This document shows positions 1-64,000 of a stretch of DNA of 64,000 nucleotides, piece by piece. This DNA is from Haloplanus salinus (GTDB taxonomy: Archaea; Halobacteriota; Halobacteria; Halobacteriales; Haloferacaceae): assembly GCF_003336245.1 (NCBI RefSeq), contig NZ_QPHM01000001.1, forward strand, positions 868,001 through 932,000, given 5' to 3'. Every line of letters starts with the position of its first letter. Position 1 is the stretch's first letter. The notes below the pieces were generated by a model, which was not told where the DNA came from, did no database searches, and was given only the letters and a program-made list of their open reading frames with translations. Position numbers and translations under genes: made by a program.

Positions 1-36
1 CTCGGTCGGCAGGCCGATCGGGACGAACCGCCGGGG

Positions 37-1293
37 TTACGGCATGATCAGGTCTTCGGTGGCGAGCGCCGACACCTTCTCTTTCATCGTCTCCAGGTCG
101 CTCGTCGGCAGCGGGATGTAGTTGTTCCCCTCGACGAAGACGGTCTGGCCGAAGTCGTTGAGGAACATGTTGATGAACGCTGCCTCGCGGGCGTCGTAGC
201 CGCCGCCGTTGGGGTTGTCGTCCTCGATCAGCGTGTACATGTGGAGGTCACGGTTGAGCGGGTAGTCGCTGTCGAAGATGGTGTTCTCCGCGTCGCGGTC
301 CGGCTCGTAGAGCGTCCCCTCGAAGTCGATACCGACCGGAACGACCGTCTCGCTGGTGAACGCGAGCGCCATGTACGCGATGGCGCCCTCGTTCTGGGAG
401 ACGGCCTGTGCGACCTGCTGGTTCTGCCCGAAGCGGGTGTCGACGCCCGGCATCGCGGCGTCGGCGCCACCGAGCATGTTCAGGCGGAACGAGGTGTCCG
501 TCCCGGAGCCTTCGGCGCGGCCGACGGCGTAGATCTCCTGGTCGTAGTCGATGCCGTCGATCTCGCTCCAGTTGGTGATCTCGTCCTGGTAGATCCCGCG
601 GACCTCCTCGCCGGTCAGTTCGGTGACGCCGGCGTCGACGACGTCGGAACTGACGACGACCGGCTGGCCGTCGCGGCCGACGACGTTGTCGATGACCGTG
701 TTCTGGGCCTTCTCATCGCTCCAGTCGAGTTCGGCCGTGATCGGGCCGGAGGAGTTGCCGATGTCGACCAGACCTTCGGTGACGGCCTCACAGCCGGTCC
801 CCGAGTGGCTCAGGCCGACCGTCGTCGGGAACGGCGGGCTGGAGCGCTGCTCGGTCGGCTCGAAGCCGAACTTCTGGGCGAAGTAGTCGGCGAGGAGCAT
901 GTCCGGCTCGCCGAGCTGGCTCCAACCGGGGACGGTGCTCTCCGAGTTCGACCCCCAGTACTCGCCGTCGCTCGGCGGCGCGTTGGAGTTCCAGTAGGAA
1001 CTGCCGGTGTTCGAGATGGGGTAGACGGTCGAGGAACCCTCGGCGTTGAGCAGCGAGGTGTTCGGGCCGTCGCCGCCGTCGTCGCTCGATTCCGTCTCGG
1101 TCGGCTCGTCGCCCATGTCCGACTCGGCTTCGGTCGCGGTCGGATCGGACCCGCCATCGCCGCCGTCGCCGCCGTCGCCGCCGGACTGCCCGCCACAGCC
1201 GGCCAGGCCAGCGATACCAACGGCGCCAGTCGTCGTGATAAACGCCCGCCGTGAGAAGCGGTCGCGCTCGTCTCCGGTGTTGTCAGACATCAA
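37..1293 (-). CDS. pstS: Phosphate ABC transporter substrate-binding protein, PstS family
   Basis: Predicted exported lipoprotein that binds phosphate outside the membrane and delivers it to a PstCAB permease. The N-terminus has a twin-arginine motif (SRRAFI, residues 14-19) followed by a short hydrophobic stretch and a lipobox ending in Cys33, then a Gly/Asp/Glu-rich linker to about residue 80. The mature domain shows the PstS-type start (EGSSTVYPIS) and a typical loop with SHSGTGCEAV. Length (418 aa) is normal once the linker is counted. The next gene in this direction lies off the left edge, so pstC/A/B cannot be seen; bases 1-36 hold nothing I can assign. The divergent region to the right carries its TATA element. 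Confidence 0.88.
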   Translation of the reverse strand: MMSDNTGDERDRFSRRAFITTTGAVGIAGLAGCGGQSGGDGGDGGDGGSDPTATEAESDMGDEPTETESSDDGGDGPNTSLLNAEGSSTVYPISNTGSSYWNSNAPPSDGEYWGSNSESTVPGWSQLGEPDMLLADYFAQKFGFEPTEQRSSPPFPTTVGLSHSGTGCEAVTEGLVDIGNSSGPITAELDWSDEKAQNTVIDNVVGRDGQPVVVSSDVVDAGVTELTGEEVRGIYQDEITNWSEIDGIDYDQEIYAVGRAEGSGTDTSFRLNMLGGADAAMPGVDTRFGQNQQVAQAVSQNEGAIAYMALAFTSETVVPVGIDFEGTLYEPDRDAENTIFDSDYPLNRDLHMYTLIEDDNPNGGGYDAREAAFINMFLNDFGQTVFVEGNNYIPLPTSDLETMKEKVSALATEDLIMP

Positions 1294-1448
1294 CTGGAAT
1301 ATCCGGAGTTCCGGTAAAGACCGTTTATATGAGTGGTAGTTGGCGCTCCTGAGTCAAAAATGGGTGAGTGGACCACTATATACGACAACATAGTTCTAGT
1401 CGTCGTCGAGGCGGAAAGTATAACGACACCTCGGCGGAAACGAGTCGC
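1294..1448. promoter_or_regulatory. Divergent promoter region between pstS and the coiled-coil gene
   Basis: On the minus strand a TATA-like CATATAAAC lies around 1322-1331, some 30-40 bases upstream of the pstS start, which implies a very short leader. On the plus strand ACTATATACGACAAC (about 1374-1388) and GAAAGTATAAC (about 1414-1424) are AT-rich islands in an otherwise GC-rich region; the second is well placed for a leaderless start at the GTG at 1449. A phosphate-responsive element is plausible here, but no specific motif was recognised. Confidence 0.5.
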
Positions 1449-2411
1449 GTGACCAACCACGACGACTCGCTCGACGGGCTGTCGCTGGACGCGGCCGTGG
1501 ACGCCGTCGTCGCTCGGGGAGCCGACGATGCCGACGCGGTTCGGGCGGCACTGACACGGGTGACCGAGGAAGGAACGGTGCGCCGCGCGGCGGTCGACGA
1601 CGCGCTCGGCCACGTCGCGAAGGTGGTGTCCACCCCGGAGACCCGCGTGGAGAACGCCGGGATGCTGATCGACGACGCTCGCGAGGCCGCGACTGCGGTC
1701 GATCACCTCGACGGCGTGGCCGAGCGTCTCGACGACTTCGAACGGCGGCACGCGGCGGTCGTGTCCCGCGTCGACGACCTCGGCGACCAACTCCAGTCGG
1801 TCGTCACCCTCGCGAGCGATCCCGACGACATCTACGAGGCGGCGGTCGAGATCCGTCGGCTCAACGCCGCGGCCAATTCCGCCCAGCACACCGCCGACAA
1901 ACTCGGCGTCGACGCCGAGGAGTTCGAGGCGTGGGTCCGGCACCCCGACCGCCGGCTGGACGCCCTCGACGACGACGCCGACGCGGTCACGGGCTTCGTC
2001 GACGGCGTAGCCGAGACCCTCGACGCCCTCGCGGCCGGGGACGTAGGGACGGACGTCGACCCCGCCGCCGTCCGGTTCGACGCCGCCCTGAGACATCGGG
2101 TGTCCCGACTCCTGCTCGACGACCTCCGCGCCGAAGTCGGGGACCTCCGCGCCTGGCCCGACCCCGGCCCGGACGACGCTCACGGCGCCGTCGACGCCGA
2201 CGCCCTCGACGCCCTCGACGACCGCCTCACGGGCCTCGAAGAGCGATGGCGGTCAATCGACGACCGCTTCGACGGGGCGGCGGTCGAGTGGCGGGACCGT
2301 TACGACGACCGGCTGGCCGACTTCGAGACCGCGCTCGACGACCACACCCCGCCGGTCGACTGGCGAGCGGTCGAGTCGCTGCTCGGCGAGTACCGCCCGG
2401 AGACGCCCTGA
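1449..2411 (+). CDS. Haloarchaeal coiled-coil protein (halo transducer-like), function unknown
   Basis: A 320-residue, very acidic protein made almost entirely of predicted alpha helix with long heptad-like stretches (for example around DHLDGVAERLDDFERRHAAV) and no membrane segment or enzyme motif. An ATG 81 bases further upstream is open in frame, but a TATA-like element falls between the two, so the GTG is preferred. It is divergent from pstS, and I recall similar proteins called halo transducer protein beside phosphate-uptake genes in haloarchaea. A role in phosphate signalling is inference from position only. Confidence 0.6.
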   Translation: MTNHDDSLDGLSLDAAVDAVVARGADDADAVRAALTRVTEEGTVRRAAVDDALGHVAKVVSTPETRVENAGMLIDDAREAATAVDHLDGVAERLDDFERRHAAVVSRVDDLGDQLQSVVTLASDPDDIYEAAVEIRRLNAAANSAQHTADKLGVDAEEFEAWVRHPDRRLDALDDDADAVTGFVDGVAETLDALAAGDVGTDVDPAAVRFDAALRHRVSRLLLDDLRAEVGDLRAWPDPGPDDAHGAVDADALDALDDRLTGLEERWRSIDDRFDGAAVEWRDRYDDRLADFETALDDHTPPVDWRAVESLLGEYRPETP

Positions 2412-2463
2412 TCTGGATCGACGACGCCGCGTCGCCCGGCCCCGCCGATCGGCGCCGTCCGTC

Positions 2464-3702
2464 TCAGTCGACGCGTCCGGCGAGGTCCAGCGCCGCGTTC
2501 GCCAGCACGGACGCCGAACTGTAGCAGTCCGCCCAGCTCGTGAACTCGTCTTCCGTGTGGCTCTTGCCGTCCTCGCTGACCGAGAAGACCATCGCCGTCT
2601 CACAGACCGACGCGGCGTGGGTGGCGTCGTGGCCGGCGCCGCTCACCATCCGGCGGCCGTCGTAGCCGAGATCGGCGGCCGCCTCCGCGACGGCCTCGAC
2701 CGGACGGTCGGGGAAGTCGACGCTCGCCGCCCGCATCGTGTGTTCGACCTCGTAGTCGACACCCTCGCGGTCGGCCGCCGCCGCGACTTCGGCCTCCATC
2801 CGCTCGACCCCCCGGTCGAGGGTCGCCTCGTCGGGGTCGCGGATGTCCGTCGTGAACCGCACCGTCTCGGGGACGATGTTGACCGAGTTCGGCTCGACGG
2901 TCAGGGAGCCGACGGTCGCGACGGTCCGCTCCCCGAGCGACCCCGGGAGCCGTCGGATCGCGGTCACCACGTCCGCGGCCGCGACCAGCGCGTCGTCGCG
3001 GTAATGCATCGGCGTCGTTCCCGAGTGGTTGGCCTGCCCCTCGAAGGTCACTTCCGCCCACCGCAGACCGACGATTCCGGTGACGATGCCCACGTCGGCG
3101 CCCGTCTCCTCGAGAAACGGCCCCTGTTCGGGGTGGAGTTCGAGATACGCGTGGTACGGCTCGCGGGGCTCGGCGGGATCGGCCCCTCGGTAGCCGATCC
3201 GTTCGAGTTCGTCCACCAACCGAGCGCCGTCGGCGTCGGTCTTCTCGTACTCCGCCTCGATGTCGTGGGCGCCGGCCCAGACGCCGCTCCCCTGCATCGC
3301 CGGCGGGAACCGCGACCCCTCCTCGTTGGTCCAGTTGACCACCTCGACCGGACGCTCGGTCTCGATGCCGTAGTCGTCGAGCGTCCGGACGAACTCGATG
3401 GCGGCGACCACGCCGAGCGCACCGTCGAAGATGCCGCCGTAAGGTTGGGAGTCGAGATGTGAGCCCACGAGTACCGGTTCGGCGTCGGGGTCGGCGCCCT
3501 CGCGCCGGGCGAACATGTTGCCGAAGGCGTCGACCCGCAGGTCCAGCCCCATCCCGGCGGCGCAGTCGGCGAACCAGTCGCGAGCCTCCGCGTCGGCGTC
3601 GGAGAGGGTGAGTCGATGCAGGCCGCCACCCTCCGTGCCGCCGATGGCCGCCTGTTCCTCCATCGTCTCGACGAGCCGGTCGCGGTCGATATCGATACGC
3701 AT
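2464..3702 (-). CDS. M20 family Zn hydrolase: N-carbamoyl-L-amino acid hydrolase / allantoate amidohydrolase type
   Basis: Predicted cytoplasmic binuclear-metal amidohydrolase that cleaves N-carbamoyl amino acids or related ureido compounds. The 412-residue length fits the family. Metal-site residues are visible: GSHLDSQ (His82, Asp84), the Asp93 segment IFDGALG, the acidic pair in WTNEEGS (Glu127/128), and a C-terminal His at 382 in SHTEDEF. The dimerisation-domain motif FEGQANHSGTTPM is also present. It is the last gene of the minus-strand block that also contains an amidase and a complete peptide-type ABC transporter, suggesting the two hydrolases process an imported amide. Substrate cannot be read from sequence; allantoate, hydantoin products and beta-ureido compounds are alternatives. 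Confidence 0.82.
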   Translation of the reverse strand: MRIDIDRDRLVETMEEQAAIGGTEGGGLHRLTLSDADAEARDWFADCAAGMGLDLRVDAFGNMFARREGADPDAEPVLVGSHLDSQPYGGIFDGALGVVAAIEFVRTLDDYGIETERPVEVVNWTNEEGSRFPPAMQGSGVWAGAHDIEAEYEKTDADGARLVDELERIGYRGADPAEPREPYHAYLELHPEQGPFLEETGADVGIVTGIVGLRWAEVTFEGQANHSGTTPMHYRDDALVAAADVVTAIRRLPGSLGERTVATVGSLTVEPNSVNIVPETVRFTTDIRDPDEATLDRGVERMEAEVAAAADREGVDYEVEHTMRAASVDFPDRPVEAVAEAAADLGYDGRRMVSGAGHDATHAASVCETAMVFSVSEDGKSHTEDEFTSWADCYSSASVLANAALDLAGRVD

Positions 3703-3752
3703 AGCCGACCAACGACCGACGGGGAATTAAACCCTCGCGGTGGCGCCTCCGC

Positions 3753-4448
3753 CTACTCCGCCGACGGCGGCGTCCGCTCCCGGAGCGTCTCGATTTCGTT
3801 CGTGAGTCCCTCCGTCGACGGCGCGCCGACGAACCGGGAGTCGACGCGACCGTCGAGCGTAAACAGGGTCGTCGGCGCGCCGCTCACGTCGAACTCCCGA
3901 TCCAGCAGCCGGGGACAGTCCGGGCCGTACACTGCGAGCAAGAGGAGGTCGCCCGGCGGCTCGTCGCCGAACAGGTCGTCGAAATCCGACCGGATCGCGT
4001 CACAGGGCGGGCAGTCCTCGCGCCACGCGTACACGACACAGCGCTCGTGGAGCGCGACGAGGCGGACGAGGTCCGCGCCGTCGACGGCGAGAAACGCCGC
4101 GGGCGCGCCGTCGGCGCGGGGCGCCCCCGTCTCGAACTGCCCGATCACGACCGTGAGCGTGAGCGCCTGCGCGGGCGAGAGGTCGGTCGTCCGGTTCCGG
4201 AGGGCGACGTAGCGCGCGAGGAAGTCCGGATCGGTGACGCCGGCCGCCGCGAAGGCGTCCGTCGTCTCCGGATCGTCGGTGAGTGCCCCGACGGCCGCGC
4301 CCCGCTCGTCCGGGTCGCGGTCCGAGAGCGTCCGTCGGTGCCGGTCGACCGCTTCCCGGAACGACTCGGTTGGGCGCAGGCCGTCGGCGTCGACGGCCTC
4401 GAACACGTCGCGCTCGATGAGTTGGTCGACGGCGTCGGATGAGGACAT
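3753..4448 (-). CDS. Thioredoxin-fold protein with CPPC motif
   Basis: The C-terminal half is a thioredoxin-like domain. An aromatic strand (CVVYAWREDCPPC) leads into a CPPC redox motif at residues 146-149, and the cis-Pro loop GAPTTLF sits near residue 190. The N-terminal 110 residues form an acidic helical domain I do not recognise. No signal peptide is seen, so it is probably cytoplasmic. It lies between the amidase and the M20 hydrolase with gaps of about 50-60 bases and is likely co-transcribed, but its link to amide metabolism is unclear; such proteins also occur as stand-alone genes in haloarchaea. Start chosen at the only ATG that keeps the whole N-domain. Confidence 0.65.
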   Translation of the reverse strand: MSSSDAVDQLIERDVFEAVDADGLRPTESFREAVDRHRRTLSDRDPDERGAAVGALTDDPETTDAFAAAGVTDPDFLARYVALRNRTTDLSPAQALTLTVVIGQFETGAPRADGAPAAFLAVDGADLVRLVALHERCVVYAWREDCPPCDAIRSDFDDLFGDEPPGDLLLLAVYGPDCPRLLDREFDVSGAPTTLFTLDGRVDSRFVGAPSTEGLTNEIETLRERTPPSAE

Positions 4449-4507
4449 ACCGTCACCAGCCCGTTCGAGCGTATAAATGGTGTGTTCGGTTCGGCCCCGG
4501 CGAACGG

Positions 4508-6022
4508 CTACGACGGTCCGTCTCGGATCGTCGATTCGACTGCCGCCGCGACCGAGAGGAGGCGGGCGTCGTCGAACGCCGGCCCCATCAACTGCAGGCC
4601 GACCGGAAGCCCCGCCACGCGGCCGTTCGGCACCGTCACCGCGGGGAGGCGGGTGACGTTCGCGGCGCGCGTGTTCCGGGCGTAGTCGTACGACCAGTCG
4701 CCGACCGAATCGATCCGCGGCGCCACGTCCGGCATCGTCGGCAGGAGGAGGGCGTCGACGCCGTCGAGGGCGTCCTCGAAGGCGCCACGGAGCCGTTCAC
4801 GGGCGGCCTGGGCGCGGACGTACGGTCGGCCGTCGTGGGCGTCGACGACCTGCGCGCCCGCGAGCAGTTTGCTCGTATAGAAGTCGCTCAACTCGCCGCT
4901 GGCCGCGGCTCGCGCCCGCGCGAACCCGGTCTGGAGCGTCTCGTCGACGCCGCCACGGCGGTACGGCGCGGCGCCGTCCCGCCAGTGGGTCGCGAGTTCG
5001 ACGAAGCTCAGCGCGTTCTTGATCGGCCGACCGTCGTGAAAGGACGGGACCGAGACCGTGTGAACGTCGGCGCCGGCGTCCGCGAGCGCGTCGACGGCCG
5101 TGTCGGTGCGTTCCTCGACGCGGTCCGCGACCCCCTCGCCCGTCCCCTCCGCGAGGACGCCGATCCGGAGGTCGGCCGGGGCGGGCGGGTCGGCGACGGC
5201 GTCGCGGTAGCCGCCGACGCGGTACCCCGAGCGGCCGGCCGCTGCCAGGCTCGCGGGGTCCGACTCGTCGGCCCCTGCCATCGCCGCGACGAGGGCCGCC
5301 GCGTCGTCGAGGCCCTCGGTGAACGTCCCGACGTGGTCCTGCGTGTAGGTGTTCTCGACGACGCCGGTCAGCGGGACGAGCCCGTAGGTCGGTTTGTAGC
5401 CGACGACGCCACAGAACGACGCGGGGATGCGGACGGAGCCGCCGGTGTCGGTGCCGAGGGCGGCGTCGACCCGGCCGCTCGCCACCGCGGCGGCGCTCCC
5501 GCCGGAGGAGCCGCCGGCCGTCCGCTCGTCGTCGTGCGGGTTCGTTATCGGCGCGCCGTGACCGGTCGTCCCGCGGGCGCTCCCCGCGAACTCGTCGCAG
5601 GCCGTCTTGGCCGTGATGGCGGCGCCGGCCGCCCGCAACCGGTCGACGACCGTCGCGTCCGTCGCGGGGACGAACCCCCGCATCGTCGCCGACCCACAGC
5701 GCATGGGGACGCCGGCGACGGCGACGACGTCCTTGATTCCGACCGCGACGCCGTCCAGATGGCCGGCCGCCGACGGCGGCACCGAACAGTCGGCCGCGAC
5801 GGCGCCGTGTGGGTCGTCGACCGGATCACTCCAGGTGCGTGCCCCGGGGTCGGCGCCCGTCGGCGACGGCGCGTCCGCGACGGGAGCGAGGTCGTCGAGG
5901 GCGTCGAGGTCGTCGAGCATCGCGTTGACCGTCCCCGTGAGGTCGGCGGCCCGGTCGGCGTCGACGTCGACGTCGAACCGCTCGCCGAGCGTCACCAGTT
6001 CGTCCGCGGTAAGATGTCGCAT
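4508..6022 (-). CDS. Amidase signature family hydrolase
   Basis: Predicted cytoplasmic amidase of the Ser-cisSer-Lys class. All three catalytic residues are visible: Lys97 in VGIKDVV, the cis-Ser in the glycine-rich GGSSGGSAAA (about 171-179) and the nucleophile Ser196 in TDTGGSVRIP. At 504 aa it is full length. The family contains GatA, indoleacetamide, nicotinamide and mandelamide hydrolases. A GatA role is unlikely because no gatB/gatC partner is nearby and the C-terminal part is generic. It follows the substrate-binding gene of a peptide-type ABC transporter by about 150 bases and precedes a carbamoylase two genes on. A catabolic role on an imported amide is therefore the best guess. Confidence 0.82.
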   Translation of the reverse strand: MRHLTADELVTLGERFDVDVDADRAADLTGTVNAMLDDLDALDDLAPVADAPSPTGADPGARTWSDPVDDPHGAVAADCSVPPSAAGHLDGVAVGIKDVVAVAGVPMRCGSATMRGFVPATDATVVDRLRAAGAAITAKTACDEFAGSARGTTGHGAPITNPHDDERTAGGSSGGSAAAVASGRVDAALGTDTGGSVRIPASFCGVVGYKPTYGLVPLTGVVENTYTQDHVGTFTEGLDDAAALVAAMAGADESDPASLAAAGRSGYRVGGYRDAVADPPAPADLRIGVLAEGTGEGVADRVEERTDTAVDALADAGADVHTVSVPSFHDGRPIKNALSFVELATHWRDGAAPYRRGGVDETLQTGFARARAAASGELSDFYTSKLLAGAQVVDAHDGRPYVRAQAARERLRGAFEDALDGVDALLLPTMPDVAPRIDSVGDWSYDYARNTRAANVTRLPAVTVPNGRVAGLPVGLQLMGPAFDDARLLSVAAAVESTIRDGPS

Positions 6023-6172
6023 GGCTACGCCTCGGGCGGTCGTTGTAAGTCAGTACCGGTAGGTCGACGCCCCGTCCCGACGAGTCGCCGACACACGGCG
6101 ACGGCGAGCCGTATCACGGGGCGATGTTCGGTCTCCCGACGCCGAAAAGACGACGAACGCTCGACGGTGTGG

Positions 6173-8014
6173 CTACGGGTCGAGACCCAGTTCCTCGATG
6201 CAGGGGAAGTCCTCGGCCGACGGTACCTCGCCCTGGGGCCACAGCGGGTCGAGGTCCGCGTCCGGCGGGTAGTGGAGGTTGCCGTTGTTGTCCCAGGCCC
6301 AGCCCTCGTCTTCGAGCAGTTGGCGGGCGACGTCCGGGCTGCCCTGCGGCGACTCGGCCCAGCCCGAGAGCATGTCCTCGGGCGGGTACATCGGGTGGTT
6401 CTTCGAGATGTACGTCGGGTACATCTCCGGCTCCACCTCGCCGGCCAGCGCCACGTCGATCATCTGCTGGCGGTTCACGGCCGCGTCGATGGCCTTGCGG
6501 AACTCGGGGAACTTACACGGCGCCGTGTGGCAGACGTACTGCAGGTTGTAGGAGGTGTGGGTCGCGGCGAACTCCGCCTGCGCGTTGCTGATCTCGTTGT
6601 TGACGCGCTCGGCGTTCGGCGGCGAAATCTCCGGGGTGATCATACATTCGCCGGCTTCGAGCGCGGTGATCATCGTCTCCTCGTTGCGGTAGGCCTCGAA
6701 GATGATCGGCTGACTGGCCTCGTAGGTCGGGTGGCCGGCGTGGGGTTCGGTGACGACGCGCTGGCCACGCTGCAGCTCCGTCACTTCGAGCGGGCCGGAG
6801 GAGACGATGGGCGTCTCGAACTGGGCGCCGCCGGGGTTCTCGACCGCGCCCGCCTCCTCGAACGAGGCCTTGTGGAGGATACCCCACCGCATCAGCGTCG
6901 TGCGGGCGAAGGGGATGTACGGCTCCGTGAAGGTGAAGCGGACCGTCTTCTCGTCCGGCGTCTCGATGGCGTCGTACGGGACGGGCGCGGCGCCCGGGTA
7001 CGCGCCGGCCTCGCCGCCGCGCTGGATCTGCTCGAACGTGAACTTCACGTCCTCGGAGGTGATCGGGTCGCCGTTGGTGAACTGCGCGTCGTCGAACAGT
7101 TCGACGACGATCTCCTGGGAGTCGACGACGTCGACGGAGCCGAGCAGTTCGGTCAGCTCGAAGTTCTCGTTGTACTTGTGGATCGGCGAGTGGATCATGT
7201 GCTGCCACATCGCCTCGGGCATCGAGGCGGAGTGGGTCAGCCAGTTCGACGTCTCGGTGGCGATGGGGTTGATCGCCACGATCATGTCCTCGCCCCCCGA
7301 CGTACTGGATTTGAACGCCCACTCGGCGTTCGAGCGGGCGATCCCGCCGTTGCCGATGCCGTCCATTTCCACCATGTCGGTCCGCCAGGCGCCGATGTTG
7401 GCGACCGGCGCGAGGTTGCCGATGGCGCAGTCCTCGGACAGCCGGGCGATGGTCTCGTGCATACCCTGCTGGCGCTCCTCGGGCGTCTCCGCCGTCGTCT
7501 GTTCGAGGAGCAGCCGGGTGTACTCACAGTCCGCGTAGTTGGAGTAGTTGCTCTGCCCGTTGGCCCCGGCCCAGTCCAGCCGCATGTTGTTCAGCAGTTC
7601 CTGGGGGTCGAGGCGGTCGGCCGCGGGCACCCACCAAGTGAAGGAGATGTTGTTCTGGCGGTTGGAGTCGTTCGCCATCTGTGAGAGCTGTGTCGTGATG
7701 CTCACCGGGACGATTTCCATCCCGACGCCGAGTTCTTCGGCGCCGCTGGAGATGATCGGCGCCATCTGCTCCTGGGTGGTCGTGAAGCCGCCGTAGTCCG
7801 ACCAGTACTCCATCTGGAGCGTCGAGACGCGTTCGCCGAGTTCACCGCCGGAGCCGCCACCGCCATCGCCACCCCCGCCGCCGTCGCCACCGCCACCGCC
7901 ACCGCCGGATTGCCCACCACACCCGGCGAGCCCGGCCGCACCCGCAACGCCGATTGCTTTCAGCACAGAGCGGCGGTTGAGACCGCCACCGTCCGAGTCG
8001 TTATCGCATGACAT
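6173..8014 (-). CDS. dppA: ABC transporter substrate-binding lipoprotein, family 5 (peptide/amide)
   Basis: Exported solute-binding protein of the oligopeptide/nickel class (613 aa). The N-terminus has a Tat motif (NRRSVLK, about 13-19), a short hydrophobic stretch and a lipobox ending at Cys32, followed by a long Gly-rich linker. The body contains the typical family-5 pattern in which lipid-strand segments such as FTNGDPITSEDVKFTFE occur near the middle. An upstream in-frame ATG eight codons earlier is ignored because it would precede the Tat signal unnaturally. It lies last among the five transporter genes, in the unusual order C-D-F-B-A, and has an AT-rich region of its own upstream, so it may be expressed above the rest, as binding proteins commonly are. 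Confidence 0.85.
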   Translation of the reverse strand: MSCDNDSDGGGLNRRSVLKAIGVAGAAGLAGCGGQSGGGGGGGDGGGGGDGGGGSGGELGERVSTLQMEYWSDYGGFTTTQEQMAPIISSGAEELGVGMEIVPVSITTQLSQMANDSNRQNNISFTWWVPAADRLDPQELLNNMRLDWAGANGQSNYSNYADCEYTRLLLEQTTAETPEERQQGMHETIARLSEDCAIGNLAPVANIGAWRTDMVEMDGIGNGGIARSNAEWAFKSSTSGGEDMIVAINPIATETSNWLTHSASMPEAMWQHMIHSPIHKYNENFELTELLGSVDVVDSQEIVVELFDDAQFTNGDPITSEDVKFTFEQIQRGGEAGAYPGAAPVPYDAIETPDEKTVRFTFTEPYIPFARTTLMRWGILHKASFEEAGAVENPGGAQFETPIVSSGPLEVTELQRGQRVVTEPHAGHPTYEASQPIIFEAYRNEETMITALEAGECMITPEISPPNAERVNNEISNAQAEFAATHTSYNLQYVCHTAPCKFPEFRKAIDAAVNRQQMIDVALAGEVEPEMYPTYISKNHPMYPPEDMLSGWAESPQGSPDVARQLLEDEGWAWDNNGNLHYPPDADLDPLWPQGEVPSAEDFPCIEELGLDP

Positions 8015-8024
8015 ACACCTAAGA

Positions 8025-8100
8025 AGCAAACCGGACATGAATAAACTTACCGACCGAAAGAGTCGGAACTATTCAAATAATAATGCGCAATTAGCTGTCA
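8025..8100 (-). promoter_or_regulatory. AT-rich candidate promoter of the binding-protein gene
   Basis: The roughly 100 bases between dppB and dppA are strikingly AT-rich for this genome. On the minus strand they read GCATTATTATTTGAATAGTT and later AAGTTTATTCATG, with the latter just before the start codon. The first resembles a TATA element 50-70 bases upstream of the ATG. This would give dppA its own transcript inside the cluster. Confidence 0.4.
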
Positions 8101-8115
8101 AAGCCGCGGGAGGGC

Positions 8116-9090
8116 TCAGTCCTCGACGCGGATGCGGGGGTCGATCACCCCGTACAGCAGGTCGATCAGGAAGTTCGAGATGATGACGAAGGCCGCGACC
8201 ACGAAGAACACGAACTGAACGACCGGATAGTCACGGCCGAGGACGGCTTCGACGAGCGTGAAGCCGATGCCCGGCCAGTTGAACACGGTTTCGACCAGCA
8301 CGAGGCCGCCGAGCGCCCGCGCCAGCGAGACGGGGTAGATGGTGATCACCGGCAGGCTGGCGTGTTTGGCGACGTGGCGGAGGCGCTTGCCGGTCGGCAG
8401 CCCGGTCAGGCGGTGATACTCCGTGTAGTCCTGTCCCATCACTTCGACGACGCTCGTCCGCATGATCAGCGAGGGGATGAACAGATACCGACAGACCACC
8501 GCCACGAAGGGCAGCACGTAGTGAATCCCGAAGTCGGGCGTGACGTACGGTCCCCACCACGTTCCGGCATCGCTGCCGCCGGCCGACAGCATCCCGGACG
8601 TCGGGAACAGGTTGAGCCAGCTCGCGAACACGACGATCAGGACGATGGAGATGAAGAAGGCCGGGAAAGACCCCGCGCCGATGACGGGGATGAGGCCGAG
8701 CTTCTCGAGCCGGCTCCCTCGCTTGCTCCCCGCTATCGTGCCGATGAGGGCCCCGAGGATGTAGGTGAACGTCATCGCGGGAGCGACGAGGATGAACGTG
8801 TTGAAGATGCGCATCTTGACGAACTCCCAGACGGGGACGCGGTAGACCGGCGACTCGCCGAGGCTACCCTGGGCGAGGTTGGAGATGTACCGCCAGTACT
8901 GGACGTAGAGCGGCTGGTCGAGGCCCCACTTCGCGCGCAACGCTGCGAGCGCTTCCTGGTTGGCGCCCGCGACCGCCATCTGGGCGGTGAAGTCGCCGGG
9001 CATCGACCGGAACATCACGAAGAGGGCGGTGAGCACCAGCCACAGCGTGAACACCGTCTGGATGCTCCGGACGAGGACGTACCGCTTCAT
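8116..9090 (-). CDS. dppB: ABC transporter permease, DppB type
   Basis: Inner-membrane permease of a peptide/nickel-type ABC importer (324 aa). The first hydrophobic segment lies at residues 4-25 (after MKRYVLVRSIQTV), followed by a long external loop with the family pattern LDQPLYVQYWRY, then five further membrane helices. The EAA-like loop that contacts the ATPases is around LTGLPTGKRLRHVAKHASLP. An ATG nine bases inside the longest frame is chosen because it starts the standard MKRYVL-type N-terminus. It sits 123 bases after dppF and 101 before dppA, wider gaps than between dppC, dppD and dppF, so this half of the cluster may have been joined separately. Confidence 0.86.
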   Translation of the reverse strand: MKRYVLVRSIQTVFTLWLVLTALFVMFRSMPGDFTAQMAVAGANQEALAALRAKWGLDQPLYVQYWRYISNLAQGSLGESPVYRVPVWEFVKMRIFNTFILVAPAMTFTYILGALIGTIAGSKRGSRLEKLGLIPVIGAGSFPAFFISIVLIVVFASWLNLFPTSGMLSAGGSDAGTWWGPYVTPDFGIHYVLPFVAVVCRYLFIPSLIMRTSVVEVMGQDYTEYHRLTGLPTGKRLRHVAKHASLPVITIYPVSLARALGGLVLVETVFNWPGIGFTLVEAVLGRDYPVVQFVFFVVAAFVIISNFLIDLLYGVIDPRIRVED

Positions 9091-9213
9091 CGACGACACG
9101 GGTGGCTCACCTCCGGGTTCGAAAGGCGGGCGCCGTCGGCAGCGGCCCGTCCGTGCGGTGCGCTCCGTGGCCGTAGCCGGGAGCTGACGATCACTGCCGT
9201 TCGGGATCGGAAG

Positions 9214-10506
9214 TCAGTCTGTCGTGATTGCATGGTCCTCGGTGACCTGTCGGTCGTGGTCGTAGTACTGGTGGCAGGCGACGTGCCAGTCGGCCTCGGC
9301 TTCGATGGATCGCGGGGTGATCTCGCAGACGCTCTCGAAGCGCTCGCGGAGGGTCTCGATGGCCGTCTCGTGGTCCCCGCCCGCGATGGCCGCGAGCGCC
9401 GAGTCGAGCGTCGCGGCGTTCTCGCCCGACAGCTCCGTCGAGAAGTAGTCGTTGTGGATGGCGGCGGCGAACGCGTCCCGGTCTCCCGGGTCGTCGAGAC
9501 TCTCACGAATCCGGTCGAGCGGGAGTTCGTCGCGTTCGAGCGCCTCGCGGAAGGCCATCACCTCCCGATACGCCGCCTGATCGACCGCCAGGTCGTCCGG
9601 GGGGATCACCTTCGGACACCGGTCGCGGAACCGACAGCCCTCGCCCAGGTCGATCGGATCGCGCGGCGCCCCGGACATCTCCGTCCGCGGGCGGTCGTAG
9701 TGGGGGTCGGGAACCGGAATCGCCGAGACGAGCGCCTCCGTGTACGGGTGTTTGGGGTCGTCGAGGAGTCGCTCCGTCGCCGCCGACTCGACGATCCGAC
9801 CCAGATACATCACGTTCACCACCTCCGAGATGTACGACACCGTCGAGAGGTCGTGTGAGATGTAGATCATCGAGGCGTCGTAGTCGTCGATGAGTCCCTT
9901 GAGCATCCGGAGGACCGACGCCTGCGTCGACACGTCGAGCATCGACACCGGCTCGTCGGCGAGGATGACGTCCGGTTCCAGCACCAGCGCCCGGCCGATG
10001 GCGACGCGCTGTTTCTCGCCGCCGCTCAGGTTCATCGGCTTGCGTTTCAGGTACTTCTCCGGCGGCCGGAGTTCGACGTCTTCGAGCACCTGTCGCACCC
10101 GCTCGTCGCGGTTGCCCACGCCGTGGATTTCGAGCGGCTCCTTCAGCGACTCCTCGACGGTCATCTTCGGGTCCAGCGAGTTGAACGGGTCCTGGAAGAT
10201 CACCTGCACGTTGCTCCGGTACTCCTTCCAGTCGGCGCTGTCGAACGACGACATCGGCGTCCCCTTGTACACCACGTCGCCGCCGGTGATGTCGTGGAGG
10301 CCGATGAGCGTCAGGAGTAGCGTCGTCTTCCCGCAGCCACTCTCGCCGATGACGGCGATGGAGTCGTTGCGTTCGAGCGTAAAGGAGACGCCGTCGACGG
10401 CCTGAATCTTCGACGGATCGCGGCGCATGAGCAGGTCGAAGACGTTCGAACTCTCCTCGAAATGTTTCTCCAGCCCGTCGATTTCGAGCAGGGGAGCGTC
10501 GACCAT
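9214..10506 (-). CDS. dppF: ABC transporter ATP-binding protein, DppF/OppF type
   Basis: Cytoplasmic ATPase of the peptide-type importer. Walker A GESGCGKTT is at about residues 54-62, the signature LSGGEKQR and Walker B ILADEP follow, and the oligopeptide C-terminal segment with CRFRDRCPKV confirms the subfamily. A further 100-residue acidic tail after that segment is longer than usual and has no recognisable motif; it ends in a stretch with several His and Tyr residues. The ATG is only one base after the stop of dppD, so this start (rather than one 84 bases upstream) is preferred and translation is probably coupled. Confidence 0.88.
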   Translation of the reverse strand: MVDAPLLEIDGLEKHFEESSNVFDLLMRRDPSKIQAVDGVSFTLERNDSIAVIGESGCGKTTLLLTLIGLHDITGGDVVYKGTPMSSFDSADWKEYRSNVQVIFQDPFNSLDPKMTVEESLKEPLEIHGVGNRDERVRQVLEDVELRPPEKYLKRKPMNLSGGEKQRVAIGRALVLEPDVILADEPVSMLDVSTQASVLRMLKGLIDDYDASMIYISHDLSTVSYISEVVNVMYLGRIVESAATERLLDDPKHPYTEALVSAIPVPDPHYDRPRTEMSGAPRDPIDLGEGCRFRDRCPKVIPPDDLAVDQAAYREVMAFREALERDELPLDRIRESLDDPGDRDAFAAAIHNDYFSTELSGENAATLDSALAAIAGGDHETAIETLRERFESVCEITPRSIEAEADWHVACHQYYDHDRQVTEDHAITTD

Positions 10507-10507
10507 C

Positions 10508-11545
10508 TCAGTCGTCCCCCTGTCCCGGCGCGGCCGGGTCGGTCGCCCCGTGCTTCTCGTACAGTTCGTACGCCTCGTCGGCGCGGACACACGACGCGGC
10601 GTGGGTGGCGTCGTCGTCGCCGACGGGGTCGAGCGGCGGCGCGCTCTCGCGACACTCCGCTTCGGCCCACGGACACCGGTCGGCGAAGCTACACGCCGAC
10701 ACCTCGCCGATCAGTTCGGGCGGGTAGCCGTCGATCACCTCCAGTTCCCGTTCCGGCTCGCGGATGTCCGGGAACGCCTCCTTGAACATGAACGCGTAGG
10801 GGTGACGCGGGTTGTCGTGGACCGCCTCCGTCGAGCCACGCTCGGCGATCTGACTGGCGTGCATGATCGCCACGCTGTCACAGGACTCGAAGATCACGCT
10901 GATGTCGTGGGTGATGAGCAGGAGGCTCGTCTCGGCGTCGTCTTTCATCCGGTCGAGATACTTGAAGATCTGGTCCTGCATGATCACGTCGAGGGCCGTC
11001 GTCGGCTCGTCGGCGATGACGAGGCTGGGTTCGAGAAACAGCGCGAGCGCGATGATCGCCCGCTGTTGCATCCCGCCGGAGAACTGGTGTGGGTAGTCGT
11101 CGATCCGGCTCTCCTGAAGCCCGACCACGGCGAACATCTCTTTCAGCTTCTCGCGGATCTCCGCGTTCGAGAGGTCGGTGTGGACGCGCCCGATTTCGGC
11201 CGCCTGCTCGCTCACCCGCTGAAGCGGGTCGAGACTGTTCATCGAGCTCTGAGGGATCCAGGAGATCTCCTTCCACCGGAGCTGCTTGTTGAGCTGTTTC
11301 TCGGTGAAAGCCTGAATCTCCTCGCCGCGGTACCGGATCGTCCCGCCGTCGACGCGGCCGTTGTCGTCGAGGCCCCCGATGATCGCCTTGGCGGTGGTGC
11401 TCTTACCGGAGCCGGACTCGCCGGCGAGACCGAAGAACTCGCCGTCGTCGATGCTGAAGGAGGCGCCCGACACCGCGGTCAGGTCGCCGCCGTCCGTCTC
11501 GTACCGGATGGTGAGGTCTTCGACCTCGAGTAGTGGTTCGGTCAT
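10508..11545 (-). CDS. dppD: ABC transporter ATP-binding protein, DppD/OppD type
   Basis: Second ATPase of the importer (345 aa). Visible motifs are Walker A GESGSGKST near residue 40, the signature FSGGMQQR, Walker B VIADEPTTALD, and the C-terminal oligopeptide-transport segment with the Cys pattern CSFADRCPWAEAEC, which in some relatives binds an iron-sulfur cluster. It starts two bases from the dppC stop and ends one base before the dppF start, so the three are one translational unit. Confidence 0.88.
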   Translation of the reverse strand: MTEPLLEVEDLTIRYETDGGDLTAVSGASFSIDDGEFFGLAGESGSGKSTTAKAIIGGLDDNGRVDGGTIRYRGEEIQAFTEKQLNKQLRWKEISWIPQSSMNSLDPLQRVSEQAAEIGRVHTDLSNAEIREKLKEMFAVVGLQESRIDDYPHQFSGGMQQRAIIALALFLEPSLVIADEPTTALDVIMQDQIFKYLDRMKDDAETSLLLITHDISVIFESCDSVAIMHASQIAERGSTEAVHDNPRHPYAFMFKEAFPDIREPERELEVIDGYPPELIGEVSACSFADRCPWAEAECRESAPPLDPVGDDDATHAASCVRADEAYELYEKHGATDPAAPGQGDD

Positions 11546-11546
11546 G

Positions 11547-12500
11547 TCAGGCAGCCACCGTATCCGCTTCGACCGACTCGCCGTCGGCCGTGATGAGGTC
11601 CTCGTACCCGCGTCCGAACATGAACGTCGAGAGCACGGTGATGCCGATCAGGAGGCCGGGCGTGAGCGACCACCACCACGCCTCTGACATGTACCCGGAG
11701 TTGAAGGCGTTCCGAATCATGACGCCCCACGACGGGGTAAAGGGCGACGCGACCCCGAGGAAAGTCAGGCTCGCCTGGAGCATGATGGCGTAGCCGACGC
11801 CGAGCGCCAGGAAGAAGATGGCCATCGGGGCCACGTTCGGGAGGATATGCTTGATGATGATGCGCCGCCGGCTGGCGCCCGTCGCCCTGGCGACCTTGAC
11901 GAACGGGTACTGCTTGATCTGCAGGGTCTGGGCGCGTATCACCCGGGCGCCACCGCGCCACAGGATCAACCCGATGACGAGGATCGAGGAGATGAACCCG
12001 ACCCCGAGGAACGTGATCATCACGATGCCGAAGGGGATGAGCGGGACGCCGTACGCGAAGTCGGTAAAGCGCATCAGGATCGTCTCCGTGCGGCCGCCGA
12101 CGTACCCCGCGGTTATGCCGATGGTCGTCCCGATGGTGAGTATCAGTCCCCCGCCGAGGACGCCCGTGATCACGGTCGGCCGGGCGCCGACCAACAGTCG
12201 GGAGAGCACGTCGTAGCCGGCGAAGGTCGTCCCGAGCGGATGGTCGAGCGAGGGCGGCGCGGCGCTCAACACCTCGCCGGTCTCGTCGTCGTACTGTGTC
12301 TCCTCGATATCGTACGGGGCGATGGCGGGGCCGACGAGGCCGAGGACCGCGATGCCGACGAGGATCCAGAAGTAGACGGCGGTCGTCCGGTCGTTGAGCA
12401 TCAACCGGAGGCCGCCGACGAAGTTACGGACGATGTGGTTGCTGGTGAGTGCATCCACCGGCGTCGCGCTGGTGGAAGAGATCAGGTCACGTATTGACAT
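11547..12500 (-). CDS. dppC: ABC transporter permease, DppC type
   Basis: Second membrane subunit of the importer (317 aa from the chosen ATG). The first membrane helix is around residues 40-60 (FWILVGIAVLGLVGPAIAPY), then the family motif HPLGTTFAGYDVLSRLLVGA, four or five more helices and an EAA-like loop with VARATGASRRRIIIKHILPN. A frame extension of 33 codons upstream is open but non-homologous looking and is discarded. It is the first gene of the cluster; the usual haloarchaeal order starts with the binding protein, so the operon is permuted here. Confidence 0.86.
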   Translation of the reverse strand: MSIRDLISSTSATPVDALTSNHIVRNFVGGLRLMLNDRTTAVYFWILVGIAVLGLVGPAIAPYDIEETQYDDETGEVLSAAPPSLDHPLGTTFAGYDVLSRLLVGARPTVITGVLGGGLILTIGTTIGITAGYVGGRTETILMRFTDFAYGVPLIPFGIVMITFLGVGFISSILVIGLILWRGGARVIRAQTLQIKQYPFVKVARATGASRRRIIIKHILPNVAPMAIFFLALGVGYAIMLQASLTFLGVASPFTPSWGVMIRNAFNSGYMSEAWWWSLTPGLLIGITVLSTFMFGRGYEDLITADGESVEADTVAA

Positions 12501-12634
12501 ACCCGACCTAATTCCAACGGGAGAGAAAAGTGTTGTCCTTGGTCCCAGAGCCCCACCGAAGACTGTGTTCGAACAGTTGTGTCGGTGTTGCCCGAACATG
12601 TCGAAACCGCGGGGCTGAGGGGGGTTCGTCCCCC
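12501..12634 (-). promoter_or_regulatory. Upstream region of the transporter operon with a 10-base palindrome
   Basis: No clear TATA box is seen close to the dppC start. A perfect palindrome TGTTCGAACA lies at 12566-12575, about 65 bases upstream of the start, with a related half (CCCGAACA) at about 12591-12598. This could be an operator for a substrate-responsive regulator, but no regulator gene is adjacent and a 10-base palindrome can arise by chance. Confidence 0.3.
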
Positions 12635-12778
12635 GTCGTCGTCGCCGACTTCGACGCGTTCAGCGACACCGGCGCGGTCGGTGCGCCGGAGTTGACGACC
12701 GCAAAGAAGGGCGAGCGGTTCTTCGAGGTGTTCGTCGACGCGGTCGGCGCGGTGCTCGAACGGCTCCACGAGCGGGGA
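12635..12778 (+). pseudogene. C-terminal remnant of a creatininase-family amidohydrolase
   Basis: About 48 codons on the plus strand translate to a segment containing SDTGAVGAPELTTAKKGERF and FVDAVGAVLERLHERG. This matches my knowledge of the creatininase-family C-terminus, where a G-x-x-G-x-P-x-x-A-T-x-x-KGE pattern is followed by an amphipathic helix. There is no start codon, no upstream catalytic domain, and the frame has lost its stop, so it is a relic. It sits between a cluster encoding an amide transporter, an amidase and a carbamoylase, and the lipoate ligase gene. Creatininase-type enzymes often accompany such hydrolases, so the full cluster may once have included it. Identification is by eye. 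Confidence 0.55.
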
Positions 12779-12830
12779 GGGGAAGCCCGCCTCGCGAAAC
12801 CGATTTGTCGGCCGGCGCCGACCGGTGGGT

Positions 12831-13664
12831 ATGGACGGGAGCGAGGAACCGCTCGCCGACCGCGAGTGGCGGCTGATCCGCGAGGAGGCGTGGTCGGGGG
12901 CGATGAACATGGCGCTCGACGAGGTGGCGGCCGAGACGGCCGCCGCGGGCGGTCCCCGAACCCTCCGGGTGTACCGCTGGGAGCCGAGCACCCTCTCGCT
13001 CGGCTATCGCCAGGACCCGGATACCGTCGACTGGGACTACTGCGAGCGCGAAGGGATCGGCGTCACGCGCCGCCCGACCGGCGGCGGCGGCATCTACCAC
13101 GACAGCCGCGGCGACATCTCCTACACGGTCGTGGCGCCCGCCGACGAACTCCCCGGCGACCTCGTGGAGTCCTACCACCTCCTCTGTGTCCCGATCCTCG
13201 ACGCCTTCGAGCGCATGGGCGTCCCCGCCCGTTTCGCGGAGACGGAACGCCCGGCCGCCCACCAGCCCGCGTGTTACCTGCGCGAACTCCACCCCGCACA
13301 CGACGTGGTCGTGGCGACGGCGGGGACGGAGCGCAAGGTGAGCGGCAACGCCCAGCACCGCCGGACCGACGCCGTCGTGCAACACGGCTCGCTCACGTAC
13401 GCGGTCCGGCCCGAACGACACCTCGCCGTCTTCGCCGACGCGGGCGTGACGCCGGCGGCGTTCCGGGAGCGCGTGACGGGCGTCGCGGACCACGCCGACG
13501 TGAGTCGGTCGGACGGGGTCGAGCGGTTGGAGGCGGCGCTTGCGGACTGGGCGGACGCCACGGAGGGCGCCTGGACCGACGACGAACTCGAACGGGCACG
13601 CGAACTGGCGGAGGAGAAGTACGCGAGCGACGGGTGGACGCGCCGGCGGCCGGGCCGGCGTTAG
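12831..13664 (+). CDS. lplA: Lipoate-protein ligase A family protein
   Basis: Cytoplasmic enzyme predicted to attach lipoate (or octanoate) to E2 and GcvH proteins. The 277-residue sequence has the BPL/LplA fold signatures: SLGYRQDPD near residue 60, the glycine-rich RRPTGGGGIYHD, and the catalytic-lysine segment ERKVSGNAQHRR. The C-terminal accessory domain seen in bacterial LplA is short, as in other archaeal versions that may need a separate partner. The internal ATG two codons after the longest start is preferred. A lipoyl ligase fits the 2-oxoacid dehydrogenase and glycine cleavage systems of haloarchaea, which are not in this window. It ends overlapping the convergent redoxin gene by four bases. 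Confidence 0.85.
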   Translation: MDGSEEPLADREWRLIREEAWSGAMNMALDEVAAETAAAGGPRTLRVYRWEPSTLSLGYRQDPDTVDWDYCEREGIGVTRRPTGGGGIYHDSRGDISYTVVAPADELPGDLVESYHLLCVPILDAFERMGVPARFAETERPAAHQPACYLRELHPAHDVVVATAGTERKVSGNAQHRRTDAVVQHGSLTYAVRPERHLAVFADAGVTPAAFRERVTGVADHADVSRSDGVERLEAALADWADATEGAWTDDELERARELAEEKYASDGWTRRRPGRR

Positions 13665-14188
13665 AAACCGAACGTCTCGGGGTCGGCCACGTCGAGTTCC
13701 TCGACGATGGCGTCGTGAATCTCGCTCACCGGCGGCGTATCGCGGGTCGGATCGAGCCAGTGCTCCCCGAGCCATCGGTAGCGGACGGTGCGGTCCGAAT
13801 CGATCAGGAAACACGACCGGTGCGACCGCCGCGTGATCCCCAGGGTGCGGTACGTAACGCCGAAGGCGTCCGAGACGGCGAGGTCCGGGTCGGCGTAGAG
13901 CGGGAAGCTCAGATCGAGGTAGTCGATGAAACGTCGGTGGAGGCCGGCGCTGGACTTGCTACAACCGACGACCTTGAGATGGTCGCCGCTCGCGAACCAG
14001 TCGAAGTCCCGGAACGAACACCACTCCTCGATGCAGTCGGGGCTGAAATCGAGCGTGTAGAAGCTGAGCAACACGGGACGCTCCGTGACCAGCTCACTCA
14101 GCGCCACGTCGGTCACCGTACCGTCCGGGCGGACGAGCGTGGCCGACACGTCCACAACCGTCTCGCCAACTGCGATCGGACCGTCCAT
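13661..14188 (-). CDS. AhpC/TSA-type redoxin (peroxiredoxin-like)
   Basis: A 175-residue thioredoxin-fold protein. The putative peroxidatic segment is [10 protein letters not shown], which lines up with the usual F-Y-P-x-x-F-T-x-x-C active site but has Thr in place of Pro and Ser in place of Thr; another Cys follows at EEWC. The C-terminal part has the family feature [20 protein letters not shown], followed by the [11 protein letters not shown] strand pair. No signal peptide. It could be a peroxiredoxin or a redoxin without peroxidase activity; the altered motif leaves this open. Convergent with the lipoate ligase gene. Confidence 0.72.
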
Positions 14189-14277
14189 ACCGGGGCATCA
14201 GTCGGAGTCGACAAAACCGTTGGCTTCGGCGCCGACGGATCCGAAGCGCCTTTGCGCGCTCGAATCCAGGGACCGGT

Positions 14278-15108
14278 ATGCGAGTCGGAGCACACGTATC
14301 CGTCGCCGGCGGCGTCGACAACGCGGTCGACAATCAGCGCGACGTTGGCGGGAACTGCGGACAGATCTTCACCCACTCCCCGCAGGTCTGGCAGGACCCG
14401 AACGTCGGCGACGACGAAGCCGCGGCGTTCCGGGAGGGCACCGCCCAGCATCTGGACGGCCCGTGGGTCATCCACTCCTCCTACCTCGTCAATCTCTGTA
14501 CGCCCAAGGACGACCTGCGTGCGAAGTCGATCGACAGCATGCAGCGCGAGGTGGACGCCGCGGACGGACTCGGCATCGAGTACGTCAACGTCCATCTCGG
14601 TGCGCACACGGGCGCGGGCGTCGACGGCGGCCTCGACAACGCCGTGAGCGCCCTCGACGAACTCGACGTGCCGGCTGACGTGACGGTCCTCGTCGAGAGC
14701 GACGCGGGCAGCGGGACGAAACTCGGCGGCGACTTCGAGCATCTGGCGACGGTCCTCGACGAGTCGAGTCACGACCTGGGCGTCTGTCTCGACACCGCCC
14801 ACGCCTTCGCCGCCGGCTACGACCTCTCGACGCCCGCCGGCGTCGACGGGACGGTCGACGAGTTCGACGACGTGATCGGCCTCGACAGCCTGCACTGCAT
14901 CCACCTCAACGACTCGAAACACGCCTGCGGGACGAACAAGGACGAACACGCCCACATCGGCGACGGGGAGATCGGCGTCGACGGCATGCGTCGAATCGTC
15001 ACCCATCCCGACCTGCGCGAGCGGCCGTTCGTGCTGGAGACGCCGACCGAGGACGGCAGGAGTTTCGCGTGGAACATCGACCGCGTCCACGACCTGGCTG
15101 CGGAGTGA
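14278..15108 (+). CDS. nfo: Endonuclease IV (AP endonuclease)
   Basis: Cytoplasmic metal-dependent base-excision-repair enzyme that nicks DNA 5' to abasic sites. The 276-residue TIM barrel starts with the typical [16 protein letters not shown], followed by zinc-ligand motifs [32 protein letters not shown] and [25 protein letters not shown]. All expected His/Asp/Glu ligands are present. It has 89 bases of upstream space from the divergent redoxin gene. The stop is followed immediately by a palindromic repeat element. Confidence 0.93.
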
Positions 15109-15187
15109 TACGGTTCATCGGACGTCGTTACCGGTGGGTCGCCGAGACGGTCCGGCGACCTCCCGGTAAACGGGTACGATAATCCGG
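15109..15187. repeat. Dispersed palindromic repeat element, copy 1
   Basis: The core at 15131-15166 consists of a left arm CCGGTGGGTCGCCG, an 8-base centre AGACGGTC and a right arm CGGCGACCTCCCGG; 12 of 14 arm positions pair. Flanking bases GTTA and TAAAC extend the pairing, and the sequence runs on to GGTACGATAATCCGG. Twenty-eight bases of the core recur with one mismatch at 33292-33319. Both copies are intergenic. I recall similar elements in other haloarchaeal genomes but cannot check that. It may also act as a transcription stop for nfo. Confidence 0.7.
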
Positions 15188-15232
15188 AGAGGGCCGCGGC
15201 GCTTTTCCGACGACCCGCCGTAGCGAGGTCGA

Positions 15233-16516
15233 ATGAGCGACGGATTCACGAGACGCGACGCGCTCGCCGTCGGCGCCGGCGCACTCGGCGTTGGCGTCGC
15301 CGGCACCGGACTGGGCCGCGGCCAGCCGGCGAGAACCGTGACGGTCGCCACGCGCAACTGCTATCTCGGCGCTAACCTCTTTCGCCTCCTAGCTGCCGCG
15401 ACGGAGGGGAGCGATGCGGTTCGAGCCGCCGTGAGCGACCTCGTTCGGACGGTCGACCGGAGCCACGTCCCCGAGCGCATGGCCGCCGTCGCGGCCGAAC
15501 TCGACCGGACCGAACCGGACGTGGTCGGGCTGCAAGAGGTGGCGCTGATCCGGACGGGCGAGCCGACGGCCGGGGCGACGCCGACGGCGACGGACGTTCG
15601 CTACGACTTCCGGGAGGAGCTGGTGACGGCGTTCTCCGAGCGTGACCTCCCGTACCGCGTCGTCGCCGCGGTGACGACCACCGACTTCCAGCTCCCGGCG
15701 AGGGTCGACGGCGAACGCCGCGCCGTCCGCCTGACCGACCGCGCGCTGTTGCTCGCCCACGAGTCGGTGGCGACCGAGAACGTCAGGACGGGGCGCTTCG
15801 ACGCCGCCGTCTCGCTGTCCGACGGCGAGCGGTCGATCACGGTCGAGCGCGGCTACCTGCTCGCCGACGCGACGGTCGACGGGACGCGGCTGACCGTCTG
15901 TAATACACACCTCGAATCGGCGTCGGCGGGGACCCGACTGGAGCAGGCGACGGCACTGGAGGCGTTGCTCGCCGACCGGGGGGAGCCGGTCGTCATCGTC
16001 GGCGACCTCAACAGCGGCCCCGGCGGCTCGCGCGGCGCCTACGACCGGCTCACCGAGAGCTTTCGCGACGCGGCCGACGGCGCCGGGAACACCTGCTGTC
16101 ACGCCGCGGGGCTCCGCAACGACGAGGTGTCGCTCTCGGCGCGGATCGATCACGTCCTCGTCCGGGGTGCCCTGGGGGCGACCGACGTGACACGCGTGGG
16201 CGCCGATCCGGCGACCCGGATCGCGGCCGACGGCGACCGGCTCTGGCCGTCGGATCACGCGGGCGTGGTGGCGACGCTCGCGCCCGATGCGGCGCCGGCC
16301 GCCACCCCGTCGTCGACACCGACGGGGACGGCGACGGCGACGCCGACGCCGACACCGACACCGACGGGGACCCCGCCCCGAACGCCGACCGGGGGGGTGT
16401 CGGTCCGCGTCGACGACGACACCACCGTCACGGTGCCGGGGTTCGGCGTCGCCGCGGGCGTCGCGTCGATCGTCGCGGCCGCGTTGGCCGCCCGCCGGCG
16501 GGCCGGGGACGACTGA
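15233..16516 (+). CDS. Exported endonuclease/exonuclease/phosphatase-family protein with PGF-CTERM anchor
   Basis: A 427-residue secreted hydrolase of the EEP (DNase I/exonuclease III/inositol phosphatase) superfamily. Residues 1-33 look like a Tat signal (FTRRDALAVGAG). The EEP core has ATRNCYLGAN, a Glu in VVGLQEVALI, VGDLNSGPGG and the terminal SDHAGVVA motif. A Pro/Thr repeat spacer (about 355-385) is followed by the archaeosortase signal PGFGVAAGV, a hydrophobic stretch and an ARRR tail, so the protein is expected to be processed and lipid-anchored at the surface. Substrate could be extracellular DNA, a phosphodiester or phospholipid; the sequence does not decide. Confidence 0.82.
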   Translation: MSDGFTRRDALAVGAGALGVGVAGTGLGRGQPARTVTVATRNCYLGANLFRLLAAATEGSDAVRAAVSDLVRTVDRSHVPERMAAVAAELDRTEPDVVGLQEVALIRTGEPTAGATPTATDVRYDFREELVTAFSERDLPYRVVAAVTTTDFQLPARVDGERRAVRLTDRALLLAHESVATENVRTGRFDAAVSLSDGERSITVERGYLLADATVDGTRLTVCNTHLESASAGTRLEQATALEALLADRGEPVVIVGDLNSGPGGSRGAYDRLTESFRDAADGAGNTCCHAAGLRNDEVSLSARIDHVLVRGALGATDVTRVGADPATRIAADGDRLWPSDHAGVVATLAPDAAPAATPSSTPTGTATATPTPTPTPTGTPPRTPTGGVSVRVDDDTTVTVPGFGVAAGVASIVAAALAARRRAGDD

Positions 16517-16526
16517 TTTTTGCCCC
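16514..16526 (+). terminator. Possible oligo-T terminator after the surface hydrolase gene
   Basis: TGATTTTTGCC overlaps the stop codon; a run of five T in this GC-rich genome fits archaeal intrinsic termination. Only 29 bases separate this stop from the next gene. Confidence 0.3.
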
Positions 16527-16545
16527 CCGACGCGGTACGGCCCGC

Positions 16546-17364
16546 GTGCGCAACTTCTCGGCCGACTACCTCCGGCGGACGCGGGCGGGCCTGTGGGCAT
16601 CGCGGGACGCTCTCACGGCCCTCGAACTGCCGTCCCGGGAGGGCATCCTCGACGTCGGCTGTGGGACGGGCGAGTTGACGCGGGTGCTCGCCGAGGAGGC
16701 GGGCGACGACTGCACCGTCGTCGGCGTCGACGCCGACCCCTCGCTCCTGCGGGTCGCGCGCGAGGAGACCGGCCTGCCGGTCGTCGTCGGCGACGCCCTG
16801 CGACTACCCGTCCGTGACGGCAGCTTCGACCTCGTGGCGTGTCAGGCGCTCTTGGTGAACCTGCCCGATCCGACCGCGGCGCTCCGGGAGTTCCGTCGCG
16901 TCGCCGGCGAGGCCGTGGCGGCCGTCGAACCCGACAACGGCGACGTGGCCGTCGAGTCGACGGTCGACAGCGAAGTCGCGCTCGAACGGCGGGTGCGCGA
17001 GGCGTATCTCGACGGTGTGGAGACGAACGTAGCTATGGGCGACCGGGTGCGGGAGGCGTTCGAGGCCGCCGGACTGGTCGACGTAACCACGCGCCGGCAC
17101 TACCACCGGAAGGTGATCGAACCGCCGTACGACGAGGCCGACCTGGCGGACGCGACGCGGAAGGCGACGGGCGCGGGACTGGCGGACCACGAGACGGAGC
17201 TCCGGCGGGCGGTCGGCGACGAGTACGACGACCTGCGGGCGGCGTGGCGGGAGATGGGCCGCGAGGTGGTCGCGGCGATGCGGGCGGAGACGTACCGCCG
17301 GGCCGAGGTGGTCCCGTTCGACGTGACCGTCGGGCGCGTGCCGGCCGGCCGGGAATTCAAATAG
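16546..17364 (+). CDS. Class I SAM-dependent methyltransferase
   Basis: A 272-residue cytoplasmic methyltransferase with motif I LDVGCGTGE at residues 35-43, the acidic ribose-binding residue in VVGVDADPS, and the motif II/III region VVVGDALRLPVRDGSFD with VACQALLVNLPDP. This is the UbiE/arsenite-methyltransferase-like subgroup. The C-terminal third carries a substrate domain I do not recognise. GTG start; no ATG occurs nearby. The substrate is unknown and its neighbours are unrelated housekeeping genes. Confidence 0.8.
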   Translation: MRNFSADYLRRTRAGLWASRDALTALELPSREGILDVGCGTGELTRVLAEEAGDDCTVVGVDADPSLLRVAREETGLPVVVGDALRLPVRDGSFDLVACQALLVNLPDPTAALREFRRVAGEAVAAVEPDNGDVAVESTVDSEVALERRVREAYLDGVETNVAMGDRVREAFEAAGLVDVTTRRHYHRKVIEPPYDEADLADATRKATGAGLADHETELRRAVGDEYDDLRAAWREMGREVVAAMRAETYRRAEVVPFDVTVGRVPAGREFK

Positions 17365-17473
17365 GAACGGGGGGCCAGCGGACCCGTGTCCTGACCCTCG
17401 TCGCGAGGCGGGTCGCGGGTGTGTGACGCCACCGCCTCGCGCGAAGCCCCGGCGTCACCTGTCCGCCCGTGTC

Positions 17474-18133
17474 TCACACCACGTCGCCACGCACCGTCCG
17501 TCCCGTCGCCTCGGCGCGGCGTTCCCGGAGGGCGTCCGCCGCCTCGGCGGCCGCCGCCTCGTCGAGTCCCAGCATCTCCAAGGCCCCCGAAAGGGTGGGG
17601 AAGGCGAGTTCGCCGCCGCGGAGTTTCGCCATCGCCTCGTCGTCGCGTCGGCCGTCGGCGTAGAGACAGACGCCGCGTGGATCGAGGATTTCGCCGTAGG
17701 CCTCCCGGGCCATCGCGCCCTTCAGTCGCTGGGTGACGTTGTCCGAAAAGGAGGCGTTGCACACCTCCAGGTGAACCGGTTCGTCGTCGTTCACGAGGTG
17801 GGCGGCGAGACAGCGCTCCGGCGCCGCATGCCCGTTGTCGTTCGCGCGGAGGTGGTCCGGGTTCGCCTCGGCCCAGTCGGCGTCGACGGTTCTGCCGACG
17901 CCCGCGACGCCGTAGCGCTCCTCGAACGCGGCCGCACGGTCGGCGTCGCCGCGCATGAGGAGGTCCTTCGTAACGTACACGTCGAGGCGGTCGATCGGGT
18001 CGAGGCCGAGGGCCACGTCGCCGTACACCCACACCTCGCGGACGGGAACGGGGAGGCGGGCGTCGCCGGCGGCGGCCCGAGCCACGCAGTCGACGATGTC
18101 GGCGGCCCGGTCCAGCGCCGTGTCTCGGTTCAT
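17474..18133 (-). CDS. Conserved haloarchaeal protein of unknown function (DUF7095-like)
   Basis: 219 residues. The most conserved-looking part is VREVWVYGDVALGLDPIDRL followed by DVYVTKDLLM, which resembles a nucleotidyltransferase-like strand with acidic pairs but lacks a clear GS motif. I recall this as a DUF widespread in haloarchaea, possibly DUF7095, without a known role. The internal ATG (MNRDTAL) is chosen over one 14 codons upstream. There is no signal or membrane segment. A 247-base divergent spacer separates it from ncsA, and nothing distinctive was seen in it. Confidence 0.6.
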   Translation of the reverse strand: MNRDTALDRAADIVDCVARAAAGDARLPVPVREVWVYGDVALGLDPIDRLDVYVTKDLLMRGDADRAAAFEERYGVAGVGRTVDADWAEANPDHLRANDNGHAAPERCLAAHLVNDDEPVHLEVCNASFSDNVTQRLKGAMAREAYGEILDPRGVCLYADGRRDDEAMAKLRGGELAFPTLSGALEMLGLDEAAAAEAADALRERRAEATGRTVRGDVV

Positions 18134-18380
18134 CACGCGCCTTTGCGGCCAAGCGTTCAAAACGGTTGCTACCAACGGGCGTCGAGGCCGTCACGGCGGC
18201 GGCGGGGCCGACGCGGACGCCCCTCCCGATCGGTCACTGGCCGTTCGACGCCCAGTATACGGTCGCCGAGCGGTTCGTCCGACGCGAGGGAGTCGTCCGC
18301 GAGCGCCGGTGAGTCGGAGCGAAGCCTTCGGCTTCGGGGAGACGAAACCGTGATACGGCCCGCCCGGCAAGGACGCGCCG

Positions 18381-19346
18381 ATGGAGTGTGACAGGTGCGG
18401 CCGCGAGGCGGTGATGCACGCCGCCTACTCGGGCGCGCACCTCTGTGGCGACCACGTCCGTGCCGCGGTGGAGAAGCGAGTGCGCCGTCGCATCCGGGAG
18501 GACGGCCTCCTGCCGGCGGACGCCTCGCCAGAGAGCCCACAGACGTGGGTGATCGGTCTCTCGGGCGGCAAGGACAGCGTCGTCCTGACGCACGTACTGG
18601 AGGAGACGTTCGGCCGCGACCCCCGCGTCGAGCTCGTCGCCCTCTCGATCCACGAGGGGATCGAGGGGTATCGCGACGAGAGCCTCGACGCCTGCCGGAC
18701 GCTGACGGACGGCCGTGACCTCCGACACGAGGTGGTGTCGTACGCCGACGAACTCGGGGTTCGGATGGACGACGTGGTGGAGAAAGATCCGGAGAACATG
18801 GCCGCCTGTGCGTACTGCGGCGTGTTCCGGCGGGATCTGCTGGAGACGTACGCCGACGAACTCGGCGCCGACAAGCTCCTGACGGGCCACAACCTCGACG
18901 ACGAAGCCCAGACGGCGCTGATGAACTTCTTCCAGGGCGACCTGCAACAGATCGCCAAACACTTCGACGCGAGCCTCGGCTCGTTCGACCGGCGGACGGA
19001 GAGCACCCACTTCGTCCCGCGGGCCAAACCCCTCCGCGACGTGCCGGAGAAGGAGGTGGCGCTCTACGCCCACCTCGCAGACCTGCCGGCCCACATCACC
19101 GAGTGTCCGCACGCCAGCGAGGCGTACCGCGGGGAGATACGGGAGCTACTGTTGAGCGTCGAAGAAGAGCACCCAGGAACTAGACATTCGATCATGGCCG
19201 GTTACGAGGAACTCGCCGAACTCGCCGCACGGCGGTACCGGGACGACGGGACCGAGGACCTGAACGAGTGCGAGCGCTGTGGCTCGAGTACAGGCGGGCG
19301 CATCTGCCGGAAGTGTCGGCTCGTCGAATCGATCGAGGCGGTGTAA
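18381..19346 (+). CDS. ncsA: tRNA 2-thiolation protein NcsA (TtuA/Ctu1 family)
   Basis: Cytoplasmic enzyme that thiolates U34 of tRNAs for Lys, Glu and Gln, using a SAMP-type ubiquitin-like sulfur carrier in haloarchaea. Features in order: N-terminal zinc motif CDRCGREA (residues 3-10) with CGDH at 22-25, the PP-loop SGGKDS at 61-66, the CAYCG segment that contributes to the Fe-S or sulfur site, GHNLDDEAQT, then a second conserved Cys in HITECPHAS, and a C-terminal zinc ribbon with CERCG and CRKC. At 321 aa it is full length and all catalytic Cys are present. Confidence 0.9.
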   Translation: MECDRCGREAVMHAAYSGAHLCGDHVRAAVEKRVRRRIREDGLLPADASPESPQTWVIGLSGGKDSVVLTHVLEETFGRDPRVELVALSIHEGIEGYRDESLDACRTLTDGRDLRHEVVSYADELGVRMDDVVEKDPENMAACAYCGVFRRDLLETYADELGADKLLTGHNLDDEAQTALMNFFQGDLQQIAKHFDASLGSFDRRTESTHFVPRAKPLRDVPEKEVALYAHLADLPAHITECPHASEAYRGEIRELLLSVEEEHPGTRHSIMAGYEELAELAARRYRDDGTEDLNECERCGSSTGGRICRKCRLVESIEAV

Positions 19347-19407
19347 GACGCGTCGCTGGGCGGGTGTCGACGACGAAATGTGATCGGCAGAGAGCGACCG
19401 CGGCCGC

Positions 19408-20577
19408 TCAGCGGATCACGTCGATGCCGTTGCGCTTCTCGACCTGTTCGCGGCCGCCGTCGGACCAAGACGCCTGATCCTGGCCGACGTTGTCGCTCGC
19501 GTCGAGCTCCGAAACGTCCTCGCCGTTGAGGCTGCGTCGGGACTTCTCCGCCTGTCGCTGCGTCGACGGGCCGAGCACCTGCGCGCTCTGGACGCCGGTC
19601 ATGATCGCCATGACCCGCACCTTGCCCTTGTACTCCTCCTGGATGCGCGCGCCCCAGATGACGTTGGCGCTCGCCTCCAGGCGCTCGGTGATGTTGTTGG
19701 CGATGCCCTCGGCCTCTTTCAGCGTGAGGTCTGGGCCGCCCGTGATGTGAACCAGGCCACCACTCGCGCCGCGGTAGTCCACGTCGAGCAGCGGATGGTT
19801 CATCGCGTCGCTCACCACCTCCTGTGACTTGTTCTTGTCCTGCGTCTCGCCGACGAGCATCACCGCGACGCCGCCCTGGTTCATGATCGTGGACATGTCC
19901 GCGTAGTCCAAGTTGATGAGCGAAGGCTGGGTGATGGTCTCGGAGATGCCCTTGACCGTCTCGGCGATGATCTGGTCCATCACCGAGAACGCCTTGCCGA
20001 TCGGCAGGTTGGGCACGTAGTCGAGCAGGCGGTTGTTGTCGAGGACGATGATCGAGTCGGCCTCGCCGCGGAGCTTCTCCAAGCCTTCCTCGGCTTTGAC
20101 CGTGCGGGCGCGCTCGACGTTGAACGGCGTTGAGACCATGCCGACGACGATGGCACCCTGCTCCTTCGCGATCTTCGAGACGACGGGCGCGGCGCCGGTG
20201 CCGGTGCCGCCACCCATCCCGGCGGTCACGAAGACGAGGTCGGCCTCGCCGAGGACTTCCTTGATCGTTCCCTGGGCCATCTCGGTCGCACGCTCGCCCA
20301 TCGAGGGGTCACCACCGGCACCGAGTCCCTGTGTCAGCGACTTGCCGACGAGGATCTTCGTGTCGGCCTCGATCATCTTCAGGTGTTGTTTGTCGGTGTT
20401 GATCGCGACCGTCTCGGCGCCGTCGACGCCGATATTGTACAGCCGGTTGACGGTGTTGTTCCCGGCGCCGCCGGCGCCCACGATGACGATCCGTGGGTCA
20501 CCGAACGCGTCGTCCTCGTCGGCGTCGCGCTGTTCGGCTTCCTCGCGCTCGATGGCGTCTTGGACGAATCCCTGCAT
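19408..20577 (-). CDS. ftsZ2: Cell division protein FtsZ2
   Basis: Tubulin-family GTPase of the archaeal division ring (389 aa). GTP-binding elements are GAGGAGNNT near residue 30, the tubulin signature [12 protein letters not shown], and the catalytic T7 loop NLDYADM. The N-terminus ([12 protein letters not shown] then FGDPRIV) and C-terminal tail ending NGIDVIR match FtsZ2 rather than FtsZ1; in Haloferax FtsZ2 acts in constriction. The first ATG is used, although a GTG two codons upstream overlaps the cdrS stop as GTGA, which points to translational coupling. It is the distal gene of the cdrS-ftsZ2 transcript. Confidence 0.93.
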
Positions 20578-20579
20578 CG

Positions 20580-20762
20580 TCACGCCTTCGCCCAGCTACG
20601 GTTGCGCTTACGGTTGTCGTCGCGGGACTCGCTCTGTTCGTTGAGCATCTCGCGGACTGCCGACCGGATGGCCTCGCTTCGATTCGGGAACTCTCCCGTC
20701 TCGACCATCTGTTCGACCTCCTCGATCTGCTGTTTCGGAATTCGTAGTGTCACACGCTCCAT
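20580..20762 (-). CDS. cdrS: CdrS, short ribbon-helix-helix cell division regulator
   Basis: A 60-residue protein made only of an RHH DNA-binding fold: strand [10 protein letters not shown], then helices [11 protein letters not shown] and [13 protein letters not shown], with a basic tail. Gene order cdrL-cdrS-ftsZ2 and the size match the CdrS system described in Halobacterium and Haloferax, where CdrS controls ftsZ2 and cell-division genes. The ATG used is the one directly before MERVTLR; a longer frame upstream is not supported. Its stop overlaps the possible GTG start of ftsZ2 by four bases. Confidence 0.9.
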
Positions 20763-20954
20763 GGTTACATTCCCCCGGTAAGACGGATGGGGCGTCGCCC
20801 CGATGTGCTGTCTTACACGGGTCAACCGGCCGACGACGGGGGGCTACCCCCATAGTCGGCGGCCCTGTAAGACGACCGTCTTACGCGAACGTACCAAGAG
20901 ACGGATACCTTATAAAATTAACGGCCGTTGTAAGACAAACGGCGTTTACACCGC
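20763..20954 (-). promoter_or_regulatory. cdrS-ftsZ2 promoter with repeated GTAAGAC/GTCTTAC operators and a long leader
   Basis: The minus-strand TATA element TTTTATAAG covers about 20908-20917, so transcription should start near 20885, leaving a leader of about 120 bases before the cdrS ATG. The heptamer GTAAGAC or its complement occurs at 20778-20784, 20810-20816, 20867-20873, 20878-20884 and 20930-20936. The pair at 20867-20884 is a perfect inverted repeat with a 4-base centre (GACC) at the predicted start site; the 20930 copy lies just upstream of TATA. The outer pair in the leader is also inverted, 25 bases apart. The most likely binder is CdrL or CdrS, both RHH proteins. Confidence 0.7.
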
Positions 20955-21470
20955 TTACGGCCGGTCGAGCACGTCGGCAGCAGGTGTCCGCCGTCCACAG
21001 CTCGGACAGAACGCCCAGTCCGACCGGAGTTCGTCGCCACAGTCGCAGAACACCCGGTGGGCGCCCTTCTCTCCGCAGTTCGGGCAGTAGACGTGGCCCG
21101 CGGCCATCTCCTCACCACACTGTGAGCAGGCGTTCCGTCCGTCGCCCGCGTTCCGCGACTCCGCGGCGTCGTCGGCCGTGTCGCTATCCGTCTTACGCTC
21201 CGCCGCCTCCCGGTCGACGGACACGTCCGGTTCCGCCGAGTCGCCATCGACGGTGACGTTGACGTTGATCGCCGGCGGTTCTCGGGACGCGAAGGCGTGT
21301 TCCACCAACAGCGCCTCGAGTCGATCCGACGAGCCGTTCGGGGACTCCTCACGCTCCGCGTCGTCGAGGTAGGTGCGCAACGCTTCGCGCATCACCTCGC
21401 TTTTCGAGGCGTCGAACGCCTCCAACCGCTCGACGAGGTCGTCGGCGGCGCGGAACGTGATCTTGCTCAT
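20955..21470 (-). CDS. cdrL: CdrL, long RHH protein with C-terminal double zinc ribbon
   Basis: 171 residues. The N-terminus is an RHH DNA-binding domain (SKITFRAADDLVERLEAFD then KSEVMREALRTYLDD, residues 2-37). The middle is an acidic linker. The C-terminus has two zinc ribbons: CSQCGE with CPNCGE, and CDCGDE with CPSCGR, giving eight Cys ligands. Position upstream of cdrS-ftsZ2 and domain make-up match CdrL, reported to regulate the cdrS promoter. It ends about 190 bases before cdrS with the operator array between. Its own start region contains a related half-site, so self-regulation is likely. Confidence 0.86.
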   Translation of the reverse strand: MSKITFRAADDLVERLEAFDASKSEVMREALRTYLDDAEREESPNGSSDRLEALLVEHAFASREPPAINVNVTVDGDSAEPDVSVDREAAERKTDSDTADDAAESRNAGDGRNACSQCGEEMAAGHVYCPNCGEKGAHRVFCDCGDELRSDWAFCPSCGRRTPAADVLDRP

Positions 21471-21510
21471 CGTTCACATCCACGTCTCCCGGTCGTCTTA
21501 ACGTTTCCGT
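21471..21510 (-). promoter_or_regulatory. cdrL promoter with overlapping operator half-site
   Basis: On the minus strand GAAACGTTAAGACGACCG lies 20-38 bases upstream of the ATG. GTTAAG is placed like a TATA element for a leaderless transcript, and TAAGACGACCG (21490-21500) shares 11 bases with the perfect inverted repeat upstream of cdrS. Binding there would block its own promoter. Confidence 0.5.
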
Positions 21511-21538
21511 CGTGTCTGACGGACGTCTGTCGGACGAC

Positions 21539-22240
21539 CTACGTCGATTCGAGCCGCCGCCGCTCCGCGCCGAGCAGTCGCGCCCACAGGCCGAACAGCC
21601 AGCTATCCAGCCCGTACGCCGCGTCCACGTCGCGGACCCACGTCTCGTCGGAGAAACAGAGCGCCTGAAACCGTCGGACGCGGGGGGAAAGCGACGGGCG
21701 CGACCCGGCGTAATACCCGACGGTTTCGCGGGTCGCCCGGTCGAGGAATCCCGCCGGGACGTCGACGCCGTCGGCCGTCGCGGCGTGCCGGAACCACTCG
21801 GCGTGAGTGACCGCCGCCGCGAGGACGAATCGCTCGCGAAAGCCGGAGACGCCGGCGAGCGGGGACCCGCCGTCGACGAGTACGTCCCGCGGGCGGGGGA
21901 ACCGCGGCGCCGTCGCCGTCACCCCCGTCGCCGCCGCCACCTCGCGCGCAGTTCGCCGCAGCCGTCGTTCGAGGACGCGCGCCAGCGGGACCACGGCGAG
22001 TTCGTACCACGTCGGCAGCCACTCACAGAACGGCTCGGAGTAGACGGCGTCGCCGAGAAAGACGCCGAGGACCGACGCCGCCTCGCGTCGCGACAGCGCC
22101 GACGGGTCCGAGCGCAGCGTCGCCGCGACCGCCTCGCCGTCGATTCGGTCGGCGCCCGAAAACTCCATCCCGGCCGCCACGCGCCGGGTGTACGCCCGCC
22201 CGGCGAGATACCAGTCGGCGGCGGCGGCGGGCGTCCGCAT
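21539..22240 (-). CDS. Haloarchaeal protein of unknown function
   Basis: About 233 residues, rich in Arg and Ala, mostly helical, with several Trp and Tyr residues (for example CEWLPTWYELAVVPLARVL and the C-terminal YGLDSWLFGLWARLLGA). No catalytic motif or signal was recognised. ATG chosen at MRTPAAAADWYLAGR; a start eight codons upstream is possible. It is divergent from the cobamide salvage operon with about 120 bases between. Codon use is like its neighbours, so it is probably a real gene, but no function can be proposed. Confidence 0.5.
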   Translation of the reverse strand: MRTPAAAADWYLAGRAYTRRVAAGMEFSGADRIDGEAVAATLRSDPSALSRREAASVLGVFLGDAVYSEPFCEWLPTWYELAVVPLARVLERRLRRTAREVAAATGVTATAPRFPRPRDVLVDGGSPLAGVSGFRERFVLAAAVTHAEWFRHAATADGVDVPAGFLDRATRETVGYYAGSRPSLSPRVRRFQALCFSDETWVRDVDAAYGLDSWLFGLWARLLGAERRRLEST

Positions 22241-22359
22241 CGTGCGAAGGCGGAGGACGGTCACGGCCCCACGGTTGCCCGGCGCCGACCTAACTCTGCC
22301 GCCGCGACGGCGACGACCGGGACGACGCCCCTAAGTCGGCGCCGCGCCGAGCGAACACC

Positions 22360-22980
22360 GTGCCCGTCTCGTTCGACCTCTTCGGGACGCTCGTGACGGC
22401 GGCGATGCCGGCGGATCCCGCCGCCGCCGTCGCTGCCGAGCTTCGCGACCGCGATGTCGCCGTCCCGGACGACTGGTCGACCGCCTACCGAACCCCCCAC
22501 CTCGACGTCCCCGACGGCGCCGAACTCCCGCTCCCCGCCCACGTCGCCGCCACGCTCCGGAGCCGGGACGTCGAGGCGTCGGACAGCACCGTCAGACGCG
22601 CCGTAATCGCCGCCTTCGATCCCGAGGTACGCCGCCGCGAGGGCGTCGCCGCCGCCCTCGATGCGGCCCGCAAGCGCGGCCCCGTCGGCCTGTGTTCGAA
22701 CTGCAGCGTCCCCGAACTCGTCCCGCGGACGCTCGTCCGCGCGGACCTCCGCGGCGCCTTCGACGCCGTCGTCACCAGCGCCGCCTGCGGCTTCCGCAAA
22801 CCCCATCCCCGCCCGTTCGAGACGCTGGCGGCCGACCTGGGCTGCGACGCGTCGGCTCTGGTCCACGTCGGCGACGACCCCGACGCGGACGGGGGAATCG
22901 AGGCCCTCGACGGGCGGTTCGTCGACGTGGCCGAGACGCCGCTGTCGGAGCTCCGACCCACACTCGGAGGCGAGTCGTGA
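22360..22980 (+). CDS. HAD-family phosphatase at the head of the cobamide salvage operon
   Basis: 206-residue haloacid-dehalogenase-type hydrolase. Motif I is unusual: FDLFGTL has Asp6 as nucleophile but the general-acid Asp two residues on is replaced by Phe, as in several HAD-like haloarchaeal proteins. Motif II SNCS, the Lys in FRKPHP and motif IV GDDPDADG are present. GTG start; the stop overlaps the cbiB start by two bases. Position at the front of a CbiB-CobS-CobY-CobT-CobD-CbiZ operon suggests dephosphorylation of a nucleotide-loop intermediate such as alpha-ribazole phosphate or adenosylcobalamin phosphate. A general sugar-phosphate phosphatase is the alternative. Confidence 0.7.
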   Translation: MPVSFDLFGTLVTAAMPADPAAAVAAELRDRDVAVPDDWSTAYRTPHLDVPDGAELPLPAHVAATLRSRDVEASDSTVRRAVIAAFDPEVRRREGVAAALDAARKRGPVGLCSNCSVPELVPRTLVRADLRGAFDAVVTSAACGFRKPHPRPFETLAADLGCDASALVHVGDDPDADGGIEALDGRFVDVAETPLSELRPTLGGES

Positions 22981-23882
22981 CCCTCCTCGCCGCCGGGAGC
23001 GTCGCCCTCGCCGCGGCGGGCGACCGACTCGTCGCCGAACCCCCCGCGCGTCTCCACCCCGTCGCGTGGCTCGGCCGCGCGCTCGGCCCACTGGATCGGC
23101 CGTGGCACCATCCGCGGCTCGCGGGTGCCGTGACGGCGCTCGTCGTCCCCCTCCTCGCCGCTGCGGCCGTCGCCGGCGTCGTCGCGCTGGCGGGCCGGAT
23201 CGACCCCCTGGTGGGCGCCGCCGTCGCCGGCCTCGCCCTGTTCGTCTCGACCAGCCGACGGCTGCTCGTCGACGAGGCACGGGCCGTCGTCGCCGCGAGC
23301 GAGTCGGACCTCCCGTCCGCGCGGCGACGGCTCCGCTCGCTCGCCGGCCGCGAGGCGACGACCCTCTCGGCCGCGGAGGTTCGAAGCGCAGCCGTCGAGA
23401 GCGCCGCCGAGAACCTGAGCGACGGCCTCGTCGCGCCACTCGCCGGCTTCGCTCTCCTCGCCCCCCTCTCGCTCCCCGCGGCCGCGGCCGCCGCCGCGTG
23501 GGTCAAAGCCGTCAACACCCTCGACTCCACCTTCGGCTACCGCTCGGTGCCGATGGGGTGGGCGCCCGCCCGCCTCGACGACACCGTCATGCTCCTTCCC
23601 GCGCGCGCGAGCGCCGTCGTCCTCGCCGTCGCCGCCGGTCGCCCCGGCGCGCTCCGGCGCGCCCGACCGCTCGCCCGCCGCCCCGCCTCACCCAACGCCG
23701 GGTGGCCGATGGCGACGCTCGCCGCCGCGTTGGACGTCCGTCTGACGAAGCCCGGCGCGTACGACATCCCCGCCGGCGACGCCCTCCCGACGCCCGCCGA
23801 CGCGACTCGGGGGGTCGCCGTCGTCTCGCGGGCCGGGTGGCTCGTGTTCGGGGCGACGGCGGGGGTGGTCGCCCTGTGCTGA
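22977..23882 (+). CDS. cbiB: Adenosylcobinamide-phosphate synthase CbiB
   Basis: Integral membrane enzyme that joins (R)-1-amino-2-propanol phosphate to adenosylcobyric acid. The 301-residue frame starts at GTG two bases before the HAD stop. Family features are PPARLHPVAWLGR near the N-terminus, EVRSAAVESAAENLSDG in the middle, WVKAVNTLDSTFGYRS and the C-terminal ASPNAGWPMATLAAAL with LTKPGAYD. Five or so hydrophobic helices. The surrounding genes supply its substrate (CobD product) and take its product (CobY, CobS). Confidence 0.92.
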   Translation: MTLLAAGSVALAAAGDRLVAEPPARLHPVAWLGRALGPLDRPWHHPRLAGAVTALVVPLLAAAAVAGVVALAGRIDPLVGAAVAGLALFVSTSRRLLVDEARAVVAASESDLPSARRRLRSLAGREATTLSAAEVRSAAVESAAENLSDGLVAPLAGFALLAPLSLPAAAAAAAWVKAVNTLDSTFGYRSVPMGWAPARLDDTVMLLPARASAVVLAVAAGRPGALRRARPLARRPASPNAGWPMATLAAALDVRLTKPGAYDIPAGDALPTPADATRGVAVVSRAGWLVFGATAGVVALC

Positions 23883-24622
23883 CCGCCGTCCGCGGCGCGC
23901 TCGCCTTCCTGACGCGTCTCCCCGTCGGCGGCGGCGAAGCGGGATGGGACGCCTTCCGCACCACACCGGCCGCGTTCGTCGTCGCCGGCTACGTCGTCGG
24001 TGGCCTCGCTGCTCTCCCCCTCCTCGTTCCGGTGCCCGTCTCGACGGCGGCCGCGCTGTATCTCGCCACGCTCTATCTCGTCACCGGCGTCACCCACGTC
24101 GACGGCCTCGCGGACTGTGGCGACGCCGCGGCGGCTCACGGGATCGACGACCGACGCTCGGCGCTGAAGGACTCCCGGACCGGCGTCGGGGGCGTCCTCG
24201 TCGTCGGTCTCGGCCTCCTCGCGCTGGCGTTCGGCGCCCTCGGCGTCGCCGGCGCCGGCCCCCGCGTCGCCGCCCGCCTCGTCCTCGCGGCGGAGGTGAG
24301 CGCCAAGGCCGGCATGGCGACGCTCGCCGCCCTCGGGACGCCCGGTCACGAGGGGCTAGGATCGGCCGTCGTCGGCGAGGCGGAGGCCGCCGGCCTGTTG
24401 CCCGTCGTCGCCGCCGTCGTCCCCGCCGCGCTCCTCGCACCGCCCGGCAGTACCCCGGCGCTCGTCGTCGCCCTCGCCGCCGGGCCGGCCGTCTCCCTCC
24501 TCGTCGGCCGGTGGGCGACGAACCACCTCGGCGGCGTCACCGGCGACGCCCTCGGCGCCGCGAACGAACTCGCGCGGGTCGTCGCGCTCCACGTGGGGGT
24601 GGTCGCGTGGACGCTCTGGTGA
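23876..24622 (+). CDS. cobS: Adenosylcobinamide-GDP ribazoletransferase CobS
   Basis: Membrane enzyme joining alpha-ribazole to adenosylcobinamide-GDP. The 248-residue protein has the conserved acidic segment THVDGLADCGDA, KDSRTGVGG, multiple hydrophobic helices and a C-terminal GGVTGDALGAANEL. The GTG start overlaps the end of cbiB by seven bases. It is the enzyme of the final assembly step with CobY and CobT next to it. Confidence 0.92.
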   Translation: MLTAVRGALAFLTRLPVGGGEAGWDAFRTTPAAFVVAGYVVGGLAALPLLVPVPVSTAAALYLATLYLVTGVTHVDGLADCGDAAAAHGIDDRRSALKDSRTGVGGVLVVGLGLLALAFGALGVAGAGPRVAARLVLAAEVSAKAGMATLAALGTPGHEGLGSAVVGEAEAAGLLPVVAAVVPAALLAPPGSTPALVVALAAGPAVSLLVGRWATNHLGGVTGDALGAANELARVVALHVGVVAWTLW

Positions 24623-25167
24623 TGTGTGGCGGGAAGGGGACGCGCCTCGGCGGTGAACGGGAGAAGCCGCTCGTTACGGTAGCCGGGACGCCCATGATCG
24701 ACCGGGTGTGTGACGCCCTCCACGCCAGCCGCGTCGACGACGTGTACGCCGCCGTCTCGCCGCATGTGCCCGAGACGCGTGACCACCTTCGCGACGCCGC
24801 CCCAGCGGCCACCGCCGTCGAGACGTCCGGCGACGGCTACGTGGCCGACCTGACCGCGGCGCTTTCCCGGGTCGGTCGGCCGGCCCTGACCGTCGCCGCC
24901 GACCTACCGCTGCTCGCGCCCGACCCGGTCGACCGCGCGTTGGAGGCCGCGGACGGCGCCCTCGTCGTCGCCGTCCCCGTTTCCCTGAAGCGTCGCCTCG
25001 GCGCGAGCGTCGACACGACGGTCGACCACGAGGGACCGGCGCTCGCGCCGACCGGTCTCAACGTCGTCGCCGGAACCGACGACGACGTATACGTCAGCGA
25101 CGACCCACGACTCGCCGTGAACGTGAATCGGCCGACCGACCTGTGGGTCGCGGAGGCGCTCGGATGA
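24607..25167 (+). CDS. cobY: Adenosylcobinamide-phosphate guanylyltransferase CobY
   Basis: Archaeal (non-CobU) enzyme that activates adenosylcobinamide phosphate with GTP. It belongs to the MobA-like nucleotidyltransferase fold: the loop [16 protein letters not shown] at the start binds the nucleotide, VAADLPLL holds the metal-binding acidic residue, and NVNRPTD is at the end. 186 residues from a GTG start that overlaps cobS by 16 bases, consistent with translational coupling. CobY instead of CobU is characteristic of archaea. Confidence 0.88.
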
Positions 25168-26183
25168 CGCGGTTCGTCCTCGTCGCGGGAACGACGAAGA
25201 CGGCGCGGATCGACGGGATCAGCGCCGCGGGCGCCGACCCCGACCTAGTGGCACACACCCCGAGCGCCGACGCCGAACTGCTCGAATACGGTCAGCTCGT
25301 CCGCGCGCCGAGCCTCCCGGTGAGTCCGACGGGCTGTCCGACGCCCGCGGCGATCACCCGCGCGGTCCGGGAGCGGGTGGGGTTCGAGACGCTCGTCGTC
25401 GACGCCGGTCTCGCCGAACCGACCGGAGCACCGACCGTCGGCGTCGGCGCGAAGCCCGGGCGCGACGTTCGGGAGCCCGACCCGGTGCCGACCGCGCCGG
25501 GCGCGTGGGTCGCCGCCCACGAACTCGGGGGCGCGCTCCCGGACGACGAACTCGTGATCGGCGAGACGATTCCGGGTGGGACGACGACGGCTCTCGGCGT
25601 CTTCCGAGCGCTCGGCGTCGGGGGCGGCGGATCGAAAGCCGATTACCCCGCCGGCGTCCCCGTCTCGTCGTCGCTTCCGGAGAACCCGCTCGACCTGAAG
25701 CGGGAGGTGATCGAGGACGCGTTCGTGGCCAGCGACCTCGCCCCCGGCGACGCCGCGTACCGTCCGGAGCGTGCGGTTCGTTTTCTCGGCGACCCGGTGT
25801 TAGCGACCATCGCTGGCCTCACCGCCGGGGCGCTCGAATCCGGCACCGAGGTGATCCTCGGCGGCGGGACGCAGATGCTCGCCGCCGCGGCGCTGGTTCG
25901 GCACGCGGGCGTCGCGGCGCCGCTCTCGGTGGCCACGACGGCGTACGTCGCCGACGCCGACGTCGACGCCGCCGCGGCCGCCCTCGACTGCGACCTCGTC
26001 GTCACCGACCCCGGGTTCGAGGGGCGGGACGACCCGCTCGCCCGCTACGCCGCGGGCGAGGCGAAAGAGGGGGCGGGCATGGGTGGCGCGCTCCTGCTGG
26101 CGGAGCGAGCGGGGGCGCTGGGTGGTGTCGCGGACGGAACCCTTGAGGTCGTGGAGCGTGTGGACGGATCGTATGAACCCTGA
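25164..26183 (+). CDS. cobT: Nicotinate-nucleotide-dimethylbenzimidazole phosphoribosyltransferase (CobT, archaeal type)
   Basis: Transfers phosphoribose from nicotinate mononucleotide to a lower-ligand base, giving alpha-ribazole phosphate. The 339-residue protein has the archaeal CobT pattern: [11 protein letters not shown] near the start, [14 protein letters not shown] in the middle, and a glycine-rich [14 protein letters not shown]. The ATG overlaps the cobY stop as ATGA. Its phosphorylated product would be the natural substrate for the HAD phosphatase at the operon front if that enzyme acts on alpha-ribazole phosphate. Confidence 0.88.
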
Positions 26184-27177
26184 CGCCGTGGCCGACGTGA
26201 CGCGCGTGCCACACGGGGGGGCGTCGGACCCGACGCTGCTCGATTTCAGCGCCAACACGAACCCGGAGCGCCCGCGTGGTGTGGTGAGCGTCTACGAATC
26301 GGCCTACGGAGCCGCGACGCGGTATCCGGAGGACGACTACTGTGCGTACCGAACCGCGGCGGGCGAGTATCTGGGCTGTGAGCCGCTGAACGTCGTTCTC
26401 GCGGCGGGCGGCATCGAGGCGCTCCGGCTCGCCTTCGGCGTGACCCTCGGCGACGGCGACGACGCGCTCCTCCCGAGGCCGAGCTTCGGCGAGTACGAAC
26501 GTGAGGTACAGCTTCAAGGCGCCACCCCGACGTTCGCCGCCCACGACGGCCTCCTCGACACCGATCCGGCGCCGTACGACGCCGTCGTCGTCTGCAACCC
26601 GAACAACCCGACCGGCGACGGCTACCCGCGGGCCGAACTCGTCGCCTACGCGGGGCGGTGTCGGGAGGCCGACACCGTCCTGATCGTCGACGAAGCGTTC
26701 CTCGATTTCACGGATGGCCGAACCCTCGCCGGCGAACCCGGCGTCGTCGTCGCGCGGTCGCTGACCAAGATATTCGGTCTCCCCGGGCTCCGGATGGGGA
26801 TGGCGGTCGCCACCGACGACCTGCGCGACCGACTCGACGCCGCCCGGCCGGCGTGGGGGATGTCGACGCCCGCAGCCGACGTGGGGACGTACTGCCTACG
26901 ACGGACCAAGTTCGTCGCGGAGACGCGTGACCGGGTGCGCCGCGAACGGCGCCGCATGACCGACCGTCTGCGCGACGCGTTCGATGTGTACCCCTCCGAG
27001 GCGCCCTTCCTCCTCCTCGGCGTCGGCGATCGGTCGGTGTCCAGCGTGATCGACGACGCCCGCAGCGAGGGCATCGTCGTCCGCGACGCGACCACCTTCC
27101 GCGGTCTGGATGCCCACATCCGCGTCGCGGTCCGCCGCCCGGCCGAGAACGACCGCCTCCTCGACGCGCTGGTGTGA
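26173..27177 (+). CDS. cobD: PLP-dependent threonine-phosphate decarboxylase-like aminotransferase (CobD)
   Basis: Fold-type I PLP enzyme of the HisC/CobD group (334 aa). Key elements are DFSANTNPE at the N-terminus, the [13 protein letters not shown] motif, VDEAFLDF and the Schiff-base lysine in [14 protein letters not shown]. In this operon it most likely makes (R)-1-amino-2-propanol phosphate from threonine phosphate for CbiB. A histidinol-phosphate aminotransferase role is less likely given the context. The chosen ATG overlaps the cobT end by 11 bases; an ATG 90 bases upstream lies deep inside cobT and is rejected. Confidence 0.88.
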
Positions 27178-27899
27178 CCGCCGTGTTCGCCGCGACGGTC
27201 CGCGACGGCGTCTGCCGCCTCGCCCGCCCCGACACGCGCTGGCTCTCGACCGGCCACGCCGGCGGTGAGTCCCGTGCCCCCGCGGCCTACAACTGCACCG
27301 TCCCCGAGGGGTGGGACCGGACCGACCTCGACGCCTACGTCGCCGACCGCCTCGCCGCGGCTGGGTTCGAGACCGGCGGCCCCGCGCTCCTGACCGGCGT
27401 CGACCAGCGACACGCCCGTCGGGCGCGACTCGGCCCCGTCGAGGCCGTCGCCACTGCGGGCGTCTCCAACCCCGCCGCACTGCCGGTCGGCGGGGAGGAC
27501 GCCGACGACCGTCGGCGCGACGGCCGCGTGGGCGACGACCCCACCAGCCACGCCGGCACCGTCAACGTCGTCGTGGGGACGACCCGCGCGCTCGCGCCGG
27601 GCGCGCTCCCGAACCTCCTGACCGTCGCGGCCGAGGCGAAGGCGGCGACGCTGCTCGAACTCGTCGGCATCCCGGGGACGACGACGGACGCCGTCGTCGC
27701 GGCCTGTGATCCCACCGGCGACCCCGCGCGGTTCTCGGGGAGCGCGACGCCCGTCGGCGGGGCCGCCCGGGCCTGCGTCCGCGACGCCGTCACCGCCAGC
27801 CTCCACTCCCGCCACCCCGACGGCGAGTACGAGCGCGAGTGGGGTGTCGTCACCGACGAACGGGCCGCAGTGTCGCGGCTCGACGCGCCGGGCGGGTGA
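27174..27899 (+). CDS. cbiZ: Adenosylcobinamide amidohydrolase CbiZ
   Basis: Removes the aminopropanol arm from adenosylcobinamide to give adenosylcobyric acid, which lets cells reuse imported incomplete corrinoids. The 241-residue protein has the CbiZ features WLSTGHAGGESRAPAAYNC near the start, ATAGVSNPAALPVG and SHAGTVNVVVGTTRALAPG, and AEAKAATLLELVGIPGTTTDA. GTG start overlapping the cobD stop as GTGA. Its presence together with CbiB shows that the operon is built for salvage as well as late synthesis. Confidence 0.9.
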   Translation: MTAVFAATVRDGVCRLARPDTRWLSTGHAGGESRAPAAYNCTVPEGWDRTDLDAYVADRLAAAGFETGGPALLTGVDQRHARRARLGPVEAVATAGVSNPAALPVGGEDADDRRRDGRVGDDPTSHAGTVNVVVGTTRALAPGALPNLLTVAAEAKAATLLELVGIPGTTTDAVVAACDPTGDPARFSGSATPVGGAARACVRDAVTASLHSRHPDGEYEREWGVVTDERAAVSRLDAPGG

Positions 27900-27945
27900 G
27901 CGAGCGTCCGACAGTCTGAAGCCCGATCCGAACCGACGGGCGGAC

Positions 27946-28575
27946 ATGACCGACGACGCCCCCGACCCGCAGGCACCGCCCGAGTTCGGCCTCGTGCAGG
28001 CCTGGTGGGGGAACGGAAAGGGCAAGACCACCGCGGCCCTGGGGATGGGCTTTCGCGCCGCCGGCCACGGCTACCGCGTCCACCTGCTCCAGTTCATGAA
28101 AGGCGGCGCGGCGAGCGTCGAGGACGCGCGCGGCGAGTACGCAGCCATCGAGCAAGTCGCCGGCTTCACGTACGAGCACAGCGGCCACTACGGCTGGCAC
28201 GGCTTCGCCGACGGGAGCGACGACGACGACCACGCCGCGAAGGCCCAGGGCGGCCTCGAACGCGCCCGCGACCTGATCGACGGTGCGCGCGGCGCCGACC
28301 CCTCGGCGCCGCTCCCGCTGGACGGTGATCCCGCTGACGGCGTCCACATGCTGATCCTCGACGAAGTTCTGTACGCCGCCAACCGCGGGCTGATCGACCC
28401 CGACGACGTGGTCGCGCTCGTCGAGTCGAAACCCGACGACTTGGAACTCGTCTGCACCGGGGGCCACGAGCGTCCCGACTACCTCGCCGACGCCGCCGAC
28501 TTGGTGAGCGAGGTGCGCAAGGAGCGCCACCCCATCGACGCGGGTCAGCGGGCGCGGAAGGGGACGGAGTTCTGA
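27946..28575 (+). CDS. cobO: Cob(I)yrinic acid a,c-diamide adenosyltransferase (CobA/BtuR family)
   Basis: Cytoplasmic ATP:corrinoid adenosyltransferase. The P-loop GNGKGKTTAALGMGFRAAG is at about residues 22-40, followed by VHLLQFMKGG, the LIDGARG segment, ILDEVLYAANRGL and the family C-terminus LVCTGGHERPDYLADAADLV with EVRKERHP. 209 aa, full length. It follows cbiZ after 46 bases and is probably the last member of the operon. It supplies the adenosyl group needed before CbiZ and CbiB act. Confidence 0.9.
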   Translation: MTDDAPDPQAPPEFGLVQAWWGNGKGKTTAALGMGFRAAGHGYRVHLLQFMKGGAASVEDARGEYAAIEQVAGFTYEHSGHYGWHGFADGSDDDDHAAKAQGGLERARDLIDGARGADPSAPLPLDGDPADGVHMLILDEVLYAANRGLIDPDDVVALVESKPDDLELVCTGGHERPDYLADAADLVSEVRKERHPIDAGQRARKGTEF

Positions 28576-28690
28576 GCGGGCGTCGCGGATCCGGAAGTCT
28601 CGTCGGGGCGGTCCGGCGAGGAACACGGACGGTTGCGACGCCCCCGACGGGCGGCGAGGGAGTTTTGTCGGCCGCCCCCCACCCACGGGT

Positions 28691-30160
<1,470 letters not shown>

Positions 30161-30207
30161 GACCGTCGACCGAACGTTTAACCGCGGTGACGCGGAACCC
30201 CGTATCG

Positions 30208-30981
30208 ATGGTCGAGGCGTTCGCCGTGGCGAGCGGTAAGGGCGGGACGGGCAAGACGACGAGCACGCTCGCGCTGGGGATGGCGCTCGCCGAGGACCAC
30301 GACGTGACGGTCGTCGACGCCGACACCGGGATGGCGAACCTCCTCTTTCACGCCGGCCTCGACGACGCGACGGTGACGCTGCACGACCTGCTGGTCGGGG
30401 AGGAGGACGCCGCCGTCCCCGACGCAGTCTACGAGCGCTTCGGAATGAAGGTCGTCCCCTGCGGGACGAGCCTGGCGGCCTTTCGAGCCGCTGACCCCGA
30501 GCGCCTGCGGGACGTGGTGGCGGAACTCGCCGCCGATACGGACGTACTCCTGCTCGACTCGCCGGCGGCGCTGGGGTCGAAAAGCGCCGTCCTGCCTATC
30601 GTGCTCGCGGACCGGACGATGATCGTGCTCCAGCCGACGATTCCGGCGCTCTCCGACGGGCTCAAAGTACAGGAGTACGCCCGCTCGTACGGGACGGAGA
30701 CGGCGGGGACGCTGTTCAACCGCGTCCGTGACGACGAGGGAGTCGACCGCGTCGCCGAGCAGGCGGACCGCTACTTCGGCGGGGAGACGCTTGGGGTAAT
30801 CCCGGAGAGCGACGCGGCCCGTGCGGCCCGGGCGGCGGGGGAGCCCCTCCTGGCGCACGCACCGGATGCGCCCGCGTCGCAGGCGTTCCGCGAGGCGGCG
30901 AGACGACTCGACGTGCGCGACGGGGCGAGCGGCGACGTGGCCGACCGCTTCCGGAGCGCCGTCGTCCCCGAAGAGATATGA
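30208..30981 (+). CDS. MinD/ParA-family ATPase
   Basis: 257-residue deviant Walker ATPase: SGKGGTGKTTSTLALG at residues 8-23, VVDADTGMANLLFHAG, LLLDSPAALGSKSAVLP and LFNRVRDDEG. No C-terminal amphipathic membrane-targeting helix is obvious, though the last 40 residues are helical. ParA/MinD proteins of haloarchaea position archaella, chemoreceptors or the division machinery; which of these applies here cannot be read. The downstream gene overlaps by four bases (ATGA) and should be a functional partner. A GTG 21 bases upstream is an alternative start. Confidence 0.85.
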   Translation: MVEAFAVASGKGGTGKTTSTLALGMALAEDHDVTVVDADTGMANLLFHAGLDDATVTLHDLLVGEEDAAVPDAVYERFGMKVVPCGTSLAAFRAADPERLRDVVAELAADTDVLLLDSPAALGSKSAVLPIVLADRTMIVLQPTIPALSDGLKVQEYARSYGTETAGTLFNRVRDDEGVDRVAEQADRYFGGETLGVIPESDAARAARAAGEPLLAHAPDAPASQAFREAARRLDVRDGASGDVADRFRSAVVPEEI

Positions 30982-31514
30982 ATATCCCCCGTGGCGACCT
31001 GCTCCGCTCGCGGGTGGTCGACGACCCGGGAACGACGCTGGCCACCGCGCTGGAACGCCGGCTGACGGGCTACGCCGTGTTCGAACCGCAGGACGCCGTC
31101 CTCCTCGGCGACGAACGGCGCGGCGTCGTGACCTTCGAAGGTGGCGTGCCGGTGTTGGCGTACTGCACCGACACGGACCGGGGCGGCGCCGGCGCCCTCG
31201 AAGACGTGGCGAGTCCCGGCCCTTACAGCGCCGAACTCTACGAACTCGACCGGGACGCGCTGGCCGAGGCCCACGAAGCCGACGACCTCCGCGTCTCGGC
31301 CGGCCTGCCCGCGGAGCGACTCGCCGACGACAGGGACCTCGTCACCCGAACCCGCGATGTGGCGCCCGACGACCGACTCGGCGCCGACGACACCGACGCC
31401 GTCGAGGCGTTCCTGGCTGACGAGTCCCAGATCGAAGCCATCCGGGAGCAGGCCCGCGAGGAGGCACGTGCCCGTGCCGAGGAGTGGGGGCTTACCGACG
31501 CCCTCGACGACTGA
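30978..31514 (+). CDS. Hypothetical partner of the MinD-like ATPase, PATAN/DUF4388-like N-domain
   Basis: 178 residues. The first 75 residues form a compact beta-rich unit (RRLTGYAVFEPQDAVLLGD, RRGVVTFEGGVPVLAYCTD) that resembles the DUF4388/PATAN pattern of a small ligand-independent output domain. The rest is acidic, ending in a charged helix EDESQ-like segment rich in Glu/Arg (AIREQAREEARARAEEWGL). The ATGA overlap with the ATPase gene implies stoichiometric expression. Function unknown; a localisation or adaptor role beside the ATPase is inference. Confidence 0.55.
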   Translation: MNIPRGDLLRSRVVDDPGTTLATALERRLTGYAVFEPQDAVLLGDERRGVVTFEGGVPVLAYCTDTDRGGAGALEDVASPGPYSAELYELDRDALAEAHEADDLRVSAGLPAERLADDRDLVTRTRDVAPDDRLGADDTDAVEAFLADESQIEAIREQAREEARARAEEWGLTDALDD

Positions 31515-31539
31515 ACGGCCGATACTGTCAGTAATCCAA

Positions 31540-31629
31540 TCATATCTGAGTACGATACGCGTCCGCCGAAACACACCCATCTTTAATATTGACTGAAATG
31601 TAACGGTAGGTATCAGCAGTCGGATCACT
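31540..31629 (+). promoter_or_regulatory. Promoter region of the HalOD1 gene
   Basis: The 115-base spacer is AT-rich relative to the genome. TTTAATATTGACTG at about 31580-31593 is a good TATA candidate roughly 45 bases upstream of the ATG, and CAATCATATCTGAG lies further up. Confidence 0.45.
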
Positions 31630-31947
31630 ATGCAAAATTCACACACAGGATCTGATCGCTCGTCGCCGAACGGCGGCTCCGAGGACGGGGTGTACGTCGT
31701 CAACTACTACGAGACCAGCGACATCGAACTGAGCGTCACCGTCGTCCACGCGGTTCTCGAAGTGACGGGGGCGGACCCGACCGACGTGAACCTCAACGCA
31801 GTCGTCCAACCGGACGCGCTGAACCGCATCTTCAACCCCAAACACGACGGCGAACCCCGCGAGGGCGGGCGGATCGAGTTCGACCTCGCCGGGTGTCACG
31901 TGACCGTCACCGGCGACGGCGAGGTTCGAGTCGATCCCGATTCGTAG
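31630..31947 (+). CDS. HalOD1 output-domain protein
   Basis: 105-residue acidic protein consisting of a single HalOD1 domain, a small haloarchaeal module that is often a stand-alone signalling output or the C-terminus of response regulators. Visible features are LSVTVVHAVLEVTGADPTDV, the NAVVQPDALNRIF segment and the terminal GGRIEFDLAGCHVTVTGDGEV strands. No DNA-binding motif is apparent. It has its own promoter and stands next to a DUF7504-like regulator on the opposite strand. Confidence 0.8.
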   Translation: MQNSHTGSDRSSPNGGSEDGVYVVNYYETSDIELSVTVVHAVLEVTGADPTDVNLNAVVQPDALNRIFNPKHDGEPREGGRIEFDLAGCHVTVTGDGEVRVDPDS

Positions 31948-31978
31948 TCGGGGCGGGACCGTCGGTCCCCGTCCGCCG

Positions 31979-32908
31979 TTACCGGTCGTCGTCGAGCGGT
32001 GCCGCCAGATACCGCCGGAGGCGGTCGGTAGACCAGTTGTCGGCGGCGAGTCGAACCCGCTCGGCCGACCGGTCGTACGTCACGATGCCCGCGTCGGCCA
32101 GCCGCGGGACGTGGACGGACGCCAGCGCGGTGTAGGCGCGGGCACGCTGGGTGTCGGTGGGTTCGTCGGTGTCGTTCTCCCAGCGCGCGAGCCGAGCGGC
32201 GAGTCGATCCAGCCCGACCGTCGGCTGGTCGACCAGCGACTGCAACACGAACCGACGCCGACCGTTCGACAGGAGGGCGTGGCGTTCGTCGTCGTCGAGC
32301 GTGGGCGTCGCCGTGGCGTCGACGACCCGGTCGAACAGGGGGCGGTACGTGTTGACCGTGCGCTCGTCGGTCGTCGACGGGGCGAGCCGGACGACCACGT
32401 CGGCCGCCGACTGATCGACGCTCCGAACCAGCAGGTGGAGGAACTGGAACGTGGTTTCGACGCCGCCCGCGTCGGCGAAGGGGTCGAGCGCGTCGACGTA
32501 GACGAGCGTCTTCCGGTCGGCGTCGACCCAGTCGTCGAGATAGAGCGTGATCGCCGTGCCGAGTCGGCGTAGGTCGCCCGGGTCCGACATCGACGTGACC
32601 GTGACGTCGCCGCCGGGGAGCGACTGGCGCGACGGCGTGCCGCTCGACGCAGCCGACGCCGACCGGTCGAACTCCGCGTACGTGATCACCCCGAGCGTAG
32701 CGGGCAGCGTGCCCGCGCGCCGTCGCCACTCCTCGATCACTTCTCGAACCGACCGTGACACCGAGACGACGAGGACGTTCGTGGACTCGGGAGCCACGTC
32801 GAGCGCCGCGTCGGACGCCGAGTCGCCGTCGAGCAACAACGTCGCGGTCGGTCGAGAGTCGCCGTGCCACTCGTTCGATTCGCCTTCGTCGCCGTTCGTT
32901 CCCCCCAT
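31979..32908 (-). CDS. DUF7504/DUF7344-like regulator: RecA-like fold plus winged helix
   Basis: 309 residues in two parts. Residues 1-190 have a KaiC/RecA-like strand order (ATLLLDGD at the Walker A position but without GKT, TNVLVVSV, KTLVYVDALDPFADAGG as Walker B, then a helix-rich segment). Residues 210-309 form a winged helix (DDERHALLSNGRRRFVLQSL, LASVHVPRLADAGIVTYD). This pairing matches the DUF7504 plus DUF7344 family common in haloarchaea. The degenerate nucleotide site suggests a sensor rather than an ATPase. Target genes unknown; the convergent HalOD1 gene may be related. Confidence 0.68.
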   Translation of the reverse strand: MGGTNGDEGESNEWHGDSRPTATLLLDGDSASDAALDVAPESTNVLVVSVSRSVREVIEEWRRRAGTLPATLGVITYAEFDRSASAASSGTPSRQSLPGGDVTVTSMSDPGDLRRLGTAITLYLDDWVDADRKTLVYVDALDPFADAGGVETTFQFLHLLVRSVDQSAADVVVRLAPSTTDERTVNTYRPLFDRVVDATATPTLDDDERHALLSNGRRRFVLQSLVDQPTVGLDRLAARLARWENDTDEPTDTQRARAYTALASVHVPRLADAGIVTYDRSAERVRLAADNWSTDRLRRYLAAPLDDDR

Positions 32909-32971
32909 CTGAGTGTCGATTCAGCGTTGTCACGGAGCCGATATAAAGATAGGGTGGACGCGCTCGCCGGA

Positions 32972-33226
32972 TCAGGGGCCGTCGTCTCGGGGATCGAGGG
33001 CGGACCCGTCGCGCGGGCAGTAGTCGAAATCAGGGTCGCGCGTGCTGAACCCGCACGTCGGGCAGTCCCGAACGGGCGGCGTGTCGCCGCCGCGGCGCCA
33101 CAGGAGGGGGACGAACGGCAGGAAGAGGACGGCCAACAGGGTGTCGAAGTAGTACCACGCGGCGACGCTGACGACGAGGCTCACGAACAGTCCGGCGACG
33201 GCAGTCGCCGTCCGCGATCCGACCAT
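32972..33226 (-). CDS. Small membrane protein with C-terminal zinc ribbon
   Basis: 84 residues: two adjacent hydrophobic stretches (residues 6-40, VAGLFVSLVVSVAAWYYF and TLLAVLFLPFVPLLW), then a zinc-ribbon half with CPTCGF and CPRDGS. Common in haloarchaea without a known function. The two ligands pairs suggest zinc binding on the cytoplasmic side. Mostly isolated; it follows no obvious operon. Confidence 0.65.
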   Translation of the reverse strand: MVGSRTATAVAGLFVSLVVSVAAWYYFDTLLAVLFLPFVPLLWRRGGDTPPVRDCPTCGFSTRDPDFDYCPRDGSALDPRDDGP

Positions 33227-33290
33227 GCCCGCGGTTGGCGCGTCGCGGGCAAGTGCGTGGCGGTCGCCATGCGAACCGTTGTGACTGTAT

Positions 33291-33330
33291 CCCGGTGGCT
33301 CGCCGAGACGGTCCGGCGAACCACCGGTGG
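33291..33330. repeat. Dispersed palindromic repeat element, copy 2
   Basis: The core at 33292-33327 has left arm CCGGTGGCTCGCCG, centre AGACGGTC and right arm CGGCGAACCACCGG; 13 of 14 arm positions pair. It shares 28 bases with copy 1 at 15131 with one mismatch. The arms differ between copies at positions that largely stay paired, as expected if the hairpin, not the exact sequence, is conserved. Confidence 0.7.
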
Positions 33331-33349
33331 TGACTCACGGCAAACCGCG

Positions 33350-33520
33350 TCAGTCGTCGACCGACACCCGGTCGCGGGTGGTGTCGTCCGCGGCCGGCGG
33401 ATCGGAGTGGACCACGATCGACGCCGAAGCGCCACAGGGGTAGATGTCTTCGGCCGACCGCGTTCGGGCCGACCGGCAGGGGCGAGCGGCGTCTCGGACG
33501 TACGTCGCCCGACCGGACAT
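33350..33520 (-). CDS. Possible small protein of 56 residues
   Basis: The frame starts at an ATG (MSGRATYVRDAARPCRS) and ends DRVSVDD with two Cys residues (positions about 15 and 28) and an acidic tail, which is more protein-like than the Arg-rich frames around it. There is no recognised domain, no good promoter and no conservation check available. It may equally be a chance frame. Confidence 0.3.
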   Translation of the reverse strand: MSGRATYVRDAARPCRSARTRSAEDIYPCGASASIVVHSDPPAADDTTRDRVSVDD

Positions 33521-33771
33521 CCGTGGCCCGCCACCGAGCCAGCGACGCGAGGCGTTCGACGAACCCGACCCGAGCCATCGCCGACGACCGCGATCCACGG
33601 TCACGTTTCGACGGGGGGCGAGCCGAACGCGACGCCGTCGGCGCCGACGGCTGCGGCGCAGAGCGCCGCGGTCCCGAGGGGTTCGTGACGGCGCCCCCCG
33701 AGAAGTAACGAGACCCGACCCGCGGCGAGCCGAAAGATACACACGGGTCTAATTAGATGTAATTAGCACGG

Positions 33772-34047
33772 ATGGCCGATTCGTCCGTGCGTCCGACGCC
33801 CGAAATGCCCCGGCGCGTCGACTACCTGCTCGCGGCGATGGGGCTCGCCCTCTTCGGCGGCCTCGCCGTCGGCGTCGTCTCCGGCGCCGCCGTCGAGGTG
33901 GCGGCCGGTGGTGGCTCCGCCATCGCGGCGGGACTCCTCGCCGTCGAGCTGGTTCGGGATCCGCGGCAGTTGCTCCCGTCAGCCGCCCCGTCGTCTCGCG
34001 GCGACGGCCGCGACGAGGGCGACGACCGGGACGCCCGCGACCAGTAG
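33772..34047 (+). CDS. Small membrane protein, function unknown
   Basis: 91 residues with two hydrophobic segments (LLAAMGLALFGGLAVGVVSGAAVEVA and SAIAAGLLAVELV, about residues 18-63) and a highly charged Asp/Arg tail. An AT-rich promoter stretch stands directly upstream. Its 3' end overlaps the convergent Ig-like surface protein gene by 69 bases, which is unusually long for this genome. The charged tail falls in the overlap, so its sequence may be dictated by the other gene. Confidence 0.55.
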   Translation: MADSSVRPTPEMPRRVDYLLAAMGLALFGGLAVGVVSGAAVEVAAGGGSAIAAGLLAVELVRDPRQLLPSAAPSSRGDGRDEGDDRDARDQ

Positions 34048-35601
34048 GGGCACCTCGAACGGCCCCAGGACCGGAACCGGGAGCGAGACGCTCGCCGAGA
34101 GCAAGCCCAGATTCGGCGTCGGAACGACGACGCCGACGACGGGGAGCCGAAGCCCGCTCGACTCGTTGTCGGCCGTCTCGCCGTCGGCGGCGCCGGGACG
34201 CGGCGTATCGACGCGCTCGGCGCCGTCGTCGGTGGGTGCGTCCCGTGCGGGCGTCGGCGTCGGCTCCAGCGCGCCGGCGACGGTGGCGTTCGTCAGGTGC
34301 TCGGCACCGCTGGCGTCGCGGGCGCGAACCCGAACCAGCGTTTCGTCCGGCGCGGCGTCGAGGCGGGCGTCGAAGGCGCCCGCGGCGCCGAGGTCGACCG
34401 GTCGGAGGTCGACGATACGGCCCGTCTCGGGGTCGACCGCCTCGACGCTGACGTCGTGGACCTGCCCGTCGACGACGCGACCCCCGACGGCGACGGTCCG
34501 GTCGTCGACGTAGCCGGTGCGGCCGTCGTCGACGGTGACGTTCGGCGCGAGGAAGGTCGACAGCGAGTAGTTCCACGTCCGCTCGTTGCCGGCGGTGTCG
34601 TTGGCTCCGAGGACGAGGTAGTCGGCCCCGGCTGGGTGATAGACGGTCGTATCGAGCGTCACGTTCCGACGGTCGGGGTTCGGGGCTGTCGACGCCGGGA
34701 AGACGAGTGGGTGACGCGTGGGGGTCCCCTCGGTTTCGGTGACGTTCGCCGTCGGTACGGCGGCGGTGGCGTTCGATTTCAGCCAGACGGACTGCACCTG
34801 GACGCGGTCGGTTACCCGCCCCTCGACGTGGAGTCGGGTCGGCGACAGCCACGTCACCTCGGTGATCGAGAGCGTCGGTGCCGTGCCGTCGTCGACGGCG
34901 AGCGTAAACTCGTGCTCGTGGACGTTGCCGACCGCGTCCTCGGTAAACACGGTGATCCGGTTGCTACCGGGCACGAGCGCGAGCGACTGGCGGAAGTCGG
35001 CGCCCGGCGTGGGGCGGAGATGCTGGGCCGTCCCCGTCCGTTCGGTGCCGTTGGCCAGTTCGTAGTCGTACGTGTGGTTGATGCGGACGGCTTCGACGGC
35101 CGAGAGGTCGCGGAGGTCACCGCCGAGCGAGACGTTCCCCCGGTTCACCGTCAGTTCCGTCGGCGGCGGCGTATCGTCGTCCGCAGTCGACGCCTCCGGC
35201 CCGAACGGCGTCGTGTAGTCGATCACCGGCGCCTCGTCGTCTTTGATCACCGTCGCCCCGTGCGTGGCCACGCCGTCGGCTCGCGCGACGACCGTGACCC
35301 GGTGCGAACCCGTCCCCAGATCGAGCGTGACGCTCCGATCGAAGCGCTCGCTCCCCGGCTCGAAGGCGTGGCGAGTGGTGCCGTCGACCCGGATTTCGAC
35401 GAGCGAAACCGGCGCGTCGGCCGACACCGCCACCCGGACCAGCGGGTCCGTCGGCGTGTGGTGGATTTCGCCGGGGTCGAGCGGGGCGGCGTCGACGGTG
35501 ACGTCGACCGTCGGCTCGCCCGACTGGGCGGTAACGGCCGGCGAGAGGGCGCCGACACACACGAGCAGCGTAGCAACCACGGCGACGATGCGTTCGTCCA
35601 T
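33979..35601 (-). CDS. Exported surface protein with Ig-like repeats and C-terminal membrane anchor
   Basis: 540 residues. A Sec-type signal peptide occupies residues 1-25 (VAVVATLLVCVGALSPAVTA). Then come several beta-sandwich units with repeated patterns such as SHRVTVVARAD, NRITVFTEDAVGNVHEHEF and YLVLGANDTAGNERTW, typical of Ig-like or bacterial-surface repeats, and numerous N-glycosylation sites (NVT, NRT, NYS). An acidic, Thr/Pro spacer precedes a C-terminal hydrophobic segment (VPLLVAGVPVVALVAAVAARRR). No enzyme motif. Probably a structural or adhesion protein of the cell surface; it follows the HtrA protease gene on the same strand. Confidence 0.65.
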   Translation of the reverse strand: MDERIVAVVATLLVCVGALSPAVTAQSGEPTVDVTVDAAPLDPGEIHHTPTDPLVRVAVSADAPVSLVEIRVDGTTRHAFEPGSERFDRSVTLDLGTGSHRVTVVARADGVATHGATVIKDDEAPVIDYTTPFGPEASTADDDTPPPTELTVNRGNVSLGGDLRDLSAVEAVRINHTYDYELANGTERTGTAQHLRPTPGADFRQSLALVPGSNRITVFTEDAVGNVHEHEFTLAVDDGTAPTLSITEVTWLSPTRLHVEGRVTDRVQVQSVWLKSNATAAVPTANVTETEGTPTRHPLVFPASTAPNPDRRNVTLDTTVYHPAGADYLVLGANDTAGNERTWNYSLSTFLAPNVTVDDGRTGYVDDRTVAVGGRVVDGQVHDVSVEAVDPETGRIVDLRPVDLGAAGAFDARLDAAPDETLVRVRARDASGAEHLTNATVAGALEPTPTPARDAPTDDGAERVDTPRPGAADGETADNESSGLRLPVVGVVVPTPNLGLLSASVSLPVPVLGPFEVPLLVAGVPVVALVAAVAARRRGG

Positions 35602-35708
35602 GAGCCGTCTCCGGTCGGCCCGTTGCGGCGACGACTTATCAGTGACCCGCCCCGATTATCAGCGGGTGTATCCGGCGTCGAGTACGGCCGGGCCCCGTCC
35701 GCGCCGTC

Positions 35709-36806
35709 TCAGGACGGCTGCGCCGGCCGTGCGCCGAGTTCGACCTCGACGGTCCGCTCCTCGCCGTCCCGCAACACCGTTATCGAGACGGTGTCGCCGG
35801 GGCTGGTCTCCAAGGCGAGGTAGCTCCCGAGCGCCTCCGTCGTCTCCGTCCGGGTGCCGTCGATGGCGAGCATCACGTCGCCGCCGACGGGGTAGCTCTC
35901 GCCGTTCACCGTCTCGGCATCCTCGCTCGGCCGGAGGGCGTCGGCCGCGGGACCGTTCGGTGCCACGTCGACCACGAGCAGCCCCCGCGGCTCGGTCAGC
36001 CCGTTGGCCTCGGCGACGGCCGGCGTGACCGTATCGATGGCGACGCCGATGAACGAGTGGTCGTACGACCCGGTCTCGATCAGTTCGGGGAGGATTCGAC
36101 GCGCGAGGGCGGCAGAGATGCCGAACGCGATGTTGTCGCCGCCACCGGAGTTGATGACGGCGAGCACGCGGTCGTCGAGGCTCATCAGCGGCCCGCCGCT
36201 GTTGCCGGGGTTGACCGCCGCGTCCGTCTGGATGGCGTCGGGGATGCTGAACCCCGTCGGCGCCGGGATCGAGCGGTCCGTCCCGCTGACGATGCCGGTC
36301 GTGACAGAGCCGTCGAGGTCGAACGGGTTGCCGATGGCGACGACTTCCTGCCCGATGGTTGCGGGCGTCTCCGCGAGCGCGAGCGGCGTCGCCGCGTCCG
36401 GTAGGGCGGCGGCCTCGATCACTGCGAGGTCGCTGTTGCGGTCGGCGCCGACCACCTCGCCCGTGTACCACCGCCCGTCGCGGGTGCGAAGGTCGACCGT
36501 CGCCGCCTCGCCGACGACGTGGGCGTTGGTGACGACGTGGGCGTCGTCGTACACCCAGCCCGTGCCGCCGCCTTGGTCGGTCCGCACGAGCAGCACCGAG
36601 TCGATGGCCGCGCGGTAGACGCGGGTGTACGGGGTCGGCCCGGTCGCCGTTGCGTCGGCGGCCGCAGTCTCGGTCGTGCCGCTTCCGTCGGCAGTGGGCG
36701 ACCCGTCGGTCGCCGGTGCCGTCGATCCACAGCCCGCGAGCCCTGCGGTCAGCGCGATGGCGCCGGCACGGAGGACTCCCCGCCGGCTCGCTCCCTGATC
36801 GCTCAT
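35709..36806 (-). CDS. htrA: HtrA/DegP-type serine protease, Tat lipoprotein
   Basis: Exported trypsin-like protease with a C-terminal PDZ domain (365 aa). The N-terminus has SRRGVLRAG and a lipobox ending near Cys26, then a Thr/Asp linker. The catalytic triad is complete: His in VTNAHVVG, Asp in NSDLAVIE, Ser in NPGNSGGPL. The PDZ part (residues about 250-350) includes RGLLVVDVAPNGPAADAL. Likely a surface quality-control enzyme. It sits among a DsbA-like oxidoreductase, a halocyanin and a large surface protein on the same strand, a sensible setting for folding and degradation of exported proteins. Confidence 0.88.
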   Translation of the reverse strand: MSDQGASRRGVLRAGAIALTAGLAGCGSTAPATDGSPTADGSGTTETAAADATATGPTPYTRVYRAAIDSVLLVRTDQGGGTGWVYDDAHVVTNAHVVGEAATVDLRTRDGRWYTGEVVGADRNSDLAVIEAAALPDAATPLALAETPATIGQEVVAIGNPFDLDGSVTTGIVSGTDRSIPAPTGFSIPDAIQTDAAVNPGNSGGPLMSLDDRVLAVINSGGGDNIAFGISAALARRILPELIETGSYDHSFIGVAIDTVTPAVAEANGLTEPRGLLVVDVAPNGPAADALRPSEDAETVNGESYPVGGDVMLAIDGTRTETTEALGSYLALETSPGDTVSITVLRDGEERTVEVELGARPAQPS

Positions 36807-36912
36807 CGGTCGATGTGGGGGATACGCCGGGGAATAGGTTGGGGTGTGAGGGATCGTCGACGGTCAGCGTCGGTTCCTGCCGGGACGGTCCGGACGGGGG
36901 CGAGCCACCCCG

Positions 36913-37548
36913 TCAGTTCCCCTCGACCAGTCGCCGCAACTGCGCCGGCGGCACCGCGCCCCGCGCCGCGTGCCCGTCGAACACGAAGGTGGGGACGCCG
37001 GTGATCCCCTGCCCCCGCGCCGCGTCGAACAGGTCGTCGATCCGGGAGTCGAGCGCCGCGTCGTCGCGGGCGGCGTCGACGACGCCCGCGTCGAGCCCCG
37101 CCGCCTCGGCGCAGTCGACGAGGACGTCTCGGTCGCCGATGTCGTGGCCGTCGACCCACAGCGCCTCGAAGACCGCCTCGTCGAACGCTAGCCACGTCCC
37201 GTAAGGCTCGCTCCCTTTCACCTGCAGTGAGACGACCTGCGCCGGCCGCGAATCCACGTCCGTCGCGATCTCTTGTGCCATCTCGGCGTCGTACTGCTCG
37301 CGGAGGCGGCGGACGTTTTCGCGGGCCTGATCGTAGTACTCCTCGTCTTTCCCGTCGTCGACGGAGTGGTCGATGTCGCCGTCCGGACCGCGCTTCCCCG
37401 CGCGGAGGTCGAACGGTCGCCAGTCGATTTCCAGTTCCGCCTCGCGTTCGTCCTGGTACCGGTCGAGGGACCGGCGTCCGAGATAACAGAACGGGCAGAC
37501 GTAGTCGGAGTAGACGGTGATGCGCTCGCGGGCTTGCGTGTCGCTCAT
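36913..37548 (-). CDS. DsbA-family oxidoreductase (FrnE-like)
   Basis: 211 residues, thioredoxin fold with helical insertion. The redox motif CPFC is at about residues 18-21 in SDYVCPFCYLGRRS, and the cis-Pro segment GVPTFVFDG is near the C-terminus. There is no signal peptide, so the protein is likely cytoplasmic, as expected for the FrnE/2-hydroxychromene isomerase-like branch of the family rather than periplasmic DsbA. It could help oxidative-stress resistance or polyketide-like chemistry. Confidence 0.84.
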   Translation of the reverse strand: MSDTQARERITVYSDYVCPFCYLGRRSLDRYQDEREAELEIDWRPFDLRAGKRGPDGDIDHSVDDGKDEEYYDQARENVRRLREQYDAEMAQEIATDVDSRPAQVVSLQVKGSEPYGTWLAFDEAVFEALWVDGHDIGDRDVLVDCAEAAGLDAGVVDAARDDAALDSRIDDLFDAARGQGITGVPTFVFDGHAARGAVPPAQLRRLVEGN

Positions 37549-37653
37549 CGGATTAGCTGCCGGGGGCCGGACGGAAGAGCGGCCCGGTCGGCGGCGCCGG
37601 ACGGGTCGACGCCGGCATCGCGGCCGCCGTCCTCGTGAACGGCGTGCCGTCCG

Positions 37654-38172
37654 TCACTCTACGACGACGACGCCTCTCATGCCGAGGGCCTGGTGAGGCG
37701 TGCAGACGTACTCGTACGTCCCCGACTCCGAGAACGTGTGTTCGAAGGTGAACCCCTTTTCGACGGCGTATTGGCTCTCGAAGCCGCCGCCGTTCGCGGC
37801 GACGTTGTGCTGGGAGCCCTGCCCGGTCCACTCCCAGACGACGGTCGTACCGCTCGAAACTCGAACTGCCGCCGGGTCGAACGCGTACGCGCCGCCGTTG
37901 CTGTCGGCGCCGACGGCGACGGTCACCTCGTCGCTCCCCGTCTCGTCGACGACGCCGTCGTAGTTGCCGACGTTCTCCATCCAGCCGTCGAAGCTGGCGG
38001 TGCCGCCGCCACCGCTTCCGTCGCCGCTCTCCGTCTCCGCGGCCGTGCCACTGCCCCCGTCGCCCTCGCTGCCGCCGCCGCCACTGCCGCTACAACCGGC
38101 GAGGGCCGTGAGGCCGAGCGTCCCTATCGACAGGATCACCGACCGACGTGTGTGGCGCTCTGATTCGAGCAT
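37654..38172 (-). CDS. Halocyanin-type blue copper lipoprotein
   Basis: Surface electron carrier of the plastocyanin fold (172 aa). It begins with a Tat-type signal (HTRRSVILSIGTLGLTALAG) and a lipobox at Cys27, then a Gly/Ser/Glu-rich spacer. The single type I copper site is visible: His in GSQHNVA, Cys in YEYVCTPH, His in the same segment, Met in ALGMRG. The start at MLESERHTRRS is preferred to a start 31 codons upstream because it sits at the usual distance before the Tat motif. One cupredoxin domain only. Confidence 0.9.
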   Translation of the reverse strand: MLESERHTRRSVILSIGTLGLTALAGCSGSGGGGSEGDGGSGTAAETESGDGSGGGGTASFDGWMENVGNYDGVVDETGSDEVTVAVGADSNGGAYAFDPAAVRVSSGTTVVWEWTGQGSQHNVAANGGGFESQYAVEKGFTFEHTFSESGTYEYVCTPHQALGMRGVVVVE

Positions 38173-38261
38173 CTTCCCAGGTCGATCCTGGCGTCGGTCG
38201 GACCCGAGGATTCGGCCGAACGCGTTCGAGTCGGTCGTCGACCCGTGGGAACGCGTCCGTC

Positions 38262-38486
38262 TCATCGGTCGTAGCCTCCGTCGTCGTCGAACAGCCCCAT
38301 GTCCTCGGCGACGATGTCGGCGAGGCTCTCGACGATAGCGGGGTCGATTTCGGCGATAGCCTCGCCGCCGTGGACGTTCTCGTTGTGTCGGTCGACCGCC
38401 TCGGCCACGTCCGGGAGCGGGACCCGTGTCGTCGTGTCACACGTCGAACAGACGATGGGCACCGTCGGTTCGTCGTCGCTGGTCAT
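38262..38486 (-). CDS. Small zinc-finger protein
   Basis: 74 residues. A CSTCD motif follows the acidic N-terminus and there is a RHNENVHGG segment that could complete a C2H2-like zinc site. The remainder is acidic helix. Conserved-looking but without a known function. The ATG at MTSDDEP is preferred; the longer frame upstream is Arg-rich and likely non-coding. Ends 90 bases before the halocyanin gene. Confidence 0.55.
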   Translation of the reverse strand: MTSDDEPTVPIVCSTCDTTTRVPLPDVAEAVDRHNENVHGGEAIAEIDPAIVESLADIVAEDMGLFDDDGGYDR

Positions 38487-38670
38487 GGTTCGGAGGGTAG
38501 CACCCCGGCGTAAAAAGCACCGGGAAGGCGGCCGGTCCCCACCGACGCCGGTCGTCCTCGCGCCGACTCCGTACGCGCCCGGCCTCGTCGCCGGTTCTCC
38601 CCCGACCTCGGCCTTCCTGCCGGTTGCGTTCGGCCCGCTCGAAACGTCCGCCTTCGCCACCCCATCGCTC

Positions 38671-40074
38671 TCAGTCCGCTTCCCCCCGCGCCCGCTCGAA
38701 CATCGCCAGCGCCTGCTCCCGTCGCTCGCTATGGTCGACGATGGGGGCGGGGTACTCCGGCGCGGTCCGCCGGCGCTGGGTCGGCGAGAGTTCGTGCCAG
38801 TCGTGGATCAGGTCGGCGTCGACCCCCCGGAGTTCGGGGACGTACTCGCGGATGTACTCGGCGTCGGGGTCGTGGCGCTCCCCCTGGGTCATCGGGTTGA
38901 AGATGCGGAAGTACGGCTGGGCGTCGGTCCCCGTCGACGCTGCCCACTGCCAGCCGCCGTTGTTGTTCGCGGGATTGTGGTCGACCAGTTTCCTCCGGAA
39001 CCAGTCGTAGCCCTCGCGCCAGTCGAGCAGGAGGTCCTTCGTCAGGAAGGAGGCGACGATCATCCGCACGCGGTTGTGCATCCACGCGTCGCGGCGCAAC
39101 TGGCGCATCCCCGCGTCGACGATGGGGTAGCCCGTCTCGCCGTCCTGCCACGCCTGCAGGGCGTCGGAGTCCTCGCGCCACTCGATTGGGTTCTCGTAGT
39201 CGCGGTAGTTCTCCGTGACCACCTCCGGGTTGAAGTAGAGGACGTGGTGGTAGAACTCCCGCCACGCGAGTTCACTGCGGAACGTCTCGACCGACTCGCG
39301 GGCGGCGTCGTCGGGCGCCTCCTCGCGGGCGCGGACGACCCGGTCGTGGAGGGTGCGCACCCCGACGGTGCCGTAGGTCAGGTGCGCCGAGAGCCGGGCC
39401 GTGGCGTCGGCCGCCGGGTCGTCGCGGGCGTCGTCGTAACGGTAGATGTCCTCGGCGCAGAAGTCGTTGAGGCGGTGTCGGGCCGCCGTGTAGCCGCCGG
39501 GGGGGATGTCGGCCTCCGGCTCGTCGAACCCCAGGTCGTCGAGGGTCGGGATCGGGGTGTCATCGCCGGGGGCGGCGAGGCGGTCCGCGCCCGGCGCCTG
39601 CACGGACGCCCGCTTCTCGCGGTCCTTCCACTTCTTCCAGAAGTAGCTGTAGACCGAGTACGGCTCGCCTTTGTTCGTCGTGATCGATCCCGGTTCGTGA
39701 TGGAGGTGGTCGTGGACGACGTGGGCGTCGACACCCGCGTCGGCGAGTCGCTCCCGCACCCGGTCGTCCCGGCGACGGCCCAGCCCGGAGTAGGCCTGCG
39801 CCCACGACACGCTGTCCGCGTCGTAGTCGTCGGCGAGCCGGGCGAGTTCGTCGGGAGCGTGACCGCGGACGACCACCAAGTCGCTCTCGCGCTGGCGGTA
39901 CCAGTTCCGGAGGGCGTCGAGACTGTCGAGGACGAAGGCCACACGTGGGGGCGCGGCGTGCTCCAGAACCCGCGGGTCGAAGACGTACACTGGGAGAACT
40001 GGATCGTCGTCGGGCGTCACCAGCGCGAGGTTGTCCGACGGCCGAAGGTCCGTCCGGTGCCAGTGGAGGCGCAT
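38671..40074 (-). CDS. phr: Deoxyribodipyrimidine photolyase (class I type, cryptochrome/photolyase family)
   Basis: 467-residue light-driven DNA repair enzyme or photoreceptor. The N-terminal Rossmann-like antenna domain begins MRLHWHRTDLRPSDNLAL. The FAD domain contains LSAHLTYGTVGVRTLHD, ELAWREFYHHVLYFNP, the QDGETGYPIVDAGMRQL-type motif and NNGGWQWAASTGTDAQPYFRIFNP, the last being the hallmark of CPD photolyases. The ATG at MRLHWHR is used because the frame before it is Arg-rich. Two more light-related genes follow on the same strand. Confidence 0.9.
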   Translation of the reverse strand: MRLHWHRTDLRPSDNLALVTPDDDPVLPVYVFDPRVLEHAAPPRVAFVLDSLDALRNWYRQRESDLVVVRGHAPDELARLADDYDADSVSWAQAYSGLGRRRDDRVRERLADAGVDAHVVHDHLHHEPGSITTNKGEPYSVYSYFWKKWKDREKRASVQAPGADRLAAPGDDTPIPTLDDLGFDEPEADIPPGGYTAARHRLNDFCAEDIYRYDDARDDPAADATARLSAHLTYGTVGVRTLHDRVVRAREEAPDDAARESVETFRSELAWREFYHHVLYFNPEVVTENYRDYENPIEWREDSDALQAWQDGETGYPIVDAGMRQLRRDAWMHNRVRMIVASFLTKDLLLDWREGYDWFRRKLVDHNPANNNGGWQWAASTGTDAQPYFRIFNPMTQGERHDPDAEYIREYVPELRGVDADLIHDWHELSPTQRRRTAPEYPAPIVDHSERREQALAMFERARGEAD

Positions 40075-40117
40075 ACCGGGCGGTAGGAACGGGTCGCAAT
40101 AAAGGCTCGACCCGGAG

Positions 40118-40405
40118 TTAGCGCCGCGACGCCACTTCCCGCGCCATCGCCCGACAGTGTTCCGCGGCGACGGGCGCGTCGTCGTCGAGGGTCGCGAGCG
40201 CCCGTTCACACCCGTGCAGAAGCCGGTCACGGAACTCCCCTTCGGGGAGTTTGTTCGTCGCCACCGTCCGGGCGCTCGTGAGTATCTGCCGAGCGGTGTC
40301 GGGCCGCGACTCCGCCGTCCCCGCGTCGCCGTCGAGTGCCCGTGCCCCCGCCTCGAACAGCTGTCCGAGGACGTCCATCACGTCGCCGGAGAACTCGCTT
40401 TGCAC
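40118..40405 (-). CDS. Small conserved-looking helical protein
   Basis: 95 residues from a GTG start (an internal ATG at MDVLGQLFEAG would give 86). Acidic and helical, with the repeated pattern of TPR-like or four-helix proteins (RQILTSARTVATNKLPEGEFRDRL, CERALATLDDDAPVAAEHCRAM). It lies between two photolyase genes on the same strand and overlaps neither. Function unknown. Confidence 0.45.
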   Translation of the reverse strand: MQSEFSGDVMDVLGQLFEAGARALDGDAGTAESRPDTARQILTSARTVATNKLPEGEFRDRLLHGCERALATLDDDAPVAAEHCRAMAREVASRR

Positions 40406-40525
40406 GTGGCTTCGTAGGTCGGGGTGCCTCAAGACGCCGTCGGTCGGCCCGCACGGAGCGCCGTTTCGACGGCCGGTGGGTCGCTGGACGGGTCGACGCC
40501 CCACCGCCGACGCACGGCCCCCGTC

Positions 40526-42013
40526 TCAGAAGTCGTCGAGCCGACGCTGTCCCGACTCGTCGTCGTCGTCACCAGTCTCCCGGCCGTGCCGCTGTGAGAG
40601 GCTCGCTCGCCGACGGACCTCCGGGTCGGAAAGCGCCTCGCGGGCGCGGTCGGCGAGGCGGGAGAAGAGTCGGCGGGTCTCGTCGCGGCGCGCCTCGAAG
40701 TCGACGACCGGCCGCGGATAGTCCTCGCCGATGTGGACGCCCGACGACTCCTGGACGGCGAGTGGCGTCCGCTCCGGGCGGTCGAGATGTTCGGTCGGCA
40801 GGTCGCGGAGTTCGGGGACGTACCGCCGGACGAAGGTGCCGTCGGGGTCGTGCTCGCGGACCTGTTTGCGTGGGTCGTAGAGCCGCACCGGATGGACGCC
40901 GGTGAGGTTCGACTGTGACTGCCACTGCGTGTAGTTGATCGCCGCGTCCCCGTCGATCAGGTGGCGGTAGAAGTGGTCGGCGCCCTCCTTCCACCAACAC
41001 TGGCAGATGTAAGTGTAGAAGGCGGCACACATCGCCCGGGTGCGGAAGTTCAGCCACCCCGTCTCGCGGAGGGCGCGCATGCTCGCGTCGACGAGCGGGA
41101 ACCCCGTCTCGCCCCGCTTCCACGCCGCCGCGAGGTCGGGGTCGTGGCGGTCACGGAACAGGCCCCGGAAGACGGGGTTGACCGCCCGTTCGGTCCAGCC
41201 CGGCCAGTCGACCAGTTTCTGGCTGTAGTGGCGGTTCCAGTAACATCGCTCCTCGAACAGGCGCCGGCCACGCCGATCGGTTCCCTCCCGGTCGACGTAG
41301 CGCTTCGCCTCGCGGACGGAGAGGCAACCGAACTGGAGGTACGGCGAGAGGTGGCTGGTCCGCTCCTCGGCGGCCGCCGGATCGGCGATCCCGCCGGGGT
41401 ACCGGTCCAGATCGGCGGCGAACGTACGGAGGCGCTCCCACGCCGCCGCGAGGCCGCCGGTCGGGGCGTCTCGCTTCGTCGGGTCGACGCCGTGCGCTCG
41501 CTCCACCGCCTCGACCGTCGGCCCGTCGTCGAGGGGGTTCGGCGGAAGCGTCTCCGGTGCTCGGATCGGGTCGGCGTCGAAGTACGCGTCCGCCTGTGCC
41601 TGCCAGTCGTACTCGCCACGGGCACGGTCGGTTCGGTCGAGCCCGTCGGCGGCGAACGTCGTCACGTCGTCGCGCTCGAACAGCCGGTCGTCCCGCTCCC
41701 GGCCGTAGCGAGCGGTGACGCTCCGGTTGACGTAGATCCGGTCGACGGGAAGGGCGTCGAGGATCGCGGCCGGGTCGCCGTGACGGAGGGCGAGCCCACT
41801 GCCCAGCGACGCGTAGCGGTCGTCGAGGCCCGTCAGCGACTCGTGGAGGAAGCGCAGGCGGGCGTCGGCCGCCATCCCGCTCCGGTAGAACGTCGGATCG
41901 GCGACGAAGACGGGCGCGGGGTGGCCGTCGTCGACCGCGGCGGCGAGGGCGGCGTTGTCGCGAACGCGGAGGTCGTCGCGGTGCCAGACGGCGACCGTCG
42001 GCGGTTCGGCCAT
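40526..42013 (-). CDS. Second photolyase/cryptochrome-family protein with C-terminal PIP-like motif
   Basis: 495 residues with an antenna domain beginning VAVWHRDDLRVRDNAAL and a FAD-binding domain with HLSPYLQFGCLSVREAKRY, CYWNRHYSQKLVDWPGW, ETGFPLVDASMRALRETG and WWKEGADHFYRHL followed by INYTQWQSQSNLTG. This differs from the neighbouring photolyase (it has TQWQSQS in place of the GGWQWAAS-type segment), so it may be a distinct branch, perhaps a cryptochrome-like or (6-4)-type enzyme. The final residues QRRLDDF fit the PCNA-interacting Q-x-x-h-x-x-F pattern. The start at MAEPPTVAVWHR is preferred. Confidence 0.8.
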   Translation of the reverse strand: MAEPPTVAVWHRDDLRVRDNAALAAAVDDGHPAPVFVADPTFYRSGMAADARLRFLHESLTGLDDRYASLGSGLALRHGDPAAILDALPVDRIYVNRSVTARYGRERDDRLFERDDVTTFAADGLDRTDRARGEYDWQAQADAYFDADPIRAPETLPPNPLDDGPTVEAVERAHGVDPTKRDAPTGGLAAAWERLRTFAADLDRYPGGIADPAAAEERTSHLSPYLQFGCLSVREAKRYVDREGTDRRGRRLFEERCYWNRHYSQKLVDWPGWTERAVNPVFRGLFRDRHDPDLAAAWKRGETGFPLVDASMRALRETGWLNFRTRAMCAAFYTYICQCWWKEGADHFYRHLIDGDAAINYTQWQSQSNLTGVHPVRLYDPRKQVREHDPDGTFVRRYVPELRDLPTEHLDRPERTPLAVQESSGVHIGEDYPRPVVDFEARRDETRRLFSRLADRAREALSDPEVRRRASLSQRHGRETGDDDDESGQRRLDDF

Positions 42014-42056
42014 CGTCGTCGCTCGGAACGGGAGCGGCAAAACCGCGTCGGTGGCG

Positions 42057-43478
42057 TCACCCGTCGGTCGGGAAGAACCGCCCGTGGAAGCCGAAGGGGA
42101 CGGCGTGGGGTAGGGGTGCCCGCGCCAACAGCGACAGCGTCTCGGCGTCGAAGACGAGGAGGGCGGACCGTTCGGCGCCGGTGTCGAGGGCGGGCGCGAG
42201 GACGACGCCCGCGTCCTCGGCGTCGGCACCGGGTCGCTGCACCATCCGGGGCTCCTCGACGTAGACGCCGCGCGCCCACCACTCGGTTGCCGTCCCCCGA
42301 TCCAGGTCGACTTTGACGAGGCCGTTCGCCCCGCGCCGATCCGTCGCCTGCGCGTAAGCGTAGCGGTAGGGCCGCGTCCGCACGGATCGGGGGACCGTCG
42401 GGAGTTCGCAGCCGCCGTCGTAGCGGCGGGCGCGGGTCACGTCCGGATCGGTCGCGGTCGGATCGAACCGGAACCGCTCGAGCCGGCCGTCGGGCGCCGC
42501 GGCGAACGCATCCGCCGCCAACGCCTCGAACGCGAGGGCGTCGACGATGCTCGCGTCCTCGAAGGCGACGAGGTCCATCACCACCTCGCCGTCGGCCTGG
42601 TACGCGTTGGCGTGGTGAAACGTGAAGAAGGGCGACACGACGGGGTCGGCGAGCAAGTCGCCCGTCCGCCGGTCGACGACGAGGAGGCGGGTGCCCCGGT
42701 CGTCGTCGTAGTGGAGGGTATCGAGGAGGCCGTCACCCCACGGGACGAGCATCCGCCACAGGTCGATCCGGAGCGGCGTCTCGACGAGGACGACGTAGTC
42801 GCGGGTGACCGCACAGTCGTGGATGTAGCCCGGGCCCGCGGCGCGGAGCGATCCGAGCCGCCGACGGGCCGCCGTCTCGGGGTCGACGGCGTAGACGTGA
42901 TACTGGGGGCGGCGGCCGAACTGAAGGCCGAATCCGACCGTCTCGCCGGTCCGGGGGTCGACCGTCGCGTGCGCCGTCGACAGGTGGAGGGTCAGGTCGT
43001 CGGTGAAGCGGAACTCGCCGCGGGTCGCCAGCGTGTCGGGGTCGAAGGCGACCCGGCGCGGGGCTTCCGTCTGCGCGACGTAGTGGTCGCCGAAGCGGAC
43101 GACGTTGACGTTGGTGTTGTCGGTCGACTCCGGCGGGCCGAGCGCCCGGACCCAGCGGAGTGCCCGCCGGACGGGACCGGGACCGGACGCGAACTCCGCG
43201 GTCCGCTCGCCCCGGTTCGCGGCGTCGTACGCCCCGGTTCGGAGGAATCGGTTCGTGTAACGCACCTCGCCGTCGGCGAACGCGTACCGGCGGAGCATCG
43301 CGAGCCCGTCGAACCAGTGGGTCGCGCGCTCGCCACCGACGTCGAACCGGCCGGGACCGTTGCGGATCAGCCGCCCCGAGAGCCAGCCGGGAACCGTTCC
43401 CTCGACCGGGAGTCGGCGATCCGTGAACTCGCGGTCGACCGACCGAAATCCCAGATCGTATGCGTCCTGTGTCGACAC
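42057..43478 (-). CDS. Carotenoid oxygenase family protein (retinal- or apocarotenoid-forming)
   Basis: 473-residue seven-bladed propeller oxygenase. Conserved blocks are GWLSGRLIRNGPGRFDVGG and ATHWFDGLAMLRRY at the N-terminus. Iron ligand histidines lie in STAHATVDP, YIHDCAVTRDY, FTFHHANAY and, last, PFGFHGRFFP. GTG start at VSTQDAY; an upstream frame of more than 300 codons is a shadow. The product may be retinal for rhodopsins or an apocarotenoid. It lies on the same strand as the two photolyase genes. Confidence 0.88.
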   Translation of the reverse strand: MSTQDAYDLGFRSVDREFTDRRLPVEGTVPGWLSGRLIRNGPGRFDVGGERATHWFDGLAMLRRYAFADGEVRYTNRFLRTGAYDAANRGERTAEFASGPGPVRRALRWVRALGPPESTDNTNVNVVRFGDHYVAQTEAPRRVAFDPDTLATRGEFRFTDDLTLHLSTAHATVDPRTGETVGFGLQFGRRPQYHVYAVDPETAARRRLGSLRAAGPGYIHDCAVTRDYVVLVETPLRIDLWRMLVPWGDGLLDTLHYDDDRGTRLLVVDRRTGDLLADPVVSPFFTFHHANAYQADGEVVMDLVAFEDASIVDALAFEALAADAFAAAPDGRLERFRFDPTATDPDVTRARRYDGGCELPTVPRSVRTRPYRYAYAQATDRRGANGLVKVDLDRGTATEWWARGVYVEEPRMVQRPGADAEDAGVVLAPALDTGAERSALLVFDAETLSLLARAPLPHAVPFGFHGRFFPTDG

Positions 43479-43562
43479 GCCGACCGTTGGGCGGCGGCGC
43501 GTATGAATCTTCGACCCGACTCGACCCGTCACTCTTAGGCCGACCGCGTCCCGTGTGACCAC

Positions 43563-44420
43563 ATGAGTGACGACATCGTGACCGTCCGGGGCGTCGAAGT
43601 GCCGGCGGTCGGGCTCGGGACGTGGCGCCTCCGTGGCGACGACTGTCGACGGGCGGTCGAGACGGCGCTCGAACTGGGCTATCGCCACGTCGACACCGCA
43701 CAGGCCTACGGCAACGAGCGACGGGTCGGCGCGGCCATCCGGTCGAGTGCGGTCGACCGCGACGACGTCTTTCTCACGACGAAACTCGACGGCGGAAGCC
43801 GGAAGAACGGGGCGGTCCAGCGCTCGGTTCGGGAGAGCCTCGACCGACTGGGCACGGACTACCTCGACATGCTCCTGATCCACTGGCCCAACGACAAGCC
43901 GCCGTTCTCGCCGGTACGCCTCCCCGGTGGGCCGCCGCTGGCCGAGACGTTGACGGCGATGAACGAACTCGTCGACGAGGGGCTGGTCCGGCACGTCGGC
44001 GTCTCGAACTTCGACGTGCGCCGCCTCGACGAAGCGCGGCGGCTGTCGGAGGCACCCATCGTCACGAACCAGGTTCAGTTCCACCCCTACTGGGACCAGC
44101 GGGACCTCCTGTCGTACTGCCGGCGCAACGACGTACTCCTGACGGCGTACAGTCCGCTGTGTCACGGGGGCGTCCTCGACGACGACGTGCTCCGCGAGCT
44201 CGGCCGGCGCTACGGGAAGACGGCAGCACAGGTAGCGATTCGGTGGGCGATCCAACACGAGGGGGTCGTGGCCATCCCGAAGGCGACGAGCCGCGACCAC
44301 CTCGCCGCGAACGTCGACGTGTTCGACTTCGAGTTGACCGAGGCGGAGATGGAGCGGATTCACCGGCCGTCGAAGCTCCGGACGTTCACGGGGTTCGCGC
44401 GTTCTCGGTTGCCGGTGTGA
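43563..44420 (+). CDS. Aldo/keto reductase
   Basis: 285-residue NADPH-dependent (beta/alpha)8 reductase. Family motifs: GLGTWRL, GYRHVDTAQAYGNE with the catalytic Asp and Tyr, the catalytic Lys in TTKLDG, the His in LIHWPND, HVGVSNFD, and the cofactor-binding IPKATSRDHLAANVDVFDFEL. Complete catalytic tetrad. Substrate unknown. It is divergent from the carotenoid oxygenase with only 84 bases between the starts, so a shared regulatory region is likely, and its product could act on retinal, but this is speculation. Confidence 0.87.
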   Translation: MSDDIVTVRGVEVPAVGLGTWRLRGDDCRRAVETALELGYRHVDTAQAYGNERRVGAAIRSSAVDRDDVFLTTKLDGGSRKNGAVQRSVRESLDRLGTDYLDMLLIHWPNDKPPFSPVRLPGGPPLAETLTAMNELVDEGLVRHVGVSNFDVRRLDEARRLSEAPIVTNQVQFHPYWDQRDLLSYCRRNDVLLTAYSPLCHGGVLDDDVLRELGRRYGKTAAQVAIRWAIQHEGVVAIPKATSRDHLAANVDVFDFELTEAEMERIHRPSKLRTFTGFARSRLPV

Positions 44421-44479
44421 GCGGTGCCCCGGCGTGGCCGGGACGGTGCGTCCCACCTACCTGCTTCAGCGAGAGAGTC

Positions 44480-44870
44480 GCGCCGTTCACGACGGGCGTG
44501 AATCGCGTACATTTCGTGCGACAACCGCCGCGGATGGCTGCCCGGATATTCCATAGAAAAATACGTTTTATGTGCTGAACAGGCGCAGTACCACGGTCTT
44601 CAGGCTGTGGATACGCGCCGTCACTCGGTGACCCATTCCCCTGCTTCGACAGGTCCGGATATTCCACCGTTCCCAATCCGAACCTTACACTAACTCCGAG
44701 TCTTCGGCCAGTTTGGACGAAGATAGGAGTACCGGCTGGTTGGCACAGCCCGGAGTCTACCTTTATCACCTCTCCCGAGGGTTCCAACCTCGGACGGAGG
44801 TGGTGGACTGCAAACCCTAATATCCCAAACGCGGTCGGGAAACCCGGTGTTCACGCCGGGGAGGATGTCA
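44480..44870 (+). mobile_element. Right-end relic of an IS200/IS605 (IS1341-type) element, possible orphan omega RNA
   Basis: No transposase remains. The terminus CCCGGTGTTCACGCCGGGGA followed by GGATGTCA (44843-44870) is a 7-bp hairpin plus the GGAGGATGTCA-type end that I associate with the right end of TnpB-encoding IS200/IS605 elements. Upstream on the same strand are further hairpins: CCACGG-TCTTCAGG-CTGTGG (44591-44610), CCGAGG/CCTCGG with a 7-base loop (44775-44793) and TTCACG/CGTGAA (44486-44502). The sequence is less GC-rich than the neighbours and lacks a credible gene on either strand. In TnpB elements the RNA that guides the nuclease ends at the right end and its guide lies just outside, which here would be 44871 onward. 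Left boundary uncertain. Confidence 0.5.
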
Positions 44871-45965
44871 TACCGGACAGACGTCGAACCGGATGTCGAC
44901 CCGCCGCTCGGTCACGTCGGTCACGATGCCGTCGATGGGCGCGTGGTGGGCGTTACTGATACCGTCGGCGGGGGTGGCAATCGTCTCCCGGTGTTTGACG
45001 CGGTCGCCCGGCGACACCAGCGGGTCGGCGGGTTCGACGGGACCGATCGCCGGGTTGGACGCGAGCGGGACGCCGACCGCGTCCGGATCGAGCGTCGTCG
45101 GCGTCGTCTCGTGGGCGTCGTCCCAGTCGTGGGCGTCGAGCACCTCGATCCGTCCGTCGCCGTAGGTGTTCGCCGCGACGGTGTCGGCGTCGAGGACGAG
45201 GATGGCGTTCGTCCGCTTCGAGACCCGGAACTCGGCGGGCGTGCCGTCGGTCCGGAACGACCACCCCGGGCCGCCGTGGAGGAGCACCTCGGCGTCCGAG
45301 AGGGAGCCGATGGGGCGCCCGGCCGCGTCGAGGAGGTCGGCGGCGGGCGTGCCGATCGGCACGTCGAGAAAGCGGTGCTCGGGGACGTTGCCCCCGACGT
45401 GGACGTACGTCCGCGTCGTCGGGATGTCACGGTCGAGCGCCCGGTAGACGTTCCAGAGCGTCTCGGTGTTCTGGACGATCCAGCCGTGGTCCATCGGGAG
45501 GTCGTCGCCGCGGACGACGGTCCCCGCGACGACGTTCAGGAGGATGCTCTCCATGCCGTACTTGTACTCGTCGTCGGTGTACGCGAACACGACCCCCGAC
45601 TCGTCGTCGGCGTCGACGGGGAGATCCTCGGGGAAGTAGACCGTCGCGTCCGTCGCCGCCTCCAGCGCCCGCGTCCAGCCGCGATGCTTCAACTTGGGCG
45701 TCACGACGACCGTCTCGAACGCCGATCGGAGTAACGCGTCGAAGAGCGCGGCGTACGCGTGTGCTCGCTCCTTCCCGAGCCACCGATCCATGTAGTAGAT
45801 CGGCTCGCTCTCCTGGTGGTTGACCAGCAAGTGGTCGACGTCGTCGAGGCGTCGCCACTTCGCGTGGGTCGGGAATCCGGCTCCACCCGCCCCCGCGACG
45901 CCGGCATCGCGGAGCGTCGTGGCGATGTTCGGCACCGTCATGCCGTCGAGTTGCGCGAGACTCAT
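44868..45965 (-). CDS. RnfC/NuoF-like NADH-binding flavoprotein
   Basis: About 365 residues of the RnfC-NuoF type. The N-terminal GVAGAGGAGFPTHAKW is the glycine-rich FMN/NADH-binding loop, followed by HLLVNHQESEPIYYMDRWLG and a domain ending RTYVHVGGNVPEH. An SLBB-like domain and a C-terminal barrel (RVKHRETIATPADG, HHAPIDGIVTDV) complete it. No cluster-binding Cys repeat is visible, so the ferredoxin domain of true RnfC is missing. No other Rnf genes are nearby. The stop codon TGA is formed by the end of the IS-like right end, so the last residues may differ from the original. ATG chosen over a GTG two codons earlier. TATATAG about 35 bases upstream. Confidence 0.75.
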   Translation of the reverse strand: MSLAQLDGMTVPNIATTLRDAGVAGAGGAGFPTHAKWRRLDDVDHLLVNHQESEPIYYMDRWLGKERAHAYAALFDALLRSAFETVVVTPKLKHRGWTRALEAATDATVYFPEDLPVDADDESGVVFAYTDDEYKYGMESILLNVVAGTVVRGDDLPMDHGWIVQNTETLWNVYRALDRDIPTTRTYVHVGGNVPEHRFLDVPIGTPAADLLDAAGRPIGSLSDAEVLLHGGPGWSFRTDGTPAEFRVSKRTNAILVLDADTVAANTYGDGRIEVLDAHDWDDAHETTPTTLDPDAVGVPLASNPAIGPVEPADPLVSPGDRVKHRETIATPADGISNAHHAPIDGIVTDVTERRVDIRFDVCPV

Positions 45966-46085
45966 ACCCACCTACCGTGCGTAGTGTTAACGAACAACTA
46001 TATAACTCCGTCGGTCGTCGAGGCGGCTATCGTCGCGCGACGACACGAGGCGAACCGTTATGCCCGCCGCCGCCCCAGCGGCCGC
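45966..46085. promoter_or_regulatory. Divergent promoter between the RnfC-like and MOSC genes
   Basis: The stretch GTTAACGAACAACTATATAACTCC (about 45987-46010) is AT-rich. Read on the minus strand it gives AGTTATATAGTTG about 35 bases upstream of the RnfC-like start, a good TATA element; on the plus strand it is about 80 bases from the MOSC start. Confidence 0.5.
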
Positions 46086-46592
46086 ATGGCGCGAGTCACG
46101 GACGTCTTCGTCGCGGACGCGGGGTCGGAGCCGATGCGGTCGGTCGACAGCGTCGAGGCCGTCTCGGGCGGCCTCCGCGGCGACCGGTACTGCGAGGGTC
46201 GAGGCCACTACACCCCTTTCGACGTCTGCGAGGTGACGCTGATCGCCCGCGAGGATATCGAATACATCGACGAGGAACTCGGCCCGTCGCTCGCGGCCGG
46301 CGAGCACCGCCGCAACATCGTCACCGAGGGCGTCGACCTGCACGACCTGCTCGACCACCGCTTCCGGGTCGGGGCGGCGACGCTTTCCGGAACCCGGCCC
46401 CGACCGCCCTGTGCGCACGTCGAGGAACTCGCCGAGGAGGAGGGGGTCGCCCGCGCCCTCGGCGACGGACGGGGTGGCATCTGTGCGGACGTACTCGATC
46501 CCGGAGCGATCGCCGTCGGCGACGCGGTGGTCGATCTCGGCTCGACCGACCGCACCGACGACATCGTCGCGCGGTTGCGGTCGGAGGACTAG
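46086..46592 (+). CDS. MOSC domain protein
   Basis: 168 residues consisting of one MOSC (Moco sulfurase C-terminal) domain. Recognisable pieces are VEAVSGGLRGDRYCEGRGH, EVTLIAREDIEYI, GEHRRNIVTEGVDLHDLL and RPRPPCAHVEELAEEE with the conserved Cys. Such proteins carry activated sulfur and act in molybdenum-cofactor or detoxification reactions. The stop codon overlaps the convergent ferritin-like gene (shared CTAG). The ATG at MARVTDVFV is preferred. Confidence 0.84.
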   Translation: MARVTDVFVADAGSEPMRSVDSVEAVSGGLRGDRYCEGRGHYTPFDVCEVTLIAREDIEYIDEELGPSLAAGEHRRNIVTEGVDLHDLLDHRFRVGAATLSGTRPRPPCAHVEELAEEEGVARALGDGRGGICADVLDPGAIAVGDAVVDLGSTDRTDDIVARLRSED

Positions 46593-47227
46593 CAGACCGG
46601 CGCGGGGTCGACGCCCATCCCACGCAGCGTCTCCGCGTACTCGTCGTAGGCGACGCGAACCGTCTCGGCGGCGGCGTCGACGGCCCGGTCCCAGTCGTCC
46701 GCGTCCGTACAGCAGTCGTCGAGGAGCGCCGCCCCGTCGTCGACGAGGGCGTCGGTCTCCGACCGGAACGTGCGGATCGTGTCGGCGGCGGCTTCGTCGG
46801 CCTCGTTGATGAAGAAGTTGATGACCTGGAGGAGCGAGCGGGAACTCACGAGCGGGCGGGCGACGAGACCGGCGGCGACGCGTTCGGGCGTTGCGTCGAG
46901 GCCGCGGAGATGGGCGTGCACGGGGTCGGCGTCCGGATCGGCGTCGGCCGGGGCGTCGTCCAGCAGCGCGGAGACGCGCGCCGCGTGGTCGCGCTCCGTC
47001 GCCGCGACCCGCGCGAACGCCTCGCGCGCGCCGGCGTTTGACTCGTCGTCGACCCACGCCTCGAACGTCGCGGCGGCGCGGCGCTCGGCGGCGAGCGTCG
47101 CGGCCAAAACGCGCTCGCGGTCGAGCCGTGCCTCGGTCGTCGCCACGAGCGCCTTCTCCGAGCCGAGGCGGTCGAGTTCCGTCGCCATGCGATCCCGAAC
47201 CGTCTCGACGAGTGTGTCGCCGTCCAT
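46589..47227 (-). CDS. Rubrerythrin/ferritin-like four-helix protein
   Basis: 212 residues, almost all helical. Candidate metal ligands are Glu in ATTEARLDRER and AAERRAAATFEAW, and the pair Glu/His in ATERDHAARV, with a second half at FFINEADEAAADTIRTF. This suggests a di-iron or mono-metal ferritin-like fold. Similar haloarchaeal proteins carry varied names. No Cys-rich rubredoxin domain is present, so it is not a complete rubrerythrin. A role in oxygen or peroxide handling would fit the neighbouring persulfide dioxygenase but is inference. Confidence 0.6.
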   Translation of the reverse strand: MDGDTLVETVRDRMATELDRLGSEKALVATTEARLDRERVLAATLAAERRAAATFEAWVDDESNAGAREAFARVAATERDHAARVSALLDDAPADADPDADPVHAHLRGLDATPERVAAGLVARPLVSSRSLLQVINFFINEADEAAADTIRTFRSETDALVDDGAALLDDCCTDADDWDRAVDAAAETVRVAYDEYAETLRGMGVDPAPVC

Positions 47228-47319
47228 ACCGACGCTTGGACCCCGTCGGTCCTTATACTGTCGCCGGCGCCTCGCCGTCTCGACCCCACGCTTAACGCCG
47301 CCGCGGGCGTACGGCCGAT

Positions 47320-48462
47320 ATGGCCGCCGACACCGACCACGCGGGAAGCATCACCGCCGCGACGCTCCGCCGCCGCCTCGCCGACGGCGAGCCGATGACC
47401 CTGCTCGACGTGCGCGACCGGAACGAAGTCGAACGCTGGCGGATCGAGGCGCCGTCCTCTCACCACGTTCCCTACGTGAAGTTCGTCGCCGCCGGCGTCA
47501 CCGGGGACGTTGCCGACCTCCTCCCCGAGGACGTGCAGGAACCCGTCGTCGCCGTCTGTCCCCACGGCGAGGCGAGCGCCGAGGTGGCCGACCAGCTCGC
47601 CGCTGCCGGCGTCGACGCCGAGAACCTCGCGGGGGGGATGACGGCGTGGGCACGGCTGTACGACCGGACCGAAATCGCCTCGACCGACGGTGCGACGATC
47701 TATCAGTACCGCCGGCCCGCGAGCGGCTGTCTCGGCTACGCCGTCGTCGCCGACGGCGAGATGGCGGTGGTCGACCCCTTGCGGTCCTTCGCCGACCGCT
47801 ACGTCGCCGACGCGGCCGAACTGGGTGCGACGCTCACCTACGCCGTCGATACGCACGTCCACGCCGACCACGTGAGCGGCGTGCGGGCGCTCGCGACCCG
47901 GGGCGCGACGCCGGTCCTGCCGGCCGCGGCGGTGACCGACCGCGACGTGGCCGACGGGGGCGACTTCGAGACGATAGCGGACGGCGACGAACTCGTGGTC
48001 GGGGGGGCGGCGCTTTCGGCCGTGGCGCTTCCCGGCCACACGACGGAGATGACGGGGATTCGGGTGGGCGGGACGCTCCTCACGGGCGACAGCCTCTTTC
48101 TCGACGGCGTCGCCCGGCCCGACCTGCAGGAAGACGCCGACGACGCCGCGCAGGCGCGAACGCTGTATGCGACGCTGGCCGAGCGGCTTCGCGAGTTCCC
48201 CGACGACACGCTCGTCGCGCCGGGACACACCGACGCGGGCGTCGAGGACGGCCCCGAGGTGGCCCGTCTCGGCGACCTCCGGAAGCGACTGCCGGTCTTC
48301 GGGATGGGGGAAGCCGAGTTCGTCGAACGCGTAACCCGCGTGGGCGCCGAACCGGCCAACGCCGAGCGTATCGTCGCCATCAACTGCGGGCGGGAAGCGG
48401 CCGACGACGAGGAAGCGTTCGAACTGGAGTTGGGGCCGAACAACTGCGCGGCGGGCGGGTGA
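47320..48462 (+). CDS. Rhodanese-MBL fusion: persulfide dioxygenase-like
   Basis: 380 residues. An N-terminal rhodanese domain (MTLLDVRDRNEVERW, then active-site loop VAVCPHGEASAEVADQL with Cys near residue 86) is followed by a metallo-beta-lactamase domain with DTHVHADHVSG, GHTTEMTGIRV and TGDSLFLDGVARPDL and the APGHTDAG ligand. The latter is of the ETHE1/persulfide-dioxygenase type, which oxidises glutathione- or coenzyme-bound persulfide to sulfite; the rhodanese part can move sulfane sulfur. The order rhodanese-MBL is the reverse of many bacterial fusions (MBL-rhodanese). Function on haloarchaeal thiols such as gamma-glutamylcysteine is a fair inference. Confidence 0.8.
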   Translation: MAADTDHAGSITAATLRRRLADGEPMTLLDVRDRNEVERWRIEAPSSHHVPYVKFVAAGVTGDVADLLPEDVQEPVVAVCPHGEASAEVADQLAAAGVDAENLAGGMTAWARLYDRTEIASTDGATIYQYRRPASGCLGYAVVADGEMAVVDPLRSFADRYVADAAELGATLTYAVDTHVHADHVSGVRALATRGATPVLPAAAVTDRDVADGGDFETIADGDELVVGGAALSAVALPGHTTEMTGIRVGGTLLTGDSLFLDGVARPDLQEDADDAAQARTLYATLAERLREFPDDTLVAPGHTDAGVEDGPEVARLGDLRKRLPVFGMGEAEFVERVTRVGAEPANAERIVAINCGREAADDEEAFELELGPNNCAAGG

Positions 48463-48529
48463 CCACGGTGGGTCAAAGCGTCCGTCGACTCTCCTGAAGG
48501 CACTTATCGGGCGGCGCCGACGCGTCGCC

Positions 48530-48649
48530 ATGCGTCGACGCGCGCTTCTCACGAGCGCCGGCGGGGCGCCCGCGACCCCGACCGGCTGTCTCGGGAGAAG
48601 AGGGACCGACGGGTCGTCGGGAGGCGCTGATCCCGCACCATTTATCATC
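48530..48649 (+). pseudogene. N-terminal remnant of a Tat lipoprotein
   Basis: About 40 codons starting MRRRALLTSAGGAPATPTGC, which reads as a Tat signal and lipobox (Arg-Arg, hydrophobic stretch, TGC) but with Pro replacing two residues that are normally Leu/Ala. A Gly/Asp/Ser linker follows, then the frame runs into the start of the next gene. No mature domain exists. Confidence 0.4.
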
Positions 48650-48669
48650 GACCCCCGACACCCACGCTC

Positions 48670-49725
48670 ATGTACGACGTCGCGGTCATCCCGGGCGACG
48701 GCATCGGGAACGAAGTCGTGGAGGCGGTCGAACCCCTGCTGGTCGACGTGGCGGACGCACACGGCGTGAGCATCGAGACGACGTGGTTCGACTGGGGGAG
48801 CCAGCGCTACCTCGACGAGGGGGCGCTCATGCCCGACGACGGGCTGGACCGGCTGGAGGACTTCGACGCCATCCTGCTGGGCGCCGTTGGCCACCCCGAC
48901 GTCCCGGACCACGTCACCCTGCGTGGCCTCCGCCTTCCGATCACCAAAGGGTTCCAGCAGCACGTCTGTAAGCGGCCCGCGTATCTCTTCGAGGGCGTGC
49001 GAAGTCCCCTGCGGGGCTACGAGGGCGGCGACATCGACTTCGTCGTCTACCGGCAGAACACGGAGGGGGAGTACGCCGACGTCGGCGGCCGCGAACACCG
49101 TGGCTTCGACAACGAGGTGGCGGTGCAGGCGTCGGTGTTTACCCGCGAAGGAACGGAGAAACTGCTTCGACCGGCGTTCGAGGCGGCGAGCGAGCGCTCG
49201 GGCCACCTGACGAACGTCACGAAGTCCAACGCCCAAGCCCACGGCATGGTCTTCTGGGACGACATGGTCGCGGAGGTGAGCGAGGACTACCCCGACGTGG
49301 AGGTGGAACGGCTCCTCGTCGACGCCGCGAGCATGGACATGGTGCGTCGTCCGGACGAGTTCGACGTGCTGGTGGCGTCGAACCTCTTCGGCGACATCCT
49401 CACCGACATCGGCGGCGGGGTCATGGGCAGCCTCGGCCTCGCGCCGTCGACGAACATCGACCCCGACGGCACCTACCCGTCGATGTTCGAACCGGTCCAC
49501 GGCAGCGCCTTCGACATCATGGGCGAAGGCATCGCCAACCCGCTCGGTACCGTCCTCTCGGCGTCACTCATGTTCGAGCACCTCGGGGAGGACGCCGTGG
49601 CCGAGGCGCTGTGGGCGGGCGTCGCCGAGCAGTTGGCCGACGCCGATGCGCCGCGAACGGCCGACATCGGCGGGAGCGCGCGGACGGTAGCCGTGACCGA
49701 CGACCTGCGCGACCGACTCGTTTAG
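48670..49725 (+). CDS. Tartrate/D-malate dehydrogenase (isocitrate/isopropylmalate dehydrogenase superfamily)
   Basis: 351-residue NAD-dependent beta-decarboxylating dehydrogenase. VAVIPGDGIGNEVVEAVEP is the N-terminal motif, the substrate loop contains DHVTLRGLRLPITKGFQQ and QNTEGEYADVGG, and ASNLFGDILTDIGGGVMGSLGLAPS with MFEPVHGSAFDIMG is the metal and cofactor region. The DHV-TLRGLRLPI pattern is that of tartrate dehydrogenase/D-malate dehydrogenase rather than IPMDH or ICDH. A TATA-like CATTTATCATC is 30-35 bases upstream. The stop overlaps the convergent membrane protein gene by four bases. Confidence 0.84.
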   Translation: MYDVAVIPGDGIGNEVVEAVEPLLVDVADAHGVSIETTWFDWGSQRYLDEGALMPDDGLDRLEDFDAILLGAVGHPDVPDHVTLRGLRLPITKGFQQHVCKRPAYLFEGVRSPLRGYEGGDIDFVVYRQNTEGEYADVGGREHRGFDNEVAVQASVFTREGTEKLLRPAFEAASERSGHLTNVTKSNAQAHGMVFWDDMVAEVSEDYPDVEVERLLVDAASMDMVRRPDEFDVLVASNLFGDILTDIGGGVMGSLGLAPSTNIDPDGTYPSMFEPVHGSAFDIMGEGIANPLGTVLSASLMFEHLGEDAVAEALWAGVAEQLADADAPRTADIGGSARTVAVTDDLRDRLV

Positions 49726-50222
49726 TCGGCGGCGACGGCGGCGGCGATGCCGAGCGTCTGGCCGACGCCGACCAGCGCGAGACCGGCCAGCGTCGCCGCC
49801 GAACCGACGACGGGACCGAGGACGTAGACGACGGCGCCGAGCGCCGAGCACGCGCCGCCGACGAAGTAGGCGCGGGCGGGCCGGGCGCCGCGGCGGCCGG
49901 TGTCCCACAGCCCGGCGGCGGGGAGGAGCATCCACCCGACGACGGCGGTCCAGAGGAGCCGTTCCGAGGGGAGGACGAGGCCGGCGGCGCCCGCGACGGT
50001 GAAGACGAATCCGGCGAGGATGATCCGGCGCCAGACGAGCAGGGCGCCGGATCGCATGTCGGTCCACGACAGGGCGGCGAACGCGAGGAGCAGCGTCGCC
50101 ATCACGACGTGGGCGATGAGGAGCGTGCGCGTGGCGACGGCGTCGAGGTGGGCGGCGGTGACGAACGACCACGCGAGGGGGACGAGGACGGCGGGGCCGT
50201 TCTCGCGGAGGCGACGGAACAC
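49722..50222 (-). CDS. Integral membrane protein, function unknown
   Basis: 166 residues, five or six membrane helices (for example TLLIAHVVMATLLLAFAAL, IILAGFVFTVAGAAGLVL, AAVVYVLGPVVGSAATLAGL-like region). No charged active-site pattern, no signal peptide. Typical haloarchaeal small membrane protein. Convergent with the tartrate dehydrogenase gene and divergent from the K+ channel gene. Confidence 0.6.
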   Translation of the reverse strand: MFRRLRENGPAVLVPLAWSFVTAAHLDAVATRTLLIAHVVMATLLLAFAALSWTDMRSGALLVWRRIILAGFVFTVAGAAGLVLPSERLLWTAVVGWMLLPAAGLWDTGRRGARPARAYFVGGACSALGAVVYVLGPVVGSAATLAGLALVGVGQTLGIAAAVAAD

Positions 50223-50328
50223 GACGGTCGATGGACACCGGTTGATAAAAAGTCCGTGGCTGTCGGCGATTCCGACCGCGTGAGCGCGGCCGGTGTGGTA
50301 TAACTACCGCCCGGGAGAACGTCGCCCC

Positions 50329-51975
50329 ATGCCGCTTCGCACGCGCCGGACCGTCTACTATCTCGCGCTGGTGGTGGCGACGACCCTGTTGTTCACCCTC
50401 CTGTACAACGTCGGGATGGCGACCTGGGAGGGTCGGCCCCAGCCACTGTATCGCTCGCTCGAAGTCGTGATCCAGAGTTTCACCACCACCGGCTACGGCG
50501 AGGACGCGCCGTGGCGGACGCCACAGATGAACCTCCTCGCCATCGCGATGCAACTGGCGGGCATCGGCCTCATCCTCACCGCCGTCGACGTGTTCGCAGT
50601 GCCGTGGCTTCGCGACGCGCTCACGCCGAGTGCCCCGGTGTCGGCGCCGGACCTCCGGAGCCACGTCATCGTCTGCGAACACACGCCGCGGACGGACGCG
50701 TTCGTCGCGGAACTCGACGCCCGCGGCCGGGCGTACGTCCTCGTCGAGAGCGACGAGACGACGGCGGCCACCCTCCACGAGGACGGCTACCGCGTCGTCC
50801 ACGGCGACCCCGAGTCGACCGACGTACTCCGGGCGGCGGGCATCGGGTCGGCGCGGGCCGTCGTCGCCGACGCCGCCGACGACACGAACGCGAGCATCGC
50901 GCTCTCGGCGCGGGACGCCAGAGCGGACGTGCGCGTGATCACGCTGGTCGAGGACGCGTCACTCGCCCGCTACCACCGGGCCGCGGGGGCGGACGACGTG
51001 CTCTCGCCCAGACAGCTGTTGGGCGAGAGCCTGGCGCGGCAAGTGCCGACGACCGTGACGGCCGACGTGGCCGACGGCATCGAAATCGGCGACGCGGACG
51101 ACGACTTCGAACTCGTCGAACTCACCGTGGCGGCGGACAGCGACCTCCACGGGAAGACGTTCGGCGAGGCGCGCCTGCGCGAGCGGTTCGGCGTGAACGT
51201 GATCGGCGCGTGGTTCGACGGCGACTTCGAGACGCCGGTCGAGATGAACGAACGGCTGGTGGCGCGGACGCGCCTCCTCGTGGCGGGCGAGTCGGGAGGG
51301 ATCGAGGCGCTTCAGACGGCGACCGCCTCCACGGTCCGGCAGTTCGGGCCACAACGGATCGTCGTCGCGGGCTACGGCGACTCCGGACGCGCCGCGGCGG
51401 CCGCACTCGACGACTCCGGGGCGGAGCTGACCGTCCTCGACGTCGCAGCGGCTCCGGACGTCGACGTGGTGGGCGACGCGCGCGACCCCGAAACGCTCGA
51501 CGCGGCAGGCATCGAGTCGGCGTCGGCGCTGATCGTCGCCGTCGGCGACGACACGACGGCCATCTTCGTGACGCTCATCGCCCGCGAGTTGAATCCGGAC
51601 CTCCACGTCGTCGTGCGGGCGAACGAGGAGGACGACGTCCAGAAACTGTACCGCGCCGGCGGCGACTACGTGCAGTCGCTGGCGACGATCAGCGGTCGGA
51701 TGCTCGCCTCGACCGTCTTCGAGGACGAGGAGGTGCTCGCGTACGACAAGGGAATCAACGTCGTTCGCCTCCCAGCGGGAACGCTGGTGGGAAACACCAT
51801 CGCCGGCGAGCGGGTGCGGACCGAAACTGGCTGTACCGTCGTCGCCGTCGTCAGGGACGGCGAGACGATCACCGAGATCGACCCCCAGGCGTTCACGCTA
51901 GAGACGGGCGACGAGGTGGTCATCGCCGGCACCGACGAGGCGACCACGCGGTTCGAGCGACGGTTCGGCGTCTAG
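50329..51975 (+). CDS. Potassium channel with two TrkA-N/TrkA-C (RCK) domains
   Basis: 548-residue Kch-like channel. Two membrane helices (residues about 9-28 and 67-88) surround a pore with the selectivity filter TTTGYGE. It is followed by two Rossmann RCK modules: first DLRSHVIVCEHTPRTDAF with VHGDPESTDVL, and second QRIVVAGYGDSGRAAAAAL, each with a TrkA-C part (VELTVAADSDLHGKTFGEARL, RLPAGTLVGNTIAGERV). The ligand is probably NAD(H) or another nucleotide. The ATG at MPLRTRR is preferred over one 12 codons earlier. A TATA-like GGTATAACTACC is just upstream. Confidence 0.87.
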   Translation: MPLRTRRTVYYLALVVATTLLFTLLYNVGMATWEGRPQPLYRSLEVVIQSFTTTGYGEDAPWRTPQMNLLAIAMQLAGIGLILTAVDVFAVPWLRDALTPSAPVSAPDLRSHVIVCEHTPRTDAFVAELDARGRAYVLVESDETTAATLHEDGYRVVHGDPESTDVLRAAGIGSARAVVADAADDTNASIALSARDARADVRVITLVEDASLARYHRAAGADDVLSPRQLLGESLARQVPTTVTADVADGIEIGDADDDFELVELTVAADSDLHGKTFGEARLRERFGVNVIGAWFDGDFETPVEMNERLVARTRLLVAGESGGIEALQTATASTVRQFGPQRIVVAGYGDSGRAAAAALDDSGAELTVLDVAAAPDVDVVGDARDPETLDAAGIESASALIVAVGDDTTAIFVTLIARELNPDLHVVVRANEEDDVQKLYRAGGDYVQSLATISGRMLASTVFEDEEVLAYDKGINVVRLPAGTLVGNTIAGERVRTETGCTVVAVVRDGETITEIDPQAFTLETGDEVVIAGTDEATTRFERRFGV

Positions 51976-52035
51976 ATCGGCGGGCCGCGCCGCGAGAGCG
52001 ATGGCTTAAATTGCGAACGGTTCGAGGGGCGGAGT

Positions 52036-54318
52036 ATGTCGATACGGCGGGTCCTGTACGTGGGTGCCGAGGGACGCGAGGGGGTCGCGGGCCGCCTCGC
52101 CGACGCCGACGTCGAGGGGCGGACGGCGGCGACGGCCGCGGAGGCGCTCGATCGGCTGGCAGCGACGTCCGTCGACTGCGTCGTCGCGTCGTCGCCGCTC
52201 CCCGACGCGGACGGGATCGACTTCCTCGAACGCGTTCGGTCGGGCCACCCGCATCTCCCGTTCGTCCTCGCGCCCACGGACGGGTCGGAAGGCCTCGCCA
52301 GCGCGGCGATCGGTGCCGGCGTCACCGACTACGTGGCGGCTGACGGCGACCGCGAGCGCCTGGCCGAGGCGGTCGTAAACGCCATCGAGAGCGGTCGAGA
52401 GCGTCGGACCGAACGGGTCGCCGACCTCGTCAGAACGAGCCAGTCGGCGCTCGTGCGGGCGCGGACGGTCGAGGACATCGACGAGAAGGTGTGTACGGCC
52501 ATCGACGACACGGAACCGTACGCCTTCGCCTGGATCGGCGCGTACGACGGGACCGACGGGCAGGTGACGCCCCGGTCGTCGGCCGGGGTCGAGGTGGACT
52601 GTCTCGAAACGATCGACCTAACGGCCGACGGCAGTCGGACGAACCGAGGGCCGGCGGAACGGGCGGTCGAGAGCCGGAGCGTCGAGACGGTCCGGGACGT
52701 CTCGACGACGCCGGAGTCCGAGCCGTGGCGGGACGCGGTCCTCGAACGGTCTTATCGCTCCAGCGCCGCGGTTCCACTGCTCCACGGCGACCGGCTCCAC
52801 GGCGTGTTGAACGTCTACGCCGACCGGACGGCGGCGTTCGACGCGGGCGAGCGGGCGCTGCTGTCCGACCTCGGCGAGACCATCGGGCACGCGTACCACC
52901 GCGTCCGGATGCAGGAGCTGTACGACTCGCAGTACCGCCAGCTGTTCGAGGAGGCACCGGTAATGGTCGCGCTGACGCGGGACGGGGACGACGGGCCGGC
53001 CATCGAGGACTGCAACCGCCGGTTCGCGGCCAAGCTGGAGTGGACACGCGACGACCTCCGGGGACGCCCCTTGGCGGACGTATACACCGACGAGGCGTCG
53101 CGAAAACTCATCGACGAGGACGGCTACGAGCGGGCGCTGGCCGGCGAGTTCGTGACGACCGAGCGGACGCTCCGCACGCGCGGGGGGGACCGACTGGAGA
53201 CGCTGTTGCAGGCGACGCCCCGGCGGAACACGGACGGCGACGTCGTGGGGACGAACGCCCTCTTCGTCGACCTGACGGAGCGAAAACGGGCGGCGGAAGT
53301 GCTCGATCAGGCCGAGGCGATGGAAGCCTCCATCGACGGCATCGGGATCATCGACGAGACCGGCGTGTTCGTCTACGCCAACCGGGCACACGCGGACATC
53401 TACGGCTACGAAGACGCCGACGCGTTCGTCGGTAGCTCCTGGCGGATGCTCTACGACGCCGACGAGATCGAACGGTTCGACGACGAGGTGATGCCGGCGG
53501 TTCGGGCGGGCGAGGAGTGGCGGGGCGAGGCGACGGGCGTCCGCGCCGACGGCAGTACCTTCCCGCAAGACCTCTCGCTCACTCCGCTCTCGGACGGCGG
53601 CTACGTCTGCGTCGTGCGCGACATCACCGAGCGAAAGCAGTACGAACGACGGCTGGAGGGGCAGCGCGACAACCTCGAAATCCTCAACCAGGTGGTGCGC
53701 CACGACATCCGCAACGACCTGCAGGTCGTCGTCGGCTACGCGACGATCCTGCGGGAGTTCGTCGACGACGAGGGGGGCGACCATCTCGAACAGTTGATCG
53801 CGAGCGGGCGCGACGCCGTCGAGATCACCAAGACGGCCGCCGACGTGGCCGAGGTGATGCTCAGCGCCACGGCGGAGACGAAACCCGTCGGGCTCAGATA
53901 CGTCCTCACCGACCGGATCGACGAGGTCGGGGCGGCTCACGCGGACGCCATCCTGACGACCGAGGGAACGGTGCCGGACGTGACGGTTCCCGCCGACGAC
54001 ATGCTGGGATCGGCGTTCAAGAACCTGCTCACGAACGCCATCGTCCACAACGACGGGCCGGTGAAGCGGGTGACCGTCTCGGTGGCCGTCGCCGACGACG
54101 CCGTCGTCGTCCGGGTCGCCGACAACGGCCCCGGCATTCCCGACACTCGCAAGGACGCCATCTTCGAGGACGGCGAGAAGGGACTCGACAGCGAGGGGAC
54201 CGGTCTCGGACTGTATCTCGTCGAGACGCTGGTCGACCGCTACGGCGGCGACGTATGGGTCGAGGACAACGAGCCGAGCGGTGCCGTGTTCGTCGTGGAA
54301 CTGCCCATCGTCGACTGA
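52036..54318 (+). CDS. Sensor histidine kinase: pseudo-receiver, GAF, two PAS, HisKA-HATPase
   Basis: 760 residues, no membrane helices. Residues 1-117 have a receiver fold, but the phosphoacceptor region reads DCVVASSPLPDADGID with Ser where Asp is expected, so it is likely non-phosphorylatable. A GAF domain (about 135-280) contains WIGAYDGTDGQ and SSAAVPLLHGD. Two PAS domains follow (LYDSQYRQLFEEAPVMVAL to VGTNALFVDLTER and EASIDGIGIIDETGVFVYAN to VVRDITERKQ). The kinase core has the H box VVRHDIRNDLQVVVGYA and ATP-lid GTGLGLYLVETLVDRYGG. A cytoplasmic signal sensor; cognate regulator unknown. Confidence 0.86.
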   Translation: MSIRRVLYVGAEGREGVAGRLADADVEGRTAATAAEALDRLAATSVDCVVASSPLPDADGIDFLERVRSGHPHLPFVLAPTDGSEGLASAAIGAGVTDYVAADGDRERLAEAVVNAIESGRERRTERVADLVRTSQSALVRARTVEDIDEKVCTAIDDTEPYAFAWIGAYDGTDGQVTPRSSAGVEVDCLETIDLTADGSRTNRGPAERAVESRSVETVRDVSTTPESEPWRDAVLERSYRSSAAVPLLHGDRLHGVLNVYADRTAAFDAGERALLSDLGETIGHAYHRVRMQELYDSQYRQLFEEAPVMVALTRDGDDGPAIEDCNRRFAAKLEWTRDDLRGRPLADVYTDEASRKLIDEDGYERALAGEFVTTERTLRTRGGDRLETLLQATPRRNTDGDVVGTNALFVDLTERKRAAEVLDQAEAMEASIDGIGIIDETGVFVYANRAHADIYGYEDADAFVGSSWRMLYDADEIERFDDEVMPAVRAGEEWRGEATGVRADGSTFPQDLSLTPLSDGGYVCVVRDITERKQYERRLEGQRDNLEILNQVVRHDIRNDLQVVVGYATILREFVDDEGGDHLEQLIASGRDAVEITKTAADVAEVMLSATAETKPVGLRYVLTDRIDEVGAAHADAILTTEGTVPDVTVPADDMLGSAFKNLLTNAIVHNDGPVKRVTVSVAVADDAVVVRVADNGPGIPDTRKDAIFEDGEKGLDSEGTGLGLYLVETLVDRYGGDVWVEDNEPSGAVFVVELPIVD

Positions 54319-54533
54319 CCACGGCCGGTAACAGCGACACGACCTGATATCACTCCCGTCGGGGAACGACTATGCCCGTCGACGGCCTACGGGGACCGGC
54401 GACGTCCGTCGCGGCGGTCCGACCGACCGACCGCTCCAACACGATGCACGACACAGCTACCAGCCACCGCGCACCGGCGGTCGCGAGCGAGCCACGGGTG
54501 AGCGTCGACGGTGACACGACGGCGGCGAACTGA
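54319..54533. other. 215-base gap without an identified gene
   Basis: GC-rich sequence with a tandem GACCGACCG patch (about 54420-54432). No open frame with protein character or promoter was recognised. It directly precedes the esterase remnant and may be decayed gene sequence. Confidence 0.4.
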
Positions 54534-54743
54534 GATGGGCGGCCCACACCGGGGACGCCCGCCTTCGTCGGCTGTAGCGACGTCGATCCCCACATCCCCG
54601 TGGAGCGCGTCCACGCGTCGGCCGACGTGTTCGAGCGACTGGGCGCCGACGTGACGAAGCGACTCTCCCCCGGCATGGGACATACGATCAACCGAGAGGA
54701 GCGCGAGCACGTGGCGTCGATGGTCGCCGACCTGCTCGGCTAG
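54534..54743 (+). pseudogene. C-terminal remnant of a carboxylesterase/phospholipase-type alpha/beta hydrolase
   Basis: 69 codons read TPAFVGCSDVDPHIPVERVH, then ADVFERLGADVTKRL and PGMGHTINREEREHVASMVA before a TAG stop. This is the end of the YpfH-like carboxylesterase family, holding the catalytic Asp (SDVDPHIP) and His (GMGHTIN). The frame is closed by a stop at 54531 and there is no Ser nucleophile domain, so the gene is truncated. Its TAG overlaps the stop of the next gene on the other strand. Confidence 0.72.
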
Positions 54744-55714
54744 TCGTCGTGCAGGTTCTCGTTGAGGAAGCGCAGCGTCTTCGACCACGCGTCACGCGTG
54801 TCGTTCGGGCGGAAGCTCTCGCCGCTCGGGTTGGCGAAGGCGTGGTTCGCGCCCTCGTAGACGTGGATGTCACGTTCGACGCCGAGTTCGCCGAGCGTCC
54901 GATCGAACTCGCGGACGTTCTCGACGCCGACGACCTCGTCCTCGGAGCCGAAGACGCCGAGGACGGGCGCGTCGATCCGCTGGAGCGCCGACCGGTTGGT
55001 CGTGAGCGTCCCGTAGTAGATGACGGTAGCGTTCAGGTCGGCGTCGCTGAGGCTCAACTGGAGGCTCTGTCCGCCGCCGAAACACCAGCCGAGGCTCGCC
55101 ACCTGCCGCGTGGTGTCGGGGCGTTCGCGCAGCCCCGAGACGGCGCTTTGCATCTTCGAGACGGCGAGGTCGGGGTTCTCGCGGACCTGTCCCGACAGCC
55201 GCGCCGCCTCCGAGGAGTTCGCCGCCACCTCGCCGTCGTAGAGGTCGACGGCGAAGACGACGTAGCCGTGACCGGCGAGGATCTCCGCCATGTGCTCGAT
55301 GTTCTCGTTGAGACCCCACCACTCGTGGATCATGACGACCGCTGGGTACTCGCCCTCGGCGGCGGGGCGGGCGAGATAGCCCGGCGTGCCGTCGATAGTC
55401 GTCCGCTCGGTCGTGATGGGCGCGAGGTCCTCGGCGCCGAAGATGTCGGCGTTGCCGCCCGAGGTGACGGGGTCGCAGGTGCCGTCCTTCTCGATGGCGC
55501 CGGGCTGACAACCCATGTGTTCGGTCCGTGTGTACGACGCCTCGGCGGTCGGGGTCGGGGTCGGGGTCGGCGTCCCCGTCGCCGTCGGCGCGGGCGTCGG
55601 CGTGTCGGTCGGCGCCGCCGTCGGCGTCGACTGATCGCCGCCGAGAACCCCCGAGCAGCCGCTCAGGAGCACCAGAGCGGCGACGAGGACGGGCGCGAGT
55701 CGTGCGGGTGACAT
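54740..55714 (-). CDS. Exported dienelactone hydrolase-family lipoprotein
   Basis: 324 residues. A lipoprotein signal (VLVAALVLLSGCSG) is followed by a Thr/Pro spacer and an N-terminal Cys pair segment MGCQPGAIEKDGTCDPV. The alpha/beta-hydrolase domain has MIHEWWGLNENIE, the Cys nucleophile in LGWCFGGGQS (typical of dienelactone hydrolases), Asp in FGSEDEVV and His in GANHAFANPSGE. Probably hydrolyses esters or lactones at the cell surface. No dedicated ring-cleavage pathway genes are nearby. Confidence 0.83.
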   Translation of the reverse strand: MSPARLAPVLVAALVLLSGCSGVLGGDQSTPTAAPTDTPTPAPTATGTPTPTPTPTAEASYTRTEHMGCQPGAIEKDGTCDPVTSGGNADIFGAEDLAPITTERTTIDGTPGYLARPAAEGEYPAVVMIHEWWGLNENIEHMAEILAGHGYVVFAVDLYDGEVAANSSEAARLSGQVRENPDLAVSKMQSAVSGLRERPDTTRQVASLGWCFGGGQSLQLSLSDADLNATVIYYGTLTTNRSALQRIDAPVLGVFGSEDEVVGVENVREFDRTLGELGVERDIHVYEGANHAFANPSGESFRPNDTRDAWSKTLRFLNENLHDD

Positions 55715-55802
55715 TTCGTGTGAGGAACGGAATCGGTGGACAAAACCGTTCCGCCGGCGTCGCCGGGGTCACGGACGCGCCGAACGCGCTGTCGAGGGGG
55801 AC

Positions 55803-56084
55803 CTACTGCCAGTTCGTGTAGAAGAGAACGGCGATACCGACCGTCTCCAGCACCTGGAGGATCATCATGACCTCGACGGCGAGGGGTGGCATCGCCGGGG
55901 CGTTGAAGTAGAAATAGAGGGCAACGGCGTTCTCGGCGAGGAGGAGGACGGCAAAGAGGATCAGGCCGCGCAGGACGGAGCCGGGGACCTCACGGTAGTT
56001 CCGAATCCAGATGCTCAGCAGGCCGAGCAACAGGAGGACGTTGAGTCCGGCGGCGACGCGGGCCGCGTCGACCATCAGGCTCAT
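55803..56084 (-). CDS. Small three-helix membrane protein (DUF7521-like)
   Basis: 93 residues, three hydrophobic stretches (AARVAAGLNVLLLLGLLSIW, VLRGLILFAVLLLAENAVALYF, MMILQVLETVGIAVLFYT) separated by a polar NYREVPGS loop. A GTG two codons earlier is also possible. It lies 41 bases after a winged-helix gene on the same strand, a pairing I recall as common in haloarchaea (HTH plus DUF7521). The membrane protein may sense and the HTH respond. Confidence 0.66.
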   Translation of the reverse strand: MSLMVDAARVAAGLNVLLLLGLLSIWIRNYREVPGSVLRGLILFAVLLLAENAVALYFYFNAPAMPPLAVEVMMILQVLETVGIAVLFYTNWQ

Positions 56085-56124
56085 CGGCACCCCTCGGCGG
56101 TCGTCGGTGTCGTTGGGTCACGGA

Positions 56125-56403
56125 TCATCCTTGGAGTTTGGTGAAGATGTCTTCGACGGTCCCCCAGTGGTTCCGGGTTCGCTCGCTCGGCAGATAGACG
56201 GTGCCGTAGTTCTCGTCGCTGCTCGTGACGATGTCGTGTTCTTCGAGGACGTCGAGATGGTGGCGGATGGTGTTGTACGCGAGGTCGAGATCGTCGGCGA
56301 GGCGGTTGGCGTTCCGGGGGCGATCGTCGAGTTCGCGGAGGATGCGGGCGCGGTTGGGTCCCCCGCGGGTCGCGGCGAGGACCTGCCAGAGCACCACCTC
56401 CAT
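56125..56403 (-). CDS. ArsR-like winged-helix transcriptional regulator
   Basis: 92 residues: GGPNRARILRELDDRPRNAN is the first helix pair, LADDLDLAYNTIRHHLDVLEE is the recognition helix, and DIVTSSDENYGTVYLPSE is the wing. Helix-turn-helix of the archaeal ArsR-like group. Paired with the small membrane protein that follows it. Target genes unknown; autoregulation is plausible. Confidence 0.76.
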   Translation of the reverse strand: MEVVLWQVLAATRGGPNRARILRELDDRPRNANRLADDLDLAYNTIRHHLDVLEEHDIVTSSDENYGTVYLPSERTRNHWGTVEDIFTKLQG

Positions 56404-56743
56404 GTGTGCGGACGTTCCACGGCAGCCACAAATAACACACCGGTCTCCATCGCCACGCAGGACCGGGATTCACGGCGACGGTCCGGCCGACCGCGTCCGA
56501 CGCAGCGTGAAGCTGGTGGAACGTCTCGTCTCACACCCGCCCTTTCGGACATGACCGCTTAACCATTGTGTACGGCCCGGCGCAAATTCAACCGGTTCGC
56601 GATACGAAACGATATCCGCGTAATCGGCCGACACCGGCTTGATCGGTCGTTCCGTCGAACTGACTTGCAACGAAATCACGAGAGATTCTAGTCCGAATGC
56701 CGAAAGTAGTTAACTGCCCATCAGACCTCCACAGATCCGTACG
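56404..56743. other. 340-base intergenic region
   Basis: Between the divergently oriented HTH gene and the DUF4397 gene. No ORF with protein character seen. GAAAGTAGTTAACTGCCC (about 56701-56718) lies roughly 30 bases upstream of the DUF4397 start and is a candidate TATA region. Nothing else was assigned. Confidence 0.4.
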
Positions 56744-58279
56744 ATGACGGACTCCGCAGACACGACACGACGCCACGTACTTCTCGGACTCGGAACCGCC
56801 GTGACCGCCGGCCTCGCCGGCTGTGGAGGGCAGGGTGGCGACGCCACGTCGACCCCGACGGCGACTGCAACGGAGACGGAGACGGAGACGGCCACGGAGG
56901 CGCCGACCGAGACGCCGACCGAGACGCCGAGCGGCTCGGCGAACCTCCGGGTCGCGCACGTGTCGCCGAACGCCCCCAACGTCGACGTCTACGCCGACGG
57001 CAGCGCCGTCCTCGAAGACGTGGCCTTCGGCGCCGTCAGCGACTATCTGGAGGTGCCCGCGGGCGACCGGCAAGTGCGCATCACCCCGGCAGGGCAGTCG
57101 GGAACGACCGTCTTCGAGGGCGCCGTCCCCGTCGAGGACGGTGGCGAGTACACCGTCGCCGCAATCGGTGAGGTGGGCGACATGGCCGAGCAACCGTTCG
57201 AGCCCCTCGTCCTCGAGGACGACAACAGCGACCCCGGCGACGACATGGCCCGGGTGCGCCTCGTCCACGCTTCGCCCGACGCCCCCGCCGTCGACGTGAC
57301 CCTCGCTTCCAACGGCGACGCGCTCTTCGACGGCGTCGCCTTCGGCGGGTCGGGGTACGTCACCGTCCCCGCCGGCGACTACACCCTCCAGGTTCGCGGC
57401 GACACCGAGAGCAACGACGGCGACGTCGTCGCCGAGTTCGACGTGAGCGTCGCCGGCGGCGAGGTGTACACGGCCTTCGCCGCGGGCTACCTCTCGCCCG
57501 ACGACGACCCCGCCGACACCCCCTTCGATCTGATCGTCGCCAGCGACACCGGCGGCGGGATGATGGAGGCGCCCGAGCCGGCGAACCTCCGGGTCGCGCA
57601 CGTGTCGCCGAACGCCCCCAACGTCGACGTCTACGCCGACGGCAGCGCCGTCCTCGAAGACGTGGCCTTCGGCGCCGTCAGCGACTACCTCGAAGTCCCT
57701 GCCGGCGACCGACAGGTGCGGATCACGCCCGCCGGCGACGCGGAGACGACGGTGTTCGAGGGCGCCGTCCCCGTCGAGGCCGGAACGGACTACACCGTCG
57801 CCGCAACCGGCGAGGTGGGCGACATGGCCGAGCAACCGTTCGAGCCGCTCGTACTGACGGACGACAACAGCGACCCCGGCGACGACATGGCTCGGGTGCG
57901 TCTCGTCCACGCCTCGCCCGACGCCCCCGCCGTCGACGTGACCCTCGCTTCCAACGGCGACGCCCTGTTCGACGGCGTCGCCTACGGCGAGTCGGGCTCC
58001 GTCACCGTCCCCGCCGGCGACTACACCCTCCAGGTTCGCGGCGACACCGAGAGCAACGACGGCGACGTCGTCGCCGAGTTCGACGTGAGCGTTGCCGGCG
58101 GCGGCGTCTACACCGGCTTCGCGGCCGGCTACCTCTCCCCCGACGACGACCCCGCCGACACTCCCTTCGATCTGATCGTCGCACAGGACAGCGGCGGGTC
58201 GATGGGCGGCATGGACGGGTCGAGCGGCAACGAAACCAGCATGGCCGTCGACGCGCCGCGCGCACACTTCGGGCGCTAA
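56744..58279 (+). CDS. Tat lipoprotein with internally duplicated DUF4397 modules
   Basis: 511 residues: Tat motif TRRHVLLGLGTAVTAGLAGC with lipobox Cys26, a Thr/Glu spacer, then two nearly identical units of about 214 residues (67-280 and 281-494). Each unit contains two DUF4397-type beta modules (NLRVAHVSPNAPNVDVYADG and VRLVHASPDAPAVDVTLASN starts, with VPAGDYTLQVRGDTES in the second). Probably an extracellular structural or binding protein. The C-terminus is low complexity and ends in ordinary residues, with no second membrane anchor. Confidence 0.8.
   Translation: MTDSADTTRRHVLLGLGTAVTAGLAGCGGQGGDATSTPTATATETETETATEAPTETPTETPSGSANLRVAHVSPNAPNVDVYADGSAVLEDVAFGAVSDYLEVPAGDRQVRITPAGQSGTTVFEGAVPVEDGGEYTVAAIGEVGDMAEQPFEPLVLEDDNSDPGDDMARVRLVHASPDAPAVDVTLASNGDALFDGVAFGGSGYVTVPAGDYTLQVRGDTESNDGDVVAEFDVSVAGGEVYTAFAAGYLSPDDDPADTPFDLIVASDTGGGMMEAPEPANLRVAHVSPNAPNVDVYADGSAVLEDVAFGAVSDYLEVPAGDRQVRITPAGDAETTVFEGAVPVEAGTDYTVAATGEVGDMAEQPFEPLVLTDDNSDPGDDMARVRLVHASPDAPAVDVTLASNGDALFDGVAYGESGSVTVPAGDYTLQVRGDTESNDGDVVAEFDVSVAGGGVYTGFAAGYLSPDDDPADTPFDLIVAQDSGGSMGGMDGSSGNETSMAVDAPRAHFGR
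56941..58188 (+). repeat. 642-base in-frame tandem duplication within the DUF4397 gene
   Basis: The second unit begins 642 bases after the first (GAACCTCCGGGTCGCGCACG at 56941 and 57583). Blocks of 90-110 identical bases alternate with regions that differ silently, for example the ends of the first module, showing patchy homogenisation. Confidence 0.85.
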
Positions 58280-58286
58280 CGGCCGC

Positions 58287-58607
58287 TCACTCCCCGACCG
58301 GTTCGATCCCCGCGTCGCCGTTCGGCCCCATGCAGACGAACGAACTCCCGGCATCGCTCTCGTTGCGGAACCAGTGGACGGTGCCGCCGGGGACGAGCAG
58401 AGAGCCGCCCTCGCTCGCCGTCCGTTCCTCGTCCTCGATGCCGACGACGTACTCGCCGGCGACGGCGTGGACCGCGTGTTCGACGGTGTTGGTGTGTTTG
58501 GGCACCTCGGCGCCGGGGTCGAGTCGGTAGCGACGCATCCGGAAGTCGGGCGCGCCGTCGGCCTCCGACAGGTCCGCGTCGTTTTCGTCGCCGGCGCGTC
58601 TGCTCAC
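58287..58607 (-). CDS. Cupin-domain protein
   Basis: About 106 residues from a GTG start (longer start possible within the end of the upstream gene). The cupin core is PKHTNTVEHAVHAVAGEYVV with the conserved His pair, followed by GGSLLVPGGTVHWFRNES carrying the second His. Ends GIEPVGE. No catalytic signature; such single-domain cupins bind metal and have varied roles. Starts 20 bases after the DUF1684 stop. Confidence 0.68.
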   Translation of the reverse strand: MSRRAGDENDADLSEADGAPDFRMRRYRLDPGAEVPKHTNTVEHAVHAVAGEYVVGIEDEERTASEGGSLLVPGGTVHWFRNESDAGSSFVCMGPNGDAGIEPVGE

Positions 58608-58627
58608 GGGGGACGGCCGTCGGTCGC

Positions 58628-59209
58628 TCAGCTCCCCGGCTGGCCGGCCGAATCGCACGATGGCTCGTCCGACGCGTGAGGGTCGCGCTCCCCGGCCGGC
58701 ACCGTCGTCTCCAGCCAGTTCTCCTCGGGCGGGAGCGGACAGGAGAAGGCGTCGCTGAACGCGCAGAACGGCGTGTACGCGAGGTTGAAATCCAGCGTGA
58801 CGCGGTCACCGTCCGCCAGTTCGTGGTCCGGAGCGAGTTCCATGTAGCGGCCGCCGCGGTAGGTCTGCTGGCCGGTCGTCTTGTCCCGGAAGGGGACGAA
58901 CACCTCGTCGCCGCCGCCCGCCTGTCGGTAGCCGGCGAGGGTGTGCGACTCGCCGTCGAGCGTGAACTCGAACGTGACGACGCGGAGATAGCGGACGGTC
59001 CGGTCGTCGCTCGTCTCCATCCCTATCGGCTCCGGGTCGGCGTGGACGGTCACCGTCGCCTCGACGCGGTAGTCGGGGGTCGGCTCGAAGTAGTCGAGTC
59101 CGTCGAAGTCGTCGCGCTCGTCCGGGGGGATGGGGGAGCCACGCTCCTCGGCGAAGACGCGGTCCTTCTCGGCTCGGTTCTCACGAAGTCGCTCGGCGTA
59201 GTCGGTCAC
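58628..59209 (-). CDS. DUF1684 family protein
   Basis: 193 residues. The hallmark CAFSDAFSCPLPPEENWL near the C-terminus and GYRQAGGGDEVFVPFRDKTT with YRGGRYMEL identify DUF1684, a family of unknown function, sometimes linked to bacillithiol or fatty-acid related processes. No signal peptide in this frame. The GTG at VTDYAERL is preferred to a frame extension of 32 codons that overlaps the next gene's promoter region. Confidence 0.8.
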   Translation of the reverse strand: MTDYAERLRENRAEKDRVFAEERGSPIPPDERDDFDGLDYFEPTPDYRVEATVTVHADPEPIGMETSDDRTVRYLRVVTFEFTLDGESHTLAGYRQAGGGDEVFVPFRDKTTGQQTYRGGRYMELAPDHELADGDRVTLDFNLAYTPFCAFSDAFSCPLPPEENWLETTVPAGERDPHASDEPSCDSAGQPGS

Positions 59210-59319
59210 GGCGCGGCTACGTCGCCGACGCTGTTCAGTCCGACGGTCGCTGTCGAGTCGTATCAGCCCTGATAATCCGATCACGTTACTTATGTGAACG
59301 GTCACCGAGTTGGTGACGA

Positions 59320-60549
59320 ATGGTGTCGAAAGGGGACCTGGGAGTGAGCTATCTCGTCGCCGTGGGGGTCGTGCTGTTCGGCGTCTTCAGCGCCGGGGTC
59401 CTCCTGCCGGTCGACGCCGTCCGTTCGCGTTCCATCCTCGGGTTGAGCATGGGGATCATGATCGCCGGCAGCTTCCTCGTGACCGGCATCGGGCTGGCAC
59501 GGAGCAGCCTCGACGACGAGCGCGTGTGGCGGGTCGCCGGCTGGTCGACGCTCGGGTTGGGCGTCCCCACGCTGTTCGCGGTTCTGGTGATTCTCGTGGT
59601 CCCGTCGATGCTCAGCGGACTCGGGTGGCGAAGCATCGTCCTCGTCAACATCGCGGCTGGCGGCGTCGTCGGCGTGCTCGTCGGGTCGCTGCTCGAACTT
59701 CGCGCCGAGCACGAACGAACGCGGACGCTCAACCAGCGCAACACGGTCTTCCTACGGCTCTTTCGACACGACATCCGAACCAGCGTCAACCTCATCCGGG
59801 GCCATCTCGACCTCGCGGCGGGCGACGGGGAGACGCCGCTCGGGTCGACCGACGTGATCCACGACCACCTCGCACACATCGAACGGCTGAGCGACGCGGC
59901 GAACCGCCTCGACGACCTCGAATCGATGACGGAGACGGGGTCCATCGACCTCGGAGCGCTCGTTCGGGACCGACTCGACGTGATGCAACGCTCGACCGAC
60001 GCGGTGGCCGTCGAGACGGAGATCCACCCCGAGTCGTACGTGCGGGCGAACGGCCTCCTCACCTCGGTGGTGGACAACTTGCTCAGGAACGCCGTCGAGC
60101 ATAGCTCGACGAGCAGTCCGCCAGGGGCCGACGACGCCGTCGAGCATAGCTCGACGAGCAGTCCGCCAGGGGCCGACGACGCCGTCGAGCATAGCTCGAC
60201 GAGCAGTCCGCCGTCCGGGACCGCCCCGTCGCTCCGGGTGACCGTCCGCCCGGCCGGCGACACCGTTCTGTTCCGGGTCGCGGACGACGGGCCGGGCTTT
60301 ACCGACGCCGAACTCGCCGTCCACGCGGACGCCGAGGCGACGGAGACGGCGCTCCGACACAGCGACGGGGTCGGCCTCTGGCTCGTCCGGTGGATCGTCG
60401 ACGCCTACGACGGCGACGTCACCGTCGAGAACGGCGACGACTGCGGCGCCGTCGTGACCGTGCGGCTGCCGCCCGCCCGCGACGAACCGTCGTCGAATCC
60501 GGACCCGGGGCCGCCGACGGAGTCGGTGCTGGCACCACGAACGAACTGA
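59320..60549 (+). CDS. Membrane sensor histidine kinase with expanded N-box loop
   Basis: 409 residues. Residues 1-120 contain four hydrophobic segments (for example YLVAVGVVLFGVFSAGVLL and MLSGLGWRSIVLVNIAAGGVVG), a 4TM-type sensor. The kinase core has the H box FRHDIRTSVNLIRGHLDLA at about residue 150, the N-box NLLRNAVEHSS, then an insertion of 15-residue repeats (AVEHSSTSSPPGADD) before the G1/G2 boxes VADDGPGF and GVGLWLVRWIVDAYDG. The insertion lengthens the ATP-lid side of the domain. A cognate response regulator is not adjacent. Confidence 0.82.
   Translation: MVSKGDLGVSYLVAVGVVLFGVFSAGVLLPVDAVRSRSILGLSMGIMIAGSFLVTGIGLARSSLDDERVWRVAGWSTLGLGVPTLFAVLVILVVPSMLSGLGWRSIVLVNIAAGGVVGVLVGSLLELRAEHERTRTLNQRNTVFLRLFRHDIRTSVNLIRGHLDLAAGDGETPLGSTDVIHDHLAHIERLSDAANRLDDLESMTETGSIDLGALVRDRLDVMQRSTDAVAVETEIHPESYVRANGLLTSVVDNLLRNAVEHSSTSSPPGADDAVEHSSTSSPPGADDAVEHSSTSSPPSGTAPSLRVTVRPAGDTVLFRVADDGPGFTDAELAVHADAEATETALRHSDGVGLWLVRWIVDAYDGDVTVENGDDCGAVVTVRLPPARDEPSSNPDPGPPTESVLAPRTN
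60091..60213 (+). repeat. Perfect 45-bp tandem repeat in the histidine kinase N-box
   Basis: The unit GCCGTCGAGCATAGCTCGAC and following 25 bases starts at 60091, 60136 and 60181; the first two are full and identical, the third is 32 bases long. Each unit encodes AVEHSSTSSPPGADD. Part of the unit, GAGCATAGCTC, is itself palindromic. Confidence 0.95.
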
Positions 60550-60668
60550 CCGGCCGACGACAGCTCGAAGCACGCAGCGGCGGTCCGGCCGTGGGTGACG
60601 GGACGCCGGGACGCACCGGCCGCGGCGGGGCGGGGAACATAACTCCGTCCCACCCCATCGAAGACGTG

Positions 60669-61961
60669 ATGCAGTCGAACCCCGGTCTGGATTCACGGGT
60701 ACTGACCCTGGCGCTGGCGCGAATGGTCGATTCGGTCGCGAACTCCTTTCTGGTGGTCGTCCTCCCCCTGTACATCGGGCGGGCCGTCGCACTGCCGGCG
60801 TTCGTCGGGAGCGTCGTCGCCGTCGGCCCCCTGTCCTTTCGGCTGACCGAGGCGCTCCTGATCGGCGTCGTTCTCTCCCTCTTTGGCTTTCTGAACAGCC
60901 TCGGCCAACCGTTCACCGGTCGGCTCTCCGATCGGACCGGCAGGCGGACGGTGTATCTCCTGCTCGGCCTGGCGCTGGTGGCTCTCGGCAGCCTCGGCTT
61001 CCTCTTTCGCGCGGATTACGTCTCGGTGCTCGTGTTGCGGGGGCTCCAAGGCGTCGGCGCCGCGTTCACCGTCCCGATGACCGTCGCGCTGGTCAACGAA
61101 TACTCGGCCGAAGGGGAGCGGGGCGGGAACTTCGGGCTGTTCAACACGTTTCGACTGCTGGGGTTCGGGACCGGCCCCCTCGTCGCCGGGGTCGTCATCG
61201 AGTTCGGCCCGTACGCCGCCCGTGGCGTGACCCTCTCGGGCTTCGACGCCGCCTTTCTGGTGGCCGTCGTGGCCGCGGCGGTCAGCTTCGGGCTGGTCAC
61301 GCTGCTCATCGACGACCCCGAGGAACTCGAAGCCCAGGCGGGTGAGGAGCTGTCGGTGGCCGTTCGGAACCGTGACGGCCCGGGTCTTGACGCGGTGTTC
61401 GCGCTCGCGCTCGTGACCGTCGTGATGGCGATGAGCTTCGCCATCTTCGCGCCGCTGGCCAACACCATCAACGAGCGACTCGGTCAAGGCGACCTCGTCT
61501 TCGCCGTGCAGTTCGGCGCCGCGGTCCTGGCGAACGTCCTCTTACAGCTTCCGATCGGCCGCCTCAGCGACCGGTACGGCCGCCGACCGTTCCTGCTCGG
61601 GGGGTTCGTCCTCCTGCTCCCGACGACGCTCTTTCAGGGCTTCGTCACCTCGTCGCTCGCGATGATCGTCCTGCGGTTCCTGCAGGGCGCCGCCGTCGCC
61701 GCCGTCTTCGCCCCGTCGCTGGCGCTCGCGGGCGAACTCGCGGGGGAGGGGCAGTCCGGCTCCACCCTCTCCCTGCTGACGATGGGGTTCGGGCTCGGCA
61801 TCGCCGTCGGGACACTCCTCTCCGGGATTCTCGTCGGGTTCGGGTTCGCCGTCCCCTTCGTCGTGGCGACGGCCGGCGGCGTCGTCGGGCTGGCACTCGT
61901 TTACACGCAGGTGCACGAGCCGTCGTCCGAGCCGGCGACCCCGGCGCCGGCGGCCGATTGA
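60669..61961 (+). CDS. Major facilitator superfamily transporter
   Basis: 430 residues with 12 predicted membrane helices. The MFS loop 2-3 motif GRLSDRTGRRTVYLLLGL and its repeat GRLSDRYGRRPFLLGGFVL in the second half are clear. Helix 5 motif-like GFGTGPLVAGVVIEFG and a cytoplasmic linker of about 40 residues (DDPEELEAQAGEELS) follow. No substrate is indicated; drug-efflux or sugar types are possible. ATG is used although a GTG one codon earlier is also present. Confidence 0.86.
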   Translation: MQSNPGLDSRVLTLALARMVDSVANSFLVVVLPLYIGRAVALPAFVGSVVAVGPLSFRLTEALLIGVVLSLFGFLNSLGQPFTGRLSDRTGRRTVYLLLGLALVALGSLGFLFRADYVSVLVLRGLQGVGAAFTVPMTVALVNEYSAEGERGGNFGLFNTFRLLGFGTGPLVAGVVIEFGPYAARGVTLSGFDAAFLVAVVAAAVSFGLVTLLIDDPEELEAQAGEELSVAVRNRDGPGLDAVFALALVTVVMAMSFAIFAPLANTINERLGQGDLVFAVQFGAAVLANVLLQLPIGRLSDRYGRRPFLLGGFVLLLPTTLFQGFVTSSLAMIVLRFLQGAAVAAVFAPSLALAGELAGEGQSGSTLSLLTMGFGLGIAVGTLLSGILVGFGFAVPFVVATAGGVVGLALVYTQVHEPSSEPATPAPAAD

Positions 61962-62089
61962 GTCGGGACGCCGGACGCGTGCCGGCTCGACGGACCGACC
62001 CGGCGGCTCCGGACGACGGCCTTTCATATCCCCCACCTATCGGGGACGGCATACAACCGTCTCGCGTTCGAACGACGTGCGTTCTCCCT

Positions 62090-62350
62090 ATGGACAACGA
62101 GGACTGTCGTAAGGCCGGTGCATCGTGGGCGATCGTACAGGGACTGCTCACCGCAGTCGTCCCGCAACTGGGCGTACGGCTATTCAAACGACTGCTCGGG
62201 ACGAACTTCGAGAACGCGGGCGAACTCCGGGCGAAACCGGCGTATCTCCGCCAGCTCCGGGCGACCGGCATCGGGCTCGCGGCCGCCGGGGTCGCCACCC
62301 TCGTCATGGACGCGGTGGCGGACGACGACGGCGAGCCTGGGGCCGAGTAG
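62090..62350 (+). CDS. Small membrane-associated protein, function unknown
   Basis: 86 residues with CRKAGASWAIVQGLLTAVVPQLGVR and one further hydrophobic segment (GIGLAAAGVATLVMDAV), ending in an acidic tail. No recognised family. The internal ATG (MDNEDCRK) is preferred; 44 extra codons upstream look non-coding. Spacing of about 130 bases from the transporter suggests its own promoter. Confidence 0.5.
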   Translation: MDNEDCRKAGASWAIVQGLLTAVVPQLGVRLFKRLLGTNFENAGELRAKPAYLRQLRATGIGLAAAGVATLVMDAVADDDGEPGAE

Positions 62351-62534
62351 ACGATCCGGGCCGGCATCCCGCCGCCGGAACCGTCGACGACGGCGTCGCC
62401 GACTGCCCCGACCGCCCGCGGTTCGGGCGCGTGACGACCGGCACCGGTCGGAGCGAGCGCCTCGACGCCGGCGTGGTCAGCGACCGAACCAGTCGATCAG
62501 CAGATTCATTCCACCGTCGGCCCGTCTTCGCGGC

Positions 62535-63536
62535 ATGCACAAGCGGGTCCGGTTCCTCCTCGGCGTCGCGCTCGGCGGCGGCGCCCTCCTCCTGTACGCG
62601 TGGTACGCGGGGGTCGGCGGGATCGTGGATCGGGCACGGGCCGTCGCGCCGTGGGCGCTGGGTGCGCTGGCACTCCTCGTCGCCGCCGAAGGGGTGGTCG
62701 ACGGTGCCGGCGTCTGGGCGTCCGTCCGCCCCCTCGACGGCGGTCTCGACCCGCTCCGGAGCGTCCAGTTCGCGCTCGCCGGCGACTTCTTCGACATCGT
62801 GAGCCCGGCGGGAGCCGCGAGCTCCGAACCGATCATGTCCCGGTTCATCAGCGTGGCGACCGGGACCGGCTACAGCGAGGCGCTCGGCGTCCGCGGCGTG
62901 GCGAAGTACGTCAAGGCGACCGGGCAGATCCTGCTGTCGAGCGTCGTCGGCGTCGCCGTCCTCCGCGGCGACGCCGCGGGCGTTCTGCGGACGCTCGTCG
63001 CCGGCGTCGTCGCGGTGGTCGCGGTCGGCGTCGTCGGCGTCGTCGTCGGCGGACACCTCGCCCGCCTGTCGGTCGCGGTGCTGACGCCCGTCGCCGCCGC
63101 CGTCTCGACGGTCGTGCCGGGCGTCGCGGCCGACCGCGAGCGGGTCGCCGCCGCCGTCGACCGCTTCCGGACGCGAGTCGCGGAGTTCGGTGACCGCCCC
63201 GCCCTCGTGGCGCTGATCGTCCTCGGCGGGGTCCTCGAACAACTGCTCGTCGCCGTCGCGCTGTGGACGCTCCTGACCGCGCTCGGAACTCCCGTCGCCT
63301 TCCTCCCGATCCTCGTCGTCGTCCCGCTCCCGCAGGCCGCGACGGTCGTCCCCGTCCCGGCGAGCCTCGGGGCGTACGACCTGCTCCTCGGCGGCGCGCT
63401 CGTCGTCACGACGGGCGTCGCGAGCGTCACCGCGGCCACCGCCGTCCTGCTCTTTCGGACCGCGAGCCTGGCGTTCGGACTCTCGATCGGCGGGCTGTGT
63501 GCCGCGTTGCTCCGCGGCTGGCGACCGGGGGCGTAG
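62535..63536 (+). CDS. Lysylphosphatidylglycerol synthase-type/flippase-like membrane protein
   Basis: 333 residues with eight or nine membrane helices. The pattern LAGDFFDIVSPAGAASSEPIMSR after the second helix and PVPASLGAYDLLLGGALV near the end match the UPF0104/LPG_synthase_TM group, which includes flippases. A role in moving a lipid-linked molecule across the membrane is the usual inference. No glycosyltransferase gene is adjacent. A shorter frame upstream is a shadow. Confidence 0.75.
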   Translation: MHKRVRFLLGVALGGGALLLYAWYAGVGGIVDRARAVAPWALGALALLVAAEGVVDGAGVWASVRPLDGGLDPLRSVQFALAGDFFDIVSPAGAASSEPIMSRFISVATGTGYSEALGVRGVAKYVKATGQILLSSVVGVAVLRGDAAGVLRTLVAGVVAVVAVGVVGVVVGGHLARLSVAVLTPVAAAVSTVVPGVAADRERVAAAVDRFRTRVAEFGDRPALVALIVLGGVLEQLLVAVALWTLLTALGTPVAFLPILVVVPLPQAATVVPVPASLGAYDLLLGGALVVTTGVASVTAATAVLLFRTASLAFGLSIGGLCAALLRGWRPGA

Positions 63537-63649
63537 CGCCGCGTCGTGCCGTCCGGTTCGGGCCGTCGCGTCGCTCCCGACGGCCATGAGCATGACGATT
63601 GCGATGGCGACGGCGACGGGGACGGTCGAAGCGGAAATCGCGCCGAACC

Positions 63650-63685
63650 GAACGGATATACGCCCGGACTCCTGGGTGTCATTGC
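63650..63685 (+). promoter_or_regulatory. TATA element of the ChlI-like gene
   Basis: GGATATACGCCC (about 63653-63664) ends some 22 bases upstream of the ATG, as expected for a leaderless transcript. Confidence 0.4.
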
Positions 63686-64000
63686 ATGGGTCAGCTCCCG
63701 TTTCCCGCCATCGTCGGGCAGGACACGCTGAAATCCGCGCTGCTGCTGAACGCGGTCAACCGGGACATCGGCGGCGTCCTGATCCAGGGCGAACGGGGGA
63801 CCGGCAAGAGTTCCGCGGTGCGAGGGCTCGAGCGGGTCCTCCCGGAGCGACGCGTCGTCGCGGAGTGTCCGTTCGGCTGCCCGCCGGACGACCCGACGCG
63901 GCAGTGCGCGGAGTGTCGGGAGCGAACCACGGTCGAGGTGGAGCGCGTCCCGACGCCGGTCGTCGACCTCCCGCTCGGAACGACCGAGGACCGCCTGCTC
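63686..64000 (+). CDS. ChlI/BchI-type magnesium chelatase-like AAA+ ATPase, N-terminal part (cut off by window end)
   Basis: The first 105 codons are present. PFPAIVGQDTLKSALLLNAV is the family start, VLIQGERGTGKSSAVRGLE is the Walker A region and CPFGCPPDDPTRQCAECRER is a Cys-rich insertion seen in archaeal ChlI-like proteins. The reading frame stays open to the last base, so the gene continues. In haloarchaea such a ChlI-like protein is commonly part of a ChlID-type metal chelatase (with a VWA domain) for cobalamin or chlorophyll-like chemistry; the end of the protein is not visible. Confidence 0.82.
   Translation, partial: MGQLPFPAIVGQDTLKSALLLNAVNRDIGGVLIQGERGTGKSSAVRGLERVLPERRVVAECPFGCPPDDPTRQCAECRERTTVEVERVPTPVVDLPLGTTEDRLL

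Follow-up and report, generated by a model that had tools for sequence, protein, structure and literature searches.

A candidate GTAAGAC operator array at the cdrS-ftsZ2 promoter of Halobacteria

Known RHH operators and the cdr regulators

In RHH operators of the Arc/CopG/MetJ type, neighbouring subsites hold dimers that are separated by roughly one turn of the helix, a layout that would also apply to the cdrS array. They come from bacterial, plasmid or phage systems, and their words differ from the heptad GTAAGAC described here. The Omega/ParB protein of pSM19035, also an RHH protein, reads 5′-WATCACW-3′ heptads with one dimer per word (PMC9499535). Like the heptads at the haloarchaeal cdrS promoter, these are non-palindromic 7-bp words that occur in both orientations and overlap promoters. 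However, the omega heptads are contiguous (7-bp pitch), whereas the copies in the cdrS array lie at least 9 bp apart, start to start. The omega heptads also act in plasmid partition (PMC9499535), while no such role is suggested for the cdrS array.

Two RHH regulators have been placed on division genes in haloarchaea. The sole reproducible ChIP-seq peak of CdrL, a protein confined to Halobacteria, was upstream of cdrS-ftsZ2 in Halobacterium salinarum (Darnell et al. 2020, PMC7439475). That paper gives the ChIP peak but neither a motif nor an operator architecture, and the word “motif” does not occur in it. No CdrL motif was found in the literature searched, in line with the supposition of the original prediction that the operator was undescribed. 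In Haloferax volcanii, ChIP-seq of CdrS yielded 18 sites including ftsZ1, whose motif precedes the start by 50 nt (Liao et al. 2021, PMC8406309). Neither the cdrS promoter nor cdrL is on the published site list. Since the protein used was N-terminally FLAG-tagged and expressed from a plasmid (PMC8406309), the negative at the cdrS promoter is not absolute.

The locus studied here agrees with the CdrL occupancy in H. salinarum (PMC7439475) in promoter, gene order and the single genomic target. Where that work had a peak without a motif, the candidate site reported below is exact to the base and class-wide.

Architecture of the cdrS-ftsZ2 promoter

The window, that is the whole 64,000-nucleotide stretch of Haloplanus salinus DNA that was analysed, carries cdrS on the minus strand (20580..20762, ATG at 20760-20762), encoding a 60-aa RHH protein (Pfam RHH_1, 5.9e-09). 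It is followed by the second gene of the operon, ftsZ2 (19408..20577, minus strand; Pfam Tubulin/FtsZ, 5.9e-44). On the other side lies cdrL (20955..21470, minus strand), whose product combines an N-terminal RHH domain with a C-terminal double zinc ribbon (Pfam DZR and Zn_Ribbon_1). Its Pfam RHH_1 score of 20.4 bits is slightly below the cutoff of 20.5. A PDB search gave no significant match for the RHH domain of CdrL, and CdrS had weak matches to antitoxin and NikR RHH proteins.

A word search of the window recovered all five predicted copies of GTAAGAC or GTCTTAC at this promoter. The claimed gene context also held, with cdrS, ftsZ2 downstream, cdrL and a TATA box between the heptads. The coding strand reads GTCTTAC - TATA - GTAAGAC-N4-GTCTTAC - GTAAGAC - GTCTTAC - ATG, a short non-palindromic word in several copies and both orientations. 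Heptad 5 (20930..20936, plus strand; GTCTTAC on the coding strand) is upstream of BRE/TATA, at a distance of 52 bp from the inverted repeat. The TATA box (20910..20917, minus strand) reads TTTTATAA on the coding strand and is preceded by a BRE-like stretch. Heptad 1 (20878..20884, minus strand; GTAAGAC on the coding strand) is at the expected transcription start. Together with heptad 2 (20867..20873, plus strand; GTCTTAC on the coding strand) it forms the two arms of a perfect GTAAGAC-N4-GTCTTAC inverted repeat at 20867-20884, as had been claimed. The next segment of the presumed 5′ leader (20817..20866, minus strand) is GC-rich, with a strong predicted RNA hairpin, and separates heptad 2 from heptad 3 (20810..20816, minus strand; GTAAGAC on the coding strand). 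A small second hairpin lies between heptad 3 and heptad 4 (20778..20784, plus strand; GTCTTAC on the coding strand), which is followed closely by a purine-rich ribosome-binding region and then by the ATG of cdrS. The presumed 5′ leader holds four of the five heptads and the fifth is upstream of the TATA box, which refines the original prediction.

GTAAGAC or GTCTTAC occurs 62 times in the 3.55-Mb genome, giving 0.0028 copies expected per 160 bp. With just 62 copies available, five within 160 bp lie far outside chance (P of at least five ~1e-15 by Poisson arithmetic), so that the genome-wide counts bear out the excess claimed originally. Nowhere else in the genome do two copies lie within 100 bp, and the inverted repeat occurs just once in exact form; a whole-genome scan for further targets of the repeat found none that was exact and three places with 2 mismatches. 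The window as a whole holds 7 copies against 2.67 ± 1.64 in shuffles, which is weak taken alone. Its other copies, at 19343-19349 (the 3′ end of a PP-loop gene) and 21190-21196 (within cdrL), are probably incidental.

Archaeal transcription starts at a usual distance from the TATA box. In nearly all of 75 representative loci the TATA box lies at an almost constant ~32 bp upstream of heptad 1, and by the usual distance transcription should start at or slightly before heptad 1. The inverted repeat would then cover the start, as judged from TATA spacing. The cdrS transcript has a 5′ UTR and the bicistronic mRNA is ~1,500 nt long (Liao et al. 2021, PMC8406309). A leader of ~100 nt would agree with these observations.

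Conservation across Halobacteria and in CdrL-less genomes

Heptads were found at corresponding positions in the cdrS loci examined, a sample of about 180 loci from 11 families of Halobacteria. The original prediction had named lack of conservation in related cdrS promoters as its own refutation, and it came through that comparison. The cdrS promoters of 75 representatives contained 328 exact copies of GTAAGAC, against 1.74 in shuffles. Heptads 1 and 2 were exact in 75/76 and 74/76 representatives, and heptad 4 in 66/76, including all six without CdrL. Heptad 5 was exact in 56/76 (55/70 of the CdrL-bearing and 1/6 of the CdrL-less representatives) and heptad 3 in 49/76 (48/70 and 1/6). The commonest spacing within the arrays was 11 bp (60 pairs in the 75 promoters). 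Cooperative spacing, as originally suggested, held only in part: the spacer of the inverted repeat varies from N2 to N6 across the class (9-13 bp start to start), and the location of heptad 5 depends on the clade, with at least two alternatives; in most cases it precedes the repeat by 52-53 bp or 61-65 bp.

We scanned 145 whole Halobacteria genomes for GTAAGAC-N(2-5)-GTCTTAC together with a control. The repeat occurred exactly once in 140 of them, and the control had no matches. Wherever coordinates were comparable (58/58 genomes), it lay 68-117 bp upstream of cdrS. Among the exceptions, G139 and G144 had both heptads exact with a 6-bp spacer, G018 had one mismatch and G014 a degenerate second arm. 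The fifth was G124, and its congener G173 had one mismatch. The expectation that the repeat would recur upstream of other division genes was thus refuted, as it is found about once per genome, at cdrS. This near-uniqueness matches the single-target profile of CdrL (PMC7439475).

An orthologue of CdrL was detected in 376 of 391 Halobacteria genomes. Of the 15 without, three (G348, G229 and G362) also had no convincing cdrS and G353 is an 87%-complete draft, so these four assemblies probably just lack the locus. The absence looks real in the other 11 (G001, G002, G007, G026, G093, G135, G137, G182, G260, G281 and G311), some of which are single-contig, though the literature calls CdrL universal in the class. 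Genomes of high completeness that lack a CdrL orthologue come from at least six genera. A search for a substitute in the CdrL-less genomes returned weak RHH matches (22-26 bits), none of them a CdrL orthologue.

Seven of these 11 genomes were within the 145-genome scan, and all seven carried the repeat. Heptads 1, 2 and 4 were exact in all six CdrL-less genera, while heptads 5 and 3 were mostly lost (Fisher P 0.004 and 0.019, over six genera and ignoring relatedness). A CdrL-bearing congener of a CdrL-less member (L168) already has degenerate copies. Because CdrL-less members keep heptads 1, 2 and 4 exact, CdrL is not the sole constraint on the array. Taken at face value, the pattern would mean that CdrL maintains heptads 3 and 5, and that another constraint maintains 1, 2 and 4 as well. 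This second constraint could be CdrS, another factor or leader RNA structure.

Words, readers and origin of the array

The promoters of cdrS and ftsZ1 differ in the word they carry. We counted 36 copies of GTCWGAC and 1 of GTAAGAC in 31 haloarchaeal ftsZ1 promoters, against 11 and 328, respectively, in 75 cdrS promoters of Halobacteria. At ftsZ1, GTCWGAC often occurs as a pair with 11-bp spacing that immediately precedes BRE/TATA, and this GTCWGAC-N4-GTCWGAC pair matches the published -50 position of the CdrS motif in Haloferax volcanii (PMC8406309). GTCWGAC therefore appears to be the CdrS word. The reader would be an RHH protein in either case, but the heptads differ by one base. In addition, the cdrS pair is inverted and lies over the expected start site, whereas the CdrS-type pair of ftsZ1 is upstream of the TATA box. 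The haloarchaeal cdrS promoters share the 11-bp spacing of CdrS-type sites, but neither their word nor their position, four of the five heptads being downstream of the TATA box.

RHH proteins contact DNA through residues of the first beta-strand. In CdrL these were K3-T5-R7 in 39/39 sequences, and in CdrS they were R3-T5-R7 in all examined. The words of these two related regulators thus appear to be a single base apart, GTAAGAC and GTCWGAC. Joint binding of CdrL and CdrS to the array, which the original prediction proposed, fared poorly, as the CdrS ChIP-seq in Haloferax does not include the cdrS promoter and the CdrS-type motif is one base different. The idea that CdrS shares the GTAAGAC array with CdrL is probably wrong, at least in Haloferax.

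Exact GTCWGAC was also present in the cdrL promoters of 36/70 representatives, with a modal position of -50 from the ATG, often with a partner spaced 11 bp away and directly upstream of the cdrL TATA region. This suggests that CdrS controls cdrL. In the window, a one-mismatch CdrS-type pair, GTCTGAC-N4-GTCTGTC, lies upstream of cdrL at 21514..21531 (minus strand). The sole perfect GTCWGAC-N4-GTCWGAC in the genome is at C1:1100335-1100352. It is flanked by a DUF7139 gene and by the gene for volactin, an actin homologue (Pfam Volactin, 8e-135), and CdrS may act on volactin as well.

A different arrangement was found outside the class. Twenty outgroup cdrS loci (L191-L210), from methanogens and other non-haloarchaeal Halobacteriota, had no adjacent CdrL orthologue and no GTAAGAC, and the CdrL RHH region had no match in 11 outgroup genomes searched whole. 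Their cdrS promoters carry arrays of GTCWGAC downstream of TATA at spacings of 11, 22, 33, 44 and 55 bp, which is probably the ancestral CdrS autoregulatory operator. Given these arrays in methanogen relatives without CdrL, the site in haloarchaea seems to have been rewired: GTAAGAC would have taken the place of GTCWGAC at the cdrS promoter of Halobacteria, with GTCWGAC retained at ftsZ1 and present in cdrL promoters too.

The evidence supports the view that the five heptads at the cdrS-ftsZ2 promoter are a genuine array of operator type, and the observation proved stronger than first put forward. The original prediction was right in kind, an RHH operator at this promoter, and its choice of RHH proteins as the natural readers is supported; it did not extend to the outgroup arrays or to the CdrL-less genomes. 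We consider it reasonably probable that the heptads are a double-stranded DNA operator array for RHH dimers controlling cdrS-ftsZ2, with CdrL as the main reader where it is present. One dimer would dock on each heptad; the pair seated on the inverted repeat would lie over the transcription start, and the dimer on heptad 5 would sit directly upstream of BRE/TATA. With all heptads occupied, the promoter would be bracketed and access of TBP, TFB and RNA polymerase limited, and the outcome would be repression or tight metering of cdrS-ftsZ2. CdrS would use GTCWGAC upstream of ftsZ1 and, as predicted, of cdrL, giving a loop in which CdrS acts on CdrL and CdrL on cdrS.

From sequence comparison we infer the assignment to CdrL, as well as which heptads it would touch, the sign of regulation, any cooperativity and the feedback loop. 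The assignment draws on a location upstream of cdrS-ftsZ2 and a single repeat per genome (140/145), both expected of a CdrL operator, on the placement of the repeat ~32 bp downstream of TATA, on the presence of CdrL in 376/391 genomes and on the division of the words by target set. It has to contend with the two-fold symmetry of an RHH homodimer, since the heptad is asymmetric, and with the N2-N6 spacer, which would be unexpected for two rigidly cooperating dimers. Moreover, the ChIP peak comes from Halobacterium salinarum, and the association of heptads 5 and 3 with CdrL rests on six genera.

Several other explanations were weighed against binding by CdrL. Chance or a local compositional artefact would fit the only mildly unusual heptad count of the window, but it is rejected by the genome counts, the shuffle controls and the class-wide conservation, the heptads being kept across 11 families with the inverted repeat about once per genome; we give it practically no weight. 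The array might instead be mainly a CdrS autoregulatory operator derived from the ancestral GTCWGAC array, with CdrL auxiliary at heptads 3 and 5. GTAAGAC is one base from GTCAGAC, with one GTC/GAC half preserved, and pairs within the array are most often spaced 11 bp. The outgroup arrays stand without an adjacent CdrL, and heptads 1, 2 and 4 persist in CdrL-less Halobacteria. However, the 18 Haloferax volcanii sites, obtained with the tagged, plasmid-expressed protein (PMC8406309), exclude the cdrS promoter, and the words are cleanly divided between cdrS and ftsZ1 promoters, which makes this reading rather unlikely. The same retention of the core in CdrL-less genomes, together with the lack of a CdrS peak at cdrS, leaves room for a different haloarchaeal DNA-binding protein that reads GTAAGAC independently of both. 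Such a reading calls for one more regulator, serving a single promoter in each genome, when CdrL already has exactly such a profile, and a search for a candidate regulator found none; we regard it as improbable.

A role of heptads 1-4 mainly in an mRNA leader with alternative folds has more varied evidence on its side. The cdrS leader folds strongly (mean z = -4.1, 75 loci), largely because the heptads are mutually complementary, and the segment between heptads 2 and 3 has a mean z of -2.2 (61 loci, mononucleotide shuffles). Heptads 1 and 3 each have heptads 2 and 4 as alternative pairing partners, beside the ribosome-binding region, and the loop between the repeat arms varies from 2 to 6 nt. 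Over the first six positions, pairing between the sequences that flank heptads 2 and 3 is slightly better in true than in swapped species, in a comparison that ignores relatedness, and in CdrL-less genomes the transcribed heptads 1, 2 and 4 outlast the untranscribed heptad 5. Against this, 53 aligned leaders showed no compensatory double changes inside heptads; the heptad 3 variants in them (GTAAAAC) break pairing and do not restore it. The leader had no match in Rfam, and heptad 5 is the same word although it is not transcribed from the cdrS promoter. An explanation by RNA structure alone was therefore demoted to a minor rival with very little probability. As the word upstream of TATA is beyond the reach of RNA structure, DNA recognition would be primary, with RNA a possible second layer.

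As for the origin of the array read by CdrL, we put forward one scenario tentatively, as possible but short of likely. In the ancestor of Halobacteria, an autoregulatory CdrS array of GTCWGAC at 11-bp pitch in the cdrS promoter would have given way to an inverted operator of GTAAGAC, a word with one base changed, and CdrL would have arisen as the new RHH paralogue that reads it. CdrS would have kept ftsZ1 and gained cdrL, giving a two-regulator feedback loop that sets FtsZ2 and FtsZ1 levels, and the core heptads would double as an mRNA leader element.

Archaeal control of the amounts of division tubulins is poorly known, and CdrL has one known target and no described operator. Occupancy of the cdrS promoter by CdrL and of ftsZ1 by CdrS was already known from others. 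New here are the outgroup GTCWGAC arrays at an exact 11-bp periodicity and the CdrL-less haloarchaea that keep heptads 1, 2 and 4. The array marks a so far undescribed candidate control site for a known division regulator, one that is exact to the base, class-wide and at a near-unique genomic address. Each regulator would have a distinct word, GTAAGAC or GTCWGAC, one base and one beta-strand residue (K3/R3) apart. With an older arrangement apparently preserved in the outgroup, the wiring of cdrL, cdrS-ftsZ2 and ftsZ1 becomes testable.
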